Assembly (NCBI RefSeq): GCF_001468395.1
Contig: NZ_LNSG01000002.1
Span: 62,001 to 126,000, forward strand
Reading direction: 5' to 3'
DNA length: 64,000 bases
Source of the DNA: Sphingopyxis sp. H073
Lineage (GTDB): Bacteria > Pseudomonadota > Alphaproteobacteria > Sphingomonadales > Sphingomonadaceae
Below are positions 1 through 64,000 of the stretch, piece after piece. The position numbers and the translations under genes were made by a program. Position 1 is the stretch's first letter, and every line of letters begins with the position of its first letter. Under the pieces are notes generated by a model. That model had not been told where the DNA came from. It searched no databases and saw only the letters and a program-made list of their open reading frames with translations.

Positions 1-159
1 GGCCATCACCTCCTGGGCCGTCGGGTCGCCATCCCGATCCGACATGACCCTCTCATAGTCGCAGCGATATGCGGGATTGCGGCGAAGAAATTCCTGCGCG
101 AAGCCGGGGAAATCGAGCCGCACGCTGCTGCCCCCTTCGTCCCTTGCTTCCTCCGCCAT
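1..159 (-). CDS. DUF6499-like protein, N-terminal part (cut by window edge)
   Basis: The frame opens at the ATG complementary to 157-159 and stays open for 53 codons to the left edge, so only the N-terminus is visible. Residues 17-32 (FPGFAQEFLRRNPAYR) resemble the short motif of DUF6499 proteins, which I know from conjugative elements of alphaproteobacteria, often joined to DUF2285 and annotated as putative transcriptional regulators. Its place beside DUF736, ParB and DUF2958 genes fits such an element. The family assignment is by recognition only, and the C-terminal part cannot be judged. Confidence 0.6.
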   Translation of the reverse strand, partial: MAEEARDEGGSSVRLDFPGFAQEFLRRNPAYRCDYERVMSDRDGDPTAQEVMA

Positions 160-246
160 GCGTGCCTCCGTGCGAGGCACGAGATTTGGCGACGACGCCC
201 AAGCCGCCAATTCCATGGGGCGGGGAGCCATATCCCCAGAAATGGG

Positions 247-275
247 TATCCCGCCCGGCGATGCCGGGCGGGATA
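247..275 (-). terminator. Hairpin after first DUF736 gene
   Basis: A perfect 13-bp inverted repeat (247-259 with 263-275, loop GAT) begins 7 bases past the DUF736 stop codon. On the minus strand it is followed by CCCATTTC rather than a long T-run. It is either a weak intrinsic terminator or a 3'-end stabilising hairpin. Confidence 0.6.
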
Positions 276-281
276 GGAGCG

Positions 282-596
282 TCAGTCGCCGCGGCGCGCC
301 TGGCGGTTCCAGACGAGGTCATGCTCATCGCCTTCGCCCGCGAAGAGCTGCGCGAAGACCGGCGCCGTGAAGCTCGGGTCGTCGAGCTTGACCGACAGAT
401 AGGGGCGCTTGTCCTGTGTCTGCTTTTCCCAGGCCGCGCCGACTTCGACGTCGCCCACGAAGACGCGGTGGCTGGGGGCGTTGCCGCTCGGATTTTCCTC
501 GGGCGCGATGCGAACCGACTTTGCCTGCACCGAGAGGGTGACGATGCTCCCCCGAAATTCTCCGGAGACTTTCTTGAATGTGCCGATCTTGGCCAT
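282..596 (-). CDS. DUF736 family protein (copy 1)
   Basis: A 104-residue protein starting MAKIGTFKKVSGEFRG with the pattern of DUF736: a short beta-rich protein with I-x-T-L near residue 20 and R-V-F-V-G-D-V-E-V-G-A-A-W near residues 45-58. The ATG at 596 is chosen over a longer frame because AAGGAAGG lies about 8 bases upstream and family members start with this Met. DUF736 genes are marker genes of integrative/conjugative elements in alphaproteobacteria; their biochemical role is not established. A hairpin follows the stop codon. A second, divergent copy lies at 2092-2412. Confidence 0.9.
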   Translation of the reverse strand: MAKIGTFKKVSGEFRGSIVTLSVQAKSVRIAPEENPSGNAPSHRVFVGDVEVGAAWEKQTQDKRPYLSVKLDDPSFTAPVFAQLFAGEGDEHDLVWNRQARRGD

Positions 597-903
597 GATG
601 CATTCCTTCCTTGGCTCGGACCGCACCATCGCGGTCTCGATGCGCATCGAAGGTCAGCGGGGACCGGCGGTGCAGCCGCGGCCCGGAGCAAGGCGGAGGA
701 CGGCGCGCACCCGTCTTTCTTGTTTCGCGAGGAACGGCGGCACGCCGGGGGAAGAAAGACGCGCGCGCGCCGTTGCACCAAGCCGGTCAGCAAAGCGTCC
801 CGATGACAGATGGCGCATGTCGAGAGACCGCAACGGGAGGACCGCAGTATGGACGCATCGCCAATCGGCCGGGAGGAAAAGAGAAGAAGAGGGGGAGGAC
901 AGC
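597..903. other. 307-bp intergenic stretch with a long-spaced inverted repeat
   Basis: No convincing gene. It holds a perfect 10-bp inverted repeat, CGTCTTTCTT at 712-721 and AAGAAAGACG at 752-761, separated by 30 bp. It lies upstream of the minus-strand DUF736 gene (start 596), so it could be an operator or part of its promoter region. No -10/-35 pair stands out. Confidence 0.4.
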
Positions 904-1335
904 CTAGGCGGGCAAAGCCGGTCGCTCGGTTGAATCCGCGGGAGAAACAAGGTCGTGCCAACTCGCATAGCCGGTCACAAGGCCGGCGAGGATGGCGAGG
1001 CCTTGCTCCGCACCCGCTTCAAGCCCGCCCAAGATGGCGAGCGCTGTCCCGGCCTGATAGCCGGCAAAGGCCGCAGCGCCGACGAACGTCAGGATGACGC
1101 AGAGCTTCACGGGGAGCGGGGCCGCGCCGCGCACCAACCGCCGGCCAAGAGCCAGGACGGCAAGTCCCGCGATCAGCGCCGACCCCAGGATCGTCAACCA
1201 GCCAAAGCCGAGATCGCGCAATGCGAAGCCGAGCGCGATCGCGGCGCCGACCGGCATCGCGAACTTGGCGCTGCGGAATAGCAGCCGGAGACAATAGAGC
1301 GCTGCGATGGCGCCGAGAATGAGCATAAGGGTCAT
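904..1335 (-). CDS. Small integral membrane protein, unknown function
   Basis: A 143-residue protein composed almost wholly of hydrophobic segments: roughly residues 1-20, 27-45, 47-65, 75-95 and a weaker one near 105-120, with a polar C-terminal tail. The ATG at 1335 is preceded by AGGAGG six bases upstream, which decides the start over the longer frame. I do not recognise the family. It sits among mobile-element genes and is probably an accessory inner-membrane protein of the element. Confidence 0.7.
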   Translation of the reverse strand: MTLMLILGAIAALYCLRLLFRSAKFAMPVGAAIALGFALRDLGFGWLTILGSALIAGLAVLALGRRLVRGAAPLPVKLCVILTFVGAAAFAGYQAGTALAILGGLEAGAEQGLAILAGLVTGYASWHDLVSPADSTERPALPA

Positions 1336-1458
1336 GAACGTCCTCCTGTCGGACGCGCCCGCCACCACCTCCACAGCGCAACCTGCGCGCGAAGCATAGT
1401 AGAAGCCGGTCCGGGGATGAACCCGAACCGGCCCCAATCTGGACCTATTTTCAAAGGG

Positions 1459-1623
1459 TCAGCGGTTGAAGGGATCATATTCGCAAACGATCGTTTCGGG
1501 GTCGCCATCGAATTCGTCGAGCGGCATCACAGAATAACCGGCGCTGGTTTCGATAAGGATGATCACGGTCATCATGGTCCGGGCGAGGTTCCAGCCGAGC
1601 GATTGGGCGGTGGTAAGCGGCAT
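1459..1623 (-). CDS. Small conserved-looking protein (54 aa)
   Basis: A short frame starting MPLTTAQSLGWNLARTMM, with AGGAG eight bases upstream of its ATG. Residues 15-25 are hydrophobic (MMTVIILIETS) and the C-terminus is acidic (DEFDGDPETIVCEYDPF). No family recognised. The good ribosome-binding site, the codon use like its neighbours, and the same strand as adjacent element genes are the reasons for calling it real. A short tail-anchored or peripheral protein is possible. Confidence 0.55.
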   Translation of the reverse strand: MPLTTAQSLGWNLARTMMTVIILIETSAGYSVMPLDEFDGDPETIVCEYDPFNR

Positions 1624-2058
1624 GGGATGAACTCCTGTCCTTGGGAGCGGGCCATTCCCGCTCGACAGGCGCCCCGCCGGAAGGGGACTGGCCGCAATCA
1701 TCGCGGCAAAGCCGCGGCCCGAGCGCAGCGTGGGGACCCTTTACGGGTTGATTGAAGGAGGCCAGTCCTCGGCCAAGGGATCAGCGGCAATCGAGAGCGG
1801 GGATGGCCCGCGCCCATGCGGCAGCCCCCATGCCGCCCCATCGCCCCCTTGCTTCCGCTTCCCGGCGCCTGACCGAATACTCCCCGACACGCCAAACCAG
1901 CGATCCACCACGCCGATCAGATCATGATTTTCGAAGCCCCGCGACATGCGGCCCGTCAGGCAGAACCCCTGCGCAGTTCCCCAGTTGGCCAAGGGCCTGC
2001 CGGGCCAAACATGCCGAACGGCGGCCCGAAAACGGCCGTCCATCGACAGAAAGAGAAA
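1624..2058. other. Intergenic stretch, nothing supported
   Basis: About 435 bp between the 54-aa gene and the terminator of the second DUF736 gene. Open frames on both strands are composition artefacts without ribosome-binding sites or family resemblance. I see no RNA gene or repeat. Confidence 0.4.
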
Positions 2059-2084
2059 CCGGCTCCGCCCGAAGGCGGAGCCGG
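2051..2084 (-). terminator. Intrinsic terminator after second DUF736 gene
   Basis: Perfect 11-bp stem (2059-2069 with 2074-2084). On the minus strand the loop reads TTCG and the stem is followed by TTTCTCTTTCT. This is a textbook UUCG-capped intrinsic terminator, 7 bases past the DUF736 stop codon. Confidence 0.85.
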
Positions 2085-2091
2085 ATGGCCG

Positions 2092-2412
2092 TCAGGCCGG
2101 CGGGTTCCAGATGATGACCTTCTTCATCGGATCATCGCCCGGCGCATTGGCGACATTGCCGTAGATGGTCCCGAATTCGGGGGCCGACATGGTCACCGAC
2201 ACATATTCGGCGCCGTTGCTCTGCGAGAAACGCTTCCAGCCGGCGCCGAGCTCGAAGCCGTTCTTGCGGCTGAGGATGCGGTAATCGGGCTCGTTTTCCT
2301 TGGTCTTGCGGCCATTGGGCACGATGGCGATCGGCGCGGTGACGTTGAGGGTGGCCAGCGTGCCTTCGAAGCTGCCGTCGGCCTTGACGTTGAGGTTGGC
2401 AATGGTGGGCAT
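2092..2412 (-). CDS. DUF736 family protein (copy 2)
   Basis: A 106-residue protein starting MPTIANLNVKADGSFEGT. It shows the DUF736 layout: an N-terminal strand with F-x-G-T-L-A-T-L, then central P-D-Y-R-I-L-S, then an aromatic-rich second half. The start at 2412 is fixed by AAGGAG seven bases upstream. It is only loosely similar to copy 1 (282-596), so the two are divergent paralogues rather than a recent duplication. Function is unknown; the family is typical of integrative/conjugative elements. A strong terminator follows. Confidence 0.88.
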   Translation of the reverse strand: MPTIANLNVKADGSFEGTLATLNVTAPIAIVPNGRKTKENEPDYRILSRKNGFELGAGWKRFSQSNGAEYVSVTMSAPEFGTIYGNVANAPGDDPMKKVIIWNPPA

Positions 2413-3020
2413 ATAAAATCTCCTTCGCTTGCTCGGGGGACATCCCCGATGGCGCCGGAAGAAGGGGCCGCGAGCTGCCGTCACCGAGCGGCACGCGAGG
2501 GCGAACCCCGCATGGGGTTGACGGCCAGAGGCGAGCCGGACCCGCAAAAGGGCGACAGGAGGGGGTGACCTCGGGCAGGCCAAGGAGCGTTGCCCACGCT
2601 GCCGAAACCCAGCCGACGCGCGACGCTCCATCTGGTCCCGGCGGACTCGGTCGCCGAGGTCCCGCAAGGGCTTTCCCCGCGACCCACAAGAGAAAATAGT
2701 ACGATCCTCAGTGCGACCGCGGACGGCGGAGAGGGCCGGATGCTTTGGAGCAAAGCAGGCCGACAATTGCCGCCCCAGGCCCTGCAATCATTCCACAGGG
2801 CCTCGACGCCTGCGCGAAGCGCCCGAGAAGAAGGCGCTCTTGGCGAGCCCGCGGCCGGGCGGCGTGCGCGCGGGCCTGGGGGCCAGCCGCCGCCCGGCAA
2901 GGAGTGTGAGCCGAGTGCGCCGCGCGGCCCAAAGCAACGCGCGGCCCCTGGCGCCGCCCGCCGGCGCCAGAGCACGCCCAATTCAGCCGCGCTCGATTTT
3001 GCCGGCCAGTTTCCGGACGT
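2413..3020. other. 608-bp GC-rich stretch without a supported gene
   Basis: Very GC-rich, with several overlapping frames of low-complexity Arg/Ala/Pro composition and no plausible start signals. It should contain the promoter of the second DUF736 gene, but I cannot place it. Nothing else is seen. Confidence 0.4.
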
Positions 3021-3245
3021 TCAACCGTTGTAGCGAATGACCGGCCCTGGCTCCCCGCAGAGACCGCACGGTCCTCTCAACCGTTCGAAACCTCCGGTCC
3101 CGCTCGCCGAACTGGTGACGACGCTCGCCTGTGCGATCGACGAGAGGTCGAGCCGGTCGGCGATACATTCGTCGCAAAGCGGCGTCCCGTCCATCCTGCG
3201 GACCAGTCCTGCCACTCGCTCCGCTATGGTCGGCCGCTTTGTCAT
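3021..3245 (-). CDS. Small two-CxxC protein (possible zinc ribbon)
   Basis: A 74-residue frame from ATG 3245. LCDECIADRL near residue 23 and GPCGLCGEPGP near residue 60 supply two CxxC pairs about 35 residues apart, as in zinc-ribbon or knuckle proteins. The segment between them is predicted helical. No good Shine-Dalgarno is visible, and a TTG at 3290 would add 15 residues. I do not recognise the family. Similar short two-CxxC proteins occur in these elements; a DNA- or protein-binding role is only a guess. Confidence 0.55.
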   Translation of the reverse strand: MTKRPTIAERVAGLVRRMDGTPLCDECIADRLDLSSIAQASVVTSSASGTGGFERLRGPCGLCGEPGPVIRYNG

Positions 3246-3290
3246 AATGCTGCGATAGTCAGGCAGATCGACAAACGAAAGCCCCAGCAA

Positions 3291-3652
3291 GATTGGCCGT
3301 TAGCGGTCAGGCGGCCACTGGTGATTGGGGCGCCACAAGCGGGAGTAATATGTAACTGCGTTGCCGTGATCCTGAGGAAATTTGACGTCCGCTTTCAGGC
3401 GGTGCGCGGTACCCGTCGCAACGACCGACATGAGGCGCAAAGCCGCCAAGCAAAAGCGGCGACCCCAATGGAGTCGCCGCAGGAGAATGGAGGAGCCCTC
3501 CATTTGGGTCGCCGCACGCGCATTAATCGGGTCGACATCAAACGCCAGTGGAATCAGGCTGCCGTAACGGAATCTTGCGGGGTGATGCTGTGAGGCAACA
3601 CATTGTATCCCGTGCAACTATCATTGCGCCGAGATTGATCGCAACTGGGCTA
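3291..3652. other. 362-bp stretch holding two hairpins and no gene
   Basis: Besides the terminator hairpin at 3456-3480 there is a second perfect hairpin at 3487-3503 (7-bp stem, loop AGC). No coding sequence is convincing on either strand. Confidence 0.4.
3451..3480 (-). terminator. Intrinsic terminator downstream of the MNT-HEPN gene
   Basis: GCGGCGAC at 3456-3463 pairs with GTCGCCGC at 3473-3480. On the minus strand the stem is followed by TTTTGCTT. It lies about 170 bases past the stop of the minus-strand gene at 3653, leaving a long 3' untranslated region that contains a further hairpin at 3487-3503. Confidence 0.65.
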
Positions 3653-4579
3653 TCAAACCGGGCGGCAATTGGCCTCAAGCTCTGCAATGCGCTCCGAACA
3701 GATTTCGTGAACTGCCCGACCGAGTTCCTCGACGCGCGCGGCAAGCCAGATGAGGTCCGCTTCGGTGATGCGAAAATGCTTCGAGTAGCGGGCCTTCACA
3801 TAAGCCTCTTTCAGTTTCTCGAACCGCGCTCGATCTGCTTTCAACTGGCGCGGCCAAGCATCGACCAAGCGCATGTCGAGCCTCTCTGCCTGCGTCCGCA
3901 GGAAGCCGAGATTGTGAACATGGGGCGTGTAGAAGCTGCAGACCAGCAGGACGCAATGATATAGGCTCTCCGTCGCCTGATGAAGAACGAATGACGCCTG
4001 TTTGAGCGCGCCTTCTGCCCGCCCTGCCTCGTGCATTTTGAAGAAGGCGTTAGCCTGAGGCATCCACTCCTCAAAATACTCCTTCGCCATCGCCAACGCC
4101 TGCTCGGGCGTTTTCGGCTTCGGCGTATGCAATTCCTTGTCGTCATATTCGTAGAGCGCGATCCCGTCGCGTGCGACGTCCATGAAGAAATAGCGCCCAT
4201 GCGCGAGCCCGTCGTTCACTTCCTGCAAGGTGTGGACGATGAAATTCACCGGCGTGTGCAGCGTCTTGTCGATCGCAAGCTCGCGGGTCAGCCGATCCTC
4301 GAGCTTCGACCAGAAGTCGATCTTGTCGGTGAGGCGCTTGTCGTTGACGATGATGAGCAGATCGAAGTCGGAGCGATAGCCCTTGGCGGTGTGCGGCTCG
4401 TCGACCCAGCCGCCGCGGGCATAGCTGCCATAGAGGATCACCTTGTCGATCCGGCCCTTCTTCTTCCAGCCCATCGTCGAAAGCGCGACGGCATCTTCGA
4501 ATTCTTCGAAGATGATCGCCTTCACGCGGTCGAGCTCGCGCTGCTTGTTGGCCGGAAGATGATCGAGATCGGTACGCAT
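3653..4579 (-). CDS. Fused MNT nucleotidyltransferase-HEPN protein
   Basis: A 308-residue protein. The N-terminal half is a minimal nucleotidyltransferase: GSYARG at residues 51-56 followed by SDFDLLIIV with the metal-binding D-x-D at 71-73. The C-terminal half (about 165-300) is all-helical and matches the HEPN layout. In HEPN/MNT toxin-antitoxin systems HEPN is an RNase toxin and MNT silences it by nucleotidylation; here both are one chain. The N-terminal MNT keeps its key residues, while a clear R-x4-6-H RNase motif is hard to place in the HEPN half. It lies 63 bp downstream of the DUF2493 gene on the same strand. Confidence 0.85.
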   Translation of the reverse strand: MRTDLDHLPANKQRELDRVKAIIFEEFEDAVALSTMGWKKKGRIDKVILYGSYARGGWVDEPHTAKGYRSDFDLLIIVNDKRLTDKIDFWSKLEDRLTRELAIDKTLHTPVNFIVHTLQEVNDGLAHGRYFFMDVARDGIALYEYDDKELHTPKPKTPEQALAMAKEYFEEWMPQANAFFKMHEAGRAEGALKQASFVLHQATESLYHCVLLVCSFYTPHVHNLGFLRTQAERLDMRLVDAWPRQLKADRARFEKLKEAYVKARYSKHFRITEADLIWLAARVEELGRAVHEICSERIAELEANCRPV

Positions 4580-4642
4580 CGATATTCACCTGTGTAATTC
4601 TGCTCGCCGGAAGGCAAGCTTCGTCAGATCCAAATCGACACC

Positions 4643-5584
4643 TCATGGCGCCTCGCGGATGCGGAAATCCCAGACCGGAATGCCGAACGCCCGCGCCTTG
4701 TCGACGAGATTGTCCTGGATGCCGGTGCCCGAGAAGACGATGAGCCCGGCGGGCATGGCGTCGATCATGCGCTCGTTGCGCTTGAAGGGCGCCGCTTTCT
4801 TGTCGCGGTTCCAGTCGGGACGGAATGCGACCTGCGGCACTTTCCGCGCGTCGGCCCAGCAGGCAGCGGCGCGTTCGGCGCCGGTCGGAGTCGCGCCGTG
4901 GAGCAGGACCATGTCGGCGTGACGCGCATGAACCTTGTCGAGCGCCGACCAGATATGCCGGTGATCGTTGCACGCGGGTCCGCCGCTGAACGCGATGCGC
5001 GTGCCCTCGGGGATCAACGCCTTGGCCTTTTCGCGGAGGCGGCGGTCCATGAAGTCGCGGCTGTCGATCATCGCGGCGGTCATCGCCTGGTGGCGGATGC
5101 GCGACCCGGTGCGCGGGACCCAGGCCTTGCGGGCGTGGATACGAAACTGTTCGGCGGCGCATTCGCGGAAAAATTCCATCGCGTCGCGCCGCTCGATCAG
5201 GGTGATGCCTTCGGCGATCGCGCGCTCGAGTTCGACCGAGCGGATTTCGCTGCCATCCTGCTCGCGCTGGAGATCGCGCTGCGCCGCCTCGTTGCGGTCG
5301 AGCTCGCGTTCGATCCGCGTTCCGGCGCCATGGAAGAGATTGACGACGCCCCAGAGCAGATCCTCGAGATCGGGTTCGATCCTGGTGTCGACGAGACAGC
5401 CCGCGAGCGCATCGAAGATGTCGGCGACGGCGCCGCCGGCGAGCCGATCATCGGGAAGCGGGCGGCCATCGGGTTCGTCCTCGAAGGGGCGAAAGCCGTA
5501 GAGCTGCATTTCCTGGAGGAGATATGCGCTGGCGCCGGGCTCGGCGGGCTCGCCGCGTTCGGAAATGTCGGACAGGTCGGTCAT
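4643..5584 (-). CDS. DUF2493 / YspA-type SLOG domain protein
   Basis: A 313-residue protein. Residues 195-310 are a DUF2493 domain of the SLOG (cpYpsA-like) superfamily: GTRIAFSGG at 194-202, then HGATPTGAE at 229-237, where a Rossmann-like fold would bind a nucleotide-derived ligand. Residues 88-135 look like a charged coiled coil and the first 90 are acidic. SLOG proteins sense or process nucleotide derivatives and are common in mobile elements and defence islands. The ATG at 5584 is chosen because the upstream frame is low-complexity. It probably shares a transcript with the MNT-HEPN gene 63 bp downstream. Confidence 0.82.
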   Translation of the reverse strand: MTDLSDISERGEPAEPGASAYLLQEMQLYGFRPFEDEPDGRPLPDDRLAGGAVADIFDALAGCLVDTRIEPDLEDLLWGVVNLFHGAGTRIERELDRNEAAQRDLQREQDGSEIRSVELERAIAEGITLIERRDAMEFFRECAAEQFRIHARKAWVPRTGSRIRHQAMTAAMIDSRDFMDRRLREKAKALIPEGTRIAFSGGPACNDHRHIWSALDKVHARHADMVLLHGATPTGAERAAACWADARKVPQVAFRPDWNRDKKAAPFKRNERMIDAMPAGLIVFSGTGIQDNLVDKARAFGIPVWDFRIREAP

Positions 5585-5880
5585 ATCATGCCTCGCTTCT
5601 GGTGGCCGCGCCTCTCGCGGCCTTCGCGGCGACGCCCCCGCGGCGGCGGGTGCGGGTCCGCACCGCGCGGCACGCGCGGCCGAAGCTTCAGCGGAGGATG
5701 GCAGGGGCGCGGCTATTTTGCCTCGCGATGCAAAGGGGCGCAGCCCCGGCGGAAAATAGCCGTGCATCCGCCATTGCGGTGCCCGTACCCGCCGCCGCAG
5801 TCGCCCTCCAGCGAAGGCCGGAGGCGCGGCCTCCGGAATGAGGCAAGCCGGCCGGGCGCCGGAAGAAGCGGCGCTCGCCA
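5585..5880. other. 296-bp GC-rich intergenic stretch
   Basis: It separates the minus-strand DUF2493 gene from the abiE operator. No gene, repeat or clear promoter is visible apart from the operator that begins at 5881. Confidence 0.4.
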
Positions 5881-5954
5881 TGTCCGAAATCCTACCATGT
5901 TTTTCGGACAGGCTTCTTGGCATCTGTCCGAAATACCGCTACATATTTCGGACA
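5881..5954 (+). promoter_or_regulatory. abiE promoter with two palindromic operators
   Basis: Two inverted repeats of one half-site, TGTCCGAAA / TTTCGGACA. The first has arms at 5881-5889 and 5902-5910. The second has perfect 10-bp arms at 5925-5934 and 5945-5954. Half-site centres are spaced 21, 23 and 21 bp, two helical turns each. A candidate promoter lies inside: TTGGCA at 5918-5923 and TACATA at 5940-5945, spacer 16. This predicts a transcript starting near 5952, almost at the abiEi ATG. AbiEi antitoxins are known autorepressors that bind two inverted repeats. Confidence 0.8.
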
Positions 5955-6601
5955 TGAACATGCCCGCATCCGGATTGAAAGCCGCCATCCTCGATCGCGC
6001 AGCCATGCCGGGCAGCGTCTGGACGCCCAGCGATTTTCTCGATCTCGGGGGGCGAGACGCAGTCGACAAGACTCTCCAGCGGCTCAGCAAGTCCGGCGAA
6101 TTGCGCCGGATCGACCGCGGCCTCTATGACAAGCCTGCGCATAATGAACTGACCCACCAGGCCAATCCCCCCAGCCCAAAGGCGGTGATCGACGCCGTGG
6201 CGCGCCGCGACCAGATTCGCGTCCTCGTCGATGGCATGACCGCCGCCAACGATCTCGGCTTCACCAACGCGGTGCCGGCGAAGGTCATCGTCCATGCCGA
6301 GACGCGGCTCAAAGCGATCAAGCTCGGCAACATGCCGATCATTTTCAAGTCGACGGCGGCGAGCAAGCTGTTCTGGGCGGGACGGCCGGCAATGCGGATC
6401 GTCCAGGCGCTGCACTGGCTGCGCGACACGATGTCCGGTGACGAGAACGGCCAATGGCGCGACCGGCTCGTGCAGCTGTTGAGCGATCCCGTCCATGGCG
6501 CGATACTGCGCGCCGATCTTGCCGATGGCATGGCAAGTTTGCCCGTGTGGATGCAGGAATTGCTCCGCCCGCTCGTCGTCCGTCCGGAGAGCGATGAATG
6601 A
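5954..6601 (+). CDS. abiEi: AbiEi-type antitoxin / transcriptional autorepressor
   Basis: A 215-residue protein of the type IV antitoxin AbiEi family. Residues 5-60 form a winged helix (TPSDFLDLGGRDAVDKTLQRL, then a basic wing ending RGLYDKP), and the rest matches the AbiEi C-terminal domain (DAVARR, NAVPAKVIVHAET). AbiEi neutralises AbiEii without stable binding and represses its own operon. The first ATG (5954) overlaps the last base of the operator and has no Shine-Dalgarno; with the predicted start site near 5952 the mRNA would be leaderless. An ATG at 5960 is the alternative. Its stop overlaps the abiEii start (ATGA). Confidence 0.88.
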   Translation: MNMPASGLKAAILDRAAMPGSVWTPSDFLDLGGRDAVDKTLQRLSKSGELRRIDRGLYDKPAHNELTHQANPPSPKAVIDAVARRDQIRVLVDGMTAANDLGFTNAVPAKVIVHAETRLKAIKLGNMPIIFKSTAASKLFWAGRPAMRIVQALHWLRDTMSGDENGQWRDRLVQLLSDPVHGAILRADLADGMASLPVWMQELLRPLVVRPESDE

Positions 6602-7644
6602 ACCCCGGCTTCGACGAGATATTGCGCACCGAAGCGCAGACCTGGAGCGGCCTTTTCACCACCACCGCGCAGCGGCTCGGCACCACGCCGCAGAATGTCG
6701 AGAAGGATTTCTGGGTGTGCTGGACGCTGGACGCGCTGTTCAACGGCTTGCCCGATGGTCCCCGGCTGCTCTTCAAGGGCGGGACCTCGCTGTCCAAAGG
6801 CTTCGGCTTGATCCGCCGCTTCTCCGAAGACATAGACGTGACGGTCTTTCGCGACGATCTCGGCGTGCCGGCGTCGATCGACGAGCTGGCGGCCTTGAGC
6901 CGAAAGAAGCGCGAAGCCGCGCTCGACGCGATCCGGGATGCGTGCGAGGCCTATATCAACGGCGCGCTTCTCGAGCACCTGACCGTCATCGCGGCCGAAT
7001 GCTGCGAACGTGCCGGGCTCAAAGCGGGATCGATCCAGGTTCTTCCCGATGCGAAGGACCGCCAGACATTGCTGATCGCCTACCCCAGCGTGACGAGCGA
7101 AGATGCCTATATCGCGAAGAGCGTGAAGATCGAGTCGGGCGCGAAATCGGCGCTCGATCCCAATAGCCGCCGCAGCATCGCACCCTATGTCGACGAGGAT
7201 CTACCGGCGATCGACCTTGCGGTCCCCAATGTGACCATCGTCGATGCCGAGCGCACCTTTTGGGACAAGGTCGTCATCCTGCACGGACTGCGGCGATGGT
7301 ATGAGATCCGGGGGCAACTTCGCGGCAACCGCCAACGCGTATCGCGCCACTATTATGACCTTCATCAGTTGATGCAGTCCGAGGCCGGGCAACGCGCGTT
7401 GAAGGACCGGGCCCTCGGCGAGGACTGTGTCGCGCATGCGCGGATGTTCTTCAATCGTCCCGATTTCGACCTCGCGTCGGCGCAGCCGCCGACATTCGTC
7501 CTTTGTCCCGAGAAGGGGATGACCGATGATTTGAGGCAGGATTATCGCGCCATGGCGACGATGATCTTCGGCGAGCCGCCCGAATTCGAGGCGATCATCG
7601 AAAATATCGCGGACCTCGAACGCAAGCTCAATGGCTCGAATTGA
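6598..7644 (+). CDS. abiEii: AbiEii-type nucleotidyltransferase toxin
   Basis: A 348-residue DUF1814 / AbiEii family protein. The nucleotidyltransferase signature is intact: FKGGTSLSKGF at 59-69 and RFSEDIDVTVF at 74-84, with the metal-binding acidic pair in SEDID. Family members (AbiEii, MenT) transfer nucleotides to RNA, tRNA acceptor ends in studied cases, and give bacteriostasis or phage abortive infection. It starts inside the abiEi stop codon (ATGA), so translation is coupled. It ends 21 bp from the convergent Toprim gene. Nothing suggests inactivation. Confidence 0.9.
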   Translation: MNPGFDEILRTEAQTWSGLFTTTAQRLGTTPQNVEKDFWVCWTLDALFNGLPDGPRLLFKGGTSLSKGFGLIRRFSEDIDVTVFRDDLGVPASIDELAALSRKKREAALDAIRDACEAYINGALLEHLTVIAAECCERAGLKAGSIQVLPDAKDRQTLLIAYPSVTSEDAYIAKSVKIESGAKSALDPNSRRSIAPYVDEDLPAIDLAVPNVTIVDAERTFWDKVVILHGLRRWYEIRGQLRGNRQRVSRHYYDLHQLMQSEAGQRALKDRALGEDCVAHARMFFNRPDFDLASAQPPTFVLCPEKGMTDDLRQDYRAMATMIFGEPPEFEAIIENIADLERKLNGSN

Positions 7645-7665
7645 GAGCGGCCATCGAACAGTCGA

Positions 7666-8718
7666 TCACGAGACCTTCACGCTATCGAGGAAGCGCCCCG
7701 CATCGAGCGGTAGCATCCGGGCGCGAAGCCGGGCCGCCATTTCTTCCCGGCCCATCCGAACAAGATCGCTGTTGAAATCGTCAAGCCGCGGATCGAGCGG
7801 GACGATCTCGATCCCGAGCGGCTCGGCGCGCGCGGCCAAGGTCTTCATCGCCCAGGACCCGGCGGCGTCATCGTCGCGCGCGACATAGAGACGGCGCAGC
7901 GGTTCGGGAAAATGGATCGCGGCGAGATGCGCCGCCGACAGACCCGCGATCATCGGCAGCTCCGGCAGAAATTCGCGAAGCGAAAGGACCGTCTCGACAC
8001 CTTCGCCCGCGGCCATGACGTCCGCCGCAGATCCGAACCGCACGCCATGTCCGAGCAGATTTCCCATCGCGCGGCGGGGACAGGCGACCGGCGCCTTGCT
8101 TCCCGCCGGATCGAGCCAGGTGCGATGGACGCCGGCGATCTGGCCGGCATCGTCGGTCACGGCGGCGATCATGGCCGGCCAGGCAGTCCGCACGTCGGGA
8201 GCGTCATCGCTCGACGCCCGGTAATAGCAGCGCGGATGAAAGCGGATCGCACCATTGCCTGGGTCGATATCGATCCCGCGCGATGCAAGATAAGCGACTG
8301 CCAACGTCCCGGCGATCGGCTTCGACGCAGCCCAAAGCCGCCGCGCGGCCACGGGCGTTCCCATCGACACCTTGCGCGAGCGCGGGGATGGTGATCCGGT
8401 CGGCTCCGGCATCGGCATGCTCAAAAATCGCCGCGCCTCGGCGAGCGTCTCGCGCAAATCGACGTGACCGCAACTGGCGGCGATGACATCGAGCAGGTCG
8501 CCATGTTCGCCGCTCGCGGCATCGGTCCATTTGCCCGCCCGGCCCCGCGCGTCAGCCGACGCCGACAGGAGAAGGTAGAGGCTGCGACCGGGCGTCCCCC
8601 GGACATCGCCGACAAGCCAGTAGCGGCCTTCGCGGCGACCGTTGGGGAGATAGTGGCGGCACACGGCCTCGGCATTTTCGGCGAGGCGGCGCGCCAATTC
8701 ACGGGCTGGACTTTCCAT
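7666..8718 (-). CDS. Toprim domain protein (DUF7146-type, plasmid primase-like)
   Basis: A 350-residue protein. A C-terminal Toprim domain (about 230-320) has the catalytic Glu in AAGEGVETVLS (E239) and the acidic cluster RDDDAAG (282-284). The N-terminal 200 residues match the DUF7146 region that precedes Toprim in sphingomonad and rhizobial mobile elements (RYWLVGDVRGTPGRSL). A zinc-ribbon is not evident, so priming by itself is uncertain; a role in element replication or transfer is likely. Start ATG 8718 has AAGGAG six bases upstream. It is convergent with abiEii. Confidence 0.85.
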   Translation of the reverse strand: MESPARELARRLAENAEAVCRHYLPNGRREGRYWLVGDVRGTPGRSLYLLLSASADARGRAGKWTDAASGEHGDLLDVIAASCGHVDLRETLAEARRFLSMPMPEPTGSPSPRSRKVSMGTPVAARRLWAASKPIAGTLAVAYLASRGIDIDPGNGAIRFHPRCYYRASSDDAPDVRTAWPAMIAAVTDDAGQIAGVHRTWLDPAGSKAPVACPRRAMGNLLGHGVRFGSAADVMAAGEGVETVLSLREFLPELPMIAGLSAAHLAAIHFPEPLRRLYVARDDDAAGSWAMKTLAARAEPLGIEIVPLDPRLDDFNSDLVRMGREEMAARLRARMLPLDAGRFLDSVKVS

Positions 8719-8968
8719 GCGGGGCTCCTTCAAAGGCCTTGTGCCCGCGCAGATGTCGATCGAAAGGCGATCGGCGATCCGCACGGACAGCTCGGCACCG
8801 GCAGCCCCTGCCAGCGCGTCGAGCGTGATTTTCTCACAAACGGGACTTCAGAATCAAGCATGACCTGCCCGCCCGTCGGCGGCGGGAGCCGCGGAACAGG
8901 CGGCGTCGAAGCCCATCCAAACATGGCGGGCAGTATCGGCCCGCAGGCTATTCGGCGGATGCCGCGCA

Positions 8969-9931
8969 TCAGGTCGGCATGAGCGGACGATAACCCTGGT
9001 CATCGTCCATTTCCTCGGCCCAGAGCGCCATCTGGAAATCATCGTAGCTGACGCCGCATTGCTCGAGCATCCAGGCCGCGAGCGCCGGATGATCGGCAAC
9101 CGCTTCGACGAAATCATCGCCATGGCCGCGCCCGCGGTCGAACCACCAGCCGACCTCTTCCTGGACGGAAGGATCGCGCTCGATCACGAGCTGCGACGCA
9201 TCGAGTTCGAGCATCGCTTCGAGCAATTGCTCGCAATGGACGACATCGAGCGTCTCGCGCGGCCCATGCTGTCGTTGATAGCCAACCGACAGGTTGGTGC
9301 ATTCGGGGACGATGCCGGCATATTCGTTGGTGTCGGTGTAAACCCCCGTGTCGTCGGGCGCGTAGCGGAACCCCATATTCTGACGGTTGAGCGCGGCCGC
9401 GAGGCTGGTCGCGAAGGCATCGGAACATGTCCGCCCATAGCTTTGGTGGGTGATGACATCGCCAAGCCCGGCACGGTCGAAGGCGATCGCCGCGTCGATG
9501 TCCGCGAGCAGTTCAGGCGTATGCCGCTCGATCCAGCGCGAGCCGAGGCACCCCTGCTCCTCGCCGCGATGGAAGAGGTAGAGGCCGGGGCGCGCGGCCG
9601 CGATCATGCCGAGCATGATCCACAGCCCTGCGCCGTCGTCGGCGCCGAGCGACATGCCCGCCTTGCCGTCGCACAGCTGCGCGATCCCATGTTCGTCGAC
9701 GCCCACCGCCTGATGCCCGCCCACGGCCGCGACCGTGTCGACATGGCAGCTCCACAAGGTGCGGGGACGATCGCCGATCGAGAGCATCCGGTTGCCGAAA
9801 CCGTCGGCGCGCATGCCGGGAACCGGATCGAGATATTCGCGGCAGAAGGCGCGTTCGGTCGCGCTGTCATGGGGCCGTGCCCAGGACAGGATTTCGAGAA
9901 GGCCGGCGCGGCCTGCAAGCTCATAAGTCAT
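8969..9931 (-). CDS. M20/M28/M42-like zinc metallopeptidase, element-borne
   Basis: A 320-residue protein with the co-catalytic zinc aminopeptidase pattern: SCHVDTV (H63, D65), SLGADDGAG (D98), HRGEEQGCLGS (E124-E125), FDRAG (D152) and QRQHGPRE (H222). All expected ligands are present, so it should be an active hydrolase. The last 60 residues are acidic and not part of the fold. It starts 3 bp after the stop of the zinc-finger gene (9935-11533), so the two form one operon. Substrate unknown; a cytosolic peptidase is an unusual cargo between Toprim and ParB genes. Confidence 0.75.
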   Translation of the reverse strand: MTYELAGRAGLLEILSWARPHDSATERAFCREYLDPVPGMRADGFGNRMLSIGDRPRTLWSCHVDTVAAVGGHQAVGVDEHGIAQLCDGKAGMSLGADDGAGLWIMLGMIAAARPGLYLFHRGEEQGCLGSRWIERHTPELLADIDAAIAFDRAGLGDVITHQSYGRTCSDAFATSLAAALNRQNMGFRYAPDDTGVYTDTNEYAGIVPECTNLSVGYQRQHGPRETLDVVHCEQLLEAMLELDASQLVIERDPSVQEEVGWWFDRGRGHGDDFVEAVADHPALAAWMLEQCGVSYDDFQMALWAEEMDDDQGYRPLMPT

Positions 9932-9934
9932 GGA

Positions 9935-11533
9935 TCAGGCTCCTGTCTGGCAAGCGATGGCCATCGCAGCCACGGACGTTGCGGCGGCGTGGGCGAGGCC
10001 AACGGCCAAGTCCGGCGTTTCGAGAGAATGCCCGTGGCCGCATCCGCAGGCGCACGGTTCGAGCGGCGGGGATTGCATCGTTTCGAGGCGAAGGCGATCG
10101 GCCGCCTCTTGCTCGCGCCTCAGCCGTTCTTCGCGGGCACGCTCACCGGCTGCCTGCCATTCGGCGACCTCGATCGCGATCGCCGACATTTCGTACAGGA
10201 ACCAGTCGCGAGCGAGGACATGGGCATTGGCGAGCGACGGATCGTCGTCGTCGACAGGATCGGGCAGATAGTCGGCGCTGAGCCATTCACCATGATATTC
10301 GGTGAGATCGGCGGCATGATACCAGTCGCCCGAAGCATCGCATTGCCGGCAGCAGGCCGCGAGCCACCATTCGCCGCGATCTTCGAGATAGACCGCGCCG
10401 AATGCCTCCACATAACCATCGAGCACGTCATGCTCGTCGCCATCGGCGAAAACGCTGATGAAGGTTTCGGCATCGCTATAGCTGCGCTCGTTGTGAGCGC
10501 AGAAAATCGTGTGGTCGGTGAAGCAATTATAACACCACTCTTCCGACGAGCCGTCGCCGAAATACACTTCCTCGTGCGGCGTCGCGTCGCGGTCGCACCG
10601 CGGACAATACCAGCATCGATCACCAAGACCGTTCGTATTTTCGGACGGTATCTCACCATGACCGATGATGAGATATTCGCCGTCGTCGGCGAGGTCATCG
10701 CCCGCATCGATATAGGGAACGACGAAGCTGCCGCCGTCGACGAGGCGCCGGATTCTCGCACCGTTGAGGCTGCCCTTGGCATAGCCCGCATTTTCGAGGA
10801 GCAGCTTGAGCCGCGATACGTCGCCATAGATGCTGGTGTAGATTTTGAGCTCGGGCCACACCACGCTGCGCGCCCGGGCATCGTCGCGGGCGCCGATATA
10901 GGCGAGCGCCGTATCGGGTCCGGCATAGACACGCACCGGGTGGCAGTAGCTTTCGAAGTCGCTCGCGCCGTGCGACATGCAGCTCCCGGGGCCGCCGACA
11001 TAGACCTCCTCGATTTCGTCGGCATCCTGCGTGATCTTGAGCGCGTCTTCCGCGAGCTGGACCGAGAGTCGGGCGCACCAGCTTTCGATCGCATTGTTGT
11101 CGAGATGGGCCGAAAAGAAGCGATGAAGATAGCGCCCCGGCGACATCACAAGCTGGCGGTCGACCTGCCCCTTCGCGGCATTCTCGGTGAAGGCGATCTT
11201 GCCCGCCTGCTCGGTCGAGACATGGCAGAAATGCTCGTCGTGCTTCTCCTGATACCAGGGCTCCTCGTGCCAGGGCGTCGGCGCATAGGTGCCGTCGGCG
11301 AAGCGCAGCTTCTCGCGAACCGGCCAGTCGACGTCGCCGATGTCGGCGCCGGCAAGCGCGATGCGAAGCTGCGCGTCGGGCGCGCGGAGGAGAAGCTGCT
11401 TCCGCGCGGCTTCGGCTTCGTCGAAGGAGGACCAGAGATATTGCTGGTCGCCATTAGGCGCGAAAAGAAACTCGATCGTGACCGGCCGCCAGTCGGCTTC
11501 CGAGTGCGGGCAAAGGATTTGAAACTGTGCCAT
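9935..11533 (-). CDS. Large Cys-rich zinc-finger protein, unknown function
   Basis: A 532-residue protein. Residues 307-346 hold a cluster of Cys pairs (CWYCPRC, CYNCF, FCAHNE) typical of a treble-clef or double zinc finger. Another CxxC pair lies near the middle of the C-terminal third (CCRQC), and the C-terminus has CACGCGHGH. The N-terminal 130 residues carry many aromatic residues and resemble an element-specific domain I cannot name. Start ATG 11533 is preferred over an upstream frame that is Arg-rich. Operonic with the metallopeptidase gene, 3 bp downstream. Function unknown. Confidence 0.7.
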   Translation of the reverse strand: MAQFQILCPHSEADWRPVTIEFLFAPNGDQQYLWSSFDEAEAARKQLLLRAPDAQLRIALAGADIGDVDWPVREKLRFADGTYAPTPWHEEPWYQEKHDEHFCHVSTEQAGKIAFTENAAKGQVDRQLVMSPGRYLHRFFSAHLDNNAIESWCARLSVQLAEDALKITQDADEIEEVYVGGPGSCMSHGASDFESYCHPVRVYAGPDTALAYIGARDDARARSVVWPELKIYTSIYGDVSRLKLLLENAGYAKGSLNGARIRRLVDGGSFVVPYIDAGDDLADDGEYLIIGHGEIPSENTNGLGDRCWYCPRCDRDATPHEEVYFGDGSSEEWCYNCFTDHTIFCAHNERSYSDAETFISVFADGDEHDVLDGYVEAFGAVYLEDRGEWWLAACCRQCDASGDWYHAADLTEYHGEWLSADYLPDPVDDDDPSLANAHVLARDWFLYEMSAIAIEVAEWQAAGERAREERLRREQEAADRLRLETMQSPPLEPCACGCGHGHSLETPDLAVGLAHAAATSVAAMAIACQTGA

Positions 11534-11711
11534 GGATGAGACTCCGCGCAGCCGCGCGCGGCCGCAAAGAGGAGCGAGCACGGGCTGCATTGCTGTTGGG
11601 GTGGCGCAGGGTCAGCGAGGGTCGGGGTGAGCGTCCGGGCTGCGGGCCGTGGCCGGCCTCAAGCCGTCAAAGGTGACGTTCCCGATCGCCGCTGCGCCGA
11701 GAAGAATATCC

Positions 11712-11732
11712 GGCGGGGGAATATCCCCCGCC
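11712..11732 (-). terminator. Hairpin after parB
   Basis: Perfect 9-bp stem (11712-11720 with 11724-11732, loop ATA), starting 8 bases past the parB stop. On the minus strand GGATATTCTTC follows. A probable terminator, though the T-tract is weak. Confidence 0.6.
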
Positions 11733-11739
11733 AGATGGC

Positions 11740-13827
11740 TCATTCGGCTGCGACGGGCAGTTCGGCGTCGCCGGAATCGCTCTCGCCGGGATCGACGGGC
11801 CCCGACGTTTCGCCGCTGTCCGGATCGATGTCGTCCAGACCCGGCGTGCGCATCGGCAGCGGGAGCCAGGTCGTTTCTGCGACCAGCCTCTCGGCCTCGC
11901 GGGCCATGTCGGCTTTCTTGAGATGGCCGATCATCCGGGCAACTTCGTCGCCGCGCGCCTCGGCGACATCGGCTAGGATCTGCGGCTTGGTCACGCTGCC
12001 GAAATAGCCTGCAGAAGTCGGACGCCAGCCGGCGCCATGCACGTCGAGCCCCGCGGCCAGCGCGAGGACATGGCTGTGGGCAATCCGGCGCTCGACGCCG
12101 TGCGCCGAGATACGGCCATTGTCATATTTGGGGACGACCTCGGCCTGGGCGTTAACGCAGAGCGACGCGCAATGCGCCAACAGCTGCGACTGCTCCTCGC
12201 CACCCAAGGTGAGCAGAAAGCTCCAGACCTCCTTGTCCGACTGCGGCAACCGTGCCTTCCATGCCGCCGCGCGCGCGTCGAGCGCTTGTGCGGGCGCGCA
12301 ATCGCGCAAATCTGTCGGAGCGTTGGAAAAGGAGACCCGGTTCGCCGCGATCTGGACGCAGCTCTCGCGGCTGAAGCTGTAGAAGCAGCCGAGCACAAGG
12401 ACGTGGAGCAATGCGGCGAAGGCGAGCGCGGGGTCCTGCGCAACCCTGTCCTGCAGCGCCAGCGTGCGCCATGCCGTGAGGTCCGAGACGAGACGGTCCG
12501 GAAGCGCCCGCAGCGCGCCCCGTTCCTCCGCACCGCCCGCATCATCCGCCGACTTCGCGGCTCCGTCGTCGCTGCGGTCCGCGGAAGAGCGGCCATCGTC
12601 GCCCGCTTCGGACGCGCCGTCTTCGCCAAACCCTTCACGCGGCTGATCCTCGGGCCTCACGAAGCCGCGCTCGACGCGCACCGACCCATCGCGGTCGATC
12701 GAAACGAACGCGCCCGCGCTCGCCATATCTTCCGGCTTGAAGATCAGCGGCCGGTCGACCAGCGCACCGAGTTCGGCATCGATCGCCTCGATCCGCGCAT
12801 GCACCTCGTCCGGCACGTCATGCGCATCGGCCCATTCGGCGCCCAGTTCCTCGCCTTCGGCTTCAAGCTCGGCGACGCGCGCCGCTTCCGCCTCGGTCAT
12901 CGCGACCTCTTCGCGGTCGATCTCCCGAAACCCCCGCGTCGCGTCCCACGGCAGGTCGATCGCGGTCGTCACCCATTTCCAGCCCTCGGCGAGAATGCGC
13001 GCGGCTTCGGCTTTCAGCTTGGCGTCGACGAGCCGATCGAGAAGCGCGGGATCGGTGAGCCAGCCGCCGCCATCGGCTTCGAACAGGTCGCGCGCGATGC
13101 CGCCGCCCGCTTCGAGATACTTGTCGAGACCGACGAAGCCGACCCTTTTGTCACCCACGCGAACGCTGTTCTCGGTGAGTTTCTGGCGGATCCAGGTCGC
13201 CGACTTGTTGAAGCTGTGCTCGAGTTGATCCCAGACTTCCTCCTGCCGCGCATGGTCCTCGGCGATGGTGAAGGCCATCAACTGATCGAGCGTCATCGCC
13301 TCTTCGGCGTAAAGCGCGTGCAGTTTGGGCGACACGCCGGCGAGTTTCAGGCGCTGGCGCACGGCGGCGGGGGTCGTGCGGAAATGCGCGGCGATCTCCT
13401 CGATGCCGGCATCCTTGTCGACCATCGCCTGCATCGCACGAAATTCGTCGAGCGGATGCAGCGCCTCGCGAAAGCTGTTTTCGGCGAGGCTGTCTTCTTC
13501 GGCGAGCACATCATTGGCCGCGCCGCCGACCACACAGGGGATCGGCGCGTCCTTCGCGAGCCTCTTCTGTTTCGCCAGCAGTTCGAGCGCGCGAAAGCGC
13601 CGGCCGCCGGCCGGAATTTCGAACTGACCCGTTTCCTTACCCTCCCCATCGAGCAGCGGCCGCACGTTGAGGCTCTGGAGCAATCCGCGGCGGGCGATGT
13701 CCGCCGCCAGCGTATCGATCGATACGCCTGCCTTCACGCGCCGCACATTGGACTGCGACAGGCGCAAGCGGTCGAGCGGAATGTCGCGCGACGGGGCGAG
13801 AGTGATTTTCGGAAGCGATTTGGCCAT
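11740..13827 (-). CDS. Large ParB/RepB/Spo0J-domain protein
   Basis: A 695-residue protein. Residues 15-110 are a ParB N-terminal domain, with IARRGLLQSLNVRP and the CTP-binding box as AGGRRFRALELL (73-84). The helix-turn-helix region follows (EEIAAHFRTTPAAVRQRL). The remaining 450 residues, with a very acidic stretch near 330-370 and a Ser/Asp/Gly-rich linker near 420-460, are an extension found in element-borne ParB-like proteins, not chromosomal ParB. No parA neighbour is visible, so a role in element regulation or plasmid-like maintenance is more likely than classical partition. Start at 13827 (MAKSLPKITLAPSR). Confidence 0.85.
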   Translation of the reverse strand: MAKSLPKITLAPSRDIPLDRLRLSQSNVRRVKAGVSIDTLAADIARRGLLQSLNVRPLLDGEGKETGQFEIPAGGRRFRALELLAKQKRLAKDAPIPCVVGGAANDVLAEEDSLAENSFREALHPLDEFRAMQAMVDKDAGIEEIAAHFRTTPAAVRQRLKLAGVSPKLHALYAEEAMTLDQLMAFTIAEDHARQEEVWDQLEHSFNKSATWIRQKLTENSVRVGDKRVGFVGLDKYLEAGGGIARDLFEADGGGWLTDPALLDRLVDAKLKAEAARILAEGWKWVTTAIDLPWDATRGFREIDREEVAMTEAEAARVAELEAEGEELGAEWADAHDVPDEVHARIEAIDAELGALVDRPLIFKPEDMASAGAFVSIDRDGSVRVERGFVRPEDQPREGFGEDGASEAGDDGRSSADRSDDGAAKSADDAGGAEERGALRALPDRLVSDLTAWRTLALQDRVAQDPALAFAALLHVLVLGCFYSFSRESCVQIAANRVSFSNAPTDLRDCAPAQALDARAAAWKARLPQSDKEVWSFLLTLGGEEQSQLLAHCASLCVNAQAEVVPKYDNGRISAHGVERRIAHSHVLALAAGLDVHGAGWRPTSAGYFGSVTKPQILADVAEARGDEVARMIGHLKKADMAREAERLVAETTWLPLPMRTPGLDDIDPDSGETSGPVDPGESDSGDAELPVAAE

Positions 13828-13950
13828 GGGCCTTCTCCATGACGGGCCGCCGCGAGACACTCTCCCGGCTCCTGAAACCCGTCATGAAGCCCCGGCTTCC
13901 CTCTTCCTCGAACGGGGCCGCCACCGGCAGCCCCGAACAAGCCCTCAGCC

Positions 13951-14352
13951 TCAGCCGCGGCCCGAGAGCCGGCGCGCCGCCGCGTGCAGGCGCTGCTCAC
14001 CGAGAATGATCGAGCCCGCGGCGCGCGCCGCCTCGGCATAAACCGACAGCGCATGGCGCGCTTCGAAGTGCAGATCGCGCTCGATGCCGAGCCCGAAGGG
14101 CAGCCGCACCGCTTCGAGTTCGGCAGCCGAGAAACTGCCGAGTTCGGGACAGCCGAACCCCAGATCCGCAAGACCGAACAGGATGCCATCGGCATCGATT
14201 TCGGTTGCGAGCCAGGTGGCGGCACCGACAGGGCTGAAGAAGCGCACCACGGGTTTGGGATCGGGCTCGCGCGCACCACGCGCGATCGCATCGCGCCGGG
14301 CGGCGCAATTGGCGGCAAGCGCGGCGGTGATGTCGGGGGTGAGCAGTTTCAT
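13951..14352 (-). CDS. DUF2958 family protein
   Basis: A 133-residue protein matching DUF2958: MKLLTPDITAAL at the start, PKPVVRFFSPVGAATWLATE at about 31-50, then DADGILFGLADLGFGCPELG and LPFGLGIERDLHF. Start ATG 14352 has GGAGG eight bases upstream. DUF2958 proteins are small, of unknown function, and consistently found with DUF736 and ParB-like genes on conjugative elements. It lies 123 bp upstream of parB on the same strand and may be co-transcribed. Confidence 0.9.
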   Translation of the reverse strand: MKLLTPDITAALAANCAARRDAIARGAREPDPKPVVRFFSPVGAATWLATEIDADGILFGLADLGFGCPELGSFSAAELEAVRLPFGLGIERDLHFEARHALSVYAEAARAAGSIILGEQRLHAAARRLSGRG

Positions 14353-14584
14353 GCCGCGATCCTCCCACCGGATTCTCGGCAGAAGCAGCGAAGCTTTGCA
14401 TATTGATTCATTTCGGTTCTCCGCGGCGGACCGGCGGCGAGCCTCTCTCGCCGCACCCAGCCCGTCACGCGATGCCGCAACCCTCGCTCTCGCCCGCGGT
14501 CGCCTGCGGCCGCGGGACCGGCGATCATGGACAGGCCCCGGCGCATGCAGCGGGCTTGCCATGTTGTTCTTCCTATGTTCTCAT
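14353..14584. other. Divergent intergenic region
   Basis: It separates the minus-strand DUF2958/parB unit from the plus-strand genes that start at 14585, so it must contain two divergent promoters. No convincing boxes or palindromes were identified by eye. Confidence 0.4.
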
Positions 14585-14779
14585 ATGGGCATGGACAGAA
14601 TCGATACCGCCCGAGTCGCCGAAACCTTGCTTGCCGCCCCCGGGTGGGCGCGCGTCGGCCTGACTGCACCCACCAGCCATATCCGCGTCGAAGCGGCGTT
14701 CGAGCTGGCGCGGGTGATCGTCGAGAGCGTGACGGGCGAAGAGCCGGCCCACTCCGACCAGCTCGGGCTTTCCCTGTGA
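14585..14779 (+). CDS. DUF6771-like small protein
   Basis: A 64-residue protein starting MGMDRIDTARVAETLLAAPG with a second helix EAAFELARVIVESV. It resembles the DUF6771 family of short helical proteins on sphingomonad elements, by memory only. ATG 14585 or ATG 14591 could be the start; neither has a strong Shine-Dalgarno. Its stop is separated by one base from the GTG of the next gene, implying coupled translation. Confidence 0.6.
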   Translation: MGMDRIDTARVAETLLAAPGWARVGLTAPTSHIRVEAAFELARVIVESVTGEEPAHSDQLGLSL

Positions 14780-14780
14780 C

Positions 14781-15110
14781 GTGGGCGGCTGGACGAAAAA
14801 CGGGGGGCGGCGTGCGACGCACCTCTTCGAGGCCGCGGCCTGGTATCAGGCGGTCAAGCCGGTCTGCCGCTGCGGGCACAGCGCGACCTTCGATCCCTAT
14901 GGTCTATGGTGGAAATTCCAGCGCAAGATGTGGGATGACGATCTTTGGAAGGCGCGCGACAAATTCTGGTGCGCGCGGTGCAAGGCCCGCACCGGCAAAC
15001 GCATTCGGCCGATCCGCCTCGACTTGGTCAAACCGAGCAAGGACGATATTCGGCTGCCCATGCCCGACGAGCGGGAATGGAAGCGGGCGCTCAGCCGCTT
15101 CCGGGCCTAG
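14781..15110 (+). CDS. Small zinc-ribbon-like protein, unknown function
   Basis: A 109-residue frame with GTG start one base after the DUF6771-like stop. CRCG near residue 29 and CARC near residue 64 give two CxC/CxxC pairs flanking an aromatic helix (WWKFQRKMW), a likely zinc-binding fold. The C-terminus is basic (GKRIRPIRLDLVKPSK). No family name recognised. The context (downstream of DUF6771, 17 bp upstream of the pseudo-SRAP gene) suggests one transcript 14585-16303. Confidence 0.65.
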   Translation: MGGWTKNGGRRATHLFEAAAWYQAVKPVCRCGHSATFDPYGLWWKFQRKMWDDDLWKARDKFWCARCKARTGKRIRPIRLDLVKPSKDDIRLPMPDEREWKRALSRFRA

Positions 15111-15127
15111 AAGCAGGAGACTCTCCG

Positions 15128-15640
15128 ATGGAAATTGAGAATGACGACGCCCTTGGCGGTATCGGCAAGACCCATCGCGTGATGATTTGGGACGGCAACC
15201 AGGAACGCGAGAAGGAACTCCACTGGGGCCTCCCGTCGCGCGACCCCGATATCTTCCAGATCCCGCTCCTCAAGTCCGAGACGGCGATCATCGACCGCCC
15301 GTGCCTGCTTCTGGCCAATGAGTTCGGTTTGGTGAAGCGCGGCAAGACGATCTACGCGGCAAGCCTCATCTCCGACGAACCCTTCTTCTGCATTGCCGCG
15401 GTGTGGCGCCCGGGCGGGCGCGACTGGCCCGACAGCTTCGCCGCGCTCACGGTGCCGGCCTATGACGATCTGGAACCCTATAAGGATCGCCACGTCGCGG
15501 TCATCGATCCGGACGACTGGTTCGACTGGCTGATGGGGACGCGCCCGCCGCTGGACATTCTGCGCCGCTTCCCCAAGGGTAGCTTCAGCATCATGCCGCC
15601 GATCCAGCAGAATTTCGACGCGTTGCTCGGGGCGGCCTGA
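15128..15640 (+). CDS. SRAP-like protein without catalytic residues
   Basis: A 170-residue protein alignable by eye to the C-terminal two thirds of the SRAP (HMCES/YedK) fold. HWGLP, PLLKSETA, the region FFCIAAVWRPGGRDWPDSF, and PYKDRHVAVIDPDDWFDWL match the positions of WGL, NARxET, AGLWE and IHDRMPVIL in active members. The Met-Cys N-terminus that forms the DNA crosslink is absent, the Asn and Glu positions are changed, and the catalytic His is replaced by Lys. CAGGAG eight bases before ATG 15128. It precedes an intact SRAP gene by 12 bp, so it may be a non-catalytic partner or DNA-binding regulator. Confidence 0.75.
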   Translation: MEIENDDALGGIGKTHRVMIWDGNQEREKELHWGLPSRDPDIFQIPLLKSETAIIDRPCLLLANEFGLVKRGKTIYAASLISDEPFFCIAAVWRPGGRDWPDSFAALTVPAYDDLEPYKDRHVAVIDPDDWFDWLMGTRPPLDILRRFPKGSFSIMPPIQQNFDALLGAA

Positions 15641-15652
15641 AGGAGCCGCCGC

Positions 15653-16303
15653 ATGTGCAATCTGGTGACGCTGAAATCGTCGGTCGACGAGGTCGCATCG
15701 CACTTCAAGGCCCGCCGTCCGAAACCGACCAATGCCGGTACCGGCGACGTCTATCCCGGCGGACAGGGATTTGTGGTGCGGCAGGATGCCGGCGAGCGCA
15801 TCGTACAGGCGATGACCTGGGGCTTTCCGGTGCGCCTCAAACATATGAAACCGACGAGCAAACCCAAGCCGGTCAACAATGCGCGCGACGACAAGCTGAT
15901 GTCCTTCTGGCGCCCCTGGTTCACGAACCCGGCGAACCGCTGCCTCATTCCCTTCACCTCCTTTGCCGAAGCCGAAGGCGAGGAGGGCAAGATGACGCGA
16001 ACCTGGATCAGCGTCACCGACCAGCCGCTCGCCGCATGGGCGGGACTCTGGCGGCCGACCGACGAATGGGGGGATTGTTATACGGGCGTCATGGTCGATG
16101 CGACAGAGGAACTGTTCCATATTCATGATCGGATGCCGGTCATCCTGCATCCGGACGACCATGACAGATGGCTCCATGCACCGGCCGAAGAGGCAATGGC
16201 GTTGGTCGCGAAATATCCTGCCGATCGCCTCGCCGTCGAGCGCACCGATGTCCCCTGGTTCAGCCGCAAGGCGCCGCCTGCGGATGCGCCCTCGCTGCTT
16301 TGA
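15653..16303 (+). CDS. SOS-response-associated (SRAP/YedK) DNA-abasic-site crosslinker
   Basis: A 216-residue SRAP-domain protein. Met removal exposes Cys2 (MCNLVTL), which in YedK/HMCES forms a thiazolidine crosslink to abasic sites in single-stranded DNA. Asn in VNNARDDK, Glu in PFTSFAEAEG and His in HIHDRMPVIL complete the active site. AAGGAG lies upstream of ATG 15653. SRAP genes are frequent cargo of plasmids and conjugative elements, where they protect single-stranded DNA during transfer and repair. Here it follows directly a catalytically dead relative. Confidence 0.92.
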   Translation: MCNLVTLKSSVDEVASHFKARRPKPTNAGTGDVYPGGQGFVVRQDAGERIVQAMTWGFPVRLKHMKPTSKPKPVNNARDDKLMSFWRPWFTNPANRCLIPFTSFAEAEGEEGKMTRTWISVTDQPLAAWAGLWRPTDEWGDCYTGVMVDATEELFHIHDRMPVILHPDDHDRWLHAPAEEAMALVAKYPADRLAVERTDVPWFSRKAPPADAPSLL

Positions 16304-16557
16304 AAGGGCCCATTCCCGAGCGGCGATAGATCCAGAAGCGGGGCCAATTGTCGGCTCCGAGCTCTTTACCCGGATTATCAGGCTGTTACATCTTACTCAC
16401 CGATCGATCGCCATGCGCCAGGCTGCGGGAACAGCGGCTGGACAGGGCGTGAGGACCCGTCGGAAATCCCCCGTTCGCCCGCGCCGAAATGGAAGAGGTT
16501 CGCGGCGATAGTTGGAGCGGAGCGCAGGCGAGCGGGTCGGGAACGCGCCGGCGGCCG
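16304..16557. other. Intergenic stretch before luxR
   Basis: 254 bp without a supported gene. It must carry the luxR promoter. I see no clear lux-box palindrome here. Confidence 0.4.
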
Positions 16558-17319
16558 ATGAACGATGTGAAGCATTATCATCTGACAGAGGAACTCGCAC
16601 AGGAGATTTCAGGCGCAGACAAGGAAGATCAGCTCTTCGCCGCATTGGCCAATGCAGCGGGCCGCATGGGCTTCGACCATTTCGCGCTTGCCTTCGATCG
16701 GCGCGGAACCGGCGATCCGGCCTCGATCCTCGTGCACAATTATCCCGACGCCTGGGCCAAGGTCTATGTCGGCTTCGACCTCAGCGGTACCGATCCGATC
16801 CGCCGCGCCAGCGAGCGGTCGCTGACCGGCTTCGAATGGCGCCATGTCGACCGCTATATTCCGCTGAGCCGCGGCGACCGCCAATTGCTGTGCGTCGCGC
16901 GCGAGAGCGGTGTCGGCGACGGCTTCACGGTTCCTCGCCATTTGCCCGGCGAGGCATCGGGGACCTGCTCTTTCGCCGTCGGTCCCCATGCAGCCATTCC
17001 GGCAGAGATGCTCCACGCCGCCGAAATCCTCGGCGCCATCGCCATCGCTTCGGCGCGCGAATTGATCGGCTCTTCTCCTCTACGGCCACGCCCCACACTC
17101 ACCGAGCGGCAACGCGAATGCGTGCTCTGGTCGGCGCGCGGCAAGACCGCCGGCGAGATCGCCGACATTCTCGGGATCAGCGAAGAGACGGTGGTCCGGC
17201 ACCTGAAGATGGCGCGCGACCGCTATTCGGTTCATTGCCGCTCGATGCTGATTCTGTGCGCGCTGTTCGACGGACTGATCGGCTTCTCGGACATCTACGA
17301 CTGGTGGCGGCCAAACTAG
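16558..17319 (+). CDS. luxR: LuxR-family acyl-homoserine-lactone receptor/regulator
   Basis: A 253-residue protein. Residues 10-165 form an autoinducer-binding domain (GFDHFALAFDRR, DAWAKVYVGFDLSGTDPI, FEWRH, with the Trp/Tyr/Asp residues of the pocket). Residues 178-240 form a LuxR-type HTH (LTERQRECVLWSARGKTAGE, then ETVVRHLKMARDRYSV). Start ATG 16558 is chosen because the 23 upstream codons look non-homologous; no strong ribosome-binding site is visible. It lies 97 bp upstream of luxI on the same strand, so it is the cognate receptor. Confidence 0.9.
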   Translation: MNDVKHYHLTEELAQEISGADKEDQLFAALANAAGRMGFDHFALAFDRRGTGDPASILVHNYPDAWAKVYVGFDLSGTDPIRRASERSLTGFEWRHVDRYIPLSRGDRQLLCVARESGVGDGFTVPRHLPGEASGTCSFAVGPHAAIPAEMLHAAEILGAIAIASARELIGSSPLRPRPTLTERQRECVLWSARGKTAGEIADILGISEETVVRHLKMARDRYSVHCRSMLILCALFDGLIGFSDIYDWWRPN

Positions 17320-17343
17320 CGCGCCGCACATAATCGCAAAATC

Positions 17344-17364
17344 CTTGCCCAGAAATGGGCATAG
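17344..17364 (+). promoter_or_regulatory. Candidate lux box upstream of luxI
   Basis: A perfect palindrome TGCCCA-GAAA-TGGGCA (17346-17361) lies within CT...AG ends (17344-17364), 52 bp before the luxI ATG. Position and symmetry suit a LuxR-type operator. The sequence is not the classical Vibrio box and the assignment is inferred. Confidence 0.5.
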
Positions 17365-17416
17365 CCGCCGCGCAGGATCGATGGTCTGATTCCGGCTCCA
17401 CAGCCAAGGAATCATC

Positions 17417-18043
17417 ATGATCGCACAATCGACGCGGGCGCCGGGCGCGCCCGGGGATGCCGCGCTACGCGGCATGTTTGCCGCGCGAAAGCAGGTCTTC
17501 ATCGACCAGCTCAAATGGGATTTGCCCGTCCTCGACGGCCGTTTCGAACTGGATCAGTTCGACACGCCCGACGCCCGCTATCTGATCCTGCTCGACCCCG
17601 ACGATCTGCGTCATCGCGCTTCGGCGCGGCTCCTGCCGACTACGGCGCCGCATCTTCTCGGCGACATCTATCCGCATCTCTGCGCCGATGGCGCGCCGAC
17701 CAGCAAAGGAGTGTGGGAGATCAGCCGCTTCTGCCTCGACCCGGCGCAAACGCCCGTCGAACGCCGCGACGCACGCAACCAGCTCGTGACCGCGCTTGCC
17801 GACTATGCGCTGAACAACGGGATAAGCGATTATGTCGGGATCGCCGAGGCGGGCTGGTACCATAGTATCAGCAAATTCGGCTGGGCGTGCCGCACGCTGG
17901 GGCCCGTCCACCGAGATGACGCATGCAGGATCGTCGCGCTCAACATTTCGATCGACGAAGACACGCTCGCGGGCCTGAAACGAACGGGCACCTATGCGCC
18001 GCTCATGCTCAAATTTGAGGAAGGCGGGGAGCCAGCGCTATGA
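17417..18043 (+). CDS. luxI: Acyl-homoserine-lactone synthase (LuxI family)
   Basis: A 208-residue autoinducer synthase. The family's invariant residues are present: R24 and F28 (ARKQVF), W34, the acidic pair in ELDQFD (D46, D49), R71, and E101/R104 in WEISRFCLD. It would make an N-acyl-homoserine lactone from SAM and an acyl-ACP or acyl-CoA; chain length cannot be read from sequence. Its stop overlaps the next gene's start (ATGA at 18040), so translation is coupled to the dioxygenase. A candidate lux box lies upstream, implying positive feedback. Confidence 0.93.
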   Translation: MIAQSTRAPGAPGDAALRGMFAARKQVFIDQLKWDLPVLDGRFELDQFDTPDARYLILLDPDDLRHRASARLLPTTAPHLLGDIYPHLCADGAPTSKGVWEISRFCLDPAQTPVERRDARNQLVTALADYALNNGISDYVGIAEAGWYHSISKFGWACRTLGPVHRDDACRIVALNISIDEDTLAGLKRTGTYAPLMLKFEEGGEPAL

Positions 18044-18918
18044 AGAAGGAACTCACCGAAGCCGATGTCAGCGCGATGCTGGTCGAGGAATTGCGCCGCA
18101 CCGGCTACTGCATCGTCCGCAACGAGGCGATCGCCCGCGTCCACGCTCTGGCGAAGGATCTCGACCCGATCTTCGACGCGACGCCCTTCTGCGATGGCAA
18201 TTTCTATGGTCGCCGCACGAAGCGCTTCGGCAGCCTGCTCAAGCGATCGCAGCATATGGCCGCGCTGGTGATGAACCCGATCATCCTGCCCGCGGTCGAG
18301 ACGATTCTCGGATCGGGATGCGACCGGATACAGCTCAACCTCACCCAGGCGATCGAAATCCATCCGGGCGAAGTGCGGCAGTTTCCGCACCGCGATCAGG
18401 ATATGTGGCGCGGCGCCGATGGTACCCAGGAATATCTGGTCAATATCCTCTGGCCGCTCACGCCGTTCAAGAAGGAGAATGGCGCGACGCGCATCTTCCC
18501 GAACAGTCATGGAGCGGCAGGAATGGCAAAGACCGATCTAGGCCAGCCGGTTTTCGCCGAATGCGAACCGGGATCGGCGATCTGTTTCCTCGGATCGACC
18601 GCGCATGGCGCAGGCACGAACCTCAGCAAGGAGGTCAGGCGCGGCGTGCTGGTCAGCTACAGCCTTGGCTGGCTCAAGCCCTATGAGAATCTGTGGCTCG
18701 CCTATCCGCCCGAGGTGGCGCGACATTTTCCGCCCGAGCTGGCGGCGCTCGCGGGCTATGCGCAGCATCGCCCCAATCTCGGCAATTATGAAGGCCAATG
18801 CCCTTCGGTCTTGCTGACGGACGAAAGGCCCGCGCATCTCGGCGCGATCGACGCGCTGCGCCCCGACCAGGCCGAGGCGGTCTCCGCCTTCGCCGCCGCC
18901 GAAAGGGCAGGCGCATGA
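18040..18918 (+). CDS. Phytanoyl-CoA dioxygenase (PhyH) family protein
   Basis: A 292-residue Fe(II)/2-oxoglutarate dioxygenase. The iron-binding facial triad is visible: FPHRDQDMW (H117, D119) and STAHGAGTN (H189), followed by the 2-oxoglutarate Arg in KEVRRGVLV. NGATRIFPNSH matches the PhyH core. Substrate unknown. Its 4-bp overlaps with luxI before and gntR after suggest it modifies or degrades a signal or its acyl precursor. I recall PhyH genes next to luxI in Novosphingobium, so the pairing is not unique. Confidence 0.88.
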   Translation: MKKELTEADVSAMLVEELRRTGYCIVRNEAIARVHALAKDLDPIFDATPFCDGNFYGRRTKRFGSLLKRSQHMAALVMNPIILPAVETILGSGCDRIQLNLTQAIEIHPGEVRQFPHRDQDMWRGADGTQEYLVNILWPLTPFKKENGATRIFPNSHGAAGMAKTDLGQPVFAECEPGSAICFLGSTAHGAGTNLSKEVRRGVLVSYSLGWLKPYENLWLAYPPEVARHFPPELAALAGYAQHRPNLGNYEGQCPSVLLTDERPAHLGAIDALRPDQAEAVSAFAAAERAGA

Positions 18919-19526
18919 GTCCCGCGCATGTGTTCGAGCCGACCTATGAAGCGATCAAGCGCCGATTGATGACGGGCGAATGGGCGACCGGCGCCCGGAT
19001 CGAAGCCGCGCGCCTCGCCGATGACCTTGGGGTCAGCATGACCCCGGTTCGCGACAGTCTCTATCGCCTCAACGGCGAGCGCATGGTCGACTTCACGCCA
19101 GGCGAAGGCTTCCATGTCCACCGCCTCACCGAGACCGAGTTTCGCGACCTGCTCGAGCTGCATCTGATCCTGCAGCTCGCCGCGCTCGCAACAGCGCCAA
19201 ATCGGCTGGCTACGCCGGTGAGCGCCGATCAGCCTTATCCCGAACGCATCGCGGACCTGTTCCTCGCGGTCGCGGATCGATCATCCAATTCCGAGATCGT
19301 CGCGAGCATCGCCGCAATCGGTGACCGGCTCCAGTTGTCGCGGCATTTCGACGCCGCGATCCTTGGCGATGTCGAGGCGGAATATAAATTGCTCGAGGCC
19401 GCCATTGTCGATGCCGCGCTGCAGACCGAGATGCGGAGCCTCCTGCTTGGCTATCATGAGCGGCGCGCGCGCGAGGCCACTTCCTATGCACGCACGCTCG
19501 CTGCGCACCCTGGCCGCCAGTCCTGA
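18915..19526 (+). CDS. GntR-family transcriptional regulator
   Basis: A 203-residue protein. The N-terminal winged helix is GntR-type (YEAIKRRLMTGEWATGARIE, then LADDLGVSMTPVRDSLYRLN). The C-terminal part is all-helical and shorter than a full FCD domain, with few of its metal-binding His residues. Its ATG overlaps the dioxygenase stop (ATGA), so luxI-phyH-gntR is one coupled operon. It may feed back on this operon; ligand unknown. Confidence 0.85.
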   Translation: MSPAHVFEPTYEAIKRRLMTGEWATGARIEAARLADDLGVSMTPVRDSLYRLNGERMVDFTPGEGFHVHRLTETEFRDLLELHLILQLAALATAPNRLATPVSADQPYPERIADLFLAVADRSSNSEIVASIAAIGDRLQLSRHFDAAILGDVEAEYKLLEAAIVDAALQTEMRSLLLGYHERRAREATSYARTLAAHPGRQS

Positions 19527-19849
19527 GGACGTACAATCGCCTGATCGACGCTTTTGCTTGTCACAGCCGCCCGCAATTGACATGATTCGGGTGCGCTGGA
19601 GCATTGCTGGCAGCTTTCGCGCGGACTATTTCGCCAGGCATTATATGCGCCAGTCCTTGACCGGACCGGCGGCCGAACCGGACCCTGGATCGCACAAGCG
19701 ACCGAACGGCGGCACAGCACTGGGAGACGGGCATCCGGCTACGGCGGGATGGCTCTGCTCGTGCCCTCGGAACAATTGCTGTGTCTTCCTGTACCTGCTG
19801 CGACGACGCTCCGCTGCGTCACCCCTTTTCGGTGTCGTCGGCCTGTCAT
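19527..19849. other. Intergenic stretch between QS block and sigma-factor gene
   Basis: 323 bp, markedly less GC-rich than the flanks. No gene is supported. The frame of the sigma factor is open through part of it, with a possible GTG at 19781. No palindrome or clear promoter was found. Confidence 0.4.
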
Positions 19850-20389
19850 GTGCATCCCGACGATCGCCCGGCACCGGTCGAACATCGGCCCGTCACCGGA
19901 CAGGATCTGGAGACAATGTATCGCGCGCACCGCTCGTCGCTCTTTCATTTCCTGCGCCGCAAGGCGGGCCCCGAGGAAGCACCCGACCTGGTTCAAGAAG
20001 TCTTCGCGCGGGCAGCGGGAAGCGAGCAACGGCATCACCTCGTCAACCCGGGCGGCTTTCTTCGCCGTATTGCTCAGAATCTGCTGATCGACCGGGCGCG
20101 ACGCCGCAAGTCTGCGCCGATCGCTCTATTTTCGCTGCGCGAAGAGAGCGATGCCGTGACCCCGGCCACGCAGGAATGGAACCTCGAAGCGGCGGACCTT
20201 CTGGAGCTTTACGAGAAGGCCGTTGACGCAATGCCGCTCAAGACGCGCCGCGTCTTTCTGATGCACCGGGTGGACGAACTTTCCTATCGCGAGATACATG
20301 AACAGCTCGGCATCAGCATTGCGACGGTGGAATATCATATGATGAAGGCGCTCGGTCAGATCGCGAAGGTGGTGGACAGCGGGAAATGA
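19850..20389 (+). CDS. FecI-like ECF RNA polymerase sigma factor
   Basis: About 180 residues from the GTG at 19850. Region 2 reads MYRAHRSSLFHFLRRKAG, then EEAPDLVQEVFARAAG; region 4 is PLKTRRVFLMHRVDELSYRE followed by EQLGISIATVEYHMMKAL. This is the FecI-type pattern. The start is uncertain: GTG 19781, GTG 19850 and ATG 19916 are all possible, the last too close to region 2. It overlaps fecR by 4 bp (ATGA). With FecR and the STN receptor it forms a cell-surface signalling set for the lasso locus. Confidence 0.88.
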   Translation: MHPDDRPAPVEHRPVTGQDLETMYRAHRSSLFHFLRRKAGPEEAPDLVQEVFARAAGSEQRHHLVNPGGFLRRIAQNLLIDRARRRKSAPIALFSLREESDAVTPATQEWNLEAADLLELYEKAVDAMPLKTRRVFLMHRVDELSYREIHEQLGISIATVEYHMMKALGQIAKVVDSGK

Positions 20390-21375
20390 CCAAGGCCGTC
20401 GACGACGATTATCCGGCCGACGAGGTCGCGCGCGCGTGGCTCGTCAAGATGCGCGGCGAGGATGCGGAGGCGCTGCGCGACGAGTTCGACGCGTGGTTGC
20501 AGGCCTCAACCGAGCATCGCGAAGCCTATCGGCGCGCCGAAAAGCGGATGGCTGCGCTTGCGATCCTCAAGACTTCACAGCGCCACGGAACGACGCATGC
20601 CGAGGCGCGCCGTGGTCGAATGCGCGGCTGGTTCACATGGGGAGCGGCCGCCACCGCGCTCGCGCTCCTGATCATCGCGATCGGGGCTGCGGGCGCCCCC
20701 TTTCCCGGCCAGCCAGGCGGCGGCGCGACGGCTTTTGCCGCCGAACCGCTCGAGACGCAGCGCGGCGAGATCCGCACCTTCCGGCTCGTCGATGGTTCGC
20801 GCGCGACGCTCGACACCGACAGCCGGCTCGACGTGGCCTTTTCGCATGGCGAACGAAGCGTTCGTCTCGTGAGGGGCCGGGTCCGACTGTCGGTCGCGCC
20901 GGGCGATGTCCCACTCCGGATCGAGGCCGGGCACGGAGGGGCGACGGCAAATGATGCAGAAATCGATCTGAGTCTCGCCGCATCGGGGAGAGTGGTCGCA
21001 TCGCTGCGCCGCGGCGCAGCAGAGGTGCGCGCCGATGCAGACGTCGAGCAGACCATGCCCCTCAAGGCAGGAAGCGCCCTCGCCTATGGGCCCGGTAGCC
21101 GGTTGGAGCCTGTCGCGGCGCCGGCGGCCGTCATTCAGCCAGACTGGACCGAAGGGTGGGCAGAGTATCGATCGATCAAACTCGGCGCGCTCGTCGCCGA
21201 AGCCAATCGCTACGCCGCGGTGAGGATCGTGATCGACGACACCGACATAGCCGCACGCGAAGTGTCGGGTCGCTTCCATATCAGCCAGACCGAGGCATTT
21301 GCCGAACGGATCGCCATATTGTTCGGCCTCGCCGTCGAACGGAGGTCTGACGCCATCCACCTCCGCCGTCGATAA
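20386..21375 (+). CDS. FecR-family anti-sigma factor
   Basis: A 329-residue single-pass membrane protein. The N-terminal cytosolic domain (DUF4880, about 8-50: WLVKMRGEDAEALRDEFDAW) binds the sigma factor. The membrane helix is near 85-105 (TALALLIIAIGAAG). The periplasmic FecR domain follows (LVDGSRATLDTDSRLDV, RLVRGRVRLSV). The C-terminal DUF4974-like part (about 255-325) contacts the STN domain of the TonB receptor in Fec-type systems. Translationally coupled to the sigma gene and 99 bp upstream of the receptor. Confidence 0.93.
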   Translation: MTKAVDDDYPADEVARAWLVKMRGEDAEALRDEFDAWLQASTEHREAYRRAEKRMAALAILKTSQRHGTTHAEARRGRMRGWFTWGAAATALALLIIAIGAAGAPFPGQPGGGATAFAAEPLETQRGEIRTFRLVDGSRATLDTDSRLDVAFSHGERSVRLVRGRVRLSVAPGDVPLRIEAGHGGATANDAEIDLSLAASGRVVASLRRGAAEVRADADVEQTMPLKAGSALAYGPGSRLEPVAAPAAVIQPDWTEGWAEYRSIKLGALVAEANRYAAVRIVIDDTDIAAREVSGRFHISQTEAFAERIAILFGLAVERRSDAIHLRRR

Positions 21376-21385
21376 TTTTTTCACC

Positions 21386-21403
21386 GAGCGACTAAGGTCG
21401 CTC
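21386..21403. promoter_or_regulatory. Perfect hairpin upstream of the TonB receptor
   Basis: GAGCGAC (21386-21392), loop TAAG, GTCGCTC (21397-21403), in the 99-bp gap between fecR and the receptor gene. A T-run lies before it, not after, so it is not an ordinary plus-strand terminator. It may be an operator, an attenuator or a processing site that separates regulator and receptor mRNA levels. Confidence 0.4.
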
Positions 21404-21474
21404 CTATCTTCCCGTCAACGCACCCCCACTGGCCGTCTGCCTGATGCACGGCCGAGAATATTGGGGGAGTGAAA

Positions 21475-24006
21475 ATGTCGATTAAATCCCGTTCGCTGGC
21501 CGCGCTGCTCGTCGGCGCTGCAGCCTTGCTTTCGCCCGAAGGCGCGCAGGCCATGCAGGCGCCGCGCCAATCCTATGATATTCCGGCGCAGGATCTGGGC
21601 GATGCACTGCGCCGTGCCGCCGCGCTCGCCGATATCGAGCTCTATGTCAGCGCGCAGGACATCGAAGGGAAGAGGGCGCCCGCCGTGCGGGGTCAGCTCA
21701 CGCCGCGCGAAGCCATCGAGGCGCTTCTCGCCGGCAGCGGCCTCACGGCGCGTTTCGAGAGCCGGTCGGTCATTATCCTGAGCGACGCCGCCGTTCCGGC
21801 CATCCCCGCGGGCGAGCCCGAAGTCATCATCGTCACCGGGTCGCGCATCGCGGGCGCTCCTGCCGCCGCGCCGGTTATCGACATCAGTGCCGAGGATATT
21901 CGCAACGCGGGTCATGCCGACCTCGGCGAGGTGGCGCGAAGCCTGCCCCAGAATTTCGGCGGCGGGCAGAATCCCGGGATCGGGTCGGGTCAGGGCGTCG
22001 CGAACGAGAATGGAAACGTCAATGGGGCCTCGACCTTCAACCTCAGGGGGATAGGGCCGAGTGCAACGCTGACGCTGCTCAATGGCAATCGCTTTGCCTA
22101 CAGCGGCACGCAAAGCGCCATCGACGTGAGTGCGATTCCGGCAGCGGCGGTCGAACGGATCGAGATCGTCACCGACGGCGCGTCGGCGATCTACGGCGCC
22201 GACGCGGTGGCGGGCGTGGTCAATATCCTGCTGCGCAAGGATTATGAAGGAATCACGACGAGTGCCCGGCTCGGCGGATCGACCGACGGGGGCAATTTTC
22301 AGCAGCAATATGGGCTGCTCGGGGGCGCAAAATGGTCCGGTGGCGGCTTCCTTGCGGCCTATGACTATTTCGAGAATAGCGCGATCCTTGCGCGCAATCG
22401 CAGCTATGCAGCGAGCAGCAACCCCGCCTCGACACTCTACCCGGAGCTCAAGCGGCATAGTTTTCTGCTGAGCGCTCATCAGCAGGTGGTTGCCGGCGTA
22501 CAGTTGAAGACCGACGCGATCTACAAGCGCGGCGATATGACTTCGGTGCGCGGTCTTATCGTGGACCGTCCGATCACGACGCGCGGTACGATTGTCACCA
22601 ATGAGTTCGAAACCTTCGGAATCGCCCCGACGCTCGAGGCCGAGATCGGTGGCAGTTGGACCGCGCGCATCTCCGCCTTCTACGGCAGCGATAACACCTA
22701 TGGCGAGACGCAGAATTTCACCAACGGGGTGGCGACGCGCCCCATTCGCATATTCAACAATCGCAGTGTCAGCGTCGAAGCCGGTGTGGAGGGCGCGATC
22801 TTCGCGCTACCCGCCGGCGATGTGCGGCTCGCCGCCGGCGGCGGCTGGCGTCGCAACCGGCTCGTCGCGGAGGTCAACGGCCGTGGTTTCGCCGGACGCC
22901 GCGACAATCTCTATGCCTATGGGGAGTTCTTCCTGCCGTTGGCAAGTCCTGCTCAAGACCTCTCCTTTGCCCACCGCGCGTCGATCACTGCGGCGCTTCG
23001 CTTCGAAGATTACTCCGATGCCGGGAGCATCGTGGTTCCCAAGCTGGGCTTCGTTTATGCGCCGGCCGAAGAACTAAGCATTGGTTTATCATGGGGCCGG
23101 TCGTTCAAGATGCCGACGCTCAACCAGCAATTCAGCGGCTACACGCCGGTGCTGCTGCCCGTCACTGGCTACGGTACAATGTTCCCAGCGGGTTCGACCT
23201 ACATCTACATCGGCGGCCGGAATCCCGACGTCGGTCCCGAGCGGTCCGAGAATATCACCTTAAGCGCGACATTTCGGCCGTCGCCGCGACTCCAGATCGT
23301 CACCAGCCTGTTCCGGATCGATTATCGCGACAGGGTTGCGCCACCCTTCGGCTCACCGCTCGGAACGCTGACCAATCCGCTCTACGCTGATTTTATTACC
23401 TTCAACCCGTCGGCCGCGTCGCAGGCCGAGGCAATCGCCGGCGCCGCCGATCCGCTCGGCAATGGAACGAGCGGGCCCTATAATCCCGCCACGGTGATTG
23501 CGATCATCGACGGTCGCGACCGGAATATCGCCGCGCAGCGCTATGAAGGCGCCGATCTGGCGATCCGCTACCGGGCTCCGATTGGCAAGCAGACGCTGAC
23601 GCTTACCGCCAACGCCACCTGGCTCGACAGCCGGCAGCGCTTGCTGCCCGGTCTTCCGAACATCGATCTGGCGGGCACGATATTCAATTCGCCGCACTTT
23701 CGCGCCCGTGGCGGCGCGACCTTCGGCGGCGAGCGCTTCACACTGGCCGCCTTCGCCAATTTCACGGGCGGCGTAACCGATCGGCGGCGCGCCGTTCCGG
23801 TGAGTGTCTCGCCCGTCACGACGCTCGATCTTTCCGCACGCGCGAAGCTGGGACGCCTCGCCGAGATATCGGTCAATGCGCTCAATATCCTCAATGCCAA
23901 GCCGGATATGACGGCAGTCGCATCCGCTAGCGACACGCCTTTCGATTCAACCAACTATTCGGCTGTCGGGCGTTTCCTCGGCGTCACGATCAGCCGCGAC
24001 TGGTGA
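21475..24006 (+). CDS. TonB-dependent receptor with STN signalling domain (lasso locus)
   Basis: An 843-residue outer-membrane receptor. A signal peptide ends near GAQAM; an STN domain follows (about 30-105: YDIPAQDLGDALRRAAALAD, then GSGLTARFESRSVIIL). Next come the plug (VERIEIVTDGASAIYGADAV, GVVNILLRK) and a 22-strand barrel ending in FLGVTISRDW with a C-terminal aromatic. STN receptors transduce ligand binding to a FecR/sigma pair, both encoded just upstream. In isopeptidase-type lasso loci such receptors are thought to import the peptide. ATG 21475 follows GGGGGAG; a GTG at 21469 is the alternative. Confidence 0.93.
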   Translation: MSIKSRSLAALLVGAAALLSPEGAQAMQAPRQSYDIPAQDLGDALRRAAALADIELYVSAQDIEGKRAPAVRGQLTPREAIEALLAGSGLTARFESRSVIILSDAAVPAIPAGEPEVIIVTGSRIAGAPAAAPVIDISAEDIRNAGHADLGEVARSLPQNFGGGQNPGIGSGQGVANENGNVNGASTFNLRGIGPSATLTLLNGNRFAYSGTQSAIDVSAIPAAAVERIEIVTDGASAIYGADAVAGVVNILLRKDYEGITTSARLGGSTDGGNFQQQYGLLGGAKWSGGGFLAAYDYFENSAILARNRSYAASSNPASTLYPELKRHSFLLSAHQQVVAGVQLKTDAIYKRGDMTSVRGLIVDRPITTRGTIVTNEFETFGIAPTLEAEIGGSWTARISAFYGSDNTYGETQNFTNGVATRPIRIFNNRSVSVEAGVEGAIFALPAGDVRLAAGGGWRRNRLVAEVNGRGFAGRRDNLYAYGEFFLPLASPAQDLSFAHRASITAALRFEDYSDAGSIVVPKLGFVYAPAEELSIGLSWGRSFKMPTLNQQFSGYTPVLLPVTGYGTMFPAGSTYIYIGGRNPDVGPERSENITLSATFRPSPRLQIVTSLFRIDYRDRVAPPFGSPLGTLTNPLYADFITFNPSAASQAEAIAGAADPLGNGTSGPYNPATVIAIIDGRDRNIAAQRYEGADLAIRYRAPIGKQTLTLTANATWLDSRQRLLPGLPNIDLAGTIFNSPHFRARGGATFGGERFTLAAFANFTGGVTDRRRAVPVSVSPVTTLDLSARAKLGRLAEISVNALNILNAKPDMTAVASASDTPFDSTNYSAVGRFLGVTISRDW

Positions 24007-24017
24007 GGAGCGCCGAT

Positions 24018-26198
24018 ATGAAAATCGCACTCCGATCCGGCCTCCCGGCCGTGGCGCTCCTTGCCGCCGCGGCGCTCTCCCCTGCCGCGCAGGCAGGGGA
24101 GAGCAAGGGCAGGCCCTGGACGCTCGAGGATATCCTCACAGTTCCCGAAGTGAATGAAATCGCGCTGTCGGACAATGGCCGCCTCGCGATTTACGCTGCC
24201 GAGATTGCCGACCTCGATGCCGGAAAGCCGAGATCGCATATTCGCATCGTGGACGTCGAAACTGGTCGGACGAAGGAATTGCTGACGGTCGATACCATCA
24301 AGTCGCTGCGATCCGTCCCCGGGACACAAGACTGGAGCGCTTTGGTAGACCTTGGCGAAGGCCAGCAACTCTACCGGATCGACACCGAGGGCAAGCTGCT
24401 GCCACTGATCGTGAACCCCAACCCCGTGCCGGTGGGAAAGGCCGACATGTCTTTCCCGCTCGGCGGCGGCATACGCCCCTCGCATATCGGTATCCTCGAC
24501 TATGACTGGTCACCCGATGGCAAATGGCTTTGGTATTCACAGCTCAGGGCCAAGACCGACGGACCTCGCGTCCGGTTCGATCGGGAAGTTACTGCGCTAC
24601 TTGGCCGGCGACGCTCGACGATCGACGTCGAGGTCGACTATTTCCTGCGGGGACCTGAAGGAAACACGACGAAGATCATGACGCGGCCGTCGACCGATCG
24701 CGTCGCCACCCGCGGTGGGGGTCGCATTCTGTGGCGAGGCGACGAGATCCAGTTTCGGATTGAGACGAGCGACGGCACTTTGGGTGGTGCCTTCGAGTTC
24801 CTGGCGTGGAACCGCGTGAACAAGACGGTGCGCACGCTCGCGAAGCAACGCGACTTGCTCAGCATGTCGATTCTCGGCGGCCCGCGCGGTGGGCAGCTTT
24901 CGACAAGCGGTGTGGGCAGAGATCGGGAGTTGCTCGAGACTTCGGCGGAAGGCCGTTCGCACAGCTATGGTCGTGTCGCATTCGACATCGGCGATTCGCG
25001 TTCTGTCGGCTGGAAAAGCAGCCGCGACGGTAGACGGGTGGTGATCGGGACCAGGGGGCTCGGCGATGCGCGCTATGGTCTCGCGCTCATCGACAAAAGA
25101 GGGGTGCGTGAACTCCGCGGGGACGCGAGCCTGACGCGATGCGGCTTCGACGGCATGCTCCGGGCTGCCATATGCGTCGAGGAAGGCATGTCCCGGCCGC
25201 CGCGCCTCGTTCGTGTGAGCCTTTACACAGATAAGATCGCGGACCTTGGTCCCATCTCACCAAGACATGAGGAGATCGAACCTCTTCAGGCCATCGCACG
25301 CACCTTTGTCAATCGCGATGGCTATTGGTCGAGCGGCTATGTCTTGCTCCCGCGCGGCCACCGCGCCGGCGACCGACACCCAGCGGTGGTCGTGACCCAC
25401 GGCACCGATGCAGACGACCGCTTTGCCGAGCCCGCAAACCAGTGGAACTATCCAGTCCAGCTGCTTGCTGAACGCGGTTATGTGGTTCTTCTCCTGAACG
25501 ACCCCTCACCCGGCCAGTCGAAGGATTTGATGGACGCCATGCACGCCTGGCTACGCGGTAAAGGTCCCCCCGATCCTGAAACGGTTCAACAAAAACTCTG
25601 GCTGACCGGCGTGCACAGCTTCGAGGATGCCGTGACGGAACTTGCCGCTGAGGGGCTGATCGATCCGGCCCGCGTCGGAATAGCCGGCTACAGTCGCGGC
25701 TCCCAAATGGTCAACGTCACCGTCACGAACTCCAACATGTTTCGAGCGGCGTCGAGCGGGGACGGCGGCTTTCTGGAGCCTGCCGGCTATGCAACCGGGC
25801 GATCGAGCTATGATGCGGTTTATGGGGGTGCGCCGCTCGGGGAAAACATCGAACGCTGGCGCCGCTTTGCACCGTCGCTGAATGCCGGCAAGGTCTGTGC
25901 GGCAGTGCTGCAGCAAGTGGCTTCGGCATCGCCGTCACAGATCGAACTGTTCGAGGCCTTGCGTGCGGCGGGCGTCGCAACCCAGATCAGCTATTATCCC
26001 GGAGCAACGGCAGCGTCGGACGAGACGCATGTCTTCTATCTGACGTCCAACCGACTGCGCGCGATGCGCGAGAATATCGCCTGGTTCGACTATTGGCTGC
26101 TCGGCCAACGCGATGCCGACGCGCCTTTCCCCGATCAGATGGCGAACTGGGATCGATTGAAGCAGAACCGCCAAGCTCGATGCCCCGCCGAGCCATGA
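24018..26198 (+). CDS. Lasso peptide isopeptidase (S9 prolyl-oligopeptidase fold)
   Basis: A 726-residue secreted enzyme: signal peptide at 1-27 (ends PAAQAGE), a beta-propeller (about 35-420), and an alpha/beta-hydrolase domain with nucleophile GYSRG (Ser559) and a His in DETHVF (His671). Enzymes of this type cut the isopeptide bond of lasso peptides; the sphingopyxin I isopeptidase was characterised from S. alaskensis, and the peptide-coding gene at 28824-28958 matches that product. GAGGAG is seven bases before ATG 24018. It ends 7 bp from the convergent precursor gene. Substrate pairing is inference from location. Confidence 0.92.
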   Translation: MKIALRSGLPAVALLAAAALSPAAQAGESKGRPWTLEDILTVPEVNEIALSDNGRLAIYAAEIADLDAGKPRSHIRIVDVETGRTKELLTVDTIKSLRSVPGTQDWSALVDLGEGQQLYRIDTEGKLLPLIVNPNPVPVGKADMSFPLGGGIRPSHIGILDYDWSPDGKWLWYSQLRAKTDGPRVRFDREVTALLGRRRSTIDVEVDYFLRGPEGNTTKIMTRPSTDRVATRGGGRILWRGDEIQFRIETSDGTLGGAFEFLAWNRVNKTVRTLAKQRDLLSMSILGGPRGGQLSTSGVGRDRELLETSAEGRSHSYGRVAFDIGDSRSVGWKSSRDGRRVVIGTRGLGDARYGLALIDKRGVRELRGDASLTRCGFDGMLRAAICVEEGMSRPPRLVRVSLYTDKIADLGPISPRHEEIEPLQAIARTFVNRDGYWSSGYVLLPRGHRAGDRHPAVVVTHGTDADDRFAEPANQWNYPVQLLAERGYVVLLLNDPSPGQSKDLMDAMHAWLRGKGPPDPETVQQKLWLTGVHSFEDAVTELAAEGLIDPARVGIAGYSRGSQMVNVTVTNSNMFRAASSGDGGFLEPAGYATGRSSYDAVYGGAPLGENIERWRRFAPSLNAGKVCAAVLQQVASASPSQIELFEALRAAGVATQISYYPGATAASDETHVFYLTSNRLRAMRENIAWFDYWLLGQRDADAPFPDQMANWDRLKQNRQARCPAEP

Positions 26199-26205
26199 CC
26201 CATGT

Positions 26206-26349
26206 TCAATCGGTCTCGGCAATTCCTGCAAAGAATATGTAGCGCTCCCCGGTGTCTTCCTCGACCGCACCGAGCGGGTCAATGCCGCGTGTCTGATCTC
26301 TGATCGCGCCAAGTTCCACAAGCTCCAACTCGCAGTCTCTGCCTTCCAT
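26206..26349 (-). CDS. Lasso peptide precursor A1 (sphingopyxin-like, second core)
   Basis: A 47-residue precursor. The leader (residues 1-21) ends LVELGAIRDQTR, with Thr at -2 as lasso proteases require. The 26-residue core (26209-26286) begins GIDPLGAVE: Gly1 and Glu9 give a nine-residue macrolactam ring, and the tail contains TGERYIFFAG. It aligns without gaps with the core at 28827-28904, 15 of 26 residues identical, the ring acid being Glu instead of Asp. ATG 26349 has GGAGGA seven bases upstream. An in-frame ATG at 26388 with AAGGAG would lengthen the leader. Fourth gene of the minus-strand A2-B-C-A1 order. Confidence 0.9.
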   Translation of the reverse strand: MEGRDCELELVELGAIRDQTRGIDPLGAVEEDTGERYIFFAGIAETD

Positions 26350-26408
26350 TTCTGTTCCTCCAATTGGCAATTCGGAATGAGGGCGCATCACAGTCTCCTT
26401 CGGCATAT

Positions 26409-28121
26409 TCAACTTCCCGCCCAATATCGGGCCCAATTTTCAGCGGCGACGAAGGTCAGAATCCTGTCGATGCGCTCGGCACCGCGCCATGTCGGATCTT
26501 CGGGCACGTCGAGTAGTCCGAGATCCAGCACGCCCGACGCCGCAAGTATCCCGCCGCGCAGGCGATCGTGCAGCGCAGCACGGTGAGTCCGATAGATTGA
26601 CAGGTGGAAGTCCCCGGGTCCGCCCTTTTGCCTCCGCGCGGTAATCATCTCGGGCAAATATCCTTCGAATGCCTTTCGGGCCACGGCTCTGTTCTCACCG
26701 CCGGCGATCCACTCCCATGTCGGTATAGCGAGACAGGCCTCGACGATCGGCTGCGACATCAGCGGGGCAATATGGGGAGGCATCGTTGCGCGCGGATAGA
26801 GTTCGACGCCCTTCTGCGCTCGCATCAGATAGGCCGCGTGGACAGTTTTCCCCGGAAGAATATCGTCGGGCGCATCGAGCCAGGGGTGGGAGGCGCCCTC
26901 CGCCCTGATCGTTCGCCCAATCTCTTTTCCCAGACCCGCAAGATTGATGAGAGGGCGATGACGCCCACGATTGCGTCGATAGCGCTGCCAGCCGTGCTTC
27001 AGCACGGTCTTGGCGTCCGCTCCGGTCAGCAGGGTAAGATCATACAGGGTGGAAGCCAGGGATGGTCGCGGACCTTCGGCCAGAAGCCGATCGATGAAGG
27101 GCACGGCGCTTCGTACGCCACAAAGGATGCCGTCGCCGCCATTGCCGGAAAAAAAGGCATCAACGGGTAGTTCGCTGAGCAAGCGACGATGGATTACCTC
27201 ATTGGTCTGCTTGTAGAGCGGAGCAACAGGCCAAGGATGATGTGGCGCTGCCGAGACGGTGACGTCGATATCTTGCAGCTCGCGATACTCCTCGATCAGC
27301 AGGGTGCCGATCGACTCTGCAAGCGCCCGGGCGTACCGGCGCTCGTCTCCATCGAAATCGGGGCTCACCAGATTCAGACAGGTCAGACTTTTGGCCATAG
27401 TCGCTGCCGACGCCGCAACGATGGAGGAGTCGAGCCCGCCCGACACGCCGACCATGATTGAGGGGAAGCAGGTAGCCCATGCTCCGACGCAGTCCGCTAT
27501 CGTGCGCCTCAATTCGTCAGTCACTTCGTCGGCGCCAGCGCCGGAACGGGCGACATGATCCCAAGGCGACCAATATTGCTCGGTCCGCAAATCATCCTGG
27601 TCGATGACCAGGCATTCGCCGGCGATCAGTTCTTCAACGTCCGATACACATGTCCGTCGCCCTCGAAGATCGCCACCCGCCAGGATGCGAGCGATCTCAT
27701 CGAGATTTGCCGAACCAGGGGCGGGGTTCGCGAGGTCAGTAATCGATCCTGCAAGCGTCACGCGGCCGCGATCGCGGCGGACATAGCAAGGAAGAAGTCC
27801 CGATGGATCGCGAAATATCCGTACCGCACCCGCTGGGTCGGCATGGACCATGACGTACCCGCCCCAGTATTGTCTCAGCAGCCGTTGCGCATCATTGGCC
27901 GCAAGACCATCGCCCTCGCCGACTTCAAAGGCCTCGACCCGGCGGCTGGGTGGGCCTCTCGTAAAGAGATGACCGATAATGACGGTCCGTGGAGGTATCG
28001 CGATCGCCGGTTCGGCGGTCCATATCCTCACGCCAGAGATTTCGAAAGTCGGCGGGCCCTGTTGCTCCGGAGCCGGACGGTTGGTCGACATCTCGACCTC
28101 AATTCGAAACCCGCCGGCCAT
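26409..28121 (-). CDS. Lasso C protein: asparagine-synthetase-like lactam synthetase
   Basis: A 570-residue protein. The N-terminal half is a glutamine-amidotransferase-like domain (about 30-190) lacking the nucleophilic Cys2, as usual for lasso C proteins. The C-terminal half is the ATP-pyrophosphatase domain with VGVSGGLDSSIVAAS (PP-loop at 227-233). It adenylates the ring Asp/Glu side chain so that Gly1 can close the macrolactam. Its ATG (28121) overlaps the B stop (ATGA), so B and C are translated together. With two precursors nearby it must accept both Asp9 and Glu9 if both are used. Confidence 0.93.
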   Translation of the reverse strand: MAGGFRIEVEMSTNRPAPEQQGPPTFEISGVRIWTAEPAIAIPPRTVIIGHLFTRGPPSRRVEAFEVGEGDGLAANDAQRLLRQYWGGYVMVHADPAGAVRIFRDPSGLLPCYVRRDRGRVTLAGSITDLANPAPGSANLDEIARILAGGDLRGRRTCVSDVEELIAGECLVIDQDDLRTEQYWSPWDHVARSGAGADEVTDELRRTIADCVGAWATCFPSIMVGVSGGLDSSIVAASAATMAKSLTCLNLVSPDFDGDERRYARALAESIGTLLIEEYRELQDIDVTVSAAPHHPWPVAPLYKQTNEVIHRRLLSELPVDAFFSGNGGDGILCGVRSAVPFIDRLLAEGPRPSLASTLYDLTLLTGADAKTVLKHGWQRYRRNRGRHRPLINLAGLGKEIGRTIRAEGASHPWLDAPDDILPGKTVHAAYLMRAQKGVELYPRATMPPHIAPLMSQPIVEACLAIPTWEWIAGGENRAVARKAFEGYLPEMITARRQKGGPGDFHLSIYRTHRAALHDRLRGGILAASGVLDLGLLDVPEDPTWRGAERIDRILTFVAAENWARYWAGS

Positions 28122-28762
28122 CAAACGGCAAAGATCGGTCGATAGTGGAGAACAACGTCCAAGGAGTCGGTCAGCACGGTATCACCGACCTGAACCCAGC
28201 TATGGGCGGCGAAGGGCATGGTGACGCCAAACACCAGCGAGGCTGCCACGCCGCGGCGCGCAAGCATCCGTGTCATGGCAATGCCGCGCACCAGGCATCG
28301 GTCATCTGATGACATATAGCGCTTGGCGCGCACGAATGCGGCGGTAATATCGCGGCAATCGTCCGCACCGGATGGCGCCAGTCGATCAGACCTGCGTCCT
28401 AGGCCGGTTACAATATCGCTAAGAGAATTGTTTTGAAGATCGCGGCGGGCTCTCCGCTGCTCCCAGATACAGGATATTGTCGCCGCCATCGAAGCCTTAG
28501 CCGACGGCTCATCAACGAGACTGCGCGCGGCCACCGGCGGGGGTATAGCAAGCCTAGGATTTCGGTCTGTATCGTCAGCGAGAAGGCCGAGACTACGTAA
28601 ATGGTCTTCATCTGCAGAAGTCCCATGACCGGCAAGCACGAGGTCAAACCGTTCGACGGACTGATCGGTGAGAAGAAAATAGCGGTCGGCGAAGAGATCG
28701 AACAGGACGACGGCGCCATTGAAATGGCAGTGATGCAGGCCCGATCGCAGCATGGCGGACAT
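28121..28762 (-). CDS. Lasso B protein: RRE fused to leader peptidase
   Basis: A 213-residue fusion of the two B parts. Residues 5-65 are a PqqD-like RiPP recognition element (HHCHFNGAVVLFDLFADRYF) that binds the leader. Residues 135-213 are a transglutaminase-like Cys protease with triad C156 (DDRCLVRG), H187 (AAHSWVQV) and D199 (VLTDSLD). It removes the leader after the -2 Thr. Start ATG 28762 is chosen because family members begin about ten residues before the His-Cys; a GTG at 28813 would extend it. It lies 61 bp downstream of precursor A2. Confidence 0.92.
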   Translation of the reverse strand: MSAMLRSGLHHCHFNGAVVLFDLFADRYFLLTDQSVERFDLVLAGHGTSADEDHLRSLGLLADDTDRNPRLAIPPPVAARSLVDEPSAKASMAATISCIWEQRRARRDLQNNSLSDIVTGLGRRSDRLAPSGADDCRDITAAFVRAKRYMSSDDRCLVRGIAMTRMLARRGVAASLVFGVTMPFAAHSWVQVGDTVLTDSLDVVLHYRPIFAV

Positions 28763-28823
28763 TTCGATAATTGCGCGGGGCAATGCGAATGGCGTGCCGC
28801 ATGCGAGCGGCACGCCACCGCTT

Positions 28824-28958
28824 TCAGTCGTCGGCCGTGATGCCGCCGGCGAACAGATAATGTTCGCCCTGATCTTCGTCGACCGGCCCGAGCGGCTCGA
28901 TGCCGCGGGTTTCGACGCTGATGGCGCCGAGGTCGATCAGTTCGTTGAAGTCCTTCAT
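28824..28958 (-). CDS. Lasso peptide precursor A2 (sphingopyxin I)
   Basis: A 44-residue precursor. The leader MKDFNELIDLGAISVETR (18 residues) has Thr at -2. The core (28827-28904) begins GIEPLGPVD with Gly1-Asp9 ring closure and continues EDQGEHYLFAGG then ITADD. The first 21 core residues equal sphingopyxin I as I recall it from Sphingopyxis alaskensis RB2256; the mature form there lacks the last residues. GGAAGG lies about 9-14 bases before the ATG. First gene of the lasso operon and the gene most easily missed because of its size. Confidence 0.95.
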   Translation of the reverse strand: MKDFNELIDLGAISVETRGIEPLGPVDEDQGEHYLFAGGITADD

Positions 28959-29472
28959 CGCTTCTTCCTTCCCAATTCGCGACCAGAATGAGTCGCATTC
29001 GGGAAGTTATGCCTCGGGCAGAGTGGCATCCATTTTATAATCGAATAATAATCGGATACCCATCAATCTCCCAAAAAAGTGACCGAGCCAAGGAAACGCA
29101 CGTCGGGGCGCGTACCACTACCTTTAGCTTTCGCCTGGACATGCGTAGCGGAACCCGGTCACACGCTTCAACAATTGCGAAGCGCGCGGTTTCATCCCCG
29201 ATCGATTGAGCAATTCGCAACGACAACTGGAACCGGAATTGGATGTTTCCGTGAACTGCATCGATGTTCGACAGACAGGTCGCCCAGACACGGCCTGCGA
29301 TAGCCGCAGCCACTTCCCATTCGTAGATGGCTTATGGTCGACCTTGCAGATTCTTTCCGATGCCACGATCCCAAGTGGTGACATTATGGGGACAAACCCC
29401 ATCAAAGGCCGCTTTGTCACCAAACGTCGCAGTGCGCCTGGAGGTCTAAGTCACTGGAAAATGTATGAAAAC
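28959..29472. other. 514-bp region between lasso operon and tRNA-Gly
   Basis: It contains the promoter of the lasso operon. An AT-rich patch at 29031-29062 (TATAAAAT on the minus strand) is the best -10 candidate, but no -35 at good spacing is certain. The part 29100-29470 has unusual, less GC-rich composition and no supported gene. It may be a scar of integration next to the tRNA 3' end. Confidence 0.45.
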
Positions 29473-29547
29473 TGGAGCGGGCGAAGGGATTCGAACCCTC
29501 GACCCCAACCTTGGCAAGGTTGTGCTCTACCCCTGAGCTACGCCCGC
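29473..29547 (-). tRNA. tRNA-Gly (anticodon GCC)
   Basis: A 75-base cloverleaf including encoded CCA. The 7-bp acceptor stem is GCGGGCG/CGCCCGC, D-arm GCTC-AGGGGTA-GAGC, anticodon stem CAACC/GGTTG with loop TTGCCAA (anticodon GCC), and T-arm with GTTCGAAT loop. Its 3' end faces the lasso/accessory region to the left, the usual orientation for an element integrated at a tRNA 3' end. Confidence 0.97.
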
Positions 29548-29707
29548 TCTGGCGGCTGGAAACGGGTGGCTCCCAGCGGGTGAGGCGGGCGATTAGCATC
29601 GGCTTTCGGAGTCGGCAAGCCCTGTTTGCGATTTTCTGCGAAGGGTTGGCATATCGCGCGCAAATCCCACATAAGCGGACAAGCGCACAAAAAGGAGCAC
29701 CGCCGCC

Positions 29708-30619
29708 GTGGCCACTCTCGGTCTGAACCCGCAGGAAAAAGAAGCCGTCGAAGCCTTCCGCCGCGACGTCGTCGAGCCGTCGATGTCGAAACTGGTGATC
29801 CTCGACTTCTGGGCCGAATGGTGCGGGCCGTGCAAGCAGCTTGCGCCTGTGCTCGAAAAGGTCGCGGCCGATTATGCCGACAAAGGCGTCATACTCGCCA
29901 AGGTCGACGTCGACGCGAACGGCTTCATCGCCAGCCAGTTCCAGGTCCAGTCGATCCCGACCGTTTATGCGATCTTCCAGGGCCAGCCGGTCGCCAACCT
30001 GACCAATGCGCGCAGCGAAAGCCAGCTGAAGGCGATTCTCGACCAGTTGCTGGCGCAGCTTCCGGTCGAAAGCGCCGCGAAGGATCTGGCGGTCGAGATC
30101 GCGCCGCTGATCGAAATGGGCGAGGCGGTGCTTGCCGAAGGCGATGGCGCGCGCGCGGTCGGCATCTTTTCGCAGATCGCCGAGATGGCGCCCGACAATG
30201 CGGCCGCCCACGGCGGGCTGATTCGGGCGCTGCTGTTGACGGGCGATACCGAGGGCGCGGGGCTCGCGCTCGACGCAGTGCCCGCCGAGATTGCCGGCGA
30301 TCCCGCGATCGTGCAGGCCAAAAGCGCGCTGGCGCTCGCCGCCGACGCGCCCGACGCGAGCGAGCTGGCGGGCTTCGAGGCCGCGGTCGGCGCGAATCCC
30401 GACGACCTTCAGGCGCGTTTCGACCTCGCCGCCGCCGAGATCGGTGCCGGACGGCGTGACGCCGCCACCGACAATCTGCTCCATATCATAGCCGCCGATC
30501 GCGAGTGGAACGACGGCGCGGCACGTACGAAGCTGCTGTCGCTGTTCGAAGCCGTCGGCCTCGAGGATCCGTGGGTCGCGGCGCAGCGGCGCCGCCTGTC
30601 GCTGATCCTGTTCGGCTGA
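29708..30619 (+). CDS. Thioredoxin-TPR protein (CnoX/YbbN-like)
   Basis: A 303-residue protein. Residues 15-120 are a thioredoxin domain with WCGPC (C39, C42) and the cis-Pro in QSIPTVYAI. The rest (about 125-300) is helical with TPR-like repeats, the layout of YbbN/CnoX. CnoX keeps the redox-active site in many alphaproteobacteria and protects chaperone clients from oxidation. Start GTG 29708 with AAAGGAG ten bases upstream. The stop overlaps the start of the Lon-domain gene by one base (TGATG). Confidence 0.88.
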   Translation: MATLGLNPQEKEAVEAFRRDVVEPSMSKLVILDFWAEWCGPCKQLAPVLEKVAADYADKGVILAKVDVDANGFIASQFQVQSIPTVYAIFQGQPVANLTNARSESQLKAILDQLLAQLPVESAAKDLAVEIAPLIEMGEAVLAEGDGARAVGIFSQIAEMAPDNAAAHGGLIRALLLTGDTEGAGLALDAVPAEIAGDPAIVQAKSALALAADAPDASELAGFEAAVGANPDDLQARFDLAAAEIGAGRRDAATDNLLHIIAADREWNDGAARTKLLSLFEAVGLEDPWVAAQRRRLSLILFG

Positions 30620-31272
30620 TGGGCGCGACCGCTCCCCTGCATACCATCCAGCGGATCGCGATCTTTCCGCTGCCCGGCGCGGTGCTGTTCCCGGGGCTGC
30701 ATTTGCCGCTCCATATCTTCGAACCGCGCTACAAGGCGATGGTGCAGGAGGTGCTGGCGCGCGACCGGCAGATCGGGATGATCCAGCCGCGCCAGACCCC
30801 CGGCGAGGAAAATGTCGAGCCGCCCGCGCTCTACGACGTCGGCTGCGTCGGGCGGATCGTCGATGTCGAGGCACTCGACGAAGGCCGCTTCAACCTCGTC
30901 CTCGAAGGTGTCGCGCGCTTCCGCGTCCGCCGCGAGCTCGACGTCACGACGCCGTTCCGGCAGGTCGAGGCCGAGATCGAGGTCGAAGCCGAAGAGGACG
31001 CCGTCCTCGCCAGCATCGAGCGTGCAAGCCTTGAGCGTGAGGCGAAGCGCTTTGCGGCGCGGCAGGGCTATGTCGTCGACTGGGATTCGGTCGGCCAGCT
31101 TGACGACGCGACGTTGGTCAACGGCATCGCGCAGGTCGCGCCGTTCGACGCGGCCGCGAAGCAAGCGCTGCTCGAGGCGAGCCCGATCGACGCGCGCGCC
31201 GAACTGGTCGTCCAGATGATGAAATTCTTCGGCCGCTTCGACGGCGAGGACGGACGCGCGACGTTGCAGTGA
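30619..31272 (+). CDS. Lon N-terminal (LonN) substrate-binding domain protein
   Basis: A 217-residue protein matching the LON_substr_bdg domain without ATPase or protease: IFPLPGAVLFPGLHLPLHIF near residues 14-33, RYKAMVQEVLARDRQIGM, then GCVGRIVDVEALDEGRFNLV. Stand-alone LonN proteins are widespread in Alphaproteobacteria and their role is not settled; binding of unfolded proteins is assumed. Overlap with the thioredoxin-TPR gene suggests a shared proteostasis role. Confidence 0.92.
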   Translation: MGATAPLHTIQRIAIFPLPGAVLFPGLHLPLHIFEPRYKAMVQEVLARDRQIGMIQPRQTPGEENVEPPALYDVGCVGRIVDVEALDEGRFNLVLEGVARFRVRRELDVTTPFRQVEAEIEVEAEEDAVLASIERASLEREAKRFAARQGYVVDWDSVGQLDDATLVNGIAQVAPFDAAAKQALLEASPIDARAELVVQMMKFFGRFDGEDGRATLQ

Positions 31273-31290
31273 TCCAGGCGGTACCGGCCC

Positions 31291-31343
31291 CTCCCCACCC
31301 GGCCTCGCATAGGCTGCTATCGTCAGGGAGGCCGGGTGGGGAG
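31291..31343. terminator. Bidirectional terminator hairpin
   Basis: Perfect 16-bp stem (31291-31306 with 31328-31343) in the 93-bp gap between two convergent genes ending at 31272 and 31366. No long T-run on either side. Position and strength suggest it stops transcription from both. Confidence 0.7.
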
Positions 31344-31365
31344 CGCCTTCCACGTCAGTGGAGAA

Positions 31366-32073
31366 TCAGTGCGGTTTGGCCCCGGCAAGCCGCGCCATCT
31401 CCGCGAAGGCGCGGCGTACCGTATGGCGGTCGGCCTCGCCAAGCCGTTCGACCAACGCCTCGGTGTGGGTAAGCTGGCGCCGGACGAGGACGCCTTCGTC
31501 GCGCACCTTTGCAGCAATCCGCGCCGGCGCCGCCGCGCCGCGCGGCGTTCGCAGCAGCGCCGATTGCCGGCGCGACGTCCATTCGGCGACGAGCCGGTCG
31601 GCGACGAGCGCCGCCATTCCGTCCGACGCGGCCTGCTCGGTCGCTTCCTCGGCCGCCGGATCGACGAGCCATTCGTCGACGCCCTCGTCGGCGAGCGCCT
31701 CGTAGGACAAGGTGGCGGCGACCTGCCGACGCCCCGCGCAACGCTGGTCGCCGTGCAGGCGGAGGCGAAGCGCCTGCAGTTCGGCGCGAATCTGCCAGTT
31801 CACATAGGTGGTGAAGCGCGCCCGCGCGGGGTCATAATGGTCCGCCGCGCGGTGCAGCGCGATCGCGCAAGCCTGCTGCGCATCTTCGGCGACGTCCGAC
31901 AAGCCGTAGGTGCGCGTGAAATAGCGGATGCGCGGCGCCGCCAGCCTGGCGAGCTGCGCAAAGGCGCGGTCGACACGGGCGCGGGCGCGGGCACCCGGCG
32001 CGGCTTCGAGCGCGGCGCGCGCCTGGATCAACACGGTGACCGCCTGTTCGAGAGCATCGCTTTTCGCTGACAT
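31366..32073 (-). CDS. Sigma-70-family RNA polymerase sigma factor-like protein
   Basis: A 235-residue protein with a recognisable sigma region 2 at about 40-105 (RIRYFTRTYGLSDVAEDAQQ, AADHYDPARARFTTYVNWQI), close to sigma-70/32 core binding and -10 recognition segments. Region 4 is hard to identify; the C-terminal 90 residues are helical and Arg/Ala-rich. It is therefore a divergent or region-4-less sigma-like protein. Its regulon is unknown. Convergent with the LonN gene. Confidence 0.75.
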   Translation of the reverse strand: MSAKSDALEQAVTVLIQARAALEAAPGARARARVDRAFAQLARLAAPRIRYFTRTYGLSDVAEDAQQACAIALHRAADHYDPARARFTTYVNWQIRAELQALRLRLHGDQRCAGRRQVAATLSYEALADEGVDEWLVDPAAEEATEQAASDGMAALVADRLVAEWTSRRQSALLRTPRGAAAPARIAAKVRDEGVLVRRQLTHTEALVERLGEADRHTVRRAFAEMARLAGAKPH

Positions 32074-32166
32074 GATCGTTCCCCCATCGAGGCCGTCCGG
32101 CGGCCGTGCGACAGGGATAGGCGGCGATGGTTAGCGGGCGCATGGCGCGCGCCTAGGTAATAATAC

Positions 32167-33396
32167 CTATATTTCGGCGCCCGCGAGCAGGCGCGGGAGG
32201 TCGCCCGCTTCACCGCGCGCCTCGTCCATGAAGAAGCGCTTGAGCATCGGCATTCGCTGGACTGCGCCGAGCCCCGCGCGGCGGACCGCCGACGCGGTGC
32301 GGCCGGGGATCCCGAACAGGCGGGTGAGCCCGTCGGTCGCGAGGCTGACCATCAGACTGTCGAGCCCGCGCCAGCGCTGGTAGCGCGCGAGCAGCGCCGC
32401 ATCGCCGAGATCGAGCCCCAGCCGCGCACCCTCGACAAGCACTTCGGCCAGCGCGGCGACGTCGCGCAGGCCAAGGTTGAGCCCCTGCCCCGCGATCGGG
32501 TGGATCCCGTGCGCCGCGTCACCGACGAGCACGATGCGGTCGCCAACGATCTTTGCGCTGTGATGGAACCCGAGCGGATAGGTCATGCGCGGCGCGACGA
32601 GGGCCATCGACCCGAGCAGGTCGCCAGCGCGCTTTTCGAGTTCAGCGGTAAAGCCGCGATCGCCGAGCTTCGCGAAGCCCGGCCCGTCCTTCTCGGACAC
32701 CGTCCACACGAACGCCGAGCGGTGGCGCCCCTGGTCGTCGTCGACGAGCGGCAGCAGCGCGAAGGGCCCGGAGGGGAAGAAGATTTCGTGCGCGACATTG
32801 CCGTGCGATTTGCTGTGCGCCACGGCGCCGATCATCGCGTGGTGATGATAGGACCAGTTCGCGATGCCAAAGCCCGCGGCATCGCGCGTCGGCGACCGGC
32901 GCCCCTCGGCGACGATCAGCAGCGGCGCGGCGAGCCTGGTGCCGTCGCCGAGCGTCAATGTGACGCCATGAGTGCCCATGTCGCGATGGACGACTGTTGA
33001 CGGCATGAACAGCCGCACGAGCGGCGCTTCGGCAAGCGCCGCCGCGAGCGCAAGGCGAAGCTGGCGATTCTCGACCATCGTGCCGAGCGCGCGGTCCTCG
33101 GGCGACGTCACGAAGTCGAGTTCGCCAGCCTGTCCGCCATCGCTGACCTTGATCGCATGGATCGCACAGCCATGCCCGGCGAGCCGGTCGGTGATCCCCA
33201 GCACCTCGAACATCTGCCAGGTCGCGCTGGCGATCGCCGAGGCGCGGCCGTCGAAGCCCGGTGCGATCGTCGCGACCGGGTCGGCCGGATCGACGATCTG
33301 CGACGACAGGCCATGATGCGCCAACGCCAGTGCCAGCGCCTGACCCACGAGGCCGCCGCCGGAGATCAAGACATCGCTGCGCAGAATTTCGGTCAT
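32167..33396 (-). CDS. UbiH/UbiF/COQ6-family FAD monooxygenase
   Basis: A 409-residue flavoprotein. N-terminal Rossmann motif VLISGGGLVGQALALAL (9-25), mid-protein DG motif, and the FAD-ribityl motif VGDAAHGIHPIAGQGLNLGL near 285. This is the ubiquinone-biosynthesis hydroxylase family; which ring position it hydroxylates cannot be told from sequence. Monocistronic between a divergent region and rsh. A second Coq6-type enzyme is not in the window. Confidence 0.88.
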   Translation of the reverse strand: MTEILRSDVLISGGGLVGQALALALAHHGLSSQIVDPADPVATIAPGFDGRASAIASATWQMFEVLGITDRLAGHGCAIHAIKVSDGGQAGELDFVTSPEDRALGTMVENRQLRLALAAALAEAPLVRLFMPSTVVHRDMGTHGVTLTLGDGTRLAAPLLIVAEGRRSPTRDAAGFGIANWSYHHHAMIGAVAHSKSHGNVAHEIFFPSGPFALLPLVDDDQGRHRSAFVWTVSEKDGPGFAKLGDRGFTAELEKRAGDLLGSMALVAPRMTYPLGFHHSAKIVGDRIVLVGDAAHGIHPIAGQGLNLGLRDVAALAEVLVEGARLGLDLGDAALLARYQRWRGLDSLMVSLATDGLTRLFGIPGRTASAVRRAGLGAVQRMPMLKRFFMDEARGEAGDLPRLLAGAEI

Positions 33397-33410
33397 GGAT
33401 TGGCCCTAGC

Positions 33411-33433
33411 ATCTTTCCCGCCGAAGGAAAGAT
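33411..33433 (-). terminator. Hairpin after rsh
   Basis: ATCTTTCC (33411-33418) pairs with GGAAAGAT (33426-33433), 31 bases past the rsh stop codon. The T-run after it on the minus strand is absent, so this is a weak or Rho-assisted terminator candidate. Confidence 0.4.
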
Positions 33434-33463
33434 TTCCCACCATCACGCCGGCCCGGTTTTCGC

Positions 33464-35557
33464 CTAAAGCCGCTCGGCCTGCACGATGCTGTCCGACGCG
33501 CGCAGCGCCGACAGGATGCGCATCACATGGTGGACGTCGCGCACCTCGACGACGACGTCATAGGTATGGAAGCCGCCCTCGCGGTTCGACAGACGCAAAT
33601 TGGTGATGTTCGCCGAATTGGCGGCAAGGATACCCGACATTTCGGCAAGGGTGCCGGGTTCGTTGAGGATCACGACGCACAGCCGCGCGTTGCCGCCTTC
33701 GCTATCCTCCTGCCACCTGAGGTCGATCCAGTCGGCGTCGACACCGTCGGCAAGCCTGGGGCAGTCGATGACATGCACCTCGATCCCCTCCCCGGGGCGC
33801 GACAGGCCGACGATGCGATCGCCCGGCACCGGATGGCAGCAATCGGCAAGCTGGTAGGCGACCCCGGGGGTCAACCCCGCGATCGACACCGCCGCGCCCT
33901 GCGCCAGCTTGCCAGGCTTGGTCTTCATCTCGGCGGTGATGCCGGGGACGAGCGCCTCCAGCACCGCATTGTCGGACACCCGCTGCTTGGCGATCGCGAC
34001 ATAGAGCGCGCTGTCGTCCTCGAGCTTGAGCCGCGTCAGCGCCGCCGCGCGCGCCTTGTCGCCGACCTTGTTGGGCAGCCGCGCGACGATCTCGTCGTAC
34101 ATCTTGCGGCCGAGCGCCGCGAGTTCGACCTTTTCCTTCGAGCGGACATGGCGGCGGATCGCGGCGCGCGCCTTGCCGGTCACCGCGAAGCCGAGCCAGG
34201 CCGGCTGCGGCGTTTGCTTGTCGGAGGAAAGAATCTCGACCGTGTCGCCGTTGGCGAGCTGCGTCCGGAGCGGCACGAGCCGCCCGTTGACCTTCGCCCC
34301 GACGGTGCGGTCGCCGAGCTTGGTATGCACGGCATAGGCAAAGTCGACCGGGGTCGCGCCCTTTGGCAACTGGTGCAAACTCCCCTTCGGCGTGAAGGCG
34401 AAGATGCGGTCCTGATACATCGCGATGCGGGTATTTTCGAGGAATTCTTCGGGATCGTGGGTCTGTTCGAGGATCTCGAGCAGATCGCGAATCCACCCCG
34501 CCTGCCCGTCGGGCGCCGCGCCGCCCTGCTTGTACGCCCAATGCGCGGCGAGCCCGAATTCGGACTGCTGGTGCATACCCAGGCTGCGAATCTGGATCTC
34601 GATCCGCATATTCTGCTGATGCATGATCGTCGTGTGCAACGACTTGTAGCCGTTGCGCTTCGGGGTCGAGATATAATCCTTGAAGCGGCCGGGAACCATT
34701 TTCCATTTGCGATGGATCAGTCCCAGCGCGGCGTAGCAATCGGCGTCGGATGGGGTGATCACGCGAAAGGCGATGATGTCGGTCACCTGCTCGAAGCTGA
34801 CGTGCCGCTCCTGCATCTTGCGCCAGATCGAATAGGGATGTTTCTCGCGCCCCGAGACCTCGGCCTCGATCCCCGCCTCCGCCAGCAGATCCTTGATCTC
34901 GCGGCTGATCGCGGCGACCTTGTCCTTACCGCCCGCGGTCAGCTTGGCGAGGCGGCCGGTGATTGTCGCATAAGCCTCGGGTTCCAGTTCGCGGAATGCC
35001 AGCAGCTGCATCTCGCGCATATATTCATACATGCCGATCCGCTCCGCGAGCGGCGCGTAGATATCCATCGTCTCCTTGGCGATGCGGCGGCGCTTGTCGG
35101 GATTCTTGATGAAATGCAGCGTGCGCATGTTGTGCAGCCGGTCGGCGAGCTTGACCAGCAGCACGCGAATGTCGTCGGACATGGCGAGCAGGAACTTGCG
35201 CAGATTTTCGGCGGCGCGCTCATTCTCGGTCTGCGCTTCGATCTTCGAAAGCTTGGTCACGCCGTCGACGAGCCGCCCGACGTCGCTGCCGAACAGTCGC
35301 TCGATCTCGTCGGGGGTGGTCAGCGTGTCCTCAAGCGTGTCGTGGAGCAGCGCGGTGACGATCGTCTCGCTGTCGAGATGCAGGTCGGTCAAAATCCCCG
35401 CGACTTCGACCGGATGGCTGAAATAGGGGTCGCCCGAAGCGCGCTTCTGGCTACCGTGCTTCTGCACGGTGAAGACATAGGCGCGGTTGAGCAACGCCTC
35501 GTCGACGTCGGGGTCATAAGCGCGCACGCGCTCGACAAGTTCATATTGCCTGAGCAT
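33464..35557 (-). CDS. rsh: Bifunctional (p)ppGpp synthetase/hydrolase
   Basis: A 697-residue RelA/SpoT homologue. HD hydrolase domain with YFSHPVEVAGIL (H48) and LLHDTLEDT (H72-D73). Synthetase domain (about 235-350) has the EQVTDIIAFRVIT and DYISTPKRNGYKSLHT motifs. TGS domain follows (DRIFAFTPKGSLHQLPKGAT), and a C-terminal ACT domain (about 625-697). Both catalytic sites look intact, so it sets the stringent alarmone level, the single Rsh expected in Alphaproteobacteria. ATG 35557 is taken; a TTG at 35566 is possible. Confidence 0.95.
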   Translation of the reverse strand: MLRQYELVERVRAYDPDVDEALLNRAYVFTVQKHGSQKRASGDPYFSHPVEVAGILTDLHLDSETIVTALLHDTLEDTLTTPDEIERLFGSDVGRLVDGVTKLSKIEAQTENERAAENLRKFLLAMSDDIRVLLVKLADRLHNMRTLHFIKNPDKRRRIAKETMDIYAPLAERIGMYEYMREMQLLAFRELEPEAYATITGRLAKLTAGGKDKVAAISREIKDLLAEAGIEAEVSGREKHPYSIWRKMQERHVSFEQVTDIIAFRVITPSDADCYAALGLIHRKWKMVPGRFKDYISTPKRNGYKSLHTTIMHQQNMRIEIQIRSLGMHQQSEFGLAAHWAYKQGGAAPDGQAGWIRDLLEILEQTHDPEEFLENTRIAMYQDRIFAFTPKGSLHQLPKGATPVDFAYAVHTKLGDRTVGAKVNGRLVPLRTQLANGDTVEILSSDKQTPQPAWLGFAVTGKARAAIRRHVRSKEKVELAALGRKMYDEIVARLPNKVGDKARAAALTRLKLEDDSALYVAIAKQRVSDNAVLEALVPGITAEMKTKPGKLAQGAAVSIAGLTPGVAYQLADCCHPVPGDRIVGLSRPGEGIEVHVIDCPRLADGVDADWIDLRWQEDSEGGNARLCVVILNEPGTLAEMSGILAANSANITNLRLSNREGGFHTYDVVVEVRDVHHVMRILSALRASDSIVQAERL

Positions 35558-35723
35558 CAAGCCCAATGTCGTTCATGCGGGCGCAATTGCAATGCGAAAT
35601 TTGCTTGCGCGGAGCGCGAGGTCGCCGCAATTTTGCTAAGTCTCGTTAAAAGCTTCGTTCACCGGAGTGGACGGGGCGGCGGCGGAGAGGGGAGAGCGTT
35701 CACGCGCCGCCCGGCCGGTCGGC

Positions 35724-36053
35724 TTATTTTACGCTGTTGCAGCGTGCCAGATCGTCGGCCTCGAGCGCCTTTCCGTCGGCGACGAAGCTCTTCACTTCGC
35801 CGGCCTTCTTGGCGAGGCCCGTGCAGATGAGCAGCGGCCGGCTCGTGCCGCGGCCGGCACCGCAATTCGCGCCGTCGCAAACCCAGACGACATCGCGCGC
35901 GACGAACTTGGCCGTCGGCGCCGGACCGGCGAGCTCGGCGCGGTAATAGCTGCCGCCGGCGGCGTTCGCCGCGACGGGGGCAAGCGCGCCAAAGCCGACG
36001 AGCATGGCGCCGGCGACCGCCAGCAGGGGCGCCGGCGAAGAAAGCTTGATCAT
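35724..36053 (-). CDS. Secreted CC_3452-like small protein
   Basis: A 109-residue exported protein. Signal peptide 1-31 ends VAANAAGG; the mature part carries KFVARDVVWVCDGANCGAGR and SRPLLICTGLAKKAG with three or four Cys residues likely disulfide-bonded in the periplasm. It resembles the Caulobacter CC_3452 family, function unknown, common in sphingomonads. Divergently transcribed from the HxlR regulator, with shared palindromic operators in the 127-bp gap. Confidence 0.75.
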   Translation of the reverse strand: MIKLSSPAPLLAVAGAMLVGFGALAPVAANAAGGSYYRAELAGPAPTAKFVARDVVWVCDGANCGAGRGTSRPLLICTGLAKKAGEVKSFVADGKALEADDLARCNSVK

Positions 36054-36070
36054 GGGGAGTCCTTCCTGTT

Positions 36071-36126
36071 TTGCGCAACCCGAAGGGTTGCAAAATGCAA
36101 TTGGGTTTGCGGGTTGCAAAATGCAA
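36071..36126. promoter_or_regulatory. HxlR operators in the divergent promoter
   Basis: Two identical 16-bp direct repeats, GGGTTGCAAAATGCAA at 36085-36100 and 36111-36126, each containing the palindrome TTGCA-AAA-TGCAA; starts are 26 bp apart. A third palindrome TTGCGCAA lies at 36071-36078. A possible HxlR promoter overlaps the second copy (TTGCAA 36114-36119, CATATT 36136-36141, spacer 16), which suits autorepression. Confidence 0.75.
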
Positions 36127-36180
36127 CTAAGGGTCCATATTTTTTTGTGCGAGGGGCAAAATTACGTTAGGGCATGGGGC

Positions 36181-36690
36181 ATGGGAAAATTACGCGAACC
36201 GCTGAACGACATTTACGGCAACAACTGCGCGCTGCCGCTCGCGCTGGAGGCGATGGGCGAGCGGTGGTCGTTCATGATCCTTCGCGCCGCGTTCAACGGG
36301 GTCCATCATTTCGAGGAGTTCCAGCAGGAGCTCGGGATTGCGCGCAACATCCTGTCGAACCGGCTGTCGAAGCTGGTCGATCATGGCATCATGGCACGCG
36401 AGGTGATGGCCGAGGATCGCCGCAAAGTGCAGTATCAGCTCACGCAGAAGGGCATCGAACTGCTGCCCGCGATGATCGCGCTGCGCCAGTGGGGCGAGAA
36501 ATGGGGCGCGGGCGTGCCGTCGACCCCCGTGCTCGTCGACACGCGCGACGAGCAGCCGATCGGACCGGTGATGATCACCGCGCACGACGGCCGCTCGCTG
36601 GCTTATGGCGAGCTGGTCTGGAAGCATCGCTCCGAACTGCAGCCGCTCGGTCAGGCGCGCGTGCGAATGGCGGCGGTCGCGGCCGAATGA
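36181..36690 (+). CDS. HxlR-family transcriptional regulator
   Basis: A 169-residue protein. Residues 10-105 are a winged HxlR domain: CALPLALEAMGERWSFMILR, FNGVHHFEEFQQELGIARNI, then LSNRLSKLVDHGI. The Cys at position 14 (NNCALPL) is the redox- or ligand-sensing residue found near the N-terminus of many HxlR proteins. The C-terminal 60 residues are an extension. ATG 36181 is chosen by family alignment. It faces the CC_3452-like gene across palindromic sites and probably controls both. Confidence 0.9.
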   Translation: MGKLREPLNDIYGNNCALPLALEAMGERWSFMILRAAFNGVHHFEEFQQELGIARNILSNRLSKLVDHGIMAREVMAEDRRKVQYQLTQKGIELLPAMIALRQWGEKWGAGVPSTPVLVDTRDEQPIGPVMITAHDGRSLAYGELVWKHRSELQPLGQARVRMAAVAAE

Positions 36691-36736
36691 TCGCTGCCGC
36701 CCCGCGCGCAAAGCTTTTGATCCAGCCCCGTTGACC

Positions 36737-37912
36737 ATGGCGACCAAACCCGCCTCCGCATCCGTGTCCGCATCCTCCTCGATGCCTTTGTTCGGCTTTT
36801 CGTCGCCGGGCCCCTTTTTCGGCAACAAGGTGCGCGCCTTCTGGAATCTCCAGATCCTCGGCTGGGCCGCATGGCTCGGTCTGCGCGGGGTGTCGGGTCT
36901 CGCCAACGGCCAGCCCTTCACTTTCCTGATCCCACAGACGATTTCGGCGATCACCGGCTTCTCGCTGACGCTGATCTTGTCGGTCTGCTATCGTGCGCTG
37001 ATCAACCGGCGGCCGATCCTGATGTGGGGGGTCAGCTTCGGGCTCGCGGGCCTCGCCGTCGCGCTCTGGGCGTTCATCGACGCGTGGGTCGCGCAGATCC
37101 AGAATCCGGCGAGCGAGGCGGGCTTCACCAGCCTGCTGCTTGGCGCGATCTATATCGATGCGACCTCGCTCGGCGCCTGGTCGGCGCTCTATTTCGCGAT
37201 CAACTATTTCCTCCAGCTCGAGGAACAGAACGACCGGATGCTGCGGCTCGAGGCGCAGGCGGCGTCGGCGCAGCTCGCGATGCTGCGTTATCAGCTCAAC
37301 CCGCATTTCCTGTTCAACACGCTGAACAGCATCTCGACGCTGGTGCTGCTCAAGCAGTCCGAGCCCGCGAACGCGATGCTCTCGCGCCTTTCGGCCTTCC
37401 TGCGTTACACGCTTGCCAACGAGCCGACCGCGCAAGTCACGCTGGCGCAGGAGATCGAGACGTTGAAGCTCTATCTCGATATCGAGAAGATGCGCTTCGA
37501 GGACCGGCTGCGCCCGCATTTCCGCATCGACCCCGCGGTCCAGCGCGCGCGCCTGCCCTCGCTGCTGCTCCAGCCGTTGATCGAGAATGCGATCAAATAT
37601 GCCGTCACACCGCAGGAGGAGGGCGCCGACATCACGCTCTCGGCTCAGCTTGCCGGTCAAAACGTGCGGATCACCGTGTCGGACACGGGGGCGGGATTGT
37701 CAGAGGGAAGCGTTGATCCCACCACGGGCGCCGTTGCAACGGAATCGACCGGTGTGGGTTTAGCCAATATCCGGGACCGGATGGCGCAGGCTTATGGCGA
37801 CCAGCAGCGGTTCGAGGTGCAGTCGGGCGCCGATGGCGGTTTCACGGTGATTATCGAGTTTCCGTTTCAGCCCGATGGACAAGTGACGACGATTGGAACC
37901 GAACGGACATGA
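36737..37912 (+). CDS. LytS/YehU-type sensor histidine kinase
   Basis: A 391-residue membrane kinase. Four hydrophobic segments lie between about 37 and 160. The dimerisation/phospho-acceptor helix reads YQLNPHFLFNTLNS (His190) and the HATPase_c domain has PLIENAIKYAV and GVGLANIRDRMAQAYG. This is the short LytS-like kinase without a GAF sensor, so the stimulus is probably sensed by the membrane part. It overlaps the response-regulator start (ATGA), forming one coupled operon. Confidence 0.92.
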   Translation: MATKPASASVSASSSMPLFGFSSPGPFFGNKVRAFWNLQILGWAAWLGLRGVSGLANGQPFTFLIPQTISAITGFSLTLILSVCYRALINRRPILMWGVSFGLAGLAVALWAFIDAWVAQIQNPASEAGFTSLLLGAIYIDATSLGAWSALYFAINYFLQLEEQNDRMLRLEAQAASAQLAMLRYQLNPHFLFNTLNSISTLVLLKQSEPANAMLSRLSAFLRYTLANEPTAQVTLAQEIETLKLYLDIEKMRFEDRLRPHFRIDPAVQRARLPSLLLQPLIENAIKYAVTPQEEGADITLSAQLAGQNVRITVSDTGAGLSEGSVDPTTGAVATESTGVGLANIRDRMAQAYGDQQRFEVQSGADGGFTVIIEFPFQPDGQVTTIGTERT

Positions 37913-38715
37913 CGATCAGAACCATCCTGGTGGATGATGAAAAACTGGCGACCCAGGGCCTGCAATTGCGGCTCGAAGCGCATCCGGATGTCGAGGTAGT
38001 CGACACCGCGCAGAACGGCCGCGAGGCCATCAGAAAGATCAAGACGCACAAGCCCGACCTCGTCTTCCTCGACATCCAGATGCCGGGGTTCGACGGCTTT
38101 TCGGTCATCCAGGGCCTGATGGAGGTCGAGCCGCCGCTGGTTGTCTTCGTTACCGCCTATTCGGACCATGCCATCCGCGCGTTCGAGGCGCAGGCGGTCG
38201 ATTATCTGGTCAAGCCGGTCGAGCCGGAACGGCTGGCCGACGCGCTCGACCGCGTCCGCCAGCGCCTCGCCGAAAAGCGCGGCGCGGCCGAGGTCGAGCG
38301 GCTGAAGACCGTGCTCGCCGAAGTCGCACCCGAAGCGGTCGAGGATTATGACGCCGAGGTTCAGGCCGATGCGCACGCCGCCGACCGCTATGAGAAGATG
38401 ATCAACATCAAGGACCGCGGCCAGATTTTCCGCGTCGACGTCGACAGCATCGAACGCATCGACGCCGCGGGCGACTATATGTGCATCTACACCGCCGACA
38501 ATTCGCTGATCCTGCGCGAGACGATGAAGGATCTGGAAAAGCGGCTCGATCCGCGCAACTTCCAGCGCGTGCATCGCTCGACGATCGTGAATCTTAGCCA
38601 GGTCAAGCAGGTCAAGCCGCACACCAATGGCGAATGCTTCCTCGTGCTGGGCTCGGGCGCACAGGTAAAGGTCAGCCGCAGCTATCGCGACGTGGTCGCG
38701 CGCTTCGTCCACTGA
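37909..38715 (+). CDS. LytTR-family response regulator
   Basis: A 268-residue regulator. Receiver domain at 3-120 with phospho-acceptor Asp55 in LVFLDIQMPG and DDE near the start; conserved Thr/Lys in FVTAYSDH and YLVKPVEPER. A LytTR DNA-binding domain follows (about 160-265: INIKDRGQIFRVDVDSIERI, RNFQRVHRSTIVNL, VKVSRSYRD). Translationally coupled to the LytS-like kinase. Regulon unknown. Confidence 0.94.
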   Translation: MTIRTILVDDEKLATQGLQLRLEAHPDVEVVDTAQNGREAIRKIKTHKPDLVFLDIQMPGFDGFSVIQGLMEVEPPLVVFVTAYSDHAIRAFEAQAVDYLVKPVEPERLADALDRVRQRLAEKRGAAEVERLKTVLAEVAPEAVEDYDAEVQADAHAADRYEKMINIKDRGQIFRVDVDSIERIDAAGDYMCIYTADNSLILRETMKDLEKRLDPRNFQRVHRSTIVNLSQVKQVKPHTNGECFLVLGSGAQVKVSRSYRDVVARFVH

Positions 38716-38730
38716 GTTAGCGAAAACAAA

Positions 38731-38830
38731 CCTCGTCATTGCGACCCCGGCGAAAGCCGGGGGAAGCAATCCAGGGCGGCTTACCCGCACTCTGGATTGC
38801 CGCGTCGCTTCGCTCCTCGCAATGACGAGG
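38731..38830. repeat. REP-like 100-bp nested inverted repeat
   Basis: The outer arms CCTCGTCATTGCGA (38731-38744) and TCGCAATGACGAGG (38817-38830) are perfect complements; inner arms GCAATCCAG (38766-38774) and CTGGATTGC (38792-38800) nest inside. A further hairpin CCCCGGC-GAAA-GCCGGGG (38745-38762) has a GNRA loop. This matches the type of intergenic palindromic repeat dispersed in sphingomonad and other proteobacterial genomes. It lies between convergent genes and may also end both transcripts. Confidence 0.85.
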
Positions 38831-38835
38831 CTCGT

Positions 38836-39903
38836 TCAGAGCTGGTGCCCGGTCCGGTCGCGCTTCGTCGCGAGATACTGCTCGTTATATTTGTTCGTCG
38901 GCAACGCGAGCGGCAGGCGTTCGACGACCTCGACGCCTTCCTTCTCCAGCCGCGCGACCTTCTCCGGATTGTTGGTCATCAGCCGGATACGCGGGATGCC
39001 CAGTAACTCGAGCATCCGTCCCGCAATCGCGAAATCGCGCGCCTCGACCGGGAAACCCAGCCTGAGGTTGGCGTCGACCGTGTCATACCCCTGGTCCTGC
39101 AGCGCGTAGGCGCGCAGCTTGTTGACGAGCCCGATCCCGCGCCCTTCCTGCCGGAGGTAGAGCAGCACACCCCACGGCGCGTCGGCCATCGCGTGCAGCG
39201 CGGCATGAAGCTGCGGGCCGCAATCGCATTTGAGGCTGCCGAGCACGTCGCCGGTCAGGCATTCGCTGTGCAAGCGGACCACCGGCGGATTATGATCGCG
39301 CCTGCCGATGACGAGCGCGACATGGTCGGAGGCTTCCTCGGGGCTACGAAAGGCGACGATCTCGGCGGTTTCGCTCGCCTCGACCGGCAAGCGCGCACGC
39401 GCCGCAATCTCGAGCCGCGACGGGTCGAGCAGCGCGGCGACGTCATCGACCGAACATTCGGTCTCCGCCACACCCTTCGCTTCGCGGACAAAAAAGGCGG
39501 GGAGGAGGCCAGCGTGACGCGCCATCGTCATCGCCGCGCTGGCCGCCGCCTCGCCGCCGGTCGCAATCGTTTGGAACGGCCCTTTGAGCGGGTGGGCGAG
39601 ATCGAGCGCGGGGTCGGCGATCGCCAGCGAGGCGGCGACGGTGTCGGCCGCGCCCGCGAGCCGCACCGGCCCCGGCGTCGCGGCGGGACGCTGGTTGATG
39701 AGCTTGAGCGTCACCGCGCGTTCGCCCGACAGCAGCAGATCCTCGCTTCCGAAGTCGCGAAGCGCCGCATCGCGCGCGCTCTCGACCGCGAGCAGATCGA
39801 GTGCGCCGTCGGCGCCGGTCACGCGGAATGTCCAGCCACGGCGTAGCGCGTCGATCACGCGCGCGGCCCGCCGCGCGCGCGGCTGGTCGGCGACCTCGCT
39901 CAA
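38836..39903 (-). CDS. ribA: GTP cyclohydrolase II
   Basis: A 355-residue protein. The C-terminal 200 residues are RibA: the zinc site in GDVLGSLKCDCGPQLH, the motif LYLRQEGRGIGLVNKL, and NLRLGFPVEARDF. It opens GTP in the first step of riboflavin synthesis. The N-terminal 150 residues are a degenerate, non-catalytic extension of RibB-like or uncertain origin. No ATG precedes the domain; TTG 39903 overlaps the xthA stop (TTGA), making a coupled start likely. Confidence 0.88.
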   Translation of the reverse strand: MSEVADQPRARRAARVIDALRRGWTFRVTGADGALDLLAVESARDAALRDFGSEDLLLSGERAVTLKLINQRPAATPGPVRLAGAADTVAASLAIADPALDLAHPLKGPFQTIATGGEAAASAAMTMARHAGLLPAFFVREAKGVAETECSVDDVAALLDPSRLEIAARARLPVEASETAEIVAFRSPEEASDHVALVIGRRDHNPPVVRLHSECLTGDVLGSLKCDCGPQLHAALHAMADAPWGVLLYLRQEGRGIGLVNKLRAYALQDQGYDTVDANLRLGFPVEARDFAIAGRMLELLGIPRIRLMTNNPEKVARLEKEGVEVVERLPLALPTNKYNEQYLATKRDRTGHQL

Positions 39904-40691
39904 AAGGCGAACTCCGTAACGATGGGGATGTGATCCGAGGGGCGCTCCCAGCTCCGTGCGGGCTGGACGGTGCGGTGCGCGACTGCCTTTGCCATCAGGT
40001 CGGGGGTGACCCACATATGGTCGAGCCGGCGGCCGCGGTTCGAGGCTTCCCAGTCCTTCGCGCGGTAGCTCCACCAGGTGAAGAGCGGCGCCGGCGCCTC
40101 GATGAAGTGGCGGCCGAGATCAATCCAGTTCGACGCGGACTGCAACCGTGCAAGCGTTTCGACCTCGACCGGCGTGTGGCTGACGACGTCGAGCAATGCC
40201 TTGTGGTTCCACACATCGCTTTCGAGCGGCGCGACATTGAAGTCGCCGGTCAGGATCGTCGGCGTATCGACGAGTGTCGCCGACCATTCGGTCATGCGGC
40301 CGAAGAAATCGAGCTTTTGCCCGAACTTCGGATTGAGGTCGCGGTCGGGAACGTCCCCGCCGGCGGGGATATAGACATTGTCGAGCCGCACGCCCGACGG
40401 CAGCGTCACGCCGATATGGCGTGCCTCGCCATTCGCCTGCCAGTCATATTTACGCACTTCGGTCAGCGGCACGCGGCTGACCGTCGCGACGCCATGGTGC
40501 ATCCGCTGGCCGTTGGTGACGATATGCGTGTAGCCGAGCTGTTCGAACATGGCCTTCGGGAAAAGGCCGCATTCGACCTTCGTCTCCTGCAGGCAGAGCA
40601 CGTCGGGCGCTTCCTCGCGCAGGAATTTCTCGACGATGCCGATGCGGGCGCGGACGCTGTTGATGTTCCACGAAGCGATGCTGAAGGTCAT
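39900..40691 (-). CDS. xthA: Exodeoxyribonuclease III
   Basis: A 263-residue exonuclease/endonuclease/phosphatase-fold protein. It starts MTFSIASWNINSVRARIG and shows the AP-endonuclease motifs LQETKVE, HHGVATVSR, LTGDFNVAP and a C-terminal RRLDHMWV and PSDHIPIV. It acts in base-excision repair of abasic sites. ATG 40691 is the family start. It overlaps ribA by 4 bp at its 3' end. Confidence 0.95.
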   Translation of the reverse strand: MTFSIASWNINSVRARIGIVEKFLREEAPDVLCLQETKVECGLFPKAMFEQLGYTHIVTNGQRMHHGVATVSRVPLTEVRKYDWQANGEARHIGVTLPSGVRLDNVYIPAGGDVPDRDLNPKFGQKLDFFGRMTEWSATLVDTPTILTGDFNVAPLESDVWNHKALLDVVSHTPVEVETLARLQSASNWIDLGRHFIEAPAPLFTWWSYRAKDWEASNRGRRLDHMWVTPDLMAKAVAHRTVQPARSWERPSDHIPIVTEFAF

Positions 40692-40764
40692 TCGGCTGGC
40701 TCTATCGGCGCAGCGCGTCGTTAGCAACGGAGCGCGAGCGGCAAAAACGAAACGCGCAAACATA

Positions 40765-40797
40765 AACCCCCGTTCCAGGGGCGGTGGAACGGGGGTT
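40765..40797 (-). terminator. Strong terminator hairpin after lolA
   Basis: Perfect 13-bp stem (40765-40777 with 40785-40797, 7-base loop). On the minus strand it is followed by TATGTTTG. It lies between the lolA stop at 40994 and the xthA start at 40691, so it probably ends the lolA transcript. Confidence 0.7.
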
Positions 40798-40993
40798 CAA
40801 GGTCAGCGTTCGTCACGCTCTTGAATGAAGATGCCTGGCATTCCGGCTGGGGCAACAGGGGGAAACCCAAATCCGGAGGCCGTGGCGGCGTCTTCGAGAG
40901 TTGTTTAGCCCGGTTTCCCTGTCGCCAAGCTGAACAGCGTGCCATCGCCTGTCGTTCGTCGGCTCTGAAGCGCCGTTCGTCGAAGCATCCCGA

Positions 40994-41635
40994 TCACACC
41001 TTCTTGCGCGGACGCGGATCGGTCCATTTGAAGGCGGAATCGGCGACCGCGACGTTGAACTTCTGGTTGCTGAGGTCGATGCGCGTGCGGTTGTTCTGCG
41101 AATCCAGCGCGACCCAGCCGCGCAGACGCAGGCCGGCCGGCGCAGACCCGTCGCGGATGAACACCATCGTGATCGTGCCATATTCGGGGCGCTTCGGATC
41201 CTTGACCTCGACGCTCAGCACCTCGTCGCTGCCGGTCGGAATGACCTTCGCATGTTTCGACAGGTCGCGTTCGGGATCGAGCAGCGCACCGAGCGGCGAA
41301 TTCTTCACCGGCCAGCTTTGCACCTGCCGCACCTGATAGTCGATCATTGTCAGCCGGCTGCCGTCGCCGACGATCAGCAGCGGCACATCCTTCTGATACT
41401 GGAAGCGGATCTTGCCGGGGCGCTTGAGGGTCAGCTTGCCCGACAGGCGCTGGCCGTTGCGGTCGGTCTGGACGAAATCGGCGGTCATCGAGCTCGTCGC
41501 CTTGAGGTGCGACTGCACCGACGACAACGTGCTGGCCGACTGCGCGATCGCCGGCGCGCCGATCGCGAAACCCGCGGCAAGCGCCGGAACGAGGGTGAAG
41601 GCCGCAAGGCGTTTGAGCTTGGTCTGGAAGATCAT
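40994..41635 (-). CDS. lolA: LolA-like outer-membrane lipoprotein carrier protein
   Basis: A 213-residue periplasmic protein. Signal peptide 1-31 (MIFQTKLKRLAAF...APAIAQ); mature part has the LolA layout, with TADFVQTDRNGQRLSGKL, RPGKIRFQY, LLIVGDGSRLTMID and a C-terminal LSNQKFNVAVADSAFKW. It shuttles lipoproteins from LolCDE to the outer membrane. Start ATG 41635 is chosen so that the signal peptide is N-terminal. It is followed by a strong terminator. Confidence 0.92.
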   Translation of the reverse strand: MIFQTKLKRLAAFTLVPALAAGFAIGAPAIAQSASTLSSVQSHLKATSSMTADFVQTDRNGQRLSGKLTLKRPGKIRFQYQKDVPLLIVGDGSRLTMIDYQVRQVQSWPVKNSPLGALLDPERDLSKHAKVIPTGSDEVLSVEVKDPKRPEYGTITMVFIRDGSAPAGLRLRGWVALDSQNNRTRIDLSNQKFNVAVADSAFKWTDPRPRKKV

Positions 41636-41706
41636 CGGGCTCTCTATTCTGCAAAGTGTCGGCCGGACATGGCGCGCGGGCATTGAACCCGCCCTGAACT
41701 GGACCT

Positions 41707-42126
41707 TCAACCAAATGTCAGGCGGCAACTTTGGTTCCGGGCGATGGAAAAATCGCATTGGCCAAGGATATCCATGCCGATGATGGCATCGAAATGCTCG
41801 CTGGGCCCAAAGCGGAGGCCCATTATGGCATCGAATACATAGGGAAAGGAAGGCTGGATCCGATCCGATGTGCCGGCGAACAGCCCGATACGGAAAACGA
41901 ACGTATCGACCATGGCCTCGCCGTGTGCAGCCTTTACCAGCCGCTTCCCAACCGGAGCCAAATCGAGCGCTTCGACGACTGCCGGCATGATCCCGCTCGA
42001 CGTCGCGCCGGTATCGACCAGCGCCGTTACTGGATGGAAGCGAAGATCGGCCGGATCGTCGGCCCGCAAAATCGCGGCGGGAATGACGATGCGGCGGCCA
42101 TCATGCCGCCACTCGATTTCAGGCAT
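41707..42126 (-). CDS. Retropepsin-like aspartic protease
   Basis: A 139-residue single-domain protein with the clan AA aspartic protease motif ALVDTGATSSG (D38) and the later hydrophobic-hydrophobic-Gly motif ...AIIGMDILGQCDFSI. Such proteins act as homodimers, cytosolic or periplasmic; here no signal peptide is visible. It begins inside the end of the upstream gene (8-bp overlap). Known bacterial retropepsins process partner proteins, but the target here is unknown. Confidence 0.82.
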   Translation of the reverse strand: MPEIEWRHDGRRIVIPAAILRADDPADLRFHPVTALVDTGATSSGIMPAVVEALDLAPVGKRLVKAAHGEAMVDTFVFRIGLFAGTSDRIQPSFPYVFDAIMGLRFGPSEHFDAIIGMDILGQCDFSIARNQSCRLTFG

Positions 42127-42358
42127 GCGACCAGACGCCCAAATCAATGGGTTCGTCGTTGACCTCCTGGATCGAGAAGAGCGCGTCGGGAAATCGTTCT
42201 TTCCCCGCAATCAGCGCCGCGCCGGGAAATTCAAAGAAGTCGATGATCTGACCGTGACGCAGCAGCGCAAACTCCCCTCTATGCGAGGTCAGACTCGCAT
42301 ATAGCTGGCGCTGAAACGCATCGAAATTGGCATCAATCTCGGATCGAATGCTAGTCAT
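42119..42358 (-). CDS. Small protein partnered with the retropepsin-like protease
   Basis: A 79-residue frame from ATG 42358 (MTSIRSEIDANFDAFQRQLY). N-terminal amphipathic helix, then SHRGEFALLRHGQIIDFFEF and FSIQEVNDEPIDLGVWSHA. It overlaps the protease gene by 8 bp, so both are translated together and likely act together. No family recognised. It could be a substrate, inhibitor or anti-toxin-like partner; this is speculation. Confidence 0.65.
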   Translation of the reverse strand: MTSIRSEIDANFDAFQRQLYASLTSHRGEFALLRHGQIIDFFEFPGAALIAGKERFPDALFSIQEVNDEPIDLGVWSHA

Positions 42359-42449
42359 GTCGCTATCCCCCGCAACCACAGCCTAGGTGGTCTCAAATCA
42401 TTGGCAAGCTCGCCGCGGCCAAGCGTTGCCGACATGAGTCTGGCCGAGA

Positions 42450-44762
42450 TCATCTTGGCTGGCCATATTGATCGGTCAGCACATCGCGGCGGCCGACATG
42501 GTTCGGCGGGCTGACAATGCCTTCCTCTTCCATCCGCTCGATCAGGCGCGCGGCGCTATTGTAGCCGATCCGCAATTGTCGTTGCAGCCAGCTGGTCGAG
42601 GCCTTCTGGCTTTCGGCGACGATCTGGCAGGCCTTCGCATACATGCGGTCCTCGGCGCTGTCGCCGCCCGCCGGCGCGCCCTCCATCGCGAAGCCGCCGT
42701 CCTCGGGGTCTTCGGTGACGCTTTCGATATAGTCGGGACGGCCCTGGCCCTTCCAGTGATCGGCGACCGAGCGCACTTCGTCGTCGGATACGAAGGGGCC
42801 GTGGATGCGGGTGATCTGCTTGCCGCCGGGGACGTAGAGCATGTCGCCCTTGCCGAGCAGCTGTTCGGCGCCCGCCTCGCCGAGGATCGTGCGGCTGTCG
42901 ATCTTCGAGGTGACGTTGAAGCTGATGCGCGTCGGAAGGTTGGCCTTGATGACGCCCGTGATGACGTCGACCGACGGACGCTGCGTCGCGAGGATCAGGT
43001 GGATGCCGGCCGCGCGCGCTTTTTGCGCAAGGCGCTGGATCAGGAACTCGACCTCCTTGCCCGCGGTCATCATCAGGTCGGCGAGTTCGTCGACGACGAC
43101 TACGATCTGCGGCAGCGGCGCATAATCGAGCGTCTCTTCCTCATAGACCGGCTGGCCGGTGTCGGGGTCGTACCCCGTCTGGACGCGGCGGCCCAGCGAC
43201 TTGCCCTTGGCAAGCGCGCCGCGCACCTTGTCGTTGTAGGAGGCGAGGTTGCGCACCGACAGCGACGACATCATCCGGTAGCGATCCTCCATCTGCTCGA
43301 CCGCCCATTTCAGGGCGCGGATCGCCTTCTTGGGCTCGGTCACGACGGGCGCGAGCAAGTGCGGGATGTCGTCATAGACGCTGAGTTCCAGCATCTTGGG
43401 ATCGATCATGATCATTTTCACCTGGTCGGGACCGAGGCGATAGAGCAGCGACAGGATCATCGCGTTGAGGCCGACCGACTTGCCCGAGCCGGTGGTGCCC
43501 GCGATCAGCAGGTGCGGCATCGGGGCAAGGTCGGCGATCATCGCGTCGCCGCTGATATTCTTGCCGAGGATGATCGGCAGCGCGCCGGTCTGGTCCTGGA
43601 ACAGCGCGCTGCCGATGATCTCGTGCAGCACCACCGCCTCGCGGTGCGCGTTCGGCAGCTCGATACCGATCACGGTGCGGCCGGGGATCGGCGCAATGCG
43701 CGCCGACAGCGCCGACATGTTGCGCGCGATGTCGTCGGCGAGGTTCGACACGCGGCTCGCCTTGGTGCCCGGCGCGGGTTCGAGTTCGTACATGGTGACG
43801 ACGGGGCCGGGACGCACCGCCGTAATCACGCCCTTGACCTGGAAATCCTCGAGCACCGATTCGAGCAGGCGCGCATTGCGTTCGAGCGCCGCCTTGTCGA
43901 TCGCGCCCGCCTGCCGCTCGGGCGCGGGGGCGAGCAGGTCGATCGAGGGGAGCTGATAGTTGGTGAACAGCTCGGTCTGCGGCTTCGCCTTGGGCTTCGA
44001 CGGCGCGGCGCGCTGCACCGGTTCGGCGATCTCGGGCGGGGCACGGTCGATCGGCTCGGCGCGCGGGCGCGGGCGGATCACACGCTCCATCAGGTTGGGC
44101 GCCCTCGCACCGCCGTCGTCGGCGCGCGCGGGCTCCACAATCCGTCCCCCTTCGGCCGCCGGAAGCTTCAGCCGCGACGCCCATCCCTTTTCGAGCCGCA
44201 GCGCGCGGAAGGCGAGCCAGAGGCCGATCCCGACGAGCAGCAGGATCGTCCCGAAGCGGGCGAGCGCGGCGACGGGGTCGCCCGCCAGCTCGAACAAGGG
44301 CGTCACCGCCCCGCCGACGACGAGCGCGATGATACCGCCCCAACCCGCGGGCATCGGCGCGCCGTTCGCGGGCGCCCATAGTTCGGCGCCGAGCCCGACG
44401 AGCAATATACCCGCAAAGCTATAGGCGAGCTGGCGCGGCCAAAAGGGCTGCGGCTCGCCCGCCCATAGCCGCCACGCCATGATCCCGAGCAAGGGGAGCA
44501 GCAGCACGATCGGCGCCCCGCCGATCGACAGGCCAAGGTCGGCGAACCACGCCCCCGCGCCGCCCATCCAGTTCGCGGCATTGCCGTTCGCGGCGGTATT
44601 GAGCGCTGCATCGGTGCTGTCATAGGTCAGGAAAGCGAGGGTCAGGAAGATCGTAAAGGCGGCCAGCCCCACCGCCGCCGCTATGACGAGGCTGCGCGCG
44701 ATGCTCTGGCGAAAAATGGTGCGCCAATCGGCCTTTCCGGCGACGGGCTTGCGGCTGGCCAT
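42450..44762 (-). CDS. ftsK: FtsK/SpoIIIE DNA translocase
   Basis: A 770-residue translocase. Four membrane helices lie in about 25-185. A Pro/Ala-rich linker follows, then the motor: Walker A IAGTTGSGKSVGLNAM and Walker B IVVVVDELADLMM, and a C-terminal gamma winged helix (SWLQRQLRIGYNSAARLIER, then GIVSPPNHVGRRDVL) that reads KOPS. It pumps DNA at the septum and activates XerCD. Start 44762 (MASRKPVAGK) preferred; 44780 is the alternative. The N-terminal membrane part and motor look complete. Confidence 0.95.
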   Translation of the reverse strand: MASRKPVAGKADWRTIFRQSIARSLVIAAAVGLAAFTIFLTLAFLTYDSTDAALNTAANGNAANWMGGAGAWFADLGLSIGGAPIVLLLPLLGIMAWRLWAGEPQPFWPRQLAYSFAGILLVGLGAELWAPANGAPMPAGWGGIIALVVGGAVTPLFELAGDPVAALARFGTILLLVGIGLWLAFRALRLEKGWASRLKLPAAEGGRIVEPARADDGGARAPNLMERVIRPRPRAEPIDRAPPEIAEPVQRAAPSKPKAKPQTELFTNYQLPSIDLLAPAPERQAGAIDKAALERNARLLESVLEDFQVKGVITAVRPGPVVTMYELEPAPGTKASRVSNLADDIARNMSALSARIAPIPGRTVIGIELPNAHREAVVLHEIIGSALFQDQTGALPIILGKNISGDAMIADLAPMPHLLIAGTTGSGKSVGLNAMILSLLYRLGPDQVKMIMIDPKMLELSVYDDIPHLLAPVVTEPKKAIRALKWAVEQMEDRYRMMSSLSVRNLASYNDKVRGALAKGKSLGRRVQTGYDPDTGQPVYEEETLDYAPLPQIVVVVDELADLMMTAGKEVEFLIQRLAQKARAAGIHLILATQRPSVDVITGVIKANLPTRISFNVTSKIDSRTILGEAGAEQLLGKGDMLYVPGGKQITRIHGPFVSDDEVRSVADHWKGQGRPDYIESVTEDPEDGGFAMEGAPAGGDSAEDRMYAKACQIVAESQKASTSWLQRQLRIGYNSAARLIERMEEEGIVSPPNHVGRRDVLTDQYGQPR

Positions 44763-44958
44763 GCTGTTTTCGGTCCCCATGGGTGAGTGCAGGGCGATAT
44801 GCGCATGGGGCGGACTCGCCGTCAAGCGAGCAGGGGCCCCGGTAAAGGTCAGGCCGGACGCGATCCGGCTTCCGCCTCTGCTGGCGGCGTTTTGGACGCC
44901 GACTGTCGCAGGGAGCCGGTACGCTTACGCAACGGGCGCCGTGCCGGGCCTGCGACGC
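44763..44958. other. Spacer between ftsK and the cytochrome operon
   Basis: 196 bp between the stop of the decaheme cytochrome gene (44959) and the ftsK start. It should hold the ftsK promoter and the operon's terminator. No strong hairpin was seen. Confidence 0.35.
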
Positions 44959-47900
44959 TCAGTTCGCGTAGAGCAAGGGCGGCCGCCACGCCGCCTGATC
45001 GACCTCGTCGCGGACCTTGTACACCTGGCTCTTGCTGTTGAGGAACAGCTTTTCCATCTCGCTCCGCGTGAACGGTCGCGAACCGACGCGGCCGAACACG
45101 GCGATCTGCCCGCCGCTCTCGTCGACCCCGCGGTCGCGGTCGAGACCCTTCGACAGCGCGATCGCCGGCGACGGGGTTTTCGCCCACGCGATCAGCTCGG
45201 GCGTCGGCTTCGGCGAGAAGCCGTAAAGGCCGGGATTGTCGGGGCTGGTCAGCTGCAGCACCTTGATGCCGTTCCGGCCGTCGGCGACATAGGCAAAGAG
45301 CGAGGCGTTGGTCGACGCGACGATCACATCCTCGGCATCATCGAGCTTGCCGTCGAAGGTCAGCGCGGGCCAGACGACCGGCGCCGCGGGCCGCGTCACG
45401 TCGACGATCACCAGGCCGTCGGCCTTCGCCGCGACATACATATACGTCCGCGCGAGATAGATTTTCCGCGCATTGGCAAGCCGCACATTGCCTTCGGGCA
45501 CCGGCACCGGCTGCGCCATGTTGGTGATGTCGAACAGGCTGACACCCCCGGCATCGGTGACCCAGAGGTAGCGGAACTGCACCGCGCTGGCGCGCGCGTC
45601 GGCCAGCGGCAACTGCGCCGTGACCTTGGGTTCGAGCGGCGCCGACAGGTCGACGACGACGAGCCCGGCGTCGGTGGTGATATAGGCGTAATTGCCAGCC
45701 AGCGTGACATGCCTCGCGCCCTTGAGGACATTGTCCGGATTCCACGTCAGCGCGCGCGTCAGCTTGTTGTCGCGGAATTCGCCGTTCGCCATCGTGTCGA
45801 TATCGACGAGGACCAGCCCCTCGACGCTGTCGGTGATCACCGCGTAGCGATAGAGCGGGTGGAAGGACTGTTCGTGATTCTCGGGGAAATCCTTCACGAT
45901 ATGGTCGTTGCGCGAGATGCTGATCGGCTGGTTGGTGCCGATCGCCATGCAGGTCGCGTTGGTCGTCTTGACATGCGTGTCGTGACCCAGCGGCGAGAAG
46001 GGCGCGCGGACGATGCGTTCGGAGAAGCCCTTGTTGCCGATCGAGGCGACGTCATAGACGCGGAAGCCGCCCTTGCCCTCGGCGACGAACATATATTCGC
46101 CGCGCTGTTGCAGGCAGTTCACGCGGCCGCTCGTGCCCTGGTTGATGTTCGCAAATTCCTCGAGCGCATATTTCTCGCCCGAAATCTTCTTGTCGAACAC
46201 CTTGCCGCGCACCCAGTTCTTGAGCTCGCGGCCATTCTTGTTGACGTGCATGTCCCAATAATCGGGATAGGCATATTTCTGCAGATAGCTGCCGATCACC
46301 GCCTGCGGCTCGTCCCATTCGGTGACGCGCGTCGCCTGGAAACTGTCTTCCTGCCCCGACCAGACGTTGAGCCCGACGAAGTTCACGAAGTTGGTGCCCA
46401 TCAGCAAGAGCTGCGACATGATCGCATTATTGTCGTCGGCTTCGGACAGGTGGCAGTCGGTGCATTGCTTGGTTTCCTGGCGCCGTACCGTGTGCGGGAA
46501 GTGCGGCGCGAACGCCTGGCTCGAGAAGCCCGCGGCCGAAATCGGCGGCTGCTGCACATAGATGCGCTCGCGATTGAGGTTCGTCGACGACAGGATCAGT
46601 GCCGAGGTAGATCGTACCGGCGTGATGATCCCGCGCACCTCGCCGTTCGGGCCGGGTTCGCCGGGCTTGGTCAGCATGTGGCGGCCGAGCTGGAACATCT
46701 CGTCGCGCGCCACCTGCGGGTTGTAGGTCGCAAAGTTGCGTGTCTCCTCCCCCTCGAAATGGTGCATCTTGGTCTTCCAGTTCGCCTCGATCGGCAAATG
46801 GCAGCCGCCGCAACTCGTCGTCCATGAGAGGTGGCAGGTGAAGCAGGTCATCTTGTCGTCGCCGTGCGCGCGATCCTCCTTCGCGACGCCGGGGCCCCAT
46901 TCGAACTTGCCGTCGTCGGCACCCGAGCGCGACATCAGTTTCGCGCGCGCCGCCTTCGCATTGAAATGCGGCCCCGGGGTCACCGCCTGCTTGACGAGGC
47001 TGACCTGCCATTCGAGCTTTGGATCGACGATCGAGCGCTGGATCAGGCCCGTGACCTCGCCATCGTCATTATACTGGAATTCGAAGCGGCGGCGCCCGTC
47101 GCTGTTGCGCAGCAGCGCCAGATTTGTGCCCTGCGGCCGCGCCGCGACGTTCGACGTGAGCAGGTTCGGCAACGCATCGGCGGTGCCGTGGCAATCCTTG
47201 CACCCGATCTCGACCGCGTTCGCGACCTCGCCCTGGATATAGCCGTTGCCGTGCGCATCTTGCGCGAAGTGGCAGTCGGCGCACTGCATCCCCTTTTCGG
47301 CGTGGATGTCCATCATGTGCACCGCCTTGCCGGGGTTGAGGCCCGGCGGCACGAACTTGCCCTCGCGGCCGTCGGGGGCCGCGGTCGACAGGCAGAGTTC
47401 GCGCTCCTTCGCCTCGGTATAGTGGCTGCAGCTCTTGCGCCATTTCTCGGGATCGGCGGGGTCGACAATATGCGCCTTGTCGGTGCCATAGGTCGACATA
47501 TTGCCCTCGGCATCGAGCAGATTGCCGTTGCGGTCGCGCTTGAAGATGCCGCGGAAGTTCCAGCCGTGGCCGTGATAGTCGGCGAACTGGGTGTTCTGGT
47601 TGGTGTCGTTGACATCATAGACGTCGCGCAGGAACTCGACGTCGGACCATAGCCCGCGCGTCGCCGCCCCTTCGGGATTGCGTTCGAGCGTCTTATGGAC
47701 CTCGGCCGCGGTCGGATAATGCTGCTGCTTGTATTTCTTCTGATAGTCCTCGTCGCTCATCCCCGGCGGGCGCGGCGCGGTGTTGTTCGGCCCCGGCCAC
47801 ATCTGCGGCGCGTCGGACTCATAATCCCACATCGTGTAGCCGAGGTAGGAGTTCAGGAAGATGTTCGGCTGGTGCATGTGGCACGTCATGCACTGCGCGG

Positions 47901-49290
47901 TCGGGATCGCGCGCGTGAAGGCGTGTCCGATCGGGTGGCCCGATTCGAGGCGTTCCTTCTTTGCCTGGGCCTGCGGTCCGGCCTTTGCGGCGGCGGGGTC
48001 GACAAGCGCGCCATGCTGGTCGGGGTCGGGCGCGTGCTGCGCGCCGCCGCCATGGTCCGACGCGCCGCCGCCATGGGTGTCGCCGTGCCCGCCGCCATGC
48101 CCGTCATCGTCGGGCTTCCATTTGCGGTCCCGGATCGTCGGGTCGACCGTCGCGGTCTCGCCGTCGCGGCCATATTGGGCATAGATCAGGCTGTGCCGCG
48201 GCTCGCGGTCGTTGGCATAGATGACGTGACAGCCCGCGCAGCCCGAATGGCGATAGTCGCCCGGCTGGTCGTTGGTGCCCATGAACCACATGAAGGGATC
48301 GTTGAGGCGCGTCTTGTGAATGTTGAGCACGGGGATCGCGACACGCAGCCCGGTACCGGGACCGCGGTTCGACTGTTTAAGGTCGGGGCGGCCCGGCTCT
48401 TCGAGGCGCTGGATGCTGCCGCTCGGGTTCGGCAGGCCGATTTCGGCGAACTGTGTGTTGATGTTGCGCCCGCCGCGCTCGAACACGCGGAAGACGTCGC
48501 CCGGCGGAATCACGCTCCAGCGCGGGAGCGGATACATTTTCGCCAGCGCGCCGCGTTTCTTCTCGGCATCGGTCAATATCTTGTCGAAACCGAAGCTCGG
48601 CTTGCACGCCTCGGCATATTCCTCCTTCGTCAGCCGCGACGAGGGCGAAAGGATGCACGCGGGTTTACCGTCGCGCGTATAGGCCTCGCCGAAGATGTAA
48701 TTCTTGTAGGGGACGATGCCGTTGTTGTACGCGGCGCCGCCCCACAGCATCGCGCCGGTCGACATCAGCGAACGCTCGGTCGCCTCGATCACCTCGAGGT
48801 GGCACGCTCCGCACGCCTCCCGCGCGACGCGATAGTCGCTCGGGTTGACGAAACGGATATATTCGGGCGCTTCCTTGTTGAGCAAAGTATAGCTGCGCTT
48901 CGGGTTCGCGGGACTGTCGCCCCACGCGCCTGGCAAGGTCGGTTGCGGGTGCGCGGCCTTCTTCGCCGCGAGATTATAGGCGCTTTCATAGCCGAGTTCG
49001 GGCTTGCCGAAGGCTGCGGGCGAGGTCGAATCGCCGCCGTGGCAATCGGTGCAGCCGAGCCGCACCGCGGGCGTCTTGTGCATCGTCGGCTGGTCGGTGC
49101 GGACGTGGCAGCTATAGCAACCCGCCGATTTACCGGCCATTTCGGCCTCGCTCTGCTCCTTCGGTGCCGGGGGCGTGAAGCGATAGACGACCTTGACCGG
49201 CTTTTCCTCCTCGGACGCGCGCACCGCCTGGCCGCCGAACGCCAGCGCCATCATCAGGAAAGCGAAGAGAGCGAAGAGCTTGCGCGCCAT
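44959..49290 (-). CDS. Giant decaheme cytochrome c fused to LVIVD-repeat propeller
   Basis: A 1,443-residue exported protein (signal peptide ends VRAS). Ten CxxCH heme sites occur in the first two thirds: CYSCH, CTDCH, CGACH, CAGCH, CMTCH, CADCH, CKDCH, CFTCH, CGGCH, CTDCH. A Gly/His/Asp-rich linker (about 390-430, repeats like GHGGGHGDTH) lies between the fourth and fifth. The last 400 residues are LVIVD-type repeats (EGLVLVDIDTM, AGLVVVDLSAPLEPK, DGLVIVDVTRPAAP) that should form a beta-propeller. Last gene of a four-gene unit with 3-5 bp gaps. Extracellular or periplasmic electron transfer is likely; partner and acceptor unknown. Confidence 0.88.
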   Translation of the reverse strand: MARKLFALFAFLMMALAFGGQAVRASEEEKPVKVVYRFTPPAPKEQSEAEMAGKSAGCYSCHVRTDQPTMHKTPAVRLGCTDCHGGDSTSPAAFGKPELGYESAYNLAAKKAAHPQPTLPGAWGDSPANPKRSYTLLNKEAPEYIRFVNPSDYRVAREACGACHLEVIEATERSLMSTGAMLWGGAAYNNGIVPYKNYIFGEAYTRDGKPACILSPSSRLTKEEYAEACKPSFGFDKILTDAEKKRGALAKMYPLPRWSVIPPGDVFRVFERGGRNINTQFAEIGLPNPSGSIQRLEEPGRPDLKQSNRGPGTGLRVAIPVLNIHKTRLNDPFMWFMGTNDQPGDYRHSGCAGCHVIYANDREPRHSLIYAQYGRDGETATVDPTIRDRKWKPDDDGHGGGHGDTHGGGASDHGGGAQHAPDPDQHGALVDPAAAKAGPQAQAKKERLESGHPIGHAFTRAIPTAQCMTCHMHQPNIFLNSYLGYTMWDYESDAPQMWPGPNNTAPRPPGMSDEDYQKKYKQQHYPTAAEVHKTLERNPEGAATRGLWSDVEFLRDVYDVNDTNQNTQFADYHGHGWNFRGIFKRDRNGNLLDAEGNMSTYGTDKAHIVDPADPEKWRKSCSHYTEAKERELCLSTAAPDGREGKFVPPGLNPGKAVHMMDIHAEKGMQCADCHFAQDAHGNGYIQGEVANAVEIGCKDCHGTADALPNLLTSNVAARPQGTNLALLRNSDGRRRFEFQYNDDGEVTGLIQRSIVDPKLEWQVSLVKQAVTPGPHFNAKAARAKLMSRSGADDGKFEWGPGVAKEDRAHGDDKMTCFTCHLSWTTSCGGCHLPIEANWKTKMHHFEGEETRNFATYNPQVARDEMFQLGRHMLTKPGEPGPNGEVRGIITPVRSTSALILSSTNLNRERIYVQQPPISAAGFSSQAFAPHFPHTVRRQETKQCTDCHLSEADDNNAIMSQLLLMGTNFVNFVGLNVWSGQEDSFQATRVTEWDEPQAVIGSYLQKYAYPDYWDMHVNKNGRELKNWVRGKVFDKKISGEKYALEEFANINQGTSGRVNCLQQRGEYMFVAEGKGGFRVYDVASIGNKGFSERIVRAPFSPLGHDTHVKTTNATCMAIGTNQPISISRNDHIVKDFPENHEQSFHPLYRYAVITDSVEGLVLVDIDTMANGEFRDNKLTRALTWNPDNVLKGARHVTLAGNYAYITTDAGLVVVDLSAPLEPKVTAQLPLADARASAVQFRYLWVTDAGGVSLFDITNMAQPVPVPEGNVRLANARKIYLARTYMYVAAKADGLVIVDVTRPAAPVVWPALTFDGKLDDAEDVIVASTNASLFAYVADGRNGIKVLQLTSPDNPGLYGFSPKPTPELIAWAKTPSPAIALSKGLDRDRGVDESGGQIAVFGRVGSRPFTRSEMEKLFLNSKSQVYKVRDEVDQAAWRPPLLYAN

Positions 49291-49293
49291 CGG

Positions 49294-51234
49294 TCAGAAA
49301 CTCACGATCACATTGGCAAGGATCGAGACATAGGCCTTGTCGCGTTCCTTGTTGTCGAACAAATCCTTGAATCCCTTGCCCGGAAGGAGGACCGCGGCGC
49401 TGAGGCGCCCGACGATATTCTGCGTCGCCTTCGGCCGCCAGATCCCCGCGACCGACAGGTCGAAGCCGATATCCTTCGGAATCGAGCCCTCGACGCGCAG
49501 ATTCTGGAGCACTTTCGTATTGTCGAACCACAGATGGTTGGCGTTGAAGCTGACGCGCGTTTCGGGCGAGAGGTCGAAATCGGCGCCCGCGCCGACGAAG
49601 ACCGTGCCCGGATTGTTGAAGTTCGACTGCCCCTCTTCCTTCGACGAGCGCAGCGAGTTCAATATGCCGTTGCGGCCGTTGATCGAGATGACGCGGCCGC
49701 CGCCCGCGAAGGGGATCGTCTGGCGGATCCAGTAGCTGGTATCGGCGCCGCCGAAGATCGGATTTTCGAAGATCGCGTCGAACCCGCCTTCGACATTATT
49801 ATAGGGGTTCCGGTCGCCGCTGGCATAGAGGCCCGACAGGCGGAAGCGCATCCAGTCATGGTCGTAGCTGAGCTCGGCGGCAGCAAAGCCCGCGCGGATC
49901 TTCGCCGGCTTGCTGGTGAAGAAGCTGTTCCGGTCCTCGCCGAGCGCGGCGTAGAAGCTTGCCGTGACGTTGATCCGCCCGATGCGGCCGTCGGCGCTGT
50001 AGCCGAGATAGGCGACGTCATATTCGCGCCCGCGCAAATCGCCGAGCAGCGCCGGCCGCACCGGGAAGCCGTTGTGGTCGATCTGCACGTCTTTCTTTTC
50101 GCGGTTCATATTGTAGGTCACGCTGACCTGGCTGGTCAGCCCGACGAACGGGAAATCCTGGCGATAGAGGTTGGCGGTGAATATGAAATCGTCGCGCGGG
50201 GTCTGGGTGATGTCGTTGAGACCGCTGTTCGTATCCTTCTCGAGCCGCCAGAAAGCAGCGAGGTTGTACTGGAAGCGGTTGTTGTCGCGGTTGCCGAAGA
50301 AACGGATGCCGAGCTGGCTGTCGTTGAACAGGAAGCCGCGGAAATCGCTCTGGAACGGCTGGATGCCGATGCGGATCGAATGGAAGTCGTAGCGGTCGCT
50401 GTCGTTGCCGAGATGCTTGTCGACGAACAGTTCCTGCACGCCGAGGAAGCTGTCGTAGCGATGGCTCGGCTTCGACGGACGCACGTCGAGGACGCGCCGT
50501 TCGGGCACGTCGACATAATTGGCCTGATAGGCGAGCGTGACGCGATATTCGACGTCGGGCGGCTTGAACGCGGTCGACCCCTTGATCAGCGCCGCACCGG
50601 CGATGAAGGTTTGCGCGAAAACGAAGCTGCGATTCTTGCCGAACACGTCGAGGCTGCCCGGGCGCGAAGTCGTCTGGACGCCGACGGGGATCGGGAAGGT
50701 GCGCGGTTCGAAGACCGTGTCGGACACGGCATTGGCGACAAAGAACCAGTCGTCGCCCTTGATCGGCAACCATTTGACCTTGTCGCGGTTGATCGGCCGG
50801 TCGCCCTTCAACGTATTCTGGTGATAGGGGTCGAACCAGCGTTCCTTGACGACGCCGAGCGTCTCGATCAGCCGCCAGCGGTCGGGGACCGGAAGCTGGT
50901 CGTCCATCCCCGGAAAGGCCTGCGGCGGCGGCGGGCGGAGTGCGCCGACATTATCCTGCGTCAACTGGTCGGGAAGATCGGGAATATAGCCCGGGCGGCG
51001 GCGGCCCTCGATGATCTGGGTGACGAGATCGTCCTTGATCACTTCCTGCCAGTCGACGGGTGGCGGCGGCGGTGTCAGTTCCTCGGTCGCCGGCGCCTGA
51101 TCGGTCGCCGATGGCGCGGCACTTCCGTCAGCGGTTGCCGGATCGGCCGCGGGCGGCGGCGGCGCCTCGGCCGCGGGCGTCCCCTGCGCCGCGAGCGTCG
51201 CGATGATCGGCAGCAGGCTGACGTCGACGCTCAC
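49294..51234 (-). CDS. Outer-membrane beta-barrel protein of the cytochrome operon
   Basis: A 646-residue protein. Alternating polar/hydrophobic strands with aromatic ends run from about 200 to the C-terminus (YVSILANVIVSF, terminal Phe as in OMPs). N-terminal 50 residues are Pro/Ala-rich. GTG 51234 is the only early start, because an in-frame stop lies just upstream. The putative signal peptide (residues 1-23) lacks basic residues, which is odd. Set between heme proteins, it is the natural porin of a porin-cytochrome conduit. MtrB/PioB identity is not evident by eye. Confidence 0.75.
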   Translation of the reverse strand: MSVDVSLLPIIATLAAQGTPAAEAPPPPAADPATADGSAAPSATDQAPATEELTPPPPPVDWQEVIKDDLVTQIIEGRRRPGYIPDLPDQLTQDNVGALRPPPPQAFPGMDDQLPVPDRWRLIETLGVVKERWFDPYHQNTLKGDRPINRDKVKWLPIKGDDWFFVANAVSDTVFEPRTFPIPVGVQTTSRPGSLDVFGKNRSFVFAQTFIAGAALIKGSTAFKPPDVEYRVTLAYQANYVDVPERRVLDVRPSKPSHRYDSFLGVQELFVDKHLGNDSDRYDFHSIRIGIQPFQSDFRGFLFNDSQLGIRFFGNRDNNRFQYNLAAFWRLEKDTNSGLNDITQTPRDDFIFTANLYRQDFPFVGLTSQVSVTYNMNREKKDVQIDHNGFPVRPALLGDLRGREYDVAYLGYSADGRIGRINVTASFYAALGEDRNSFFTSKPAKIRAGFAAAELSYDHDWMRFRLSGLYASGDRNPYNNVEGGFDAIFENPIFGGADTSYWIRQTIPFAGGGRVISINGRNGILNSLRSSKEEGQSNFNNPGTVFVGAGADFDLSPETRVSFNANHLWFDNTKVLQNLRVEGSIPKDIGFDLSVAGIWRPKATQNIVGRLSAAVLLPGKGFKDLFDNKERDKAYVSILANVIVSF

Positions 51235-51237
51235 CCG

Positions 51238-53211
51238 CTAAAGCCCCTGACAGACATTTTGCTGATTGGTGTCGAGGAAGGGTGCGAACGGACAGCCGAC
51301 ATAACGCAGCCGCACCGTCTTGCCGTCGGCGAGCGTCACGACGACATTGTCCGACCGGATCGCCATCGGGGCATTGCCGATCCCGCCGACCCTGGCCCCG
51401 CCATTATGCGTGCCGAGGAAGCTGATCATGTCGTCCTGGTCGATACCGTCGCCCGACACGCCGATCCCGCCCACCAGCGTGCTGCCGCGATAGATCGGCA
51501 CCGAGCCAGGAAAGATCTGGATGCCGTTCTGCAGCCGATTCTGTCCTGCAGCGACATCGGGCAGGGTCGTGCAACGCGCCGGCGTGTCGGGGTTCGCGCC
51601 TTGCAGGAAGCCGACATGCTGGCCGAGGTTGCCGATGATCAGCGCCGACTGGAGCCCGGTCGAGAAGGGGTTGAATTGCGCGATCGGGCGCGAGAAGGGG
51701 CCGTTCGGCCGCCCGACCTCGCCATCGGGGAAATAGGGGCGCGACAGATTGCCGCCCGCGCGGTCGGGGAAGGCGATCGTTCCCGTCAGCGCCGCCGGAT
51801 TGTTCAGGAACGTCCGGACCGCCGTCACGAACTGCCGGATGTCGGCGCTGGCGTTGGCGCTGAGCTCGGCGCCCGCATTGGGGTTCGAGAAGAAGGCGGC
51901 GGTGCGCGCCTTCTGCAAGGACACGTCGGACCCGAAGATCGGCGCGTCGGGCGAGCGGACCATGCCGAGCGGGGTGCCGAAAGTGTCGACAACGGTGATC
52001 GTGACCTGCGCGCGGCTGTCGAGCGGTTTGCGGATCTGCGCGCGCGCGCGGCTCATCACCGTGAACGCCTCTTCGAGCACAGCGCGCACTTCGGCCTGCG
52101 AAAGCGGGGTGGCAACCGCCGCGCCGTCAGTGGCCGCGCGGATCGGATAGCGGTTGTTGCCGCTGCCGTCGGTGAAGATGAACGCGTCGCGGTTCGAGAA
52201 TTCGGCCGGGGTCGACGCACGAATGCCCGACGCCTCGGTGCCATAGGCAATGCCCGCCGTGACCGCCGCGGCCGAATAGCCCGGCACCGCGACGAGATTG
52301 CCCGCGGTTCCGTTGAACGAGGCGAAGCTGGCGCCGCCGCTCGACATCACGCCCGCGAAAGTCGCGTCGGAAAAGCGCAAGGTCGTGCCATCGACGCTGA
52401 TCTTGTCGGCGGTGATTGCCGCCGGCGCCTCGAATCCCCGCGTGCCGGCGAGCGCGATGAACTCCTCGGGGTCGTTCTCGATATCGAGGATGTTCGGGTC
52501 GCTGCCATAGACGCCGTCGCCCATCACCCCGATGCCGCCGACGAGCACGCCATTCTTGTAGAGAGGCAGCCCGCCCGCATCGGCGGCGAGGCCGAGCGGC
52601 GAGCGTTTCGGCCCGATCAGCGCGGCGTTGCCCGCGGCACCGAAGCGCGACGAGAAATCGCTGCACGGAAGCTGGCTGAACTGCACCCCGAACAGCGGCC
52701 CGCTTTCGAGCCCGACGGTGGTCGGCGCGGGCGGGAAATGCTCCTGGACGATCTGGCTCGCGGTGCGCGTCGAAAAGGCGTTGCCGCCGCTCGACAGATA
52801 GGCGCCGGTGATCGCCTTCGCGATCGCGCCGCCCTCTGCCGGGAAGGTGACATTCTGCGCGTCGATATTCTGGCCGTTCGGCGCCGGCGATGTCGTTGCG
52901 GTCGCTCGCGCGCCGTTCATGCGGAAGACCGCGAGGACATTGCCGACGCGGTCGGTCACCGCGATCACCGACGGTAGCCCGCGCGCCTGCGCCTCCGATA
53001 TCGCATTGGCGAGGATCGTCTGGACCTCGGTCACGCTCAGCGATTCGGCGGCAGGCGGCGTGAACAGCCCGCCAGTCGGGGTTGGGGTGGGGGTCGGTGT
53101 CGGCGCTGGGGTCGGCGTGCCGCCACCTCCCCCGCCGCCGCAGGAAGCGAGCAGAAGCGAGGCAGCCGCGACGAAGGCCACCGAATGAAAGAGGCGGGAT
53201 TTGTTTCGCAT
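51238..53211 (-). CDS. Lipoprotein with two GlcG/HbpS heme-binding domains
   Basis: A 657-residue lipoprotein: signal peptide with lipobox LLLASC (Cys24), then a poly-Gly and Pro-Thr linker. Two HbpS/GlcG-like domains follow, one from about 55 (LSVTEVQTILANAISEAQAR, VIAVTDRVGNVLAVFRM) and one from about 370 (LSQAEVRAVLEEAFTVMSRA, VTITVVDTFGTPLGMVR). HbpS-type domains bind heme or Fe. Second gene of the operon, 5 bp after the pentaheme cytochrome gene. A role in heme delivery or electron transfer at the outer membrane fits the neighbours. Confidence 0.82.
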   Translation of the reverse strand: MRNKSRLFHSVAFVAAASLLLASCGGGGGGGTPTPAPTPTPTPTPTGGLFTPPAAESLSVTEVQTILANAISEAQARGLPSVIAVTDRVGNVLAVFRMNGARATATTSPAPNGQNIDAQNVTFPAEGGAIAKAITGAYLSSGGNAFSTRTASQIVQEHFPPAPTTVGLESGPLFGVQFSQLPCSDFSSRFGAAGNAALIGPKRSPLGLAADAGGLPLYKNGVLVGGIGVMGDGVYGSDPNILDIENDPEEFIALAGTRGFEAPAAITADKISVDGTTLRFSDATFAGVMSSGGASFASFNGTAGNLVAVPGYSAAAVTAGIAYGTEASGIRASTPAEFSNRDAFIFTDGSGNNRYPIRAATDGAAVATPLSQAEVRAVLEEAFTVMSRARAQIRKPLDSRAQVTITVVDTFGTPLGMVRSPDAPIFGSDVSLQKARTAAFFSNPNAGAELSANASADIRQFVTAVRTFLNNPAALTGTIAFPDRAGGNLSRPYFPDGEVGRPNGPFSRPIAQFNPFSTGLQSALIIGNLGQHVGFLQGANPDTPARCTTLPDVAAGQNRLQNGIQIFPGSVPIYRGSTLVGGIGVSGDGIDQDDMISFLGTHNGGARVGGIGNAPMAIRSDNVVVTLADGKTVRLRYVGCPFAPFLDTNQQNVCQGL

Positions 53212-53216
53212 GACGT

Positions 53217-54683
53217 TTACCGCAGCGCCCCGATCGCGCGCACCGCGCTGCTCAGCGAAGCCTGGAAATCGGCGGGGCGGAAGGCGTTCGGGTCCTTGAC
53301 CGCGGTATAGGCGCGGTCGATGTCGGCGCGGATGCCGGCCGCGGCGCCGACGGTGATCCGGCCCGACGACACCATCGCGTTGAGCAGCGTGTCGACCCCC
53401 ATTACCGCCTGCTGCGACCCCGAATAGTCGGTCAGCCGGTCGCCCACCGCCTTTGCCGAAATCGCATCGACGAGGGTGAAGGCGTCGGCGCCCGAGAAGC
53501 TGCGCGCCGCAAAGGCAGCCTTCAGCGCCGAGACCGTCTGCTGAAGCTGCGCGGCAGCGCTGACCGCACTCGCGCGGTCGATCGTCATCGCCTTGTGGAA
53601 GGCGGCGGTGCGGGCCGCGAGCTGGTCGGCGAGCGCGGGCGCGGCGACGCGTGCCGCCGCCGACAGCATGATCAGATTCTCATCATTATAGGGCGGCATG
53701 CCCTCGGGAATGTTCGTCCGCCCCGGATTGTCGAGGCTGGTCTTCACCGGCTTGGCCTGGTCGTAGATGCGGCGGTGGCAGCTGTGGCAGTCGAGGAAAT
53801 AGAATTCGGGGAAAATCCCCTCGGTCCCGCGCCGCGACTGGAAGAGCGCGAGGCTGCGTTCGAGCGCGACCGCCTGCCCGACCGCCCACATCTGGACATG
53901 GTTGGTGCGCCCCGAACCCGCGCCGAACTTGCGCCAGCCATAGTCGGCGTCTTCCTGATGATGCGCCTGGAGCGAGGAGAAGAGATCGAGTTCGAACGAG
54001 ATGCGGGGGTGCCCTGCGGCCATGATGCGGTGGGTGACGAACTGCCCTTCGCCCGCCGAGCCGAAGTGGCAGTCGACGCAGACGCCCGCGCGCACGACCG
54101 GATCCTCGAGCTTCCAGAGGCCGGCGCGAAGGTTCGAGAGATGCTTGTCGCGGATCTCGGCGTCGGGGTTGGCGTTGGTGCCGACGCCCGCATAATGGCT
54201 CGCGATCCAGCCGCCGGCGGGACCGTGGCACGATTCGCAACCGACGCCGTCCTCGAGCGGCACCGACCCGCGCCGCGCGCCGCCCGACGCGGCGATCGCG
54301 CCCTGCGTGCTATGGCAGCCGAGGCACATCGGCGCGGTCGACGGATCGCCGATCCCGAGATTCTTCGCGATGAACTGGCTGCGACTGTTGCTGAGCACCG
54401 CCCAGGCGCGGCTATGCGCGCCGCCGGGGGTCGAGGGTTCCTGCCAGCGCATCAGCTCATCCTGGCGGACGACGGTGCCGTCGCCCTCCATCCGGCCGTG
54501 ACAGGTCGATCCCGCGCACGAAGCGACACCGGTATAGCGACCGCCGGCTTCGCCCTGCGAGCGCGCGGGGGGCGCCGCGACGATCGCGGCGATCGTCAGC
54601 GCCAGCAGCAACGCCGCGAGCGTCCAGACGGTCGCCCACAGTCGTTCGCCGCGCCCCACAATCGCGTCGGTCGTCATGCCCAT
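53217..54683 (-). CDS. Membrane-anchored pentaheme cytochrome c (cytochrome c554-like)
   Basis: A 488-residue protein. N-terminal hydrophobic helix at about 18-38, either an uncleaved anchor or a signal peptide. Heme sites: one CX4CH (SCAGSTCHG), and CLGCH, CESCH, CVDCH and CHSCH, giving five hemes. The arrangement recalls cytochrome c554-like proteins. First gene of the operon, so it may pass electrons from the inner membrane to the barrel and decaheme protein. Start 54683 or the Met two codons later (54677). Confidence 0.82.
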   Translation of the reverse strand: MGMTTDAIVGRGERLWATVWTLAALLLALTIAAIVAAPPARSQGEAGGRYTGVASCAGSTCHGRMEGDGTVVRQDELMRWQEPSTPGGAHSRAWAVLSNSRSQFIAKNLGIGDPSTAPMCLGCHSTQGAIAASGGARRGSVPLEDGVGCESCHGPAGGWIASHYAGVGTNANPDAEIRDKHLSNLRAGLWKLEDPVVRAGVCVDCHFGSAGEGQFVTHRIMAAGHPRISFELDLFSSLQAHHQEDADYGWRKFGAGSGRTNHVQMWAVGQAVALERSLALFQSRRGTEGIFPEFYFLDCHSCHRRIYDQAKPVKTSLDNPGRTNIPEGMPPYNDENLIMLSAAARVAAPALADQLAARTAAFHKAMTIDRASAVSAAAQLQQTVSALKAAFAARSFSGADAFTLVDAISAKAVGDRLTDYSGSQQAVMGVDTLLNAMVSSGRITVGAAAGIRADIDRAYTAVKDPNAFRPADFQASLSSAVRAIGALR

Positions 54684-54725
54684 GTCCCCTTTTCCCGCCT
54701 GGCGCTTTTGCGCCTAGACTGCGAC

Positions 54726-56081
54726 TTACACCACTCCGAATGCCAGCATCGCGTCGGCCACCTTCTTGAAGCCCGCGATATTAGCGCCCTTCACATAGTC
54801 AATATAGCCATTGCCCTGATCGCCATAGGTCAGGCAGCTTTTGTGGATGCCGTCCATGATGTCCTTGAGCATCTGTTGCAATTCGGCCTCGCTCCAGCTG
54901 CGCCGACCGCTGTTCTGGCTCATTTCGAGGCCCGAGACCGCAACACCGCCGGCATTCGCCGCCTTGCCCGGCGCGAACATGATCTTCGCTTGCTTGAAAT
55001 GATGCACGCCCTCGAGGTTGGTCGGCATGTTGGCGCCTTCGCTGACCGCGATGCAGCCGTTGGCGACAAGCGTCTTGGCATCTTCGCCAAGCAATTCATT
55101 CTGCGTCGCGCACGGCAGCGCAACGTCGCAGGGAACGCCCCATGGCGTCTTGCCGGCGGTGAAGCTCGCTCCCTTGAATTCGGCGCAATAATCCTCGATC
55201 CGGCCGCGGCGGTGCGTCTTGTGCGCCTTCACCCAGTCGATCTTGTCCTGCGTGATGCCGTCTGGATCGTGGATAAAGCCGCCCGAATCGGACAGGGTGA
55301 GCACCTTGCCACCAAGCTGGACGATCTTTTCCGCCGCGTGAGTCGCGACATTGCCCGAGCCGGAGATGACGGCGGTCTTGCCGACGAGATCCTGCCCCTT
55401 CGCCGCGAGCATGTTCGCGAGGAAATAGACCGCGCCATAGCCCGTCGCCTCGGTGCGGATCAGCGAACCGCCCCATTCGAGCCCCTTGCCCGTGAGGACG
55501 CCGGTGAATTCGTTGGTGATGCGCTTGTACTGGCCGAACATGAAGCCGATCTCGCGCCCGCCCACGCCGATGTCGCCCGCGGGCACGTCGACGTCGGCGC
55601 CGATGTGGCGATAGAGTTCGGTCATGAAGCTCTGGCAGAAGCGCATGATCTCGCGCACGCTCTTGCCCTTCGGGTTGAAGTTCGAGCCGCCCTTGCCGCC
55701 GCCCATCGGCAGCCCGGTGAGCGCGTTCTTGAACGTCTGTTCGAAGGCGAGGAATTTGAGGACGCTTTCTGTCACGCTCGGGTGAAAGCGGATCCCGCCC
55801 TTGTACGGGCCGATGGCATTGTTGTTCTGGACGCGCCAGCCGCGTTGCACGCGAATATTGCCGGCGTCATCCTCCCAGCACACGCGGAAGGACACGACCC
55901 GGTCGGGCTCGGCGATGCGCCGCAATATCTGCTGCGCGTGATATTCTTCCTTGTCGGCGATGAAATCGAAAATATCTTCGGCGACCTCCTGGACCGCCTG
56001 CACGAACTCATCCTGGCCGGGGTTGCGCTTTTTCACCCCTTCCATAAACGTCGGAAAATCGACGTGATCCGAAACTGCCAT
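54726..56081 (-). CDS. gdhA: NADP-specific glutamate dehydrogenase
   Basis: A 451-residue hexameric-type GDH. Substrate/catalytic motifs: YKGGIRFHPSVTESVLKFL and LPMGGGKGGSNFNPKGKS (catalytic Lys), DVPAGDIGVGGREIGFMFGQ, and the Rossmann ISGSGNVATHAAEK. It aminates 2-oxoglutarate to glutamate. Length and motifs are those of the E. coli-type enzyme. It lies divergent from the CycH-like gene and 43 bp from the pentaheme gene, same strand as the cytochrome operon but with its own probable promoter. Confidence 0.96.
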   Translation of the reverse strand: MAVSDHVDFPTFMEGVKKRNPGQDEFVQAVQEVAEDIFDFIADKEEYHAQQILRRIAEPDRVVSFRVCWEDDAGNIRVQRGWRVQNNNAIGPYKGGIRFHPSVTESVLKFLAFEQTFKNALTGLPMGGGKGGSNFNPKGKSVREIMRFCQSFMTELYRHIGADVDVPAGDIGVGGREIGFMFGQYKRITNEFTGVLTGKGLEWGGSLIRTEATGYGAVYFLANMLAAKGQDLVGKTAVISGSGNVATHAAEKIVQLGGKVLTLSDSGGFIHDPDGITQDKIDWVKAHKTHRRGRIEDYCAEFKGASFTAGKTPWGVPCDVALPCATQNELLGEDAKTLVANGCIAVSEGANMPTNLEGVHHFKQAKIMFAPGKAANAGGVAVSGLEMSQNSGRRSWSEAELQQMLKDIMDGIHKSCLTYGDQGNGYIDYVKGANIAGFKKVADAMLAFGVV

Positions 56082-56239
56082 GCACCCCTCCCCCTGTTGG
56101 CTGGGAAAATCGGTGCGACCCCACTGACGATTTTGTCGTTGACCGACCTCGCGGGTCGAAGGCTACACCATCGCGAGGCAAAGGCAAGACGCGAGCGCGT
56201 CGCGTCCATGTTTTTTGCGAGCCGGACGAGGGGACAAAG

Positions 56240-57178
56240 ATGAGTGAGAGCAAGAAGATGGCAGGCGGGATGACGCCCACGAATCGGGCGATCCTGATAG
56301 CCGCCGCGCTGCTGCTCGTTGCCGCGATCGGCTATGCAATCTGGCGCGATTCCGCCGATTCTGCACCAAAGAAGTCCGTCGAAGCCACCGCACCACCGGG
56401 CGATCAGCTCGCCGCGCTGGAGGCACGGACGCGCGCCGATCCGGGCAGCGCGGAGGCGTGGATGCAGCTCGGCGCGGCGCGCTTCGACATGGGCGAATTC
56501 GCGGGCGCGGTCACCGCCTACGAGAAAGCGACCGCGCTTTCCTCCGATTCGGCGGGACTCTGGTCGGCACTCGGCGAGGCGCGGGTAATGGCGAGCGAGC
56601 GCGACCCGATGCCCGCAGCGGCGCTCGCGGCGTTCGACAAGGCGATCGCGCTCGACGCGAAGGATCCGCGCGCGCGCTATTTCCTCGCGGTGAAAAAGGA
56701 CGTCGGCGGCGACCACAAGGGCGCGATCGAGGACTGGTTCGCGCTGCTCGCCGACACGCCGCAGGGCGCCCCGTGGGAGGCCGACCTCCGCCGCACGATC
56801 GAGCAGGTCGGCGCGATCCACAAGATCGACGTCGCGATGCGGCTGCAGAATACGCAGGCGCGGCCGCTGACCGCCAACGAGATGCCGGTCGCGGCGCGGG
56901 CGATCCCGGGGCCGACCCGCGCCGACATGGAAGCGGCGTCACAGCTGCCCAAGGGTCAGCAGGATGCGATGATCGAGGGCATGGTCAGCGGGCTCGAAGC
57001 CAAGCTGAAGGCCAACCCCAAGGATGTCGACCGCTGGGTCATGCTGATGCGCAGCCGGATGACGCTGGGCGAGACCGCGAAGGCCGCGCAGGCGCTGAAG
57101 GACGGCATCGCCGCCAATCCGGCCGCCGCCGGACGACTGAAGGCGCAGGGGCAGCTGCTGGGAGTTCCCGGAGCATAA
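56240..57178 (+). CDS. CycH/CcmI-like TPR protein
   Basis: A 312-residue inner-membrane protein: one helix at about 17-34 (ILIAAALLLVAAIGYAIW), then TPR repeats (PGSAEAWMQLGAARFDMGEF, DSAGLWSALGEARVMA, DPRARYFLAVKKDVGGD) and a C-terminal TPR pair (DRWVMLMRSRMTLGETAKAA). It resembles the CcmI/CycH apocytochrome chaperone that presents CxxCH proteins to the heme ligation complex. No other ccm genes are here, so it may be a stand-alone copy, apt next to a multiheme operon. Confidence 0.78.
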   Translation: MSESKKMAGGMTPTNRAILIAAALLLVAAIGYAIWRDSADSAPKKSVEATAPPGDQLAALEARTRADPGSAEAWMQLGAARFDMGEFAGAVTAYEKATALSSDSAGLWSALGEARVMASERDPMPAAALAAFDKAIALDAKDPRARYFLAVKKDVGGDHKGAIEDWFALLADTPQGAPWEADLRRTIEQVGAIHKIDVAMRLQNTQARPLTANEMPVAARAIPGPTRADMEAASQLPKGQQDAMIEGMVSGLEAKLKANPKDVDRWVMLMRSRMTLGETAKAAQALKDGIAANPAAAGRLKAQGQLLGVPGA

Positions 57179-57201
57179 TATTATCGCAAGAGGAAGAACA
57201 G

Positions 57202-57867
57202 ATGAACAAGCTGATACCGGCGATCTTCGTGGGGGCCGCATTTTCCGCCGCGCCGGTCGCGCACGGCACCGAGCGCGTGACCTTTGCCGTGGGTGAGGGA
57301 CGCTTCTCGATTCCTGTGCCCGACGGCTATTGCGTGCCGGACGGCAGCGATAGAGAACTGCTCGATCTGACAGCGTCGGGCGACAAGCAGAATATAACCC
57401 CCGTGTCGCTGATCCGATGCGAAAGGCGGAATCACCCCGACGGAATCGGGTTCGACTACGTCCTGATCAAAGCGCCGCGAAAAGTGCTTGCGGCCCGGAT
57501 TGACCGCGCCGAATTCCTGAAAATGATGGCGCCGGAAATGGGCAAGGCCGACTGGCAGGATCATCAAGGCCAAGAGATATTGGGCGGCGTCTCGAAGGAT
57601 ATGAGCGACGCGCTAGGTTCTGACATTTCGGTCACCGGATCGATCGGCCCGCATGGGGTTGACAGCGACTGCGCCTATTTGGGCGGCACACTCGAGGTCG
57701 AAACGATAACCGGAAAACGGTCCATCCTGGTCGGCGGGTGCATGACGACGACGGGCGAAAAGATCATGACCGTCAACACTTATGCTGCGGCGGATACGCC
57801 CGGCGGCGTGGCGCGGCAGATGCGCCGCGCACACGACCTCGCCATGCAGATCAGGCCTGCACCCTAA
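57202..57867 (+). CDS. Secreted protein, unknown function
   Basis: A 221-residue exported protein: signal peptide 1-22 (IFVGAAFSAAPVAHG), then a beta-rich mature domain with three or four Cys residues (YCVPDGSD, IRCERRN, SDCAYLGG, GGCMTTTG). AAGAGG lies eight bases before ATG 57202. I do not recognise the family. Located 23 bp after the CycH-like gene and overlapping the putA stop by 4 bp on the opposite strand. Confidence 0.6.
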   Translation: MNKLIPAIFVGAAFSAAPVAHGTERVTFAVGEGRFSIPVPDGYCVPDGSDRELLDLTASGDKQNITPVSLIRCERRNHPDGIGFDYVLIKAPRKVLAARIDRAEFLKMMAPEMGKADWQDHQGQEILGGVSKDMSDALGSDISVTGSIGPHGVDSDCAYLGGTLEVETITGKRSILVGGCMTTTGEKIMTVNTYAAADTPGGVARQMRRAHDLAMQIRPAP

Positions 57868-60800
57868 CCCGCCATCAACGCCGCATTGCCGCCCGCCGCG
57901 GTGATGTCGGTCGAGATCGACTTCTCCTCGGCGAAGCGGTGCAAATAGTGCGGGCCGCCGGCTTTCGGGCCGGTGCCCGAGAGGCCGCGGCCGCCGAAGG
58001 GCTGCGAGCCGACGATTGCGCCGATCTGGTTGCGGTTGACATAGACGTTGCCGACCTGCGCGCGCGCCGCGATATGCGCCGCGACGCCGTCGATCCGCGT
58101 GTGGACGCCGAGAGTCAGGCCGTAGCCCGAGGTGTTGATCGCATCGATAAGCTGGTCGAGCTCGCCGCCCTTCCACGTCGCAACATGGAGCACGGGTCCG
58201 AAAATCTCGCGCTTGAGGTCGGTGACATGGTCGAGACGGATCAGGGCGGGCGGCACGAAATGGCCGTCGGCGGGCAGGTTCGTCCGCCCCGCCTCGGCGA
58301 TCACCCGGCCCGCCGCCCGGGCTTCGGCGACATAAGCCGCAATATTCGCTTGCGCCTCGTCGTCGATGATCGGGCCGACATCGGTCGAGAGGATCGCGGG
58401 GTCGCCGACATTGAGCTCGGCCATCGCGCCCGCGACCATCGCGATCATCGTGTCGGCGACATCTTCCTGCACGCAAAGCAGGCGGAGCGCCGAACAGCGC
58501 TGGCCCGCCGACTGGAAGGCCGAGGCGACCGCGTCGCGCGCGACCTGTTCGGGGAGCGCGGTCGAATCGACGATCATCGCGTTCGCGCCGCCGGTCTCGG
58601 CGATCAAGGTCGCGATGGGGCCGTCGCGCCCGGCGAGGCTGCGGTTGATCATCCGCGCGACCTCGGTCGAGCCGGTGAAGGCGACGCCGATGATGTCGTC
58701 ATGCCCGGTAAGCGCCGCGCCGACGGTCTCGCCGCGACCGGGGAGAAACGCAAGGACGTCGCCGGGAACCCCCGCTTCGAGCAGCAGCTCGACCGCGGCG
58801 TGCGCGATGAGCGGGGTCTGTTCGGCGGGTTTGGCGAGGACGCTGTTGCCTGCAGCAAGCGCGGCCGACACCTGCCCCAGGAAGATCGCCAGCGGGAAGT
58901 TCCACGGGCTGATCGCGACGAAGACGCCCTTGCCTTCGAGGATCAGCTCGTTGCGCTCGCCCGTGGGACCGGGGAGCGCGACGGGGTAAGTGAAGTCGGC
59001 GCGCGCCTGCGCCGCGTAATAGCGGAGGAAATCGACCGCCTCGCGCACCTCGGCGATTGCATCGACCAGCGTCTTGCCGGCTTCGTCGATCGCAAGGCCG
59101 AGGAAGAGCGCGTCGCGTTCCTCGAGCAGATCGGCGGCGCGTTCGAGGCGCGCGGCGCGGAATTCGCCGCCGGCGAGGCTCCAATCGTTCTGCGCCTTGC
59201 GCGCTGCGGCGACCGCAGCGTCGACCGTCGCACGATCGGCTTCGATCACCTGGCCGACGACAGCCCCGGTCGCGGGGTTGCGCACCGGCTCGGCGGTGCC
59301 GCTCTGCGTGACGCCGCCGACGATCGGGGCGGCGACATGGTTGCTCTGGCGGGCCTTGGCGATCGCGGCGGTGAGCGCTTCGGGGACACCGGGCTCGCCG
59401 AGGTCATAGCCGCGCGAGTTGCGGCGTGCGGGATCGAAGAGTTCGAGCCCGGTCGCGATCGATCGCGGGCTGCTCGCGATACCGCGCGGGTCGACCGCTA
59501 GCTGTTCGGGGGTGACGTCGGGGTCCGAGAATTGATGCACGAAGCTGGAGTTCGCGCCATTTTCGAGCAGGCGGCGGACGAGATAGGCGAGCAGGTCGCG
59601 GTGCGTGCCTACAGGCGCATAGACGCGCACCGGGCGCGGCGGCGGATAGAGTGCCATGATCGCATCGTGCGCGCCCTCGCCCATGCCGTGGAGCCGCTGC
59701 AGCTCATAGTCGGCGCCAACGAACAGCTCGGTCACGAAGGCGAGGGTCATCGCATTGTGGCTGGCGAAGGCCGGGAAGATGCAGTCCTGCGCATCGCGTA
59801 GGATCTGCGCGCAGTGCATATAGTTGAGATCGGTATGGTTCTTCGCGGTGAAGACCGGAAAGTCGCCGAGCCCCATCATCTGCGCGCGCTTGATCTCGGT
59901 ATCCCAATAGGCGCCCTTGACGAGGCGCATCGACAGCTTGACACCACGGGCGCGCGCCTGTGCGGCGACCCAGCGGATCGCCTCGGGCGCGCGCTTCTGA
60001 TAGGCCTGGATCACGATGCCGAGCCCGGTCCAGCCGTCGGCGATGCCCGCGTCGATCAGCGCCGCGAACACGTCCATATGCGGTTCGAGCCGGTCGCTTT
60101 CCTCGGCGTCGATCATCAGCGGGATGTTCACGTCGCGCGCCGCGCGGGCGAGGGTGATGACGCTCGGGATCAGTTCGTCACGGACACGGTCGGCCTGCAA
60201 ATATTCGTAGCGCGGATGGAGCGCCGACAGCTTGATCGAAATGCCGTGGTTGGCGTGCGGGTCGCCCGCCTTCGCATTCTTGCCGATGCGCGCGATGGCA
60301 CCCGCATAGCTGTCGTAATAGCGCCGCGCGTCTTCCGCCGTGCGCGCCGCCTCGCCGAGCATGTCGAAGCTCGCGAGTTCGGTCTTCTCCTTGTCGGCGC
60401 GCTTGACCGCGGCGTCGATCGTCTCGCCCATCACGAACTGCTGGCCGAGCAGTTTCATAGCCGCGAGCGCCGCCTGGCGGATCACCGGCTCGCCCGAGCG
60501 GCGGATCATCGACTTGAGGAGCGAGAGCGGGTTCGCCTTGCTGCCCATCGCATCGAGCATCAGCGTCGCCGACCCCAAGGAAAGCCCGCGCGCCGAGAGC
60601 GCGACGATCAGCGGGCTGTCCTCGTCCTCGCCTTCCTTCCAGCGCCGCCCAGCGATCTTGTCGCGGATCAGCGCGTTCGCGGTCGCGCTATCGGGAACGC
60701 GGAGCAGCGCCTCGGCAAGGCACATCAGCACGACACCTTCCTCGGTCGAGAGGCGGTAGCGGTTCATCAGCTGCGCGACGAGCGTCTCGCGGTCGCCCTC

Positions 60801-60956
60801 GGCCTTCGCCTTGCGGATGAGCGCAAGCCCGCGGGCGGTTGTCGCCGCGACGGTCGCGGGCGAACGGGCGAGCTCGGCGCGCAGGTCGGCGACGATATCG
60901 GTTTCGGAACGGCGGGCGAGGGCGCGAAGCGCGGCGCGATCGTTGGGCTGGGTCAT
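57864..60956 (-). CDS. putA: Bifunctional proline dehydrogenase / P5C dehydrogenase
   Basis: A 1,030-residue bifunctional enzyme. The proline dehydrogenase barrel covers about 120-470 (KGAYWDTEIKRAQMMGL; SHNAMTLAF). The P5C dehydrogenase part, about 530-1010, has GPTGERNEL, IAETGGANAMIVDS (catalytic Glu) and FQSAGQRCSALRLL (catalytic Cys). No N-terminal ribbon-helix-helix domain, so it does not autoregulate; the divergent Lrp regulator does. It oxidises proline to glutamate, feeding the nearby gdhA reaction. ATG 60956 chosen by alignment (MTQPNDRAAL). Confidence 0.96.
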   Translation of the reverse strand: MTQPNDRAALRALARRSETDIVADLRAELARSPATVAATTARGLALIRKAKAEGDRETLVAQLMNRYRLSTEEGVVLMCLAEALLRVPDSATANALIRDKIAGRRWKEGEDEDSPLIVALSARGLSLGSATLMLDAMGSKANPLSLLKSMIRRSGEPVIRQAALAAMKLLGQQFVMGETIDAAVKRADKEKTELASFDMLGEAARTAEDARRYYDSYAGAIARIGKNAKAGDPHANHGISIKLSALHPRYEYLQADRVRDELIPSVITLARAARDVNIPLMIDAEESDRLEPHMDVFAALIDAGIADGWTGLGIVIQAYQKRAPEAIRWVAAQARARGVKLSMRLVKGAYWDTEIKRAQMMGLGDFPVFTAKNHTDLNYMHCAQILRDAQDCIFPAFASHNAMTLAFVTELFVGADYELQRLHGMGEGAHDAIMALYPPPRPVRVYAPVGTHRDLLAYLVRRLLENGANSSFVHQFSDPDVTPEQLAVDPRGIASSPRSIATGLELFDPARRNSRGYDLGEPGVPEALTAAIAKARQSNHVAAPIVGGVTQSGTAEPVRNPATGAVVGQVIEADRATVDAAVAAARKAQNDWSLAGGEFRAARLERAADLLEERDALFLGLAIDEAGKTLVDAIAEVREAVDFLRYYAAQARADFTYPVALPGPTGERNELILEGKGVFVAISPWNFPLAIFLGQVSAALAAGNSVLAKPAEQTPLIAHAAVELLLEAGVPGDVLAFLPGRGETVGAALTGHDDIIGVAFTGSTEVARMINRSLAGRDGPIATLIAETGGANAMIVDSTALPEQVARDAVASAFQSAGQRCSALRLLCVQEDVADTMIAMVAGAMAELNVGDPAILSTDVGPIIDDEAQANIAAYVAEARAAGRVIAEAGRTNLPADGHFVPPALIRLDHVTDLKREIFGPVLHVATWKGGELDQLIDAINTSGYGLTLGVHTRIDGVAAHIAARAQVGNVYVNRNQIGAIVGSQPFGGRGLSGTGPKAGGPHYLHRFAEEKSISTDITAAGGNAALMAG

Positions 60957-60991
60957 GACGCGCACCCTACAGCATCGCACCGCGGCGATCC

Positions 60992-61030
60992 GACCTAATA
61001 TCGCGCCAAGGATTTATGTTTTGACCTAAT
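60992..61030. promoter_or_regulatory. Direct repeat in the putA-putR divergent promoter
   Basis: GACCTAAT at 60992-60999 and again at 61023-61030, 31 bp apart (three helical turns), in the 99-bp gap between the divergent putA and Lrp genes. Spacing and position suit binding of an Lrp-type octamer or dimer-of-dimers to both sites. Confidence 0.55.
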
Positions 61031-61055
61031 TTGTGGCTTGTTTTAGTCGATAATC

Positions 61056-61526
61056 ATGACGAAAGCCGACACGACAGTCGAATTGGATGATTTCGACCGG
61101 AAGATCCTCGCGATTCTGCGCAAGGATGGCCGCATCACCTTCACCGACCTCGCGCAGCAGGTCGGCCTGTCGAAGACGCCGTGCCAGCAGCGTGTACGCC
61201 GGCTCGTCGAGCAGGGCGTGATTTCGGGCTTTGCGGCGATCGTCGATCCGGCGAAGGTCGGGCTCGACCATGTCGCCTTCGCCGAGGTCCGCCTGTCCGA
61301 CACGCGCGAGGCGGCGCTGCGCGAATTCAACGCGGCGGTGCGGCGGATTCCCGAGATCGAGGAATGCCACATGATCGCGAGCAGTTTCGATTATCTTCTC
61401 AAGGTCCGCACGTCGGACATGCGCCGCTATCGCACCGTACTCGGCGAGAAAATATCGAGCCTGCCGCATGTCGCGAACACCTCGACCTTCGTCGTGATGG
61501 AAACGGTTCGCGAGGCGGCCCGCTGA
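61056..61526 (+). CDS. putR: Lrp/AsnC-family proline-responsive regulator
   Basis: A 156-residue regulator. HTH at about 10-50 (LDDFDRKILAILRKDGRIT, LAQQVGLSKTPCQQRVRRL) and an AsnC ligand/oligomerisation domain (HVAFAEVRLSD, IEECHMIASSFDYLLKVRT). Divergent from putA, the arrangement of PutR in Alphaproteobacteria, which activates putA in response to proline. Two GACCTAAT repeats lie between the start codons. Confidence 0.92.
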   Translation: MTKADTTVELDDFDRKILAILRKDGRITFTDLAQQVGLSKTPCQQRVRRLVEQGVISGFAAIVDPAKVGLDHVAFAEVRLSDTREAALREFNAAVRRIPEIEECHMIASSFDYLLKVRTSDMRRYRTVLGEKISSLPHVANTSTFVVMETVREAAR

Positions 61527-61577
61527 GGCGGCAGGCCCATTGACCACCGCCGCCCGCTGTGCCAATCGCGCGGGAAC

Positions 61578-61651
61578 GCGGGTGTAGCTCAATGGTAGAG
61601 CAGAAGCTTCCCAAGCTTACGACGAGGGTTCGATTCCCTTCACCCGCTCCA
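61578..61651 (+). tRNA. tRNA-Gly (anticodon CCC)
   Basis: 74 bases with encoded CCA: acceptor GCGGGTG/CACCCGC, D-arm GCTC-AATGGTA-GAGC, anticodon loop TTCCCAA (CCC), T-arm AGGG-TTCGATT-CCCT. The anticodon stem has one mismatch at its outer end. The integrase gene starts 151 bp past its 3' end, so it is the probable attachment site of the right-hand island. Confidence 0.96.
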
Positions 61652-61816
61652 TCTTGCCGCCCACGCGCAGTCGCTGATGGTTGAAAAAACCCTGAAAATC
61701 CGCTAGTTTTTGAGCATTCACTGGCTTCCGGTGATTGCCCATGATCGCGTGTAGCTGAACGATTCGGGGGCATATCCGGGGGCCTTTCCAAAGCCCCTGA
61801 ATTGCGAGGCCCCCAA

Positions 61817-63025
61817 ATGGCGCTCACCGACACCGCGATCCGCAAAGCGAAGCCAAAAGATAAGCCTTATAAGGTATCAGATTCGGGCGGCCTTTATCTT
61901 TTGGTCAATCCGATCGGCAGCAAACTTTGGCGCGTCAAATATCGCCTCCATGGAGTGGAGCGAAAACTGGCGCTCGGCGCTTATCCTACAATTACGCTCG
62001 CCGCAGCGCGAGCGGCTAGGGATGAAGCGAAAAGACAGCTCGCCCATGCCGTCGATCCCAATACCACCAAGCGGCAGGCTCGAATCGCTGCGATCATCAG
62101 CGCGGGCAACAGTTTTTCGGCGGTCGCTGAAGAGCTGATAGCAAAGCGCGAGAAGGAAGGTGTCGCAGCCGCAACACTCGAAAAGCATCGCTGGCTTTTG
62201 CGGCTGCTAGGCCCGGAGTTCGGGCGGCGGCCGGTGGCAGACATCACGCCCGCGGAATTGCTTCACGAACTCAAAAAGCAGGAACGGCGGGGGCGCTTGG
62301 AGACGGCCAAGCAGGTCCGCGCTTTCGCGAGCCGCGTTTTTCGCTACGCCGCCGCTACGGCGCGAGCCGAACGCGATCCCGCACAGATGTTGCTTGGCGC
62401 GCTCATCCAGCCGACCGTCAAACATTTCGCGGCAATCACCGACCCAATTGAGTTTGGCGCCCTACTCCGTGCGATCGAAGGGTATGTCGGCGATCCGGCG
62501 GTGATGCATGCGCTCAGGCTAGCCCCGCATGTCTTTCAGAGGCCCGGCGAACTGCGCCAGATGGAATGGGCTGAAATCGACTTCGCGAAGGCAGTTTGGA
62601 CGTTACCCGCTGCCAGGATGAAGATGCGCCAACCGCATGCGGTGCCACTGTCGCGCCAAGCACTCGCGATTCTGGAAAATATGCGTGGGCTCTCGGGCAA
62701 CGGCAGATACGTGTTCCCGTCGGTACGAACACGGACTCGACCGATCAGCGACAATACCATCAATGCAGCCCTTCGTCGGCTGGGCTACTCCAAAGAGCAG
62801 ATGACGGCCCACGGGTTCCGGACCTCGGCCTCCACATTGCTTAACGAGTCGGGAAGATGGAATCCCGATGCCATCGAACGTGCCCTTGCCCACATGGTCG
62901 CAGGAAGCATCCGGCGCATATATAATCAGTCGGCCTATTGGGCTGAACGCCTCGAGATGGCGCAATGGTGGAGTGATTATTTGTGTCAGCTACGTGATGG
63001 AAGCAATGTAGCCATCCCTCGCTAG
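61817..63025 (+). CDS. int: P4-type tyrosine integrase at tRNA-Gly
   Basis: About 402 residues from ATG 61817 (MALTDTAIRKAKPKDKPYKV). N-terminal arm-binding domain (DUF4102: SDSGGLYLLVNPIGSKLWR, LALGAYPTITLAAARAARD), a core-binding helix bundle, and a catalytic domain with RPGEL, HGFRTSA (His-x-x-Arg), LAH and the tyrosine in YNQSAYWAER. All catalytic residues seem present. It directly follows tRNA-Gly(CCC), the usual place for P4-like integrases, so it most likely recombines within the tRNA 3' end. Confidence 0.94.
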   Translation: MALTDTAIRKAKPKDKPYKVSDSGGLYLLVNPIGSKLWRVKYRLHGVERKLALGAYPTITLAAARAARDEAKRQLAHAVDPNTTKRQARIAAIISAGNSFSAVAEELIAKREKEGVAAATLEKHRWLLRLLGPEFGRRPVADITPAELLHELKKQERRGRLETAKQVRAFASRVFRYAAATARAERDPAQMLLGALIQPTVKHFAAITDPIEFGALLRAIEGYVGDPAVMHALRLAPHVFQRPGELRQMEWAEIDFAKAVWTLPAARMKMRQPHAVPLSRQALAILENMRGLSGNGRYVFPSVRTRTRPISDNTINAALRRLGYSKEQMTAHGFRTSASTLLNESGRWNPDAIERALAHMVAGSIRRIYNQSAYWAERLEMAQWWSDYLCQLRDGSNVAIPR

Positions 63026-63031
63026 GAGAAG

Positions 63032-63886
63032 ATGGTGGAGGAACGAACGGAAGTTTTGCCGCTCCGCAGGGTTGCAGCCCGCTTCATCAACACCGATGAG
63101 CAGAGCGGCCTTGCCGAGCTTGACCGCATCACGGCGGGTGCCTCGCGCGGCATCCAGAAACGATACTGGCTCTGGTCCACCTCATTTGCGGCCACCGCTT
63201 TCGCGACAACCGTTACACTTCTTCCTGGGCTCGCCCTCACTTTCGATGAGGCGCCCGGCGCCGATGCAGTCAGGCTGATTGGATTGGGCTGTTCTGGATT
63301 GATGATCGCGGTTGGCGCATCCTGGCGCGTGTTTCAATACGGCGGGATGCAGGCATCTACGCCGCAGAATCCTGTCTATGCGGACCCGGGAGACTCTGCC
63401 GTCCGCAATCTGGAACGACTGTTCGCCATCCTTCAACTCGAAACGTCGCCGCGCGCCTTTTACCTCAACCGAAATGGCGCGCGCCGCTACGTTGACCATC
63501 GCTATTTCTTCGGAAAGCTTCGCGCCGCCCATGTGGCCAAAAGCAGCACGATCCGCAACGCGCTCTTCGGCCCTGCGGGCCTCTGGTTCGACCGCGAACT
63601 GTTCCTTGAGGCGGACGTCGACAAACTGATCGCTGACGCCAAGGCCAAACCGAGTCGCAAGGGGGCGCCGAAGCAGTACGATCATACCAATGCAATCATC
63701 GCGCTGATTGATCACCCTAAGGTGCGGGCGCTCGACATATCGAAGAAGCGCGGCAATCAGAGGGAAATCATCGAGCTTCTCGAAGATTGGTATCGCAGCA
63801 GGCGCTTAAAGGTGCCCAGCGAGACGCAGCTGGCGCCTTACGCAAACCAAATTCTGGAGACGATCGCGAAAAATCGTTCGTCTTAA
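63032..63886 (+). CDS. Membrane protein of unknown function, island cargo
   Basis: A 284-residue protein. Two hydrophobic segments at about 52-72 (FAATAFATTVTLLPGLALTF) and 80-97 (RLIGLGCSGLMIAVGASW) sit between a short cytosolic N-terminus and a long hydrophilic C-terminal domain with FFGKLRAAHVAKSSTIRNAL and a basic segment near 210. AGGAG is three bases before ATG 63032 and 6 bp after the integrase stop, so co-transcribed. No family recognised. Two-helix membrane proteins are common phage-defence components, but nothing more can be said. Confidence 0.65.
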   Translation: MVEERTEVLPLRRVAARFINTDEQSGLAELDRITAGASRGIQKRYWLWSTSFAATAFATTVTLLPGLALTFDEAPGADAVRLIGLGCSGLMIAVGASWRVFQYGGMQASTPQNPVYADPGDSAVRNLERLFAILQLETSPRAFYLNRNGARRYVDHRYFFGKLRAAHVAKSSTIRNALFGPAGLWFDRELFLEADVDKLIADAKAKPSRKGAPKQYDHTNAIIALIDHPKVRALDISKKRGNQREIIELLEDWYRSRRLKVPSETQLAPYANQILETIAKNRSS

Positions 63887-63895
63887 TCGAACCCT

Positions 63896-63953
63896 GAATT
63901 ACCGGGGAACCACGCATTTGCGTGGTTTCCGGATTGGGGAATTACCGGGGAAC
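63896..63953. repeat. 15-bp direct repeat flanking a hairpin
   Basis: GAATTACCGGGGAAC occurs at 63896-63910 and 63939-63953. Between them is a perfect hairpin AACCACGC-ATTT-GCGTGGTT (63908-63927) that starts ten bases after the first unit. It begins 10 bp past the membrane-protein stop. It may be a terminator plus operator, or part of a repeat array running past the window end. The last 47 bp hold no gene. Confidence 0.6.
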
Positions 63954-64000
63954 AGCCACGAACGGTGGATTCCCAGTACACCCGCATGCCGTTGGAACTG

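Follow-up and report, generated by a model that had tools for sequence, protein, structure and literature searches.

A1, a 47-residue reading frame at the distal end of the sphingopyxin I operon of Sphingopyxis sp. H073, is a real gene with orthologues elsewhere; judged from its sequence, it encodes a second lasso precursor with a predicted Gly1-Glu9 ring and is very probably functional. Taken as a whole, the data are best explained if A1 is a functional precursor whose product would be made by the B and C enzymes shared with the sphingopyxin I precursor A2, which we regard as probable. The gene lies in the window, the whole stretch of 64,000 nucleotides that was analysed, from a genome of 4.31 Mb in 27 contigs. 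The minus strand carries A2, B, C and A1 in this order, and the plus strand the sigma factor, FecR, TonB receptor and isopeptidase genes:

19781..20389, plus strand: ECF sigma factor (PF04542, PF08281)
20386..21375, plus strand: FecR-like anti-sigma factor (PF04773)
21469..24006, plus strand: TonB-dependent receptor (PF00593, PF07715, PF07660)
24018..26198, plus strand: lasso peptide isopeptidase, convergent (full-length match to SpI-IsoP, 5jrk)
26206..26349, minus strand: A1, second (distal) lasso precursor, 47 residues (sequence, ORF list, BLASTP, HMM, orthologue)
26208-26206, minus strand: A1 stop codon
26209-26286, minus strand: A1 core, 26 residues, GIDPLGAVEEDTGERYIFFAGIAETD (ORF translation)
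26287-26349, minus strand: A1 leader, 21 residues, MEGRDCELELVELGAIRDQTR (ORF translation)
26349-26347, minus strand: A1 ATG
26361-26357, minus strand: A1 Shine-Dalgarno GGAGG, 7 nt 5' of the ATG (GGAGG likewise precedes the orthologues)
26350..26408, minus strand: C-A1 gap, 59 bp (no terminator-like site, ordinary RNA fold)
26409..28124, minus strand: C, asparagine-synthetase-like macrolactam synthetase (PF00733 over cut-off; the ORF starts with TTG, first ATG at 28121)
28121..28813, minus strand: B, RRE-like N-domain and transglutaminase-like cysteine protease (NF033537 and PF13471 over cut-off; alignment, model, Foldseek)
28824..28958, minus strand: A2, sphingopyxin I precursor, 44 residues (PDB 5jqf, 21/21; NF033522, PF24178)

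An earlier note on this DNA had placed a 47-residue precursor with a core of its own at 26206-26349, at the distal end of A2-B-C-A1, and had aligned the core without gaps to that of sphingopyxin I. The sequence, the ORF list, the Shine-Dalgarno site and a leave-one-out HMM bear out the gene, the minus-strand gene order bears out its position, and a recount of the gapless alignment gives 15 identical and 11 differing residues out of 26, with Asp9 replaced by Glu9. A 76-residue ORF in the list, starting at the TTG at 26436, is the A1 frame extended upstream. The A1 and A2 precursors are identical at 23/39 residues by BLASTP (E=9e-16 for a single comparison). In a PDB sequence search with the A1 core, the sole match was the chain named Sphingopyxin I of 5jqf (E=1.3e-4), all of whose deposited residues (21/21) are found in the A2 core. 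The predicted cleavage site QTR/G places Thr at position -2, which according to PMC11420955 is Thr in 94% of lasso precursors. The A1 core has Gly1 and Glu9, in agreement with the rule in PMC11006600 that cores start with Gly and have Asp or Glu at position 7, 8 or 9. Glu as the ring acid is known from Glu8 of microcin J25 (PMC11420955). The gene adjoins those of B and C, for which PF13471, NF033537 and PF00733 all score over cut-off and the motifs are kept. The layout LG-5-Thr-x-Gly1...acid9 is common to A1 and the other precursors of 47 clusters except that of L066/L098, where the precursor near 5187 (minus strand), located by HMM, has Ile in place of Thr at -2; a penultimate isoleucine is the subject of PMC10368454.

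The leave-one-out HMM was built from 17 precursors, with A2 included and A1 excluded, and was run on 1,194 window ORFs and 23,880 shuffled ORFs. A2 ranked first and A1 second among the window ORFs (A1 50.6 bits, E=6.2e-15); the next ORF scored 6.3 bits (E=0.44), and no shuffled ORF exceeded 9.7 bits (E=0.74). A chance ORF was therefore rejected, because the score of A1 stands far above all shuffled ORFs. The curated families are stricter. A1 scores 24.4 bits against a cut-off of 33 for the benenodin family NF033522 (E=2e-5), 14.2 against 19 for NF033521, and 15.1 against the gathering cut-off of 27 for the subterisin family PF24178, while A2 passes both NF033522 (34.5 bits) and PF24178 (37.8 bits). 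Annotation relying on NF033522 or PF24178 may thus overlook A1.

A1 would be transcribed by readthrough from A2-B-C. A terminator-like site was sought in the C-A1 gap (26350-26408) and none was seen, and an RNA fold scan of 26330-26430 gave nothing unusual (z = +1.2). Two terminator-like sites lie inside C on the minus strand; with 4 sites counted in the region where 3.0 would be expected, the number is at chance level. The N-domain of B would then bind the A1 leader through the stretch ELxxLGAIxxxTR, which both leaders have in common and which is likely the recognition site. The protease domain of B would cleave A1 after Thr-Arg, and C would close the 9-residue ring between Gly1 and Glu9 to give a threaded lasso of 26 residues with a predicted monoisotopic mass of 2766.30 Da (2696.22 Da for sphingopyxin I). 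A role of A1 as a decoy, a precursor whose leader titrates B but whose core never becomes a ring, is extremely unlikely; the distal position of the gene and the common leader motif would suit a decoy, but the core retains Gly1, an acid at position 9 and the last Asp, for which a decoy has no need.

Cys173, His204 and Asp216 of B are invariant in 22/22 aligned sequences and likely form its catalytic triad, as read from the alignment. In the structural model of B (mean pLDDT 83) the N-domain consists of three strands and two helices. Its top Foldseek matches include the leader-bound TbiB1 and TfuB1, with probabilities of 0.98-0.99, E-values of 0.07-0.1 and target TM scores of 0.45-0.48; the E-values are weak throughout, with no match at E<=0.001. 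The sequence profile match of B to TfuB1 has E=0.009. The SGG.DS motif of C is invariant in 10/10 sequences. A genome-wide search found one PF13471 (B2-type) protein, so a second B2-type enzyme was rejected, and both precursors must depend on this one B, barring a protease of some other family. This upholds the expectation in the earlier note that one B/C pair would process both.

The cluster fits the isopeptidase type described in PMC9266682, with an isopeptidase, a TonB receptor, a sigma/anti-sigma pair and a GntR regulator beside B and C; the wording there puts the GntR gene before the precursor, whereas here it precedes the sigma factor gene. Absence of an ABC transporter gene is a further criterion of this type; no such gene was found among the 11 window proteins scanned. 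The isopeptidase gene ends 7 bp from the A1 stop, and its product is 93.7% identical to the protein of genome G001. It scores 167.5 with NF033523, under the cut-off of 400, despite its full-length match to SpI-IsoP.

The isopeptidase probably linearises the A1 lasso as well, since the stretch after the ring, EDTGER, resembles EDQGEH of sphingopyxin I. Cleavage is nonetheless uncertain, because SpI-IsoP cleaved only sphingopyxin I among 24 lasso peptides (PMC9266682). A lasso that its cognate isopeptidase leaves uncut might act as a longer-lived signal or as a competitor for the receptor. The exchange of Asp9 for Glu9 shifts the isopeptide bond by one methylene, the tested specificity is narrow (1/24), and Glu9 in this set is limited to second precursors, all of which would favour an uncut product. 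However, the loop is the dominant recognition element and AtxE2 recognises shape more than sequence, according to the same review, and if the loop corresponds to the post-ring stretch it is nearly kept in A1. On balance an uncut lasso seems unlikely, and linearisation by the convergent isopeptidase is the preferred reading.

The distribution of A1 was examined in 80 genomes of the genus, including the genome of the window (G000). Matches at E<=1e-3 occur in 16/80 genomes, but a distal gene in only four (G000, G001, G041 and G053). In the other 12, what matches is a precursor lying before B; three of these genomes (G028, G037 and G046) have a C gene cut short and no isopeptidase following, so the junction between the two cannot be judged there. 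The orthologue in G001, G041 and G053 is 68% identical to the window A1, is of equal length, and keeps the Shine-Dalgarno site, Thr(-2), Gly1, Glu9 and the last Asp. The G041 and G053 genes are nucleotide-identical to that of G001, so the data hold just two distinct A1 sequences. The G001 orthologue (locus L025) reads GLEPVGPVEEDTGSRYIPFAGIGEYD, and its core differs from that of the window A1 at 8/26 positions. A search of 72,556 plasmid records gave no match to plasmid-borne A1 relatives.

G001 is presumably S. alaskensis. The core of sphingopyxin II, which we take to be GEALIDQDVGGGRQQFLTGIAQD, has an exact match in G001 that lies beside another B, roughly 75 kb away from the orthologue of A1, and no match in G000. 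The identity of A1 with sphingopyxin II was therefore rejected, and the orthologue in G001 is neither sphingopyxin I nor II. PMC6092494 lists, among products expressed in 2013, only sphingopyxins I and II for S. alaskensis. The earlier note knew of no description of the A1 core, and none came to light here, neither of the core nor of a second precursor in the sphingopyxin I cluster, in the PDB search or in the examined passages of the sphingopyxin lasso literature, a scope short of the primary papers and of lasso databases.

The position of A1 was compared across 82 loci (81 and the window), of which 79 carry an isopeptidase; these represent 49 distinct isopeptidase sequences, 48 of them with C. 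The stops of C and the isopeptidase overlap or lie at most 16 bp apart in 45/48 clusters. A gap of 209-210 bp separates C from the isopeptidase in the three exceptions, namely the window, L025 and the L026 group, each of which carries A1. Because only clusters with A1 have the gap, A1 has been inserted at a single junction and, among the lineages examined, in a single one. To obtain the gaps, tblastn ends were extended as far as the following stop, and large negative values (to -155) may be frame errors. Excluded before counting were L028, L029 and L035 (isopeptidase missing) and L089 (neither B nor C); L067 (contig cut, no B, no precursor) is in the gap count and not in the precursor count. 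A regex census overlooked the precursors of L066 and of L083 and produced one spurious hit, in L102; these cases were settled by HMM. The family- and order-level isopeptidase searches sampled 397 genomes each with at most two candidates scored per genome, and the scan of named genomes yielded 29 loci, so the census is incomplete outside the genus; within it, 80 genomes were searched, and not all sites found entered the comparison, the partial matches in G048 and G049 being left out. L028, L029 and L035 have a precursor, B and a shortened C (313, 206 and 447 codons), with no isopeptidase in the fetched stretch, and the precursor and B proteins of L028 are identical to those of the window. L049, a MAG contig labelled Gammaproteobacteria, carries a cluster whose core is identical to that of several Sphingopyxis clusters and is possibly mis-binned or transferred.

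The closest non-orthologous relatives of A1 are sphingopyxin-I-type precursors (23/39), which fits an origin by duplication. Over 117 bases, A1 and A2 of the window agree in 63% of their nucleotides; the value for L025 is 59%, so that any duplication was not recent. Most likely, a precursor of this type was duplicated into the junction between C and the isopeptidase in one Sphingopyxis lineage and diverged quickly thereafter.

Rates of change were compared between the window and L025 for eight genes, and the counts were rounded before testing. A2 shows 4 silent changes and no replacement change, its protein being unchanged. In A1, 10.5 changes are silent and 20.5 are replacements, giving dS 0.43, dN 0.22 and dN/dS 0.50; the dN values of B, C and the isopeptidase are 0.09, 0.04 and 0.03, respectively. 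Replacement change in A1 (20/109 sites) exceeds that in A2 (0/102, p=9e-7), C (p=1e-7) and B (p=0.005). The dS of A1 is also the highest among the eight genes, and its speed may thus partly reflect a faster-changing or recombined stretch. Such rates raise the question of whether A1 is a decaying duplicate, a former precursor that is now unselected and not productively processed. The rate differences would agree with decay, as would the scores under the curated cut-offs and a dN/dS that is not significantly below 1 (p=0.14); with that p value and only two distinct A1 sequences, purifying selection on A1 is unproven. However, the 31 nucleotide differences between the two genes include no stop or length change, and the Shine-Dalgarno site, the leader motif, Thr(-2), Gly1, Pro4, Gly6, Val8, Glu9, EDTG.RYI and the last Asp are all retained in window and L025, which makes decay unlikely.

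Two precursors are present in 8/47 clusters having both isopeptidase and precursor. Over all loci, 41 distinct cores were found, 37 with Asp9 and 4 with Glu9, one Asp9 core coming only from L029, which lacks the isopeptidase. Glu9 occurs in 5/8 two-precursor clusters and in 0/39 single-precursor clusters (Fisher p=4e-5, kinship ignored), and in this set only in second precursors. The pattern is suggestive only, as it amounts to three of five second-precursor lineages, counted by eye without a tree. The other two-precursor clusters, L039/L061, L040/L053, L065/L090, L081 and L082, have both precursors before B, and in L039 and L065 an Asp9 core is paired with a Glu9 core.

Multi-precursor lasso clusters are well known, so A1 is of an already known kind. 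The caulosegnin precursor genes of Caulobacter segnis lie together before B and C, whereas A1 sits after C. The two systems are alike in having several precursors per enzyme set; PMC13352647 describes three caulosegnin precursors served by one set and rings of 8 and 9 residues, and PMC13381572 states that lasso clusters may encode several precursors with divergent cores. The L039, L040, L065, L081 and L082 clusters also combine two precursors with one B/C, 2/5 of them pairing Asp9 with Glu9, but with both precursors before B and with different cores. TbiB1 of the therbactin system is a discrete B1 protein that binds leaders with Tyr-x-x-Pro. Its RRE has been solved with two leaders, TbiA alpha and TbiA beta (PDB 5v1v and 5v1u), whereas the B of the window is a single chain and its leader has the LGAI stretch. 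Also among the closest systems is the sphingopyxin I cluster of Sphingopyxis alaskensis RB2256 (5jqf and 5jrk). Its A2 core is the same over the 21 deposited residues, and its B, C, TonB receptor and isopeptidase are orthologues of those in the window. Its A1 orthologue, in the genome taken as S. alaskensis (L025), is in the same place.

What A1 adds to this well-studied system, in which lasso and isopeptidase structures are solved, is a predicted product of which no report was found. The only unexpected points are that A1 has changed fast next to a frozen A2 and that Glu9 is confined to second precursors. The operon is a setting for testing one B/C pair and one isopeptidase on an Asp9 and a Glu9 core, and its frozen A2 and fast A1 can serve as a natural comparison when asking what lasso peptides of the isopeptidase type do. 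One could speculate, at long odds, that isopeptidase-type clusters repeatedly evolve a fast-diverging Glu9 partner next to a first core that does not change; the two might then be ligands of one receptor/isopeptidase system, for example one signal recycled quickly and another slowly, and the isopeptidase might tune the Glu9 member or be escaped by it.

Genes for a LuxI-type autoinducer synthase, a PhyH dioxygenase and the GntR regulator (17417-19526, plus strand) directly precede the ECF, FecR, TonB and isopeptidase genes. The one paper found that joins lasso peptides, homoserine lactones and isopeptidases mentions homoserine lactones only generally. A LuxI homologue is present in 16/29 isopeptidase loci (L044-L072), some of which are too short to show one. 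A tRNA-Gly(GCC) gene lies at 29473-29547 (minus strand), about 0.5 kb before A2, and may be a landmark of the cluster's insertion.
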